20,547 nt of DNA. Source: a virus. Where the stretch lies: positions 1 to 20,547 of IMG/VR virus record IMGVR_UViG_3300047557_002631. One strand, 5' to 3'. The notes beneath the pieces were generated by a model. The model searched no databases and was not told the DNA's origin. It saw only the letters and a program-made list of their open reading frames with translations. The position numbers and the translations under genes were made by a program. Shown here one piece after another: positions 1 through 20,547 of this stretch (positions are counted from its first letter, which is position 1; each line of letters starts with the position of its first letter).

Positions 1-410
1 TTCATAAGGTCGGCAACCCGTATGAACCGACCTCCGAACTCTTAGCCTATGTCACGCAATCGGGGACGAGCATTACCAAAGCCACGGAGCCATCCGCGCA
101 ATATGACTGGTGGGTGCATGCGGTCGATGGAACGGGGGCGCTTGGCCCCTCGAACGGCGCACTGCTGACGACATCGGCCTCGCCTATGCCGCCGCCGCCT
201 GACCCTGACCCGACGCCTGATCCGCCTCCTGACCCTCCGGTGACGCCTGACCCGGTGGTGCCGCCGCCCGTCATTACGCCGCCGCCTACAGACCCGCCCG
301 CTGAACTACCTGAGCCGGTGGTGCTTGGCACGGTGACGATTACCAGCGTGGTGAAGGACCGGCAGAATCCCGTGATCAAGGAGTACCGATTCTATGGCCG
401 CCAGCTCTGA
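1..410 (+). CDS. C-terminal part of a fibronectin-type phage structural protein (5' end outside window)
   Basis: The frame is open from position 3 and runs to TGA at 408-410, so the gene starts upstream of the window; an internal ATG at 114 is not its start. The first ~50 residues end in a stretch with YDWWVHAVDGTG and GPSN, typical of the last strands of a fibronectin type III domain. Next comes a Pro/Asp-rich linker of about 35 residues (PDP, PPP and TPD repeats), then a short polar tail ending in YRFYGRQL. It lies directly before tail tubular protein A and overlaps it by 17 bases, so it is probably a virion, tail or adhesion protein. Fn3 domains on phage particles are thought to mediate weak surface or carbohydrate adhesion. 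Exact role unknown. Confidence 0.75.
   Translation, partial: HKVGNPYEPTSELLAYVTQSGTSITKATEPSAQYDWWVHAVDGTGALGPSNGALLTTSASPMPPPPDPDPTPDPPPDPPVTPDPVVPPPVITPPPTDPPAELPEPVVLGTVTITSVVKDRQNPVIKEYRFYGRQL
198..252 (+). repeat. Short degenerate repeat encoding a Pro/Asp linker
   Basis: Variants of CCTGACCC / CCTGATCC / GCCTGACCC recur about six times in 55 bases and encode alternating PDP and PPP tripeptides. The repeat stays in the reading frame, so it looks like a protein-level linker expansion rather than a DNA signal. Confidence 0.7.
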
Positions 411-978
411 AACCGGCATCGTCAATACCGGCCTGATCCTGCTGGGGGAACCCACCATTCTCAGCCTGACCGATGATAGCGACGTGGCGCGAGCCGCGAA
501 CGCGGTCTTTACGCAGATCCGCGATGAAGTGCTCGCGCAGCATCCATGGAACGGCTGCACCAAACAGGTCACGCTGGCGCAACTCTCCGGCACGCCCATT
601 TTCGGATGGTCGTATCAATACGTGTACCCATCGGACGGACTGCGGATTCTCTTCACCGATGACGACCAGTACGCGTGGAAGGTGAGCATTGGCACGGACG
701 GACAGAGCAAGGTGGTCCTCTCCAATGCGCCCACCATGGCCGTGGAATACATCTTCCGACAGACGAACGTGTCACGGTATGGCTCATGGCTCGCGCTGGC
801 GATCTCCAAGCGTATGGCGGCGGAGTTGGCGATGACGCTGACGCAGCACCAGGGGAAGGCGCAGGGCTTCATGGCGGCGTATCAGGCGCAACTCTCCATG
901 TCCAAGATGATGGACGGCCAAGAGCAATCGACCAGCGAAGTGACTTCGACCACCTTAACCGATGATGTGAGGCTCTAG
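394..978 (+). CDS. Tail tubular protein A (T7 gp11-like)
   Basis: 194 residues, close to T7 gp11 length. This protein forms the upper ring of the stubby tail below the portal. The family signature is clear at the N terminus: a short helix ending in LLGEPTILSLTDDS, then AARAANAVFTQIRDEVLAQHPWN (residues about 30-50), which matches the usual pattern 'RIGE..I.SL.D.S..A..C...Y...RD.VL..HPWN'. The middle carries the aromatic beta-rich stretch YVYPSDGLRIL. The C terminus is helical and polar. The ATG has an AAGGAG Shine-Dalgarno sequence at 378-383 and overlaps the previous gene by 17 bases. The tail tubular B gene follows 2 bases after the stop, as expected for this pair. Confidence 0.9.
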   Translation: MAASSETGIVNTGLILLGEPTILSLTDDSDVARAANAVFTQIRDEVLAQHPWNGCTKQVTLAQLSGTPIFGWSYQYVYPSDGLRILFTDDDQYAWKVSIGTDGQSKVVLSNAPTMAVEYIFRQTNVSRYGSWLALAISKRMAAELAMTLTQHQGKAQGFMAAYQAQLSMSKMMDGQEQSTSEVTSTTLTDDVRL

Positions 979-980
979 GC

Positions 981-3506
981 GTGGCGGTTCGCTCAACGGT
1001 CGCACTGAACAACTTTAGCAGCGGCGAGATCTCCGAAGAACTACACGCCCGTGTGGATCTGGCGAAGTACCAGAACGGCTGCAAGACCATGCTCAATTGG
1101 TTGCCGCTGATCGAGGGCGGGATGATGCGGCGACCGGGCACGCGGTTTGTGGCGGCAGCGAAGCACGCATCCACGACGGCGCGGTTGATTCCCTTCGTGT
1201 TCTCGACCTTGCAGGCCTACATGCTGGAGTTCGGGGATAGATACATCCGTTTCTATAAAGGCGGTGGGCAGATCGTGGACAGCGCTGGGAATCCGATTGA
1301 AGTCGGAACCGCTTACACCGTGAGTGATCTGGGGAAGATTAAGTACCAACAACGGGCGGACGTGCTGTACCTGACCTGCCCCGGGTTTGCGAGACGCAAA
1401 CTCTCCCGCTCCAGTCATACCGACTGGCTGTTAGAGATTGTGGCCGATGAGCAAGGGCCGTTCCTTGATGAGAATACGGACGACGATTGGGAAGTGACCG
1501 CCACCGGCGGCGAACTCATTACCAACGGCGTGTTCACCACAGATACCACCGGATGGAGTGATGAATCGGTTGGCGCGGGCACGTTTACAGCCTCGGCAGG
1601 CGTGGGCCTGTTGACCCATGCCGGCGGAGCCGACATCGGCGCAGGGCAGACCTCCTTCCCGACTTCGATTGGCCTGGTCTACACCGTGACCTTTACGGTC
1701 GGGGTGGGGGCCGTGAATGCACAGGCGGGGACTTCACCGGGTGGCTCCGATTTGGTGGGGTCCGCGTCATACGGTGTGGGGGCGCAATCGCTCACATTCA
1801 CGGCGACCAGCAAAACGGCGTACATCTATTTTGCCAATGTGGCAGCAGGGACCGCGAGAAGCATTGATAGCGTGTCTTGCCTCAAGCCCTTGCATACCGG
1901 CGCACAAGTCACGCTGACCGCCAACCAGGATACCTGGGCTCCCGGCCATGTCGGGGCGCTGTGGGAAGTCAGCGATGCGGAAGGCTCCCCCTCAGAGGCC
2001 GCCTGGGCTGCGAGTACGGCCTTGACCACGCTCGGCATTCGCCGGACCTATAACGGCCATGTCTACGAAATGACCTCGATTGGCACGACCGGCACGAAGC
2101 CGCCCGTGCATTTGCGCGGGACTTCTTCGGATGGCGGGAATGATTGGGTCTACATCAACGATGGGGCGGGGTATGTGGAGATCCTGACCTACAACACCCC
2201 GCGATCTGTGACCGCGATTGTGCGGCAACATCTGCCTGAGAATGCCAGCAGCGGCACCAGCTATTGGGCGGAAGGGGCCTACAGCGGCGTGCAGGGCTAT
2301 CCCCGCGCCATCGCCTTTATTGAACAACGAACCGCCATCGCTGGAGCGTCCGGCCATCCGGCCCGTATCGACCTGTCAGAGCCGGGGGGCTTTGAGTCGT
2401 TTCGAGGCGGGGCCGATGCGGACCGCGCCATTTCGTTTGAGGTCGATTCAGGCCTCGTCAACTCCGTCTTGTGGATGGAAAAAGGCGTGACCTGGTTTGC
2501 CGCGACCAACGGCGCGATCTATGCCTTGCAGACCACGGACAACACCCCCTTTGCGCCGGACAATCTGCCCTATGTCAAGGAGGTCAATGCCTACGGGTCG
2601 GCGGATATTCACCCGCTGAAGATCGGCGGCAAGCTGCTCTACGTGCAACGTGGCGGCAAGCGGGTCCGTGAACTGGATTATGAGGCGGACGCCACGAATG
2701 ATATTCGCTCAGATCGCACCGTCTTAGCGCGGCATATCACCAGCGACCAGGCCACCATCGTGCAATGGGCCTACCAGCAAGACCCGAATCAAACCGTGTG
2801 GGCCGTGCGCTCCGATGGCGTCTTGTTGGCGCTGACCTACTTCCCAGAGCAGGACGTAATTGCCTGGAGCCGCCATACCACACAGGGCAGTGTTGAGTCC
2901 GTGGCGACCATTCCCACACAGACCACCGATCAAACATGGGTCGTGGTCAAGCGAAATATCAACGGGCAAGACGTGCGCTATCTTGAGTATTTCGATACGA
3001 CCGTGAGTACCGATTGCGCCTTGACCTATCAAGGGCCTCCAGCGATTAGCGCCGTGGCAGCGGCCTCCGTCGCGCATCTGCTCGGGAATACCGTGGAGAT
3101 TGTCGCGCACGGCGGCACGCTCACGCCGCAGACCGTGACGAGTAGCGACCTCGCGCTGGGGGCCTCCTATGCGTTCGTGGAAGTCGGGTTGGACTTCGAT
3201 AGCGATTGCGAAACCGTGGCCCCTGAGATCAGAGGGCCGGACGGATCTAGCCAAGGCTTGCTGAAATCGACGCCGACACTCTGGGTGTACCTCGTGCAGA
3301 CCAATTCCCTGAAGGTGAACGGGAAGCAACTGGTGACACGCAGCCCACGCGATTACATGGACACCGGCCCGCCCTACGTGACGGGCTTGCAGCAGATCAA
3401 GGATATCGGGCATCGGACCAACGGCACGATTCGGATTCAACAAACTGAACCCTTACCCGCGAAGGTGATTGGTGTCTTTGCCACATTCGACACAGGTAAC
3501 AACTAA
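981..3506 (+). CDS. Tail tubular protein B (T7 gp12-like / phage stabilisation protein) with inserted jelly-roll module
   Basis: 841 residues; forms the nozzle of the short tail. The N terminus has the family hallmark NFSSGEISEELHARVDLAKYQNG, then GGMMRRPGTRF near residue 50. The start is GTG with GAGG at 969-972. Residues about 177-302 (DNA about 1509-1887) look like an inserted carbohydrate-binding-like beta-sandwich: GELITNGVFTTDTTGW at its start, YTVTFTV and LTFTATSKTAYIYF strands, and SIDSVSC at its end. The host protein then resumes with VTLTANQDTWAPGHVGALWEV. A further small module (about 357-402; GHVYEMTSIGTTG, DGGNDWVYI) resembles the short G-x-VY...GTTG...DGG...W repeat found in tail proteins. 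Beta-propeller-like repeats fill the rest. It probably combines the structural nozzle role with surface binding. Confidence 0.9.
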   Translation: MAVRSTVALNNFSSGEISEELHARVDLAKYQNGCKTMLNWLPLIEGGMMRRPGTRFVAAAKHASTTARLIPFVFSTLQAYMLEFGDRYIRFYKGGGQIVDSAGNPIEVGTAYTVSDLGKIKYQQRADVLYLTCPGFARRKLSRSSHTDWLLEIVADEQGPFLDENTDDDWEVTATGGELITNGVFTTDTTGWSDESVGAGTFTASAGVGLLTHAGGADIGAGQTSFPTSIGLVYTVTFTVGVGAVNAQAGTSPGGSDLVGSASYGVGAQSLTFTATSKTAYIYFANVAAGTARSIDSVSCLKPLHTGAQVTLTANQDTWAPGHVGALWEVSDAEGSPSEAAWAASTALTTLGIRRTYNGHVYEMTSIGTTGTKPPVHLRGTSSDGGNDWVYINDGAGYVEILTYNTPRSVTAIVRQHLPENASSGTSYWAEGAYSGVQGYPRAIAFIEQRTAIAGASGHPARIDLSEPGGFESFRGGADADRAISFEVDSGLVNSVLWMEKGVTWFAATNGAIYALQTTDNTPFAPDNLPYVKEVNAYGSADIHPLKIGGKLLYVQRGGKRVRELDYEADATNDIRSDRTVLARHITSDQATIVQWAYQQDPNQTVWAVRSDGVLLALTYFPEQDVIAWSRHTTQGSVESVATIPTQTTDQTWVVVKRNINGQDVRYLEYFDTTVSTDCALTYQGPPAISAVAAASVAHLLGNTVEIVAHGGTLTPQTVTSSDLALGASYAFVEVGLDFDSDCETVAPEIRGPDGSSQGLLKSTPTLWVYLVQTNSLKVNGKQLVTRSPRDYMDTGPPYVTGLQQIKDIGHRTNGTIRIQQTEPLPAKVIGVFATFDTGNN

Positions 3507-3951
3507 GACGGTCACGCCCTTCAAGCTGGACGATCTCAACGGGATCGACTGGTTGCCTGATGGGGCCTACATGGATCTTTCGGCCATTCTGGCGCGTTCC
3601 ACGATCTGGACCGGCAGAGTCAACGGGCATGTGGTCGCAATCTGTGGCTTGACCAAGCTGAACGGCCACACGGCGGAAGCGTGGACGTACCTGCACCGGG
3701 AGGCCTTGCTGTATCCCTACTGGCTGCACCGGGCCACGAAACGGATTCTTCACAACTTTGCCGGGGCCTACGACATGTTGCGTGTGCAGGCGATGGCCGT
3801 GGATCAAGCGGACGCGGCCTGCCGATGGTTGGAGCATCTCGGGTTTGACGTGGAATGTCTCTGTCCGCTCATGGGGCATCACGGTGAAACGATGCGGCGC
3901 TATGTTTGGTTTCCGAAGGGGGCACGATGGCCGATCCAGTTTCCGCGCTAG
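3469..3951 (+). CDS. GNAT-fold internal virion protein (T7 gp13-like)
   Basis: About 160 residues. The pattern VNGHVVAICGLTKL, then PYWLHRATKRIL, then ADAACRWLEHLGFDVE matches the acetyltransferase-fold proteins found between tail tubular B and the internal core proteins in T7-type phages (gp13-like, DUF2833). The final WLEHLGF is the usual end of a GNAT domain. Enzymatic activity is not established for this group; in T7, gp13 is needed for virion assembly. The frame starts with TTG at 3469, but GTG at 3472 sits better behind AAGG at 3462-3465, so the true start may be 3472. It overlaps the previous gene by 35-38 bases and the next by 25. Confidence 0.75.
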   Translation: MVSLPHSTQVTTKTVTPFKLDDLNGIDWLPDGAYMDLSAILARSTIWTGRVNGHVVAICGLTKLNGHTAEAWTYLHREALLYPYWLHRATKRILHNFAGAYDMLRVQAMAVDQADAACRWLEHLGFDVECLCPLMGHHGETMRRYVWFPKGARWPIQFPR

Positions 3952-4421
3952 CAATGATCGGGGCAGGGTCCGCCCTGGGTGGCGGGGCCCTCTCCGCAGT
4001 CGGGCAACTCCAGGCGGCTGACGCACAGGGGAAGGCCGCTGCGGTTGAAGCCGACGCCATGCAGGAGCAAGGGCGGCTCACGCAGTTCTCAGCCTATGAG
4101 GACGCGAAGCAGGTTCGTTTTCAGGGCAACAAGCTGCTGGCCGAACAAACGAATATCACGGCGGCCTCTGGCTTGGTGACGAATACCGGCAGCGCCTTGG
4201 ACGTGGCGAGAGAGTCGGCCAGGCAGATTGAACTCGACGCGCTCAAGACCGAATTTTCAGGGCGGCAAGGTAAGTTTGTGGCCGACCGGCAAGCGCAACT
4301 CACCAGGTACGGGGCCAAGATTGCGAGACGTGAAGCCACGATGGGCGCGATTGGCTCCATGCTCTCCGGCCTGTCTGGTGGCGCCACCAGCGCCCTTGGT
4401 CCCAGCATAGGGAAGAAATAA
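3927..4421 (+). CDS. Internal virion protein B-like (T7 gp14-like ejection protein)
   Basis: 164 residues from ATG at 3927, chosen because AAGGGGG lies at 3916-3922; a GTG seven codons upstream is less likely. The N terminus has a hydrophobic Gly/Ala segment (ALAMIGAGSALGGGALSAVG). A long alanine- and glutamine-rich helix follows, with the conserved-looking SGLVTNTGSALDVARESARQIELDAL (residues about 83-108). This matches phage internal core proteins of the type 'GAQRA..AASGV...GSPLDVL......AELDAL'. In T7 the corresponding protein is ejected before the DNA and inserts in the host outer membrane, consistent with the glycine-rich hydrophobic N terminus. The stop overlaps the next start (TAATG). 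Confidence 0.8.
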   Translation: MADPVSALAMIGAGSALGGGALSAVGQLQAADAQGKAAAVEADAMQEQGRLTQFSAYEDAKQVRFQGNKLLAEQTNITAASGLVTNTGSALDVARESARQIELDALKTEFSGRQGKFVADRQAQLTRYGAKIARREATMGAIGSMLSGLSGGATSALGPSIGKK

Positions 4422-6178
4422 TGCCGAAAGTACCTACAGCCGTCAGTCAACGGTCGATCAGCACTGGCAACATCGGCAGCATCAACGCGCCATCCAACAT
4501 GGGGCGCGGGGCGCAGCAGATCGGGGCGGGGCTCATGAACGTGAGTCAGTCGGCCAACTTCCTCATGCATAGCGCCCTCGCCGCTGAACGGCAACGCGAG
4601 GCCGAAGCCAAGCACCTGGACGAACTGAACCAGCAGCAAGGCGCAAACCTCCTGGCGTTAGAGGCGCAACAGGGCATTGACGACGATGTGCGCGGGCTCA
4701 AGGACCAACTGAGCAAGCAGACGGACCGCTCGCCTATGCTCTGGCGGGCCAAGATCAGGAACCAGGGCGACGATGAAATTGAGGTCATGCCTGACGACGC
4801 GGTGCAACTGCAACTGCGGAACCGGATTGATAAGGCCATCCAGACCGCCGAGGATGCGTATGGGCCGAAAGCCAAGGCACTGGTTGAGCAATACTTGCGG
4901 CCTCATGCGTTTAAGGCCACATCCGAGTTTAAGGACTACACCTTTGGGCTGAAGGTCGATAAGGGCAAGGCCGACCTGTCTACATCCCTAGACATTCTCG
5001 GCAAGCAAGCCGCAGACCCGCATAATCTCATGCGCGAAGATTCGATGCAGCGCGGACTCGATCTGATCGACAACGCCAAGGTTAACGGGCTGCTGCCGCC
5101 AACCGACGTGGCGAAGCTGAAACAGAATTGGCAGGCGGATGTGGGCGGCAAATACTGGCAGACCGTTTCTCAATTGGACCCCACGAAGATCCTGCAATTG
5201 GAAAGCGACTACCGGACGAAGGGGGCGCACTTGCCGGAAGGCATGGACCCCACCAAGCTGGACACCTACCGACAAATGGCCTACGGCACGCTGGACCGCT
5301 CACAGCGCCAACGTGACGCGATGAACAAGGCACACGAAGAGGCGATCAAAGCCACGCAGGAACAGAACTATCGCGGGCTCTATTCGCAGGTCTTGCAGCG
5401 TGATCCAAAGGCAGTGGAAGCCTTGCCGGAAATGATGGCGACCCAAGGCTTAACGGTGGAGCAGGCCGACAAGATCCGGTCCACGGCGGAGCATTTAGCG
5501 AAGCAGGACGCCGACAATCCGGCGCTCAAACAATCCAGCGGCCTGGCGCGATTCGAGTTCCAGAAGCAGGTCACGCGGGCCAAGTTCGGAGACGGCGACT
5601 TATCGGCCATTGAAAACGATCTCACTGACCAAGTGACATCTGGGCAGATGCTTGCCACGGACGCACAGGCGATCATGTCGCAAATCAATGAAGCGCAAGG
5701 ACACCTACAGAGCGAAGAGAAGAAATCTTACAACGACGATGTGCAGCGGGCACATAAAAACGTGATGTCGGCGCTGACAACGACAGGCATTATGGACAAG
5801 TTTGACGCGCTCTCTGAGGAAACGAAGAAGAACGCGGATGAGTATTTCTACAAACGGCTGGCGCAGGAACCGAACGCCAACCCTTGGCAGATCCGCGAGG
5901 AAACGCTGAAGATTTTCGAGCCGATTCTGAAGCAGCGCAAAGAGGTCGGGATGCAGGAAGGCGACAAGCTCAAGCTGGATGACGCGAGAATTGAAGCGGG
6001 TGTGCAGTCCGGCGCGTTGTCGAAAGCGGCGGCGAAGGCCATGCGCGACCAGACGCAACAGGACATCGGGATGCGGCTGCGCGAACAGTTCATCAAAAGC
6101 TACGTGCCGCCGCAGCCGTCCATGATGGAGCGCATCCAGCAGTTTGGATCTTCACTGTTCCAAGGGAGTGACGAGTAA
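4421..6178 (+). CDS. Internal virion protein C-like (T7 gp15-like ejection protein)
   Basis: 585 residues, coupled to its neighbours by TAATG overlaps at both ends. No catalytic motif is visible. It is strongly helical and polar, with long Glu/Lys/Gln/Ala-rich stretches (for example AAERQREAEAKHLDELNQQQ near residue 55) and short turns. It has the character and map position of the middle internal core protein that forms the periplasmic conduit in T7-type phages. The N terminus (residues 1-50) is Ser/Gly/Asn-rich with SINAPSNMGRGAQQIGAGLM, a pattern often seen at the start of these proteins. Function is assigned mostly from gene order and composition. Confidence 0.65.
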   Translation: MPKVPTAVSQRSISTGNIGSINAPSNMGRGAQQIGAGLMNVSQSANFLMHSALAAERQREAEAKHLDELNQQQGANLLALEAQQGIDDDVRGLKDQLSKQTDRSPMLWRAKIRNQGDDEIEVMPDDAVQLQLRNRIDKAIQTAEDAYGPKAKALVEQYLRPHAFKATSEFKDYTFGLKVDKGKADLSTSLDILGKQAADPHNLMREDSMQRGLDLIDNAKVNGLLPPTDVAKLKQNWQADVGGKYWQTVSQLDPTKILQLESDYRTKGAHLPEGMDPTKLDTYRQMAYGTLDRSQRQRDAMNKAHEEAIKATQEQNYRGLYSQVLQRDPKAVEALPEMMATQGLTVEQADKIRSTAEHLAKQDADNPALKQSSGLARFEFQKQVTRAKFGDGDLSAIENDLTDQVTSGQMLATDAQAIMSQINEAQGHLQSEEKKSYNDDVQRAHKNVMSALTTTGIMDKFDALSEETKKNADEYFYKRLAQEPNANPWQIREETLKIFEPILKQRKEVGMQEGDKLKLDDARIEAGVQSGALSKAAAKAMRDQTQQDIGMRLREQFIKSYVPPQPSMMERIQQFGSSLFQGSDE

Positions 6179-9100
6179 TGGCTGACGATCTCGACCAGGG
6201 GTATATGCAGACGCGGCAAACGATGCGGGACTGGCAAAACCGCATGCTGTTTATGGAGACGACGCAAGAGGGCAATCAAGTCCACATGGGCGTGCAGGTG
6301 GGCGGCAAGGAGACGGACGGCAAGGGCGTTGCGCCAACGGCGCAGCCGCAGCCTGAAGCCCCTGTCACGCTGGCCCCTGACGCCACGCTACCACCGGAGC
6401 AGCCACAGGCACAGCAGCCAAACACCATTACCGTAGACACGCCCGAAGTGGCGGCGGTGAAGCAGCAATTCTCGGCCCACATGCAGGAGGTTGCGAGCGG
6501 CGAAGCGGGCATGAAGGCGCTGGGCAAAGGCGGCAAAGCCTTAGCGGAAGCGGCTCGACCTGGATTCGAGACGGCAGCGATTGCGCTTGGCATGGATGAG
6601 GAAGCCGCCGCGACCGTGGGGCAGGCCTTCGTAGAATTTATGGGCGGGTTGCCGAGCGACGACTCGACCGATTTACAGGCCGGATTCGAGACGGCAATCG
6701 CGGTGCTCCCTGCCGCTGGCGCGATGTACAAAAGCGGGAAGATGGTCGGTAAGGCGGCAGTCGAAGGGCTGACTAAGAACAGAGACGCGATCATTCAGGA
6801 GTTTCGCAAGGCGGGCGACATCCTCAAATCCGAACGTGGGTCGGTGCCGCTGGGCGGGGGTGGTGCAGGCAAACCGCCCGATGTGCCGCCGGTCAACATC
6901 GGTGGAGCCGCAGAAGAACCGATCTCACCTAAAGCCCTCGCCACGATCTCCCGCCGCGAACAAGCCAAGGCTGATTTCACCATTAAGGTGGAAGGCTTCA
7001 AGGACGAACTGACCAAGCAACGGCGCGGGCCGGTGTTGAGTGATGAGGCGGTAAGGAAGTTGGCTGGAGAATCAGGCTTTACGCTTCAAGACCTACTCGA
7101 CCTGAAGCCAGGCAGCATTCTCGCCCCTGAAATTCAAGTGGCCGCGAGGGACGTATTCAAGGCCTCTGCCGACAAGATGAAGGCAAGCGCCAAGGCGTAC
7201 CTAGAGCGAGCCGACCCGCAAGCCTTTGACGAGTTCGCACAGGCATTTGCGGAGGCGGGTATCGCTACGACGCGCATCATCGGCACCTTCGCTGAAGGTG
7301 GGCGCACGTTCCGCCTGTTCAACCAGAAATATCCCACGCTCAAAACGGGCGTGAAGCCGGACGGCAAAGACCCTGAGTTTTCCATCCAAGACCAGTACAT
7401 TCAGGAGATGTACAAATTCTTTCGTGGGGTGGAAGAAAAGTCGGCCATGGGTGGGTTTGAAGGTGCACGCGGCGGGGCGGCACAACCTGGCATGGTATCG
7501 CCCGCGCAGCTCGCGCAAATGGTCATGGATCTGCCGAACGAAGAGGCCATGATGGCCTTCGCCAAGGCGGCACTCAAGCCGACCTGGGGCGATATGATGA
7601 TGGAAGTCTGGATCAACGGCCTGCTCTCCGGCCCCATCACGCACAGCACGAACATTATCAGCAACGCCGCCACCGTGGCGTGGAACATCCCAGAACGGGC
7701 CGTGGCCTCCATGCTGAACCCGAAAGCGGTGCGCCCTGGTGAAGCCGCCGCCATGTTGGGCGGGGTGGTCGAATCAATGGGCGATGCCTGGCGGTTAGCC
7801 TGGAAAGCCTTTAAGGAAGAACAACCACAGTTCGGGCAGAGCAAGCTCGAAATGCCGCGCAGGGCCATCACGGCGGATGCGCTGGAAGTGACCGGCATGA
7901 CAGGGCGGGCCGTGGATTTCCTCGGCGCAGCCGTGCGCTTGCCTGGCCGGTTCCTCATGGCGGGGGATGACTTCTTTAAGGCGATTGCGTTCCGCGCAGA
8001 ACTCCGCGCCCTGGCGAAGCGGCAGGCCTTCCGCGAGATCAATGAAATGTCGCTGACCGGCAAAGCCGCTGCGCAGAAGGCGCGAGAGATCGAAAAGAAT
8101 ATCCTTGACAATCCGCCTGAGTCGATCAAGGACGCCGCACAAGAGTTTGCCGCCTATACCACCTTCACGCGGGATCTTGGCGAGACCGGGCAGAAGGTGC
8201 AGGCACTGGCGTCAACGCCGATTGGCCGTATCGTGCTGCCCTTCGTGCGCACACCCACCAACATCTTCAAGTTTGCCGGTGAGCGGACCCCCTTAGCCCT
8301 GGCCTCGCGTGCGGTGCGGGAAGAGATTGCCGCAGGCGGGGAACGCCGCGCCTTAGCCCTGGCGAAGATCGGGCTTGGCTCCATGACGATGGCCTATATG
8401 AGCACGCTGGCCGCGAATGGCCTGATTACCGGAGGCGGGCCGAAGGATAAGACGCTGCGGCAAATCAAGATGCAAACGGGCTGGAAGCCGTACAGCTTCA
8501 AGATCGGCAATGAATATATCTCCTACGCCCGCATTGAACCACTAGGCTCCCTCTTCGGCCTGGCGGCTGATGCGGCGGACATCATGGGGCAACTGTCTGA
8601 GGCGGACGCGGCGAAGCTGGCGAGCGCCTTGACCGTGGCGATTTCCCGCAACGTGGCGCAAAAGACGTTCGTGAAGGGCTTGGCCGGGACGCTCAACGCG
8701 GTGACTTCGCAAGAGGTCAAGCAGGTCAATAGTTTCCTTGAAAAGGAACTCCCCACCATCCTGCCCTATAGCTCGGCGTTGGGGCAGACGGCGAAGAATG
8801 TTGACCCTGTGATGCGCGAAGTCAACAGCATCATGGACGCCTTCAAGGCCAAGATTCCTGGCTACTCGTCCGACTTGCCGCCCCATCGGAATCTCTGGGG
8901 TGAGCCGGTCCTGCTGGAAGGCGGGTTAGGGCCTGACCTGTTGAGCCCGTTCTATAGCTCGACCGTGAAGGATGACAAGGTGGCGGCGGAACTTTCACGG
9001 CTCGAAGCGCCGATCACCTTGCCCTCGAAACAGATTGACCGTGTGCCGCTCACGCCGAAGCAATACGACCGCTACCAGATCTTGGCCGCACATCCGCAAG

Positions 9101-9345
9101 GGATGCCAGGCCTGCGCGAGAAGCTAGAGGAGGTGATTGCCTCGGACCTCTACCGCCACGGCACCGACGACCCTGCGGACGGCGGGAAAATCACGTTACT
9201 AAAAATGTGGGTGAACAACTACCGCGACCTTGCCAAGTTCCAATTGCGGCAAGAGGACGCGGACCTTGACGCGAAACTGCGTGAACGAGAAACCAAGAAA
9301 GCCGGGGCCTTTGCCGGAACTGCACCAGGAGGATTGAGCCGATGA
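6178..9345 (+). CDS. Large internal virion protein / DNA ejection protein (T7 gp16-like position)
   Basis: 1055 residues. Residues about 1-100 include a Pro/Gln-rich linker (PQPEAPVTLAPDATLPPEQPQ). The core, about 440-880, contains WGDMMMEVWINGLLSGPITHSTNIISN and later TTFTRDLGETGQKVQAL, IGRIVLPFVRTPTNIFKFAGERTP and GNEYISYARIEPLG. These are recurring segments of very large phage ejection proteins. No lytic transglycosylase signature was found at the N terminus, unlike T7 gp16. A 15-bp exact repeat (6562-6576 and 6682-6696, GGATTCGAGACGGCA) encodes GFETA twice, exactly 40 codons apart. It starts at a TAATG overlap and ends at ATGA with the spike gene. Confidence 0.75.
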   Translation: MADDLDQGYMQTRQTMRDWQNRMLFMETTQEGNQVHMGVQVGGKETDGKGVAPTAQPQPEAPVTLAPDATLPPEQPQAQQPNTITVDTPEVAAVKQQFSAHMQEVASGEAGMKALGKGGKALAEAARPGFETAAIALGMDEEAAATVGQAFVEFMGGLPSDDSTDLQAGFETAIAVLPAAGAMYKSGKMVGKAAVEGLTKNRDAIIQEFRKAGDILKSERGSVPLGGGGAGKPPDVPPVNIGGAAEEPISPKALATISRREQAKADFTIKVEGFKDELTKQRRGPVLSDEAVRKLAGESGFTLQDLLDLKPGSILAPEIQVAARDVFKASADKMKASAKAYLERADPQAFDEFAQAFAEAGIATTRIIGTFAEGGRTFRLFNQKYPTLKTGVKPDGKDPEFSIQDQYIQEMYKFFRGVEEKSAMGGFEGARGGAAQPGMVSPAQLAQMVMDLPNEEAMMAFAKAALKPTWGDMMMEVWINGLLSGPITHSTNIISNAATVAWNIPERAVASMLNPKAVRPGEAAAMLGGVVESMGDAWRLAWKAFKEEQPQFGQSKLEMPRRAITADALEVTGMTGRAVDFLGAAVRLPGRFLMAGDDFFKAIAFRAELRALAKRQAFREINEMSLTGKAAAQKAREIEKNILDNPPESIKDAAQEFAAYTTFTRDLGETGQKVQALASTPIGRIVLPFVRTPTNIFKFAGERTPLALASRAVREEIAAGGERRALALAKIGLGSMTMAYMSTLAANGLITGGGPKDKTLRQIKMQTGWKPYSFKIGNEYISYARIEPLGSLFGLAADAADIMGQLSEADAAKLASALTVAISRNVAQKTFVKGLAGTLNAVTSQEVKQVNSFLEKELPTILPYSSALGQTAKNVDPVMREVNSIMDAFKAKIPGYSSDLPPHRNLWGEPVLLEGGLGPDLLSPFYSSTVKDDKVAAELSRLEAPITLPSKQIDRVPLTPKQYDRYQILAAHPQGMPGLREKLEEVIASDLYRHGTDDPADGGKITLLKMWVNNYRDLAKFQLRQEDADLDAKLRERETKKAGAFAGTAPGGLSR

Positions 9346-11690
9346 TTACCAACACGCAGCGCCGTCATGACATTGTGGGGACAGGGGGAGCCGGGCCGTT
9401 CTCCTATCAGTTCATGATCCTGAACGATACCGACTTGGCCGTGTATGTCGATGGGAACCTGAAAACGTTGACCACGCATTACACCGTGAGCGGAGTCGGC
9501 AACGAATCGGGCGGCACCATCACCTTCACGACCGGCAACTATCCGGCCCTGTCTGCGGACATCATCTTGTTAGGCGCAGAGGCTGAAACGCAGACGCATG
9601 ATTTCCAGGTGGCGGCAACCTTGCCAGCGGCCTCCCTGGAAGAGTCCGTTGATAAGCTGACGCGCCTGGTGCAGCAACTCACCGAACGCGTGAACCGTTC
9701 GCCTGTCCTGCCGGTGGGCGACTCTGGCGGATTCTCAGCCTTGGCCCTGCCTGCCCCTGGAGATGGTCAGTACCTCCGATGGAGTGGCAACCAATTGGCG
9801 CTCGGCACGCCGACGCTCGTTCCTGATGACGTGCCTGCCGGTGGCGGGAACTACGACCACTTGATTGTCAATGGTAGCGGGGCCGTGGCCTGGGGGCAAG
9901 CCCTGTACCACTATGCGGAGAACTTCAAAAACATTGCCCTGTACGGCAACAGCCTGTCCAGCGCCGTCAGTTCCATCGGCGGCAGCACGAAAGTCTGCCT
10001 GCTCATTAGCGAGTCGATCAGCGTGACCGGCAACGTGACGGTGACGGATAACATCACCTTCTTCTTTGTGGGCGCGGGCGGGCTGGCGATTTCCGGCGGC
10101 GTAACCGTGACCTACAACGCTGCTTCGTTTCTGGTCGATGACATTCGCCGACAACGATTTAGCGGGACCGGCACGTTCGATGGGGCGAATCTGTCAGAGG
10201 TGATTCCTGACCAATGGGGCGCGGACTATACCGGGACCAACAGCAGCACGAAGGCGCTCAAGGATGCGATTGCTTCACTCCCCGCCACGGGCGGGAAAAT
10301 CAAGCTCTTAACGGGTACGTATGACTTCGATGCAACATTGGCGTGCGGGACAAAGCCGGTGATCTGGGAAGGACAGGGGCGGCAAAGCACCATCCTGAAC
10401 ATGACGACATCGAGCAGCGCATTGCACGGCATCACCGGCACCGGCTCTCTGGCACTTCGCCATTTTACGTTACAGGTACAAACGCCGCTGACGACCGATC
10501 TGCAAATGTATCCAGTGCGGATGGATCTGGACGGGTCCGGCATCACTGGCGGGCGGTCGTTCCTGGTTGAGGATATGGCGTTCACGGGCTGGAACGCTGG
10601 CCCCTATTCAGATGGGGGAGCCAATTATGGGATGGACACGGCGACCTACCAAGACTGTTACGTGAAGGTCAATGGCCCGGCAGCGACTTACATCGGATCG
10701 GGCGCATATATGAACCGGCCCACCGTCGGCACGATTCGCAACTGCTTAATCGACCAAAATAATACGGGTGAGCATGCGATCTATTGCTTCGGGCCGAAGA
10801 ATCTCAGAATTGAACACTGCCGTCTCTTGAATGCCTCGCTCAACGTGGCGCAAGCAGTCAAGGTTGTGGGGGATGGGGTCGGGGCCAGTGTCAACTTTGG
10901 GCAATGGGTGATCGAGGGCATTGAAACGGAAGGCTGTTTTTCTGGCGTGCTGGTCAATACGTTTCTCACGGAAACCCTTGGGGCGCTCATTATCAATAAC
11001 TGCACCTTTAAGGACACCACCAATTCAACGGGCGTGCTTGGCCCAGTCATGGTGGTAGCGAGCGGGACATCAACGATCTATAGCCAGCGCATCACCAATA
11101 TCCGCATTAAGGACAGCAATTATTGCGGGTTCTATTGGAGCATATCGGCTGGGGCAGCCATGGAGGAAATTCTGGTGGATACCGTCTCGGCGTATAACTG
11201 GGGCAAAGCCTCTGCCGGAACGTACGCGCTGTTCGGGTGCGCCTCGCCTGGCACCATCCGCAGCCTGACCATCAAAAACGTGCGGGGGGATGGCAACAGC
11301 AACGGGCGGACCATTTGGAGCGTCAACGCCTTCGGTGGGTATGGCACAACGCCAATCAAGCGCCTCAAAACGGACAACCTCATCGAGGTGAATTGCCCCA
11401 CCCCTGGCTGGCCTGCCTCGCTTCCAGACAACGACGCGACTCCCTCGCTCGCCTTCGGTAATGATTTCGTCGCGAGCTACACCAGCGCCACGAACGTCAC
11501 CGCGCTGGATGACATGGTACGCGGAGAGACGTACCGGATTCGGCACACAAATAGCAATTTGACGTTTGTGGATGGGGCGAACCTAGTTTGCCCGGGCAGC
11601 GTGAATCTAAACCCTGGAGACACGGACGTGTATAGCTGGACCTCCTCGAACGGGACAGCCGCCTATTGCGCAGGGGGGAGCAATAACTGA
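9342..11690 (+). CDS. Tail spike protein with T7-fibre-like N terminus and beta-helix
   Basis: 782 residues. Residues 1-~95 match the T7-type tail-fibre attachment domain (FSYQFMILNDTDLAVYVDG, then YTVSGVGNESGGTITF). A short coiled coil follows (LEESVDKLTRLVQQLTERV, about 99-117), probably trimerising. Residues about 195-285 form a beta-rich pre-helix segment (SISVTGNVTVTDNITFFF). At about 288 the pectate-lyase-like beta-helix begins with IPDQWGADYTG...ALKDAIASLP...GGKIKLLTGTYDF. The C terminus (about 715-782) has a capping domain with TYRIRHTNSNLTFVDGANLVC. It would bind, and possibly cleave, a host surface polysaccharide; catalytic residues cannot be assigned by eye. Strong AGGAGG at 9327-9332 and ATGA coupling to the previous gene. 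Confidence 0.87.
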   Translation: MITNTQRRHDIVGTGGAGPFSYQFMILNDTDLAVYVDGNLKTLTTHYTVSGVGNESGGTITFTTGNYPALSADIILLGAEAETQTHDFQVAATLPAASLEESVDKLTRLVQQLTERVNRSPVLPVGDSGGFSALALPAPGDGQYLRWSGNQLALGTPTLVPDDVPAGGGNYDHLIVNGSGAVAWGQALYHYAENFKNIALYGNSLSSAVSSIGGSTKVCLLISESISVTGNVTVTDNITFFFVGAGGLAISGGVTVTYNAASFLVDDIRRQRFSGTGTFDGANLSEVIPDQWGADYTGTNSSTKALKDAIASLPATGGKIKLLTGTYDFDATLACGTKPVIWEGQGRQSTILNMTTSSSALHGITGTGSLALRHFTLQVQTPLTTDLQMYPVRMDLDGSGITGGRSFLVEDMAFTGWNAGPYSDGGANYGMDTATYQDCYVKVNGPAATYIGSGAYMNRPTVGTIRNCLIDQNNTGEHAIYCFGPKNLRIEHCRLLNASLNVAQAVKVVGDGVGASVNFGQWVIEGIETEGCFSGVLVNTFLTETLGALIINNCTFKDTTNSTGVLGPVMVVASGTSTIYSQRITNIRIKDSNYCGFYWSISAGAAMEEILVDTVSAYNWGKASAGTYALFGCASPGTIRSLTIKNVRGDGNSNGRTIWSVNAFGGYGTTPIKRLKTDNLIEVNCPTPGWPASLPDNDATPSLAFGNDFVASYTSATNVTALDDMVRGETYRIRHTNSNLTFVDGANLVCPGSVNLNPGDTDVYSWTSSNGTAAYCAGGSNN

Positions 11691-12085
11691 TGAGCCTGTC
11701 AGGACGACAGCAACGGTTCGCGTACATGCTAGCCGATCAATTCTCCTGGATGAAGGCGAGGGGGTTGACGTGGACGCTGGGGGATGCCTGGCGCAGCACG
11801 GATGAGCTGGCCTGTCCGCACTGCTCCACGGGCGTGACGTACCAAGAACTCTTGCGGGCTAATGGACGGAGTAAGGTCCATGTGAGTACGCATAACAACC
11901 GATGCGCCCAAGACATCATTGTATGGGTAGACGGCCAACCATCCAATAAAGGCGAGCAGTACCGCGAGATGGGCGAGCACTGGGAAAAGCTGGGCGGGCG
12001 CTGGGGTGGACGGTTCGGCGTGGAGCCTGCTGACTACGCCGTAAAAGTGGGGTGGGACCCTGGGCACCTGGAGGTGGATAAATGA
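11690..12085 (+). CDS. Endolysin, M15-type zinc peptidase (VanY / T5 Lys-like)
   Basis: 131 residues, a normal size for phage L-alanyl-D-glutamate peptidases. Zinc ligands are visible: H68 and D75 in S66-T-H-N-N-R-C-A-Q-D75 (the SxHxxxxAxD motif), and D123-P-G-H126 (DxxH) near the C terminus. The family pattern EQYREMGEHWEKLGGRWGGRF lies between them. The N terminus GDAWRSTDEL is also typical. It would cut the peptide part of peptidoglycan during host lysis and has no signal peptide, so a holin is required. Unusual: C42-P-H-C45 plus C72, the last inside the zinc-binding motif. It begins at a TGATG overlap with the spike and overlaps the next membrane gene by ATGA. Confidence 0.88.
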   Translation: MSLSGRQQRFAYMLADQFSWMKARGLTWTLGDAWRSTDELACPHCSTGVTYQELLRANGRSKVHVSTHNNRCAQDIIVWVDGQPSNKGEQYREMGEHWEKLGGRWGGRFGVEPADYAVKVGWDPGHLEVDK

Positions 12086-12357
12086 CCATCCCCGGCAAAG
12101 ACACGACGCCGACCCAATGGATCATGTGGTCCGCTGGCGTTTTGCTAACCGTGGTGGTGGTCACGATTCCATCCGGTCTGAATACGCGGATTGATAGCGT
12201 CCTCGCTGCGCAGGCCGACATGAAGAAGCAGCATAGCGACCTGCTCAAGATCGCCGTGGTGCAATGCTACAACTCGGCCGAGAATCAATGGGATTGGGTG
12301 GTACGGCGGAAGCAACCGCAACGATGTTTGAACCTGACCATTGAGGAGGCACGATGA
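12082..12357 (+). CDS. Lysis-cassette membrane protein (possible inner-membrane spanin or holin accessory)
   Basis: 91 residues. One transmembrane segment near the N terminus (about 12-32, WIMWSAGVLLTVVVVTIP) is followed by a short helical stretch (IDSVLAAQADMKKQHSDLLKI) and a basic C-terminal tail with two cysteines (C62, C82). One N-terminal membrane anchor followed by a periplasmic helix fits a short Rz-type i-spanin. However, it is shorter than most, and no nested outer-membrane lipoprotein (Rz1) was found. Position between endolysin and holin-like gene, with ATGA overlaps on both sides, argues for a lysis role. Confidence 0.55.
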   Translation: MTIPGKDTTPTQWIMWSAGVLLTVVVVTIPSGLNTRIDSVLAAQADMKKQHSDLLKIAVVQCYNSAENQWDWVVRRKQPQRCLNLTIEEAR

Positions 12358-12575
12358 GCAAGGATACACGCAGCACAGTGGCCGGTCTAGTGGTCGCGTG
12401 CCTCATTGCGGGGCTGACCTACATCCAGGCAGGGGTTGACCTTGAAAGCCCGGTCTGGTGGGCTGGCCTCATTGGGTCATGGGTATCAGTCATTAAAGGT
12501 TTCTATCATAATAAGCCGGAGCCTGTTGCCATGGCTGATGAACCGACCGCGCACCAGGAGCCACCGGCAGCCTAA
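12354..12575 (+). CDS. Putative holin, two membrane segments
   Basis: 73 residues. Two hydrophobic stretches are visible: about 8-27 (TVAGLVVACLIAGLTYIQAG) and about 33-50 (PVWWAGLIGSWVSVIKGF), separated by a short acidic turn (VDLES). A hydrophilic C-terminal tail rich in Pro, Glu and Ala follows. Size, topology and location right after the endolysin fit a small class II-type holin that would permit endolysin release. Start overlaps the previous stop (ATGA); stop overlaps the next start (TAATG). No family-specific residues confirm it. Confidence 0.6.
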   Translation: MSKDTRSTVAGLVVACLIAGLTYIQAGVDLESPVWWAGLIGSWVSVIKGFYHNKPEPVAMADEPTAHQEPPAA

Positions 12576-12898
12576 TGGACCTCATCGCGATCATGGCCGC
12601 GCTGTTTCTCAACCTCTCCACCGGCTGCGATGCGCTCAAAGCGGATGTGATGCGAGTGGGCGGACAGGACTATCTCGTCCAGGCCTGGACCTGTGCGGAC
12701 AAGAAGGGACAGGTCCATCTCTGGCGCACCTGGCAGCGGGAGTGTGTGGCGAATAACGGGCAACAGTTTTGGGGCAGGCCCTATTTCCTAGAGGATACCA
12801 CCGGCCATTTTGCGATCTATCACAACCGCTTCGGGGAGATTCAGGGAGGATTCGGGGCGAGCATTGAGCAGGCCTATGTGGGATTGTGCGGGTCGTAG
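12575..12898 (+). CDS. Small exported protein with four cysteines, unknown function
   Basis: 107 residues. Residues 1-18 are hydrophobic (MDLIAIMAALFLNLSTGC) and look like an export signal. LSTGC loosely fits a lipobox, but there is no basic residue before the hydrophobic core, so lipidation is uncertain. The rest is soluble and aromatic-rich, with cysteines at 18, 40, 57 and 105 that could form disulfides in the periplasm. It is the last gene of the lysis cassette. It could be an outer-membrane spanin substitute or an unrelated periplasmic factor; I recognise no family. Confidence 0.6.
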   Translation: MDLIAIMAALFLNLSTGCDALKADVMRVGGQDYLVQAWTCADKKGQVHLWRTWQRECVANNGQQFWGRPYFLEDTTGHFAIYHNRFGEIQGGFGASIEQAYVGLCGS

Positions 12899-12981
12899 CG
12901 ACCTTGACAAATCCGCCCACTTACGCCAGAGGCGAAATACGTGCATATCTCTAACCTGCGAGGCCAGCCACCAGGCAACAC

Positions 12982-13887
12982 ATGAAAGTATTGGACACGG
13001 AAGTCATACTGGATAACCCGAACTCGCCTCTCACCATCATCCCCTTCGGTTGTGTCCATCGTGACGATCCAGGATTTCGAGAACCGCTCTGGCGGCAATG
13101 CGTCGATGAGATTGCGAGCACCCACAATTGTTACGCTATTGGCTTAGGCGATTACGCTAATTTCCTTCGGACCACTGCCCGCACCTACCTGAAGGCCTAC
13201 GTGGCCGATGATAATTCCTTCCGCGAACTCGACAGCATGGTCAAGTCGGAAGCCATTAAGTTCTACACCAACTACCTCAAGCGAATCAGCCCCAAACTCT
13301 TAGGCCTCGCCGAAGGCAATCACTACCACGAGTTTCAAAACCAGTGTACCGACACACAATTTCTCTGCGACCTTGCCCGCGTGCCGTACCTCGATAAGCC
13401 CTGCTTCATGCGCCTGACCGTCAAGGCCAAGGTCGGGGACACGCTCAGGACCATGAAAGTCTTTAAGGTGCTGATCCACCACGGCGACTGGAGCGGTGGG
13501 AATAGCCGCATCGGTGGTGACGTGACCTCAGCCGAAAACAAGGCGCTCGGCTTCGATTTCGACATCTACATTTTTAGCCACACGCATCGGCTGTGGGGGA
13601 TGCATATCCCATCGTTGACTATCCCGAGCAGCGGACAACTCAAGGTCGTAGAGCGGCCCCGCGTGTTCATTCGTTCCGGTTGTTTCATGACCGGCTACGA
13701 TGAGAAGTGCCAAAAAAGCTACGCACACAAGAAGCTACTCCCGCCGACTGAGTTGGGCTATTGCCGCCTCGGGATTCAGTTCTATCGCGAGCACGACAAG
13801 GAACGATGGACGGAAGCCAGGAAGCGGATCGGTGAAGGGGCCAGCGGGGCGTCGAACTGGAAGTATAAATTCGGCGTCAAATACTAA
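12982..13887 (+). CDS. Calcineurin-like metallophosphoesterase
   Basis: 301 residues. All five motif blocks of the superfamily can be placed: block I IPFGCVHRDD (residues 20-29), block II GLGDYAN (D57), block III EGNHYHE (N113, H114), block IV LIHHGD (H166/H167) and block V FSHTHR (H200, H202). Such enzymes use two metal ions to hydrolyse phosphomono- or phosphodiesters; phage members may act on DNA or nucleotides. In block I the first metal ligand is normally Asp (D-x-H); here that position is Cys24 (C-V-H). The gene stands alone after the late genes with an 83-bp gap upstream and only a weak AGG before the ATG. Confidence 0.85.
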   Translation: MKVLDTEVILDNPNSPLTIIPFGCVHRDDPGFREPLWRQCVDEIASTHNCYAIGLGDYANFLRTTARTYLKAYVADDNSFRELDSMVKSEAIKFYTNYLKRISPKLLGLAEGNHYHEFQNQCTDTQFLCDLARVPYLDKPCFMRLTVKAKVGDTLRTMKVFKVLIHHGDWSGGNSRIGGDVTSAENKALGFDFDIYIFSHTHRLWGMHIPSLTIPSSGQLKVVERPRVFIRSGCFMTGYDEKCQKSYAHKKLLPPTELGYCRLGIQFYREHDKERWTEARKRIGEGASGASNWKYKFGVKY

Positions 13888-13899
13888 GCTTGCCTGTTC

Positions 13900-13935
13900 T
13901 GTCAACGATTCCTGACTGTTCACGAATCATGAACA
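13900..13935. promoter_or_regulatory. Operator-like palindrome and degenerate tandem copy
   Basis: TGTTCACGAATCATGAACA at 13917-13935 is a 19-bp near-perfect palindrome: 8 of 9 base pairs match around a central A. The sequence 13900-13915 (TGTCAACGATTCCTGA) matches 13917-13932 at 12 of 16 positions, giving two copies 17 bp apart. It lies just upstream of the 13957 gene and its Shine-Dalgarno sequence, in a non-coding gap. GTTCA half-sites also occur in the divergent control region near the integrase. Confidence 0.5.
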
Positions 13936-13956
13936 ATCTGAAATAAGGATTTCGTT

Positions 13957-14328
13957 ATGTCATTTCCCATGGAGCAATTCGATAGACTGCAAGCGGAAGC
14001 GCGGGCCATCATCGAGGACCGTTGCAAGAAGGGCCGCAACGCGACCATGGGGTTCTATGACCGCTACCTCCACGGCCATCAAGACAAGGTGCAGGAAGTG
14101 TGGGAACGGGCCTTGCGGATTGCTGGAGCGGATAAGGCAGGCGACCTACAGGCCATGCGCGAGGATGCGGTAGATCTCGCGAATGAGGCACTGCTTTTGG
14201 TCTTGTTGCTTGACGGGCCTACGGCAACCCAGCCCCCACAAAGCCGTGCATCTGCATGCACTCCGCAAAGTCCTTGCGTTCCTCATCCCGCGCCTGCGCC
14301 AGCATCGCCAAGTTGTTCCACTGATTAA
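13957..14328 (+). CDS. Small hypothetical protein with unusual overprinted C-terminal tail
   Basis: 123 residues. Residues 1-~88 look like a normal helical protein (EQFDRLQAEARAIIEDRCKKGR; DAVDLANEALLLVLLLDG). The DLANEALLL ending loosely resembles the DLxNYAxx end of nucleotide-modification-associated (DUF1599-type) proteins, but this is weak. From about residue 88 the composition changes to Pro/Ser/Cys/Ala (PTATQPPQSRASACTPQSPC). That part lies opposite the 3' end of the convergent lipoprotein gene (14219-14328), so it is probably a consequence of overlap or a lost stop. A good Shine-Dalgarno sequence (TAAGGA, 13944-13949) supports the start. Confidence 0.6.
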   Translation: MSFPMEQFDRLQAEARAIIEDRCKKGRNATMGFYDRYLHGHQDKVQEVWERALRIAGADKAGDLQAMREDAVDLANEALLLVLLLDGPTATQPPQSRASACTPQSPCVPHPAPAPASPSCSTD

Positions 14329-14509
14329 GGCTGTACGGGGCGTAGCTGCTTGATCCGTAGGCCGCTGCGCTATGCTTGCACTGATAGCGGATCTGCATGG
14401 CCCGTTCGCCCGTCATGGAGCGCGGGGGTATCCAATTGGGCGGGTACGGGCTGCTGCATCCGACTGTGAGCAGCAGACAAGTGGCTCCTAGTATTAAGTA
14501 CGTGCGCAT
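14219..14509 (-). CDS. Small lipoprotein, candidate lysogenic-conversion gene
   Basis: 96 residues. The signal MRTYLILGATCLLLTVGC has Arg2, a hydrophobic core and a Cys18 that fits a lipoprotein cleavage site (LTVG|C). The mature part has RYQCKH... and FAECMQMHGF; a Cys near the start and a CM-x-x-x-G(F/Y) end is a recurring layout in small bacterial and phage lipoproteins. The start codon is preceded by GAGG (complement of 14516-14519) six bases upstream. The gene begins inside the integrase 3' end (140-bp overlap, same strand) and ends opposite the 13957 gene (110-bp overlap). Co-transcription with integrase suggests expression in lysogens, perhaps surface modification or superinfection exclusion; this is inference. 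Confidence 0.65.
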   Translation of the reverse strand: MRTYLILGATCLLLTVGCSSPYPPNWIPPRSMTGERAMQIRYQCKHSAAAYGSSSYAPYSLNQWNNLAMLAQARDEERKDFAECMQMHGFVGAGLP

Positions 14510-15356
14510 TCATCGCCTCAACAATTCGTTTATCGACCGGCTGCACATAGATTTGCGTCGTGTTCAAATCGCGGTGATTCAGGACGCCTTTAGAGATGCT
14601 AACCAAGTCTAAGTATTCCGTCAAGTCCGTGGCGCAGCTGCGCCGCAAGTCGCGCTGCTGAACGTCCTTCAAGCCTGCCCGCCGTCGCACTTCGGCCCAT
14701 TGATTATGCCACCAGGTAAAGCTGGGAACGCGCCCGTTCTCTCCGACAAATAATTGCGTTTGATCGGGGGGCAACGTCGCCAGATATTCAGCGAGTAGGG
14801 CACAGACGAACGAGGGGAGCGGGACTTGCTGCACGTCGCCATTCTTGGTCATGGGCTTGATCCAGACGCCCGCCCAACTGTTTCCAGTTTGGAACAACTT
14901 CACATGCTCAAGTTTGGTGCGCTGCAATTCTGACGGCCTCGGCGCGACGTAGTACATCATATAGAAATAGACCCGCAGCATGAGCGGTTCACGGTCGATC
15001 TCTGTCACCAGGGCTGGGCGCTCACCGGCCATGACATAGCGTTTCCGCCGTGGCGATCGCTTCCGCTTAATCAATTGTGCAACATTTGCACCGTGGTACA
15101 TGTCCCACTCAATGGACTTATTCAGCATGGTCCGAAGCGCTGATAAGCAGCCGTCCGCCTGCGTGGCGCTGTGCTTGCGGATGTCGTTGACCCATCCAAG
15201 CACAACAGGCACACTCAACGATTCGAGCGGGAGCGGTAAGAGCGGGCCGAAGTATTTGCGAATGCGGCAGCGCAGCGGGCGCGGATCGCGCAACTGAGAG
15301 ACGTGGAGCCTGTCAAACGCCGTCACTAAATCGTGCATGGTACTGAATGAGTTCAT
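14370..15356 (-). CDS. int: Tyrosine site-specific recombinase (phage integrase)
   Basis: 328 residues. An N-terminal SAM-like core-binding domain (about 5-100) precedes the catalytic domain. Catalytic residues can be placed: R140 in APRPSEL, K171 in MTKNGDV, R238 in QRDLRRS (with Arg235 where His is common), H261 in LNHRD and nucleophile Y270 in TTQIYVQ. It would integrate and excise the phage genome at att sites. No clear arm-type DNA-binding domain precedes the core-binding domain. The last ~45 residues (283-328), rich in His/Ala/Pro, are encoded where the lipoprotein gene overlaps. Start: ATG with GGAGGA at 15361-15366. Promoter at 15390-15418. Confidence 0.93.
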   Translation of the reverse strand: MNSFSTMHDLVTAFDRLHVSQLRDPRPLRCRIRKYFGPLLPLPLESLSVPVVLGWVNDIRKHSATQADGCLSALRTMLNKSIEWDMYHGANVAQLIKRKRSPRRKRYVMAGERPALVTEIDREPLMLRVYFYMMYYVAPRPSELQRTKLEHVKLFQTGNSWAGVWIKPMTKNGDVQQVPLPSFVCALLAEYLATLPPDQTQLFVGENGRVPSFTWWHNQWAEVRRRAGLKDVQQRDLRRSCATDLTEYLDLVSISKGVLNHRDLNTTQIYVQPVDKRIVEAMNAHVLNTRSHLSAAHSRMQQPVPAQLDTPALHDGRTGHADPLSVQA

Positions 15357-15378
15357 AGTATCCTCCGAGTGACTATAG

Positions 15379-15411
15379 GTTACATTTGAACGATACGCCC
15401 CACGTCGTTCA
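15379..15411. promoter_or_regulatory. Operator-like inverted repeats over the integrase promoter
   Basis: Two overlapping symmetrical elements occur. GTTACATTTGAAC (15379-15391) is an imperfect version of the palindrome at 15479. TGAACGA (15387-15393) and TCGTTCA (15405-15411) form a perfect 7-bp inverted repeat with an 11-bp spacer, covering the -10 box and spacer of the integrase promoter. A repressor bound here would block integrase transcription. Confidence 0.5.
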
Positions 15412-15418
15412 CCGTCAA
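15390..15418 (-). promoter_or_regulatory. Sigma70-type promoter for integrase
   Basis: Read on the - strand: TTGACG (complement of 15413-15418), 17-bp spacer, TATCGT (complement of 15390-15395). The -35 matches 5 of 6 and the -10 matches 4 of 6 consensus bases. The expected transcription start falls some 25 bases upstream of the integrase ATG. Confidence 0.6.
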
Positions 15419-15441
15419 GAAAAATAATGTTCGCCCACCCA

Positions 15442-15470
15442 TTGACATCGTTCGCGCACTTTGCTAAGGT
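15442..15470 (+). promoter_or_regulatory. Sigma70-type rightward early promoter
   Basis: TTGACA at 15442-15447 (perfect -35), 17-bp spacer, TAAGGT at 15465-15470 as -10, preceded by TGC, which gives an extended -10 (TGn). It faces the RHH gene and would drive the run of early genes to its right. Transcription should start near 15477, right before the palindrome at 15479-15491. Confidence 0.65.
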
Positions 15471-15478
15471 TGCCTACG

Positions 15479-15491
15479 GTTACAGTGTAAC
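15479..15491. promoter_or_regulatory. Perfect palindrome GTTACAGTGTAAC at the early transcription start
   Basis: Arms GTTACA and TGTAAC are exact inverse complements around one central base. It sits immediately after the predicted start of the rightward promoter. A related imperfect copy, GTTACATTTGAAC, lies at 15379-15391 next to the integrase promoter. Likely a repressor operator, possibly for the RHH protein encoded next. Confidence 0.5.
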
Positions 15492-15504
15492 GCGAGAGGA
15501 GATC

Positions 15505-15669
15505 ATGGAAAAACTATCTGAGCCCTGTTCGTATCGGTTCTTCGAGACGCAGAAAGCCTGGATCAAGAAACGTGCCGTGGAACAAGGCCACGGGTCCGAA
15601 GTGGTCTATCTCAGGCAACTGGTGGCGGCAGACATGCAGCGCCAGAAACGCAAACCCAAAACCATTTAA
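15505..15669 (+). CDS. Ribbon-helix-helix (CopG/Arc-like) DNA-binding protein
   Basis: 54 residues from ATG at 15505, chosen because GAGGAG lies at 15496-15501 and the longer frame from 15427 would read through the promoter. A short strand (PCSYRFF) is followed by a helix (ETQKAWIKKRAVEQG) and a second helix (SEVVYLRQLVAADMQ), the strand-helix-helix order of RHH repressors; a basic tail (RQKRKPKTI) ends it. It is the first gene of the rightward operon and divergent from integrase, so it may regulate the integrase/early switch by binding the nearby palindromes. RHH proteins act as dimers. Confidence 0.7.
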   Translation: MEKLSEPCSYRFFETQKAWIKKRAVEQGHGSEVVYLRQLVAADMQRQKRKPKTI

Positions 15670-15679
15670 GGAGGACAGC

Positions 15680-16045
15680 ATGGAAAACGGAAACGGACAA
15701 GCCAGCGTGCAAGGATTCATCAACGCCCCCTACGCATTTCAGCCCTATCAGCCACAAGACATTGCTGTGGTAACAACCGGAACGGCTCCAATGATTGCCG
15801 AAGGCGTCACGGCCATACCTTCCGCCCCATCGCCACGCAAGCCTCGCTGGTACGAGACGGAAGAAGGCCGCGCCAAGCGGTCCGTTGCGATGAAGGCAGG
15901 ATGGGCCAAGCGCCGTCGGCGCTTGCAGGCGCAAGAGCAGGCGAAGGCCGCGCCCGTCAACAAGCCGTCCGACATCGACGCAGCTATCGCCTACCACCTG
16001 AACGCCATCAACACATTACGAGCCGCGAAGGCTTTGCTGAAGTAA
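15680..16045 (+). CDS. Small basic hypothetical protein
   Basis: 121 residues from ATG at 15680, supported by AAGGAGG at 15668-15674; an earlier in-frame ATG (15572) lies inside the RHH gene. The N-terminal half is Pro/Thr/Ala-rich and probably flexible. Residues about 55-85 carry a strongly basic stretch: RKPRWYETEEGRAKRS, then MKAGWAKRRRRLQ. This resembles the short 'R...MK..WAKRK' DNA-contact segments common in phage and plasmid small proteins. The C-terminal helix is DIDAAIAYHLNAINTLRAAKALL. Function unknown; DNA or RNA binding is plausible. Confidence 0.6.
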   Translation: MENGNGQASVQGFINAPYAFQPYQPQDIAVVTTGTAPMIAEGVTAIPSAPSPRKPRWYETEEGRAKRSVAMKAGWAKRRRRLQAQEQAKAAPVNKPSDIDAAIAYHLNAINTLRAAKALLK

Positions 16046-16054
16046 GGAGGCACC

Positions 16055-16177
16055 ATGAACCGCTGCCCGAAATGTCAAGGCTGCGTCGTGTGGGATGGCG
16101 AAGAACCGCGCTGCATCAATTGCGGATGTCGCCCGCCGTTACCCCAGCAGCCGGAAAAGCAGGAGGTGGAATTATGA
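16055..16177 (+). CDS. Zinc-ribbon miniprotein (40 aa)
   Basis: ATG at 16055 is preceded by AAGGAGG and the stop TGA at 16175-16177 overlaps the next start (ATGA). Cysteines are C4-P-K-C7, C10, C20-I-N-C23 and C25; C4/C7 with C20/C23 form a four-ligand zinc ribbon. The rest is a short Pro/Gln/Glu tail. Very small phage zinc ribbons can bind nucleic acid or host transcription or translation factors; no specific function can be assigned. Confidence 0.65.
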   Translation: MNRCPKCQGCVVWDGEEPRCINCGCRPPLPQQPEKQEVEL

Positions 16178-16449
16178 CGCCCCTAGCGAACCGCCTCCCC
16201 ACCTACGTTTTGCACGAGTTGGTGAAGTCCTGCCCGCATACCCTGGAGCCGCTCATCAACTGGCTCGACCACTGCGGGTTTTGGCTGGAGGAATTGAACC
16301 AGCATCCACGGACGCCAGACCAAGTGCCGTTCATGATCGGCCTATTGGGCCTGGCTGTGAGCCGTGAGGCGGGCTGGCCGGTGCATACGGCGACCGCAGA
16401 GATCCGCAACTATATGCGCCTGTATCAGATAAGGAAGGAGGTTTTATGA
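16174..16449 (+). CDS. Hypothetical helical protein (91 aa)
   Basis: Start ATG at 16174 overlaps the zinc-ribbon gene stop and follows AGGAGG at 16161-16166; a longer frame starting at 15901 would overlap two real genes. Predicted all-helical: YVLHELVKSC, LEPLINWLDHCGFWLEELNQ, then FMIGLLGLAVSREAG (residues 53-67), and a C-terminal amphipathic helix AEIRNYMRLYQIRKEV. The middle hydrophobic helix is too short and interrupted for a confident membrane call. I recognise no family. Stop overlaps the next gene (ATGA). Confidence 0.6.
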   Translation: MTPLANRLPTYVLHELVKSCPHTLEPLINWLDHCGFWLEELNQHPRTPDQVPFMIGLLGLAVSREAGWPVHTATAEIRNYMRLYQIRKEVL

Positions 16450-16793
16450 CCAACCAAGAGGCGTTCGAGACGATGGTACGGCACGCCAGGGAGCAGGGCA
16501 GAAAGTCGCTCAACAGTCAAGGGAAGTGTAGGTACCGTGGGCAGAATGGGACGAAGTGCTTTGTTGGGGCGCTGATTCCTGACGCTGAATATACCGTGAT
16601 GCTGGAGGGCAAACCGGCCATGTCGTTGTCACGGATGCTGCCATGCCTCCACGGGCTATCCCCCGACCTGCTCCACCAAATGCAGGCCATTCATGACCGT
16701 GATGAGATGGAGGCGTGGGAGTCCGCGTTTTCTTCAGTCGCGGACATCTTCAACCTCACCATCCCACCACTGGAAGAGGCCTCCCATGCATAA
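16446..16793 (+). CDS. Conserved phage hypothetical protein with C-x-YRG...KC-x-VG-LIPD motif
   Basis: 115 residues. Residues 28-46 read CRYRGQNGTKCFVGALIPD. The pattern 'YRG..G.KC.VG.LIPD' recurs in small uncharacterised phage proteins, so this is a real family even though its role is unknown. It is followed by a helix-rich part (LSRMLPCLHGLSPDLLHQMQAIHDRDEM). Two closely placed cysteines (C28, C38) plus C67 might bind metal or form a reactive site, but this is speculative. It overlaps the previous gene by ATGA; AAGGAGG at 16434-16440 serves as its ribosome site. Confidence 0.65.
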   Translation: MTNQEAFETMVRHAREQGRKSLNSQGKCRYRGQNGTKCFVGALIPDAEYTVMLEGKPAMSLSRMLPCLHGLSPDLLHQMQAIHDRDEMEAWESAFSSVADIFNLTIPPLEEASHA

Positions 16794-16884
16794 ACACTTA
16801 CACGACCCGAATACCTACATCGTGACCGGGATTCTACTCTATATCACCTTGGCCTGTCTGGCGGTCTGGATGGTGGCGAAGTAA
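16786..16884 (+). CDS. Single-span membrane miniprotein (32 aa)
   Basis: Start ATG at 16786, eight bases before the previous stop ends, with AGAGG at 16775-16779. A His-rich cytoplasmic start (MHKHLHDPN) is followed by one transmembrane helix (about 11-30, YIVTGILLYITLACLAVWMV) and ends AK. Function unknown; phage membrane peptides of this size often interfere with host membrane proteins. Confidence 0.5.
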   Translation: MHKHLHDPNTYIVTGILLYITLACLAVWMVAK

Positions 16885-16898
16885 CACGGAGGTGAGCC

Positions 16899-17075
16899 GT
16901 GGACAAGTGCGATTACTGTTCGAGCTACAACGCGGTGATGTGGGACCTAGAAGCGGGAGACATCTGTATGGAGTGCCTAGAGAAACGCCGCGCCATCGCC
17001 AGACAGAAGGCCATTGACGATGAAGAAGCGGCAGAACAAGCCGAACGCGATAAATACTTATTCTGGCACGAGTGA
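16899..17075 (+). CDS. Zinc-finger miniprotein (58 aa), GTG start
   Basis: GTG at 16899 preceded by GGAGG at 16888-16892. C4-D-Y-C7 and C23-M-E-C26 form a treble-clef or ribbon-type zinc site. A charged helix follows (EKRRAIARQKAIDDEEAAEQAERDKY). Knuckle plus long polar helix suggests an adaptor that binds protein or nucleic acid. The stop overlaps the GTG of a longer reading of the next gene, but that gene probably starts at 17090. Confidence 0.6.
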   Translation: MDKCDYCSSYNAVMWDLEAGDICMECLEKRRAIARQKAIDDEEAAEQAERDKYLFWHE

Positions 17076-17089
17076 AAGGAGTGAATTGC

Positions 17090-17314
17090 ATGGATAGCGA
17101 CGATCAATTCTGGTTGGCACTGTGGAAGGTGGTGGGCGCGGTAGTCTGCGTAGTAACAGCCTTTGGCGCTGGGTGTGATGTGTACACAAGCCACATCGAG
17201 AAGGAGTTAGTTCTTGCCGGGAATGACCCGCAAAAGGTGCGGTGCTTATTCCACCAATCGAGCAACCAAGACGCCTTGTTGTGTCAGTCCATTATCAGCC
17301 AACGGCACGAGTAA
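17090..17314 (+). CDS. Small membrane-anchored protein (74 aa)
   Basis: ATG at 17090 is favoured over GTG at 17072 because AAGGAG (17076-17081) fits it. Acidic N terminus (MDSDDQ), one transmembrane segment (about 7-29, FWLALWKVVGAVVCVVTAFGAGC), then a soluble tail with SHIEKELVLAGNDPQKVRCLF. Cysteines at 20, 29, 52 and 65. The 'GNDP..V.C' stretch resembles short tails of small phage proteins exposed to the periplasm. No family recognised. Confidence 0.55.
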   Translation: MDSDDQFWLALWKVVGAVVCVVTAFGAGCDVYTSHIEKELVLAGNDPQKVRCLFHQSSNQDALLCQSIISQRHE

Positions 17315-17328
17315 AAGGAGGGTCCATC

Positions 17329-17520
17329 ATGGGACACGATCTGAGCCCAGAAGCCTTAGCCGACAAGATGAGTGCTGAGCAACGCGTCAAACAGTTTGTG
17401 ATTGCAGACCCCGCGCCCGTGTTTGAAGTGGTGTTGATTCTGGTGGCACTCGTTACGGCCTTTGTGATCGCGCATTATCACGAAGCCGTTGAGGTCTGGC
17501 TTGCGGGGTTCGGCCTATGA
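17329..17520 (+). CDS. Small membrane protein (63 aa)
   Basis: ATG at 17329 follows AAGGAGGG at 17315-17322. An amphipathic N-terminal region (LSPEALADKMSAEQRVKQFV) is followed by one transmembrane helix (about 31-49, VFEVVLILVALVTAFVIAH) and a short tail. A longer upstream frame from 17242 lies inside the previous gene and is rejected. Function unknown. Confidence 0.5.
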   Translation: MGHDLSPEALADKMSAEQRVKQFVIADPAPVFEVVLILVALVTAFVIAHYHEAVEVWLAGFGL

Positions 17521-17648
17521 CCTGGATGGAGTGGGCGTCAATCGGGATAGCGATGGGCCTAGCCTGCCTGCCGGTGTGCCGCTGGTGGGTGCGTGAGTTG
17601 GACGCTAGGGAGCCGAAGTTTCTCAGCGTATGGAGGGCCAAGCCATGA
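17517..17648 (+). CDS. Single-span membrane miniprotein (43 aa)
   Basis: Translationally coupled to its neighbours: ATGA overlap at both ends. One short hydrophobic helix (about 4-21, MEWASIGIAMGLACLPVC), then a basic tail (RWWVRELDAREPKFLSVWRAKP), giving a likely cytoplasmic C terminus. Function unknown. Reading-frame length alone is weak evidence, but exact packing between two neighbours supports it. Confidence 0.45.
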   Translation: MTWMEWASIGIAMGLACLPVCRWWVRELDAREPKFLSVWRAKP

Positions 17649-17809
17649 ACACCCAGCCCTTCTACCTCTCGCCACGGCTCAAGCTGTGGGTGGATAACCG
17701 CGTGATCCGGCCCAGCGAAAAGGCTGAGGCGACGGCACGCAAGCGAGGCACCAGAAAATCTGCCGCCTTCGCCATGGCGGCGAAATTTGCGAGGAGGGTG
17801 ATGGGATGA
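17645..17809 (+). CDS. Basic small protein (54 aa)
   Basis: Start preceded by GGAGGG at 17632-17637 and overlapping the previous stop; its own stop overlaps the next ATG. An N-terminal beta-like part (FYLSPRLKLWVDNRVIRP) is followed by a basic helix (EKAEATARKRGTRKSAAFAMAAKFARRVM). Strong positive charge suggests nucleic-acid contact. No family recognised. Confidence 0.45.
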   Translation: MNTQPFYLSPRLKLWVDNRVIRPSEKAEATARKRGTRKSAAFAMAAKFARRVMG

Positions 17810-18120
17810 GACACGACACAACCCCACTATACACGAAAGAGCAGATGCTTGCGGCACTGCAACGGGTCTATGCCGCGTGCGGGAGTTGTTCTCAAGATGA
17901 TTATGCGGCGTTGCGAGCGAGTACGGAGCCGAGCGAACGGACGATTCGCTGCCGGTTCGGCACGTTCAACAAGGCGAAGGTGGCAGCGGGATTGCCCTGC
18001 ACGGTCAAAAAGCGCAAGAAAAACTACCACGGCAAGGGGCATAAACAGGGCGACTACTTTTGCTATGCCTGCCGTGAGCAGGTCCACGAAATGGCCGCCA
18101 ACATGGCGTGGTTGGGGTAG
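17806..18120 (+). CDS. Homing-endonuclease-associated repeat protein with C-terminal zinc knuckle
   Basis: 104 residues. Residues about 9-63 (EQMLAALQRVYAACG, DDYAALR, SERTIRCRFGTFNKAKVAAGLP) follow the HNH-repeat pattern, 'L..L......g....Y.......S..T...RFGSWN.AL.aAGL', a helix-turn-helix DNA-binding unit usually attached to HNH or LAGLIDADG nucleases. No nuclease domain is present here. A basic linker (KKRKKNYHGKGHK) and a CxxC-x-x-x-x-H cluster (YFCYACREQVHEM) follow, probably a zinc site. It may be a sequence-specific DNA-binding protein. AGGAGG at 17792-17797. Confidence 0.7.
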   Translation: MRHDTTPLYTKEQMLAALQRVYAACGSCSQDDYAALRASTEPSERTIRCRFGTFNKAKVAAGLPCTVKKRKKNYHGKGHKQGDYFCYACREQVHEMAANMAWLG

Positions 18121-18128
18121 GGGGAAGA

Positions 18129-19007
18129 ATGGATAAGGCGGGCATCTACACAGACATCCCATTGACCGAATATGTCGGCGATCCAGCGCCTGAGCCGTCA
18201 TTAAACGCCAGCATCGCCACCACGTTATTGACGGCGACACCGGCCCATGCACGGCTGCAGCATCCGCGATTGAACCCACAACAGGACCGTGAAGAAAGCA
18301 GCCGGTTAGACCTCGGCACGATTGCGCATGGGATCTTGCTGGAGGGCGACAGTTCCCGCGTGGTGGTGATCGACGCGGACGACTGGCGCAAGAAGGAAAC
18401 GAAGGAGCAGCGGGACGAGGCGAGGGCGGCTGGCAAGCTGCCGATCCTTAAGGCCGATCATGCCACGGTGCTGGAAATGGTCAAGGCGGCGGAAGGCTAC
18501 ATCTCCTCAAGCGAGATCGCTGCCGACTTCCAAGCCGCCATTCCAGAACAAACCTTGATCTGGCAAGAGGCCGGAATCTGGCTGCGCTGCCGACCCGACA
18601 AAGCCACGCCAGATTGGCGCGTGGTGTTCGATTACAAGACCTGTGCGGGCACGGCGCACCCTGCCGTGTGGGGCAAGTCGTCCATGGTGCGGTACGGCTA
18701 CGACATCCAAGCCGCGATCAACTTGCGCGGCGTGAAGGCACTGACGAAGGCCAAGCGGACAACGTTTGTCTTTCTGGTGCAGGAGATCGAGCCGCCGTAT
18801 GTGCTGTCCATTGTGAGCCTCTCGCCAGAATGGCTCCAGCTGGCTGACGACAAGCTGCGTGTCGCCATGTCGATTTGGCAGGGCTGCACCCGGAAGAATG
18901 AGTGGCCTGGCTACCCATCACGCATCGCCTACGTGGAACCACCGGCCTTCGCGTCGATGGATTGGGACGCCTGTTTACCGGCAATTGATGCAGAAGATTT
19001 TATCTAA
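18129..19007 (+). CDS. PD-(D/E)XK exonuclease, RecE/YqaJ-type
   Basis: 292 residues from ATG at 18129 (GGGGGAAG upstream); a GTG at 18108 would overlap the previous gene. RecE-type markers: SLNASIATTLL...TPAHA (residues about 25-42), LDLGTIAHGILLEG with H67, catalytic RCRPD (D157) and FDYK (D168, K170), then YGYDIQAAINL (Y-x-x-Q). RecE-type enzymes degrade the 5' strand of duplex ends, leaving a 3' single strand for annealing or invasion. It sits directly before a Sak4-like ATPase, forming a phage recombination pair. No fused additional domain. Confidence 0.85.
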   Translation: MDKAGIYTDIPLTEYVGDPAPEPSLNASIATTLLTATPAHARLQHPRLNPQQDREESSRLDLGTIAHGILLEGDSSRVVVIDADDWRKKETKEQRDEARAAGKLPILKADHATVLEMVKAAEGYISSSEIAADFQAAIPEQTLIWQEAGIWLRCRPDKATPDWRVVFDYKTCAGTAHPAVWGKSSMVRYGYDIQAAINLRGVKALTKAKRTTFVFLVQEIEPPYVLSIVSLSPEWLQLADDKLRVAMSIWQGCTRKNEWPGYPSRIAYVEPPAFASMDWDACLPAIDAEDFI

Positions 19008-19021
19008 CCGAAGGAGTGCAT

Positions 19022-20116
19022 ATGTCCGTTACGTTCAGACCAGCCGTGCGGGAAAATGTGGGGTTGATTGTCGGGATTGCCGGGCCCAGCGGAAGCGGCA
19101 AGACCTTTAGTGCGCTGAGACTGGCTGCAGGGATGTCTATGGGAAAACCCTTCGCCGTAATCGACACCGAGGCGGGACGAGCGAAACACTACGCCGACCG
19201 CTTTGCTTTCGATCATGCCGACCTGCAGCCACCTTTTCGGCCTGGGGCGTATGCGGATGCGATCAAGGCCGCAGACGAGGCGCACTATCCGGTCATTGTG
19301 GTGGATTCCTGCTCGCACGAACACGCGGGTGAGGGAGGCTTGCTGGATTGGCACGAGGAAGAACTTGACCGCATGGCGGGACAGGATTGGAAGAAGCGCG
19401 AGTCCTGCAAGATGGCTGCGTGGATCAAGCCTAAAACGGCGCACAAGCGATTTGTGTCAAGCATGTTGCAGGTCAGGGCTCACCTGATTCTCTGCTTTCG
19501 CGCCGAGCAGAAAATAGAGATTGTTACGAACAATGGCAGGGCCGAGATTCAGCCCAAGAAGATTGCCAGCGGGTTCAGCGATTGGATACCGATCTGCGAG
19601 AAAAATCTGCTGTATGAACTGACAGCGTCATTTCTGCTCACCCCTGAACACCCAGGCATCCCGAAGCCGATCAAGTTAGAGGCACAGCACAAGACTGTCA
19701 TTAGTGTCACAAGCCCCTTGGACGAGCAGGCAGGCCGAAAGCTGGCTGAGTGGGCCAAGGGGGGCACGACCACGGAGCCCAAAGGCATCCCCATCACGGC
19801 CTCAACCTATGGACTCATCGAGGACGTCAAGCAAGCCAAGGCCGAACGGGCGAGCGCTCAAGCCCTCCAAGACGCCGCGCAAGCGCTAGCTGGTGAGCCG
19901 GTCGAGGTCACGGTCGAAGATACGGCTACCCCGCCATTCATTTGGCGGATGGGTAAATGGAAGTCGGCACACATTACCGACATTGATACCAGCTACCTCG
20001 AATGGTTTGTCGAATCCGGCAAGGATGGCGACCACAAGGAAGCCGCCAGGGCGGAACTTGAACGCAGACAGAATCAAGTCTCGCTTATGGGGTCCGAGTC
20101 TGAGGAAGTCGCGTAG
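19022..20116 (+). CDS. RecA-fold ATPase (Sak4-like) with ExoX-type C-terminal domain
   Basis: 364 residues; ATG at 19022 follows AAGGAG (19011-19016). Walker A is G21-P-S-G-S-G-K27-T28 and Walker B is PVIVVD95. The region after it (SCSHEHAGEGGLLDWHEEELDRM; TAHKRFVSSMLQVRAHLILCFRAEQK) is typical of phage AAA proteins that replace classical annealases. At about residues 303-352, FIWRMGKWKSAHITDI, DTSYLEWFVESG and AARAELERR match the small C-terminal domain seen in exonuclease X and DUF3820-type proteins (F.fGK.kG..i.d....YL.W......l...a..EL.RR). It would bind single-stranded DNA made by the upstream exonuclease and promote annealing. Confidence 0.82.
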   Translation: MSVTFRPAVRENVGLIVGIAGPSGSGKTFSALRLAAGMSMGKPFAVIDTEAGRAKHYADRFAFDHADLQPPFRPGAYADAIKAADEAHYPVIVVDSCSHEHAGEGGLLDWHEEELDRMAGQDWKKRESCKMAAWIKPKTAHKRFVSSMLQVRAHLILCFRAEQKIEIVTNNGRAEIQPKKIASGFSDWIPICEKNLLYELTASFLLTPEHPGIPKPIKLEAQHKTVISVTSPLDEQAGRKLAEWAKGGTTTEPKGIPITASTYGLIEDVKQAKAERASAQALQDAAQALAGEPVEVTVEDTATPPFIWRMGKWKSAHITDIDTSYLEWFVESGKDGDHKEAARAELERRQNQVSLMGSESEEVA

Positions 20117-20124
20117 GGGTGAGC

Positions 20125-20547
20125 ATGGCGCAGAAATTTCTGTCCATTAAGAACTTTGAGAAGTACCAAAAGACCAAAACGAAGGAAGGCACTCGCCCTT
20201 GGGTCAAGTTATGGAAGTCTCTGTTAGGGGATGCTGAGTTCATGAAGCTCGATCCGACGTACCGATTTATCTATGTCGGGCTCATACTTTTAGCCGACGA
20301 TTGCGACAATCGGATATACGCGGACTCTACATACCTCAGACAAAGGCTCTACATGACACATACAGAAGGCATACGCGGCACATACATTGGGCATACACAA
20401 CTAGACCTAAAGCCTTTGTATCGTTCAGGTTTCTTGGAGACATCAAATCTGAGCAGGGTGCTCTCAGAGAAGAGGAGAGAAGAGGAGAGAAGAGGAGAGA
20501 GAGAGGCGGCGCAAGCGCCTGACCCTCCCCCTGTTGTGTCTCTACCA
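20125..20547 (+). CDS. Replication initiation protein, N-terminal part (truncated by window end)
   Basis: 141 residues seen; the frame is open to the last base. The start follows an AGGGGTGAG ribosome site. SIKNFEKYQKTKT..TRPWVKLWKSLLGDAEFMKLDPTYRFIYVGLILLADDCDNRIY is the winged-helix N terminus of phage replisome-organiser or replication proteins (pattern 'KNF..yQhYK.R.PPWiKly..ll.D.ef..L.......l..l..LA...g...'). Residues after about 110 are a highly charged linker (EKRREEERRGEREAAQAP). These proteins bind the phage origin and load the helicase. Two DNA-level repeats lie within the coding region (20325-20400 and 20466-20506). Confidence 0.75.
   Translation, partial: MAQKFLSIKNFEKYQKTKTKEGTRPWVKLWKSLLGDAEFMKLDPTYRFIYVGLILLADDCDNRIYADSTYLRQRLYMTHTEGIRGTYIGHTQLDLKPLYRSGFLETSNLSRVLSEKRREEERRGEREAAQAPDPPPVVSLP
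20357..20400 (+). repeat. Four 11-bp-phased CATAC iterons (two 22-bp units)
   Basis: CATAC occurs at 20359, 20370, 20381 and 20392, exactly 11 bp apart, with preceding base alternating A, G, A, G. The two 22-bp units 20357-20378 and 20379-20400 match at 16 of 22 positions. CTCTACAT at 20325 and 20347 is also 22 bp apart. Eleven is not a multiple of three, so the repeat does not come from a peptide repeat. Iterons phased by a helical turn are typical of initiator binding sites. Confidence 0.65.
20466..20506 (+). repeat. 41-nt pure-purine tract with 10-bp tandem repeat
   Basis: Positions 20466-20506 contain only A and G. AGAGGAGAGA repeats three times in tandem (20471-20500) with partial copies on both sides. 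The unit length is not a multiple of three although it is in coding sequence, giving an Arg/Glu-rich linker. Confidence 0.8.

Follow-up and report, generated by a model that had tools for sequence, protein, structure and literature searches.

The window, meaning the whole stretch of DNA that was analysed, is an entire IMG/VR record of 20,547 bp and represents a phage fragment with tail, internal virion protein and integrase genes. Its last gene, on the plus strand at 20125..20547, starts with GTG at 20119 or ATG at 20125 and is cut off by the contig end; an exonuclease VIII-like gene and an AAA ATPase gene lie upstream of it. The product matched PHROG 26426 (phrog_26426), "replication protein", with an E value of 5e-4, and this family was also matched by 39 of 39 aligned relatives. 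Going by annotation names, replication-initiation C-terminal families were matched in 19 of 39 family members, and some members matched PHROG 186, "DnaD-like helicase loader". The gene next after the initiator encodes a DnaC-like loader in Iodobacter phiPLPE and a replicative helicase in Cylindrospermopsis Cr-LKS3, where the gene order is lambda-like (cI, this initiator as "putative replication protein O", helicase gene, NinB). These matches and neighbours bear out the original prediction that the product looks like a replication initiator, and by homology the gene, which holds an array of CATAC words, is that of a phage replication initiator. No family match was obtained for the window protein in Pfam or NCBIfam, and searches of the initiator family yielded no homology to lambda O. 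The RepA_N domain (Pfam) was absent from the window protein and the family, the sole family match being one spurious RPN7.

The part of the protein encoded in the window consists of a predicted N-terminal DNA-binding-type domain and a charged linker, and the C-terminal helicase-loading module would lie off the contig. In the closest relative (L002, 72% protein identity), the gene is complete and encodes 250 aa, and the repeat array and the purine-rich tract described below are found in its 5' half, as had been expected from the truncated gene. Helices and beta elements in the AF2 secondary structure of the N-terminal domain are compatible with a winged helix; Foldseek gave no significant match to a solved winged helix in the PDB, and a PDB sequence search returned weak ribosomal L19 matches of no use. 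The L002 model contains a low-confidence linker at residues 115-125, which is encoded by the tract. The C-terminal module of L002 is of replication-initiation or primosomal type and differs from that of another relative, L003, which is weakly DnaT-like.

The CATAC array and the purine tract

The candidate iteron array spans 20348..20402 on the plus strand and is built of 11-bp units, with CATAC cores starting at 20359, 20370, 20381 and 20392 and an in-phase TAC at 20350. The exact 11-bp spacing of four CATAC words was thus confirmed. Since the C of these words falls at codon positions 1, 3, 2 and 1, so that all three positions are occupied, the repeats are repeats of DNA and not of a peptide. 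CATAC is not palindromic, and the units have no internal inverted repeat of the kind seen in lambda iterons. An extra CATAC at 20330..20334 (plus strand) is out of phase with the array, and its role is doubtful. The 22-bp higher-order unit that had also been proposed exists in only two copies (20325-20346 and 20347-20368), which are identical at 16 of 22 positions, and the unit is weak.

Apart from the purine tract, the array is the sole fourfold 5-mer array with a period of 8-40 in the 20.5-kb window, and 0.0017 fourfold 5-mer arrays of any word and any period from 7 to 40 would be expected in a random window of the same composition. With the protein held fixed and the gene's own codons shuffled 3000 times, some fourfold 5-mer array appeared in 167 cases (~6%), and 6 of 3000 uniform synonymous draws also gave one. 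Because the chance with a fixed protein exceeds that in random DNA, the window alone is suggestive and not decisive; in isolation the CATAC array is moderately improbable, and the case rests on comparison with relatives.

After a gap of 69 bp from the last CATAC, in line with the predicted distance of about 65 bp, a T-free tract of 41 nt extends over 20466-20506, purine throughout on the plus, coding strand. It is composed of near-repeats of the 10-bp unit GAGAAGAGGA, specifies a charged linker (EKRREEERRGERE) and is the only purine or pyrimidine run of at least 15 nt in the window. All five of its Arg codons are AGR, compared with 30 AGR and 230 CGN codons in the other genes of the contig, and shuffles of the gene's own codons attained the tract length in 10%. 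Between array and tract lies a plus-strand spacer of 63 bp (20403..20465), equal in length in L002, and no repeats were found in it in the window. The tract had been described as easily melted, for which its composition gives no support: with a GC content of 51% it is not obviously easy to melt, the array has 45% GC and the spacer 46%, and neither tract nor spacer is AT-rich. Another T-free purine-rich stretch (18390-18430, 41 nt with single C's) was noticed in the exonuclease-like gene, with no adjoining array noticed.

Close relatives and the 33-bp difference

In the protein tree, the window and L002 form one clade with an SH-aLRT value of 99. L002 keeps three of the CATAC words and has AATAC as the third, all in phase, which amounts to 1 changed letter in 20 core letters, and it carries the T-free tract AGAGACAGAGGCAGAGACAGAGGAGAGACAGAG. 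Mismatches between window and L002 are fewer in the array (6/53) than in the rest of the gene (74/292), which was weakly significant in a nucleotide test (p 0.03); for the same pair, the array showed no significant conservation of synonymous codons (p 0.43).

The two nearest other relatives, L003 and L008, share 40% protein identity and have no array at the CATAC site. From a common starting residue, both have an interval of 28 residues, compared with 39 in the window and L002, and the difference of 11 codons, or 33 bp, corresponds to three iterons in frame and coincides with the CATAC array. The insertion encoded by the array maps to residues 81-90 of the N-terminal domain, which are modelled with low confidence (mean pLDDT 59), and the array is located upstream of the linker. 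A coding gene can accommodate a change in iteron number in this way, as 11-bp units are added in threes and the reading frame is therefore kept. Homologues without CATAC had been named as evidence against an origin; L003 and L008 are such homologues, but both are devoid of the entire 33-bp insertion, and in the majority of the distant homologues the 11-bp phase is occupied by a different word.

Among about 115 homologues, CATAC was found in this gene only in the window and L002. No further CATAC relatives were detected in 396 Nitrospirota genomes, beyond the already known and distant L027, or in an additional viral scan, and a plasmid collection gave no match. Among related replication genes, where a search for the CATAC array had been suggested, L002 carries it and most of the distant homologues use different words. 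CATAC was also rejected as a general iteron word, as four copies at 11 bp occurred in 43 viral stretches, of which only the contig of L002 belongs to the initiator family. The others are mostly plain tandem repeats by eye, and no recognisable initiator ORF over the array was seen in the 18 that were examined further. In these more than 40 viral contigs (L130-L172), some diverged units lie in apparently intergenic DNA (L155, L159 and L160) and could be iterons of unrelated replicons.

Comparison across the initiator family

The 115 genes of the homologue set were non-identical and came from bacterial genomes, from contigs of viruses and from named phages, the last including Vibrio phiV208, Iodobacter phiPLPE, Xanthomonas PBR31 and Cylindrospermopsis Cr-LKS3. 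The distant homologues keep the 11-bp phase with other words: most use GCTAGCA, ten genes that essentially form one clade use GATATCA, and there are single-gene words such as GTCTAGA in L094 and GTATAGA in L034. The word tracks the protein tree, with 19 changes needed for six word groups compared with a shuffled mean of 34.6. In most distant homologues, the array directly adjoins a T-free AGAG-rich tract, whereas 63 bp separate the two in the window, and a profile anchored on the tract places GCTAGCA-like words at -41, -30, -19 and -8. Several genes have additional GCTAGC clusters further upstream (nt 119, 130 and 162). In one gene, the GCTAGCA array is accompanied by an 11-bp array of another kind, with five copies of CCGTTCCCGAA (L013 1650-1726).

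These observations bear on the possibility that repeat expansion produced the CATAC array incidentally and that the functional sites of the window are unrecognised ones nearer the tract. This might be argued from the repeat-free spacer, as the array adjoins the tract in other clades, from CATAC arrays elsewhere that arise as plain tandem repeats, and from the similar arrays obtained in ~6% of own-codon shuffles. It is nevertheless unlikely, as L002 keeps three CATAC words exactly and has a single changed letter in the remaining one, the interval in L003 and L008 is shorter by exactly 33 bp, and the upstream GCTAGC clusters place such sites away from the tract in other homologues as well.

Period-specific signals were compared with those in codon shuffles that preserve the protein. 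In 93 genes, the mean z was 2.07 at period 11 and 1.11 at period 22, and about 0 at 11 other non-triplet periods; a thinned set of 39 dissimilar genes gave 2.17 and 1.28, and 38 flanking ORFs showed no signal (-0.20 and -0.01). For codon statistics, linkers were picked by amino-acid content alone, because picking tracts by DNA content would be circular. In these protein-defined linkers, Arg was encoded by AGR in a ratio of 151:9, Thr by ACA in 147:13 and Glu by GAG in 315:53; the remainder of the genes gave 266:725, 129:410 and 502:495, respectively. Each of the three reading frames is used to translate the tract, by 65, 18 and 6 genes.

Many proteins have linkers rich in E, R, K and T, and the tract resembles slippage sequence (AGAGAC and AGAGGA repeats), so that a charged linker together with slippage-prone simple sequence might have produced the pattern as a by-product with no DNA function. 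Such an origin of the pattern is highly improbable and, by these comparisons, is already contradicted at the family level: it conflicts with the choice of Arg, Thr, Glu and Gly codons in the protein-defined linkers, with the three reading frames of the tract and with a period-11 excess over protein-preserving shuffles that is absent in flanking ORFs. The element is real at the DNA level. The constraint had been attributed to DNA instead of codon periodicity in the window, and the use of three codon positions and the family-wide period-11 excess agree with this; judged from the aligned genes, both the 11-bp array and the T-free tract recur family-wide and are constrained on DNA and not on protein.

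Searches with DNA words alone led back mostly to the same gene family, with the reservation that the contigs in both scans may be redundant. Three GATATC words at 11 bp were found in at least 120 viral stretches, and among the matches listed 102 of 120 lie in the initiator family and 98 of these 102 have the tract downstream. For three GCTAGC words at 11 bp, 88 of 120 among the at least 120 matches listed belong to the initiator family, 76 with the tract, and in at least 6 of the remaining matches listed the domain is encoded at this locus on the opposite strand. All 3 GATATC occurrences in PBR31 (39,980 bp) and both occurrences in DC33 (39,048 bp) fall in the initiator gene, 11 bp apart. The Limnohabitans phage DC33 (L126, L175; PQ492659) is filed under Inoviridae, which looks wrong because of its 39-kb genome and this initiator family.

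As the window is a fragment, cumulative GC skew was assessed in four complete relatives. In phiV208 and PBR31 the minimum is no more than about 2 kb away from the gene, as would be anticipated, but it lies elsewhere in DC33 and Cr-LKS3. GC skew was rejected as an origin locator, being inconsistent across these relatives and confounded with transcription direction.

The candidate origin and known systems

Taken together, the stretch at 20348-20506 most likely constitutes the replication origin of the phage, embedded in its own initiator gene, and this placement is strongly supported by comparison with relatives. The N-terminal domain might bind the iterons, one 11-bp unit per helical turn, which would line up the protomers on one face of the DNA. 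The initiator-iteron complex could then open the strand-asymmetric tract, perhaps aided by transcription through the gene, which would leave purine-rich RNA on the pyrimidine template strand. One strand, T-free or A-free, would thereby become the landing site for the C-terminal helicase-loading module or a partner loader, and the helicase would be brought by that module or by a neighbouring loader (DnaC-like in phiPLPE). In the window, where the array precedes the tract by 63 bp, an in-frame 33-bp gain of three iterons may have enlarged a loop of the DNA-binding domain, whose coding sequence contains the array.

Origins in initiator genes have been described before. In lambda and Stx phages (P27, 933W), the origin lies in the middle of gene O, whose product binds at least four repeats there, flanked on one side by a distinct sequence; lambda iterons are imperfect inverted repeats of ~19 bp, followed by an AT-rich region, and extra iterons in Stx phages lengthen the protein in frame, with two iterons equalling 13 residues (PMC7466680). 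The suggested likeness to the lambda type thus holds for the array inside the initiator gene with its neighbouring strand-asymmetric tract, and likewise for an in-frame iteron gain that lengthens the protein. It does not extend to the units, which measure 11 bp here and ~19 bp in lambda, or to the T-free tract, which has a GC content of ~50% in place of an AT-rich region.

In the plasmid pSK41, Rep binds four Rep boxes central in its own gene. The segment that contains ori codes for a linker, which is dispensable and joins a winged-helix DNA-binding domain at the N-terminus to a DnaD-like domain at the C-terminus (PMC5703833). The split of roles proposed here between the N-terminal and C-terminal parts of the initiator is the one known for pSK41 Rep; the tract encodes the L002 linker, and the CATAC array lies further upstream in the N-terminal domain. 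Unlike pSK41, the family lacks a RepA_N match and carries 11-bp words and an AGAG tract where the plasmid has Rep boxes and A+T-rich tracts; the pSK41 type belongs to Firmicute plasmids, whereas the family occurs mostly in proteobacterial phages and prophages. For the tract only, an analogy may be drawn to oriC of Bacillus subtilis, where a strand-specific repeated motif (DnaA-trios or DnaD recognition element) beside double-strand initiator sites is proposed to direct helicase loading, and where DnaD offers a precedent for recognition of a single strand next to the origin (PMC10201434). That origin is a DnaA-dependent chromosome origin, and its motifs are TnnT and trios compared with AGAG here.

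Iteron-type sites can also serve autoregulation and copy control in plasmids (review PMC5703833), and the array lies within the operon of its presumed binding protein. It might therefore act as an operator or copy-control site for the initiator's own operon, or in copy counting, with the true origin elsewhere. This is quite unlikely, as the array sits inside the gene and not at a promoter, is regularly paired with a T-free tract (the 98 of 102 family members among the matches listed) that would be superfluous for an operator, and has counterparts within the genes of lambda and pSK41 that serve as origins (PMC5703833, PMC7466680).

An origin in the initiator gene is a known kind of system, of which this is most probably a variant, and no description of this origin family was found in open-licence papers. 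On balance, though with considerable reservation, the initiator family appears to represent a large undescribed class of phage origins, which would combine one-turn iterons, a word that switches between clades and a T-free tract as a strand-specific helicase-loading site without AT-rich melting DNA; the window would be a variant with three iterons (33 bp) gained in frame. If this is true, an 11-bp array with a T-free tract in an initiator gene could serve as a sequence rule to locate origins in many uncultured phages and prophages. The words GCTAGCA, GATATCA and CATAC and those of single genes would provide natural initiator-iteron pairs for learning how such proteins recognise DNA, and the tract would be a testable case of origin opening at strand-asymmetric DNA that is not AT-rich.

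Tandem DNA repeats within replication-type coding sequences were also seen in the DUF1376 type (MR13, Vibrio 1.183.O) and in JBD68 gp54, but these have 7-bp or 22-bp units, dissimilar N-terminal sequences and no AGAG tract. Two DUF1376-type replication proteins (L417 569-1363 and L423 503-1468) have 7-bp AACCAnn tandem arrays in the linker (peptide NHKPLT..NQEP), and a Vibrio phage record annotates a "CRISPR spacer" inside a DUF1376-type gene, possibly by misreading of the repeats. The replication-type gene of Pseudomonas phage JBD68 (L418 530-1366) holds a 22-bp array of ACGGGGTGCAACnnACGACGTA-like units.
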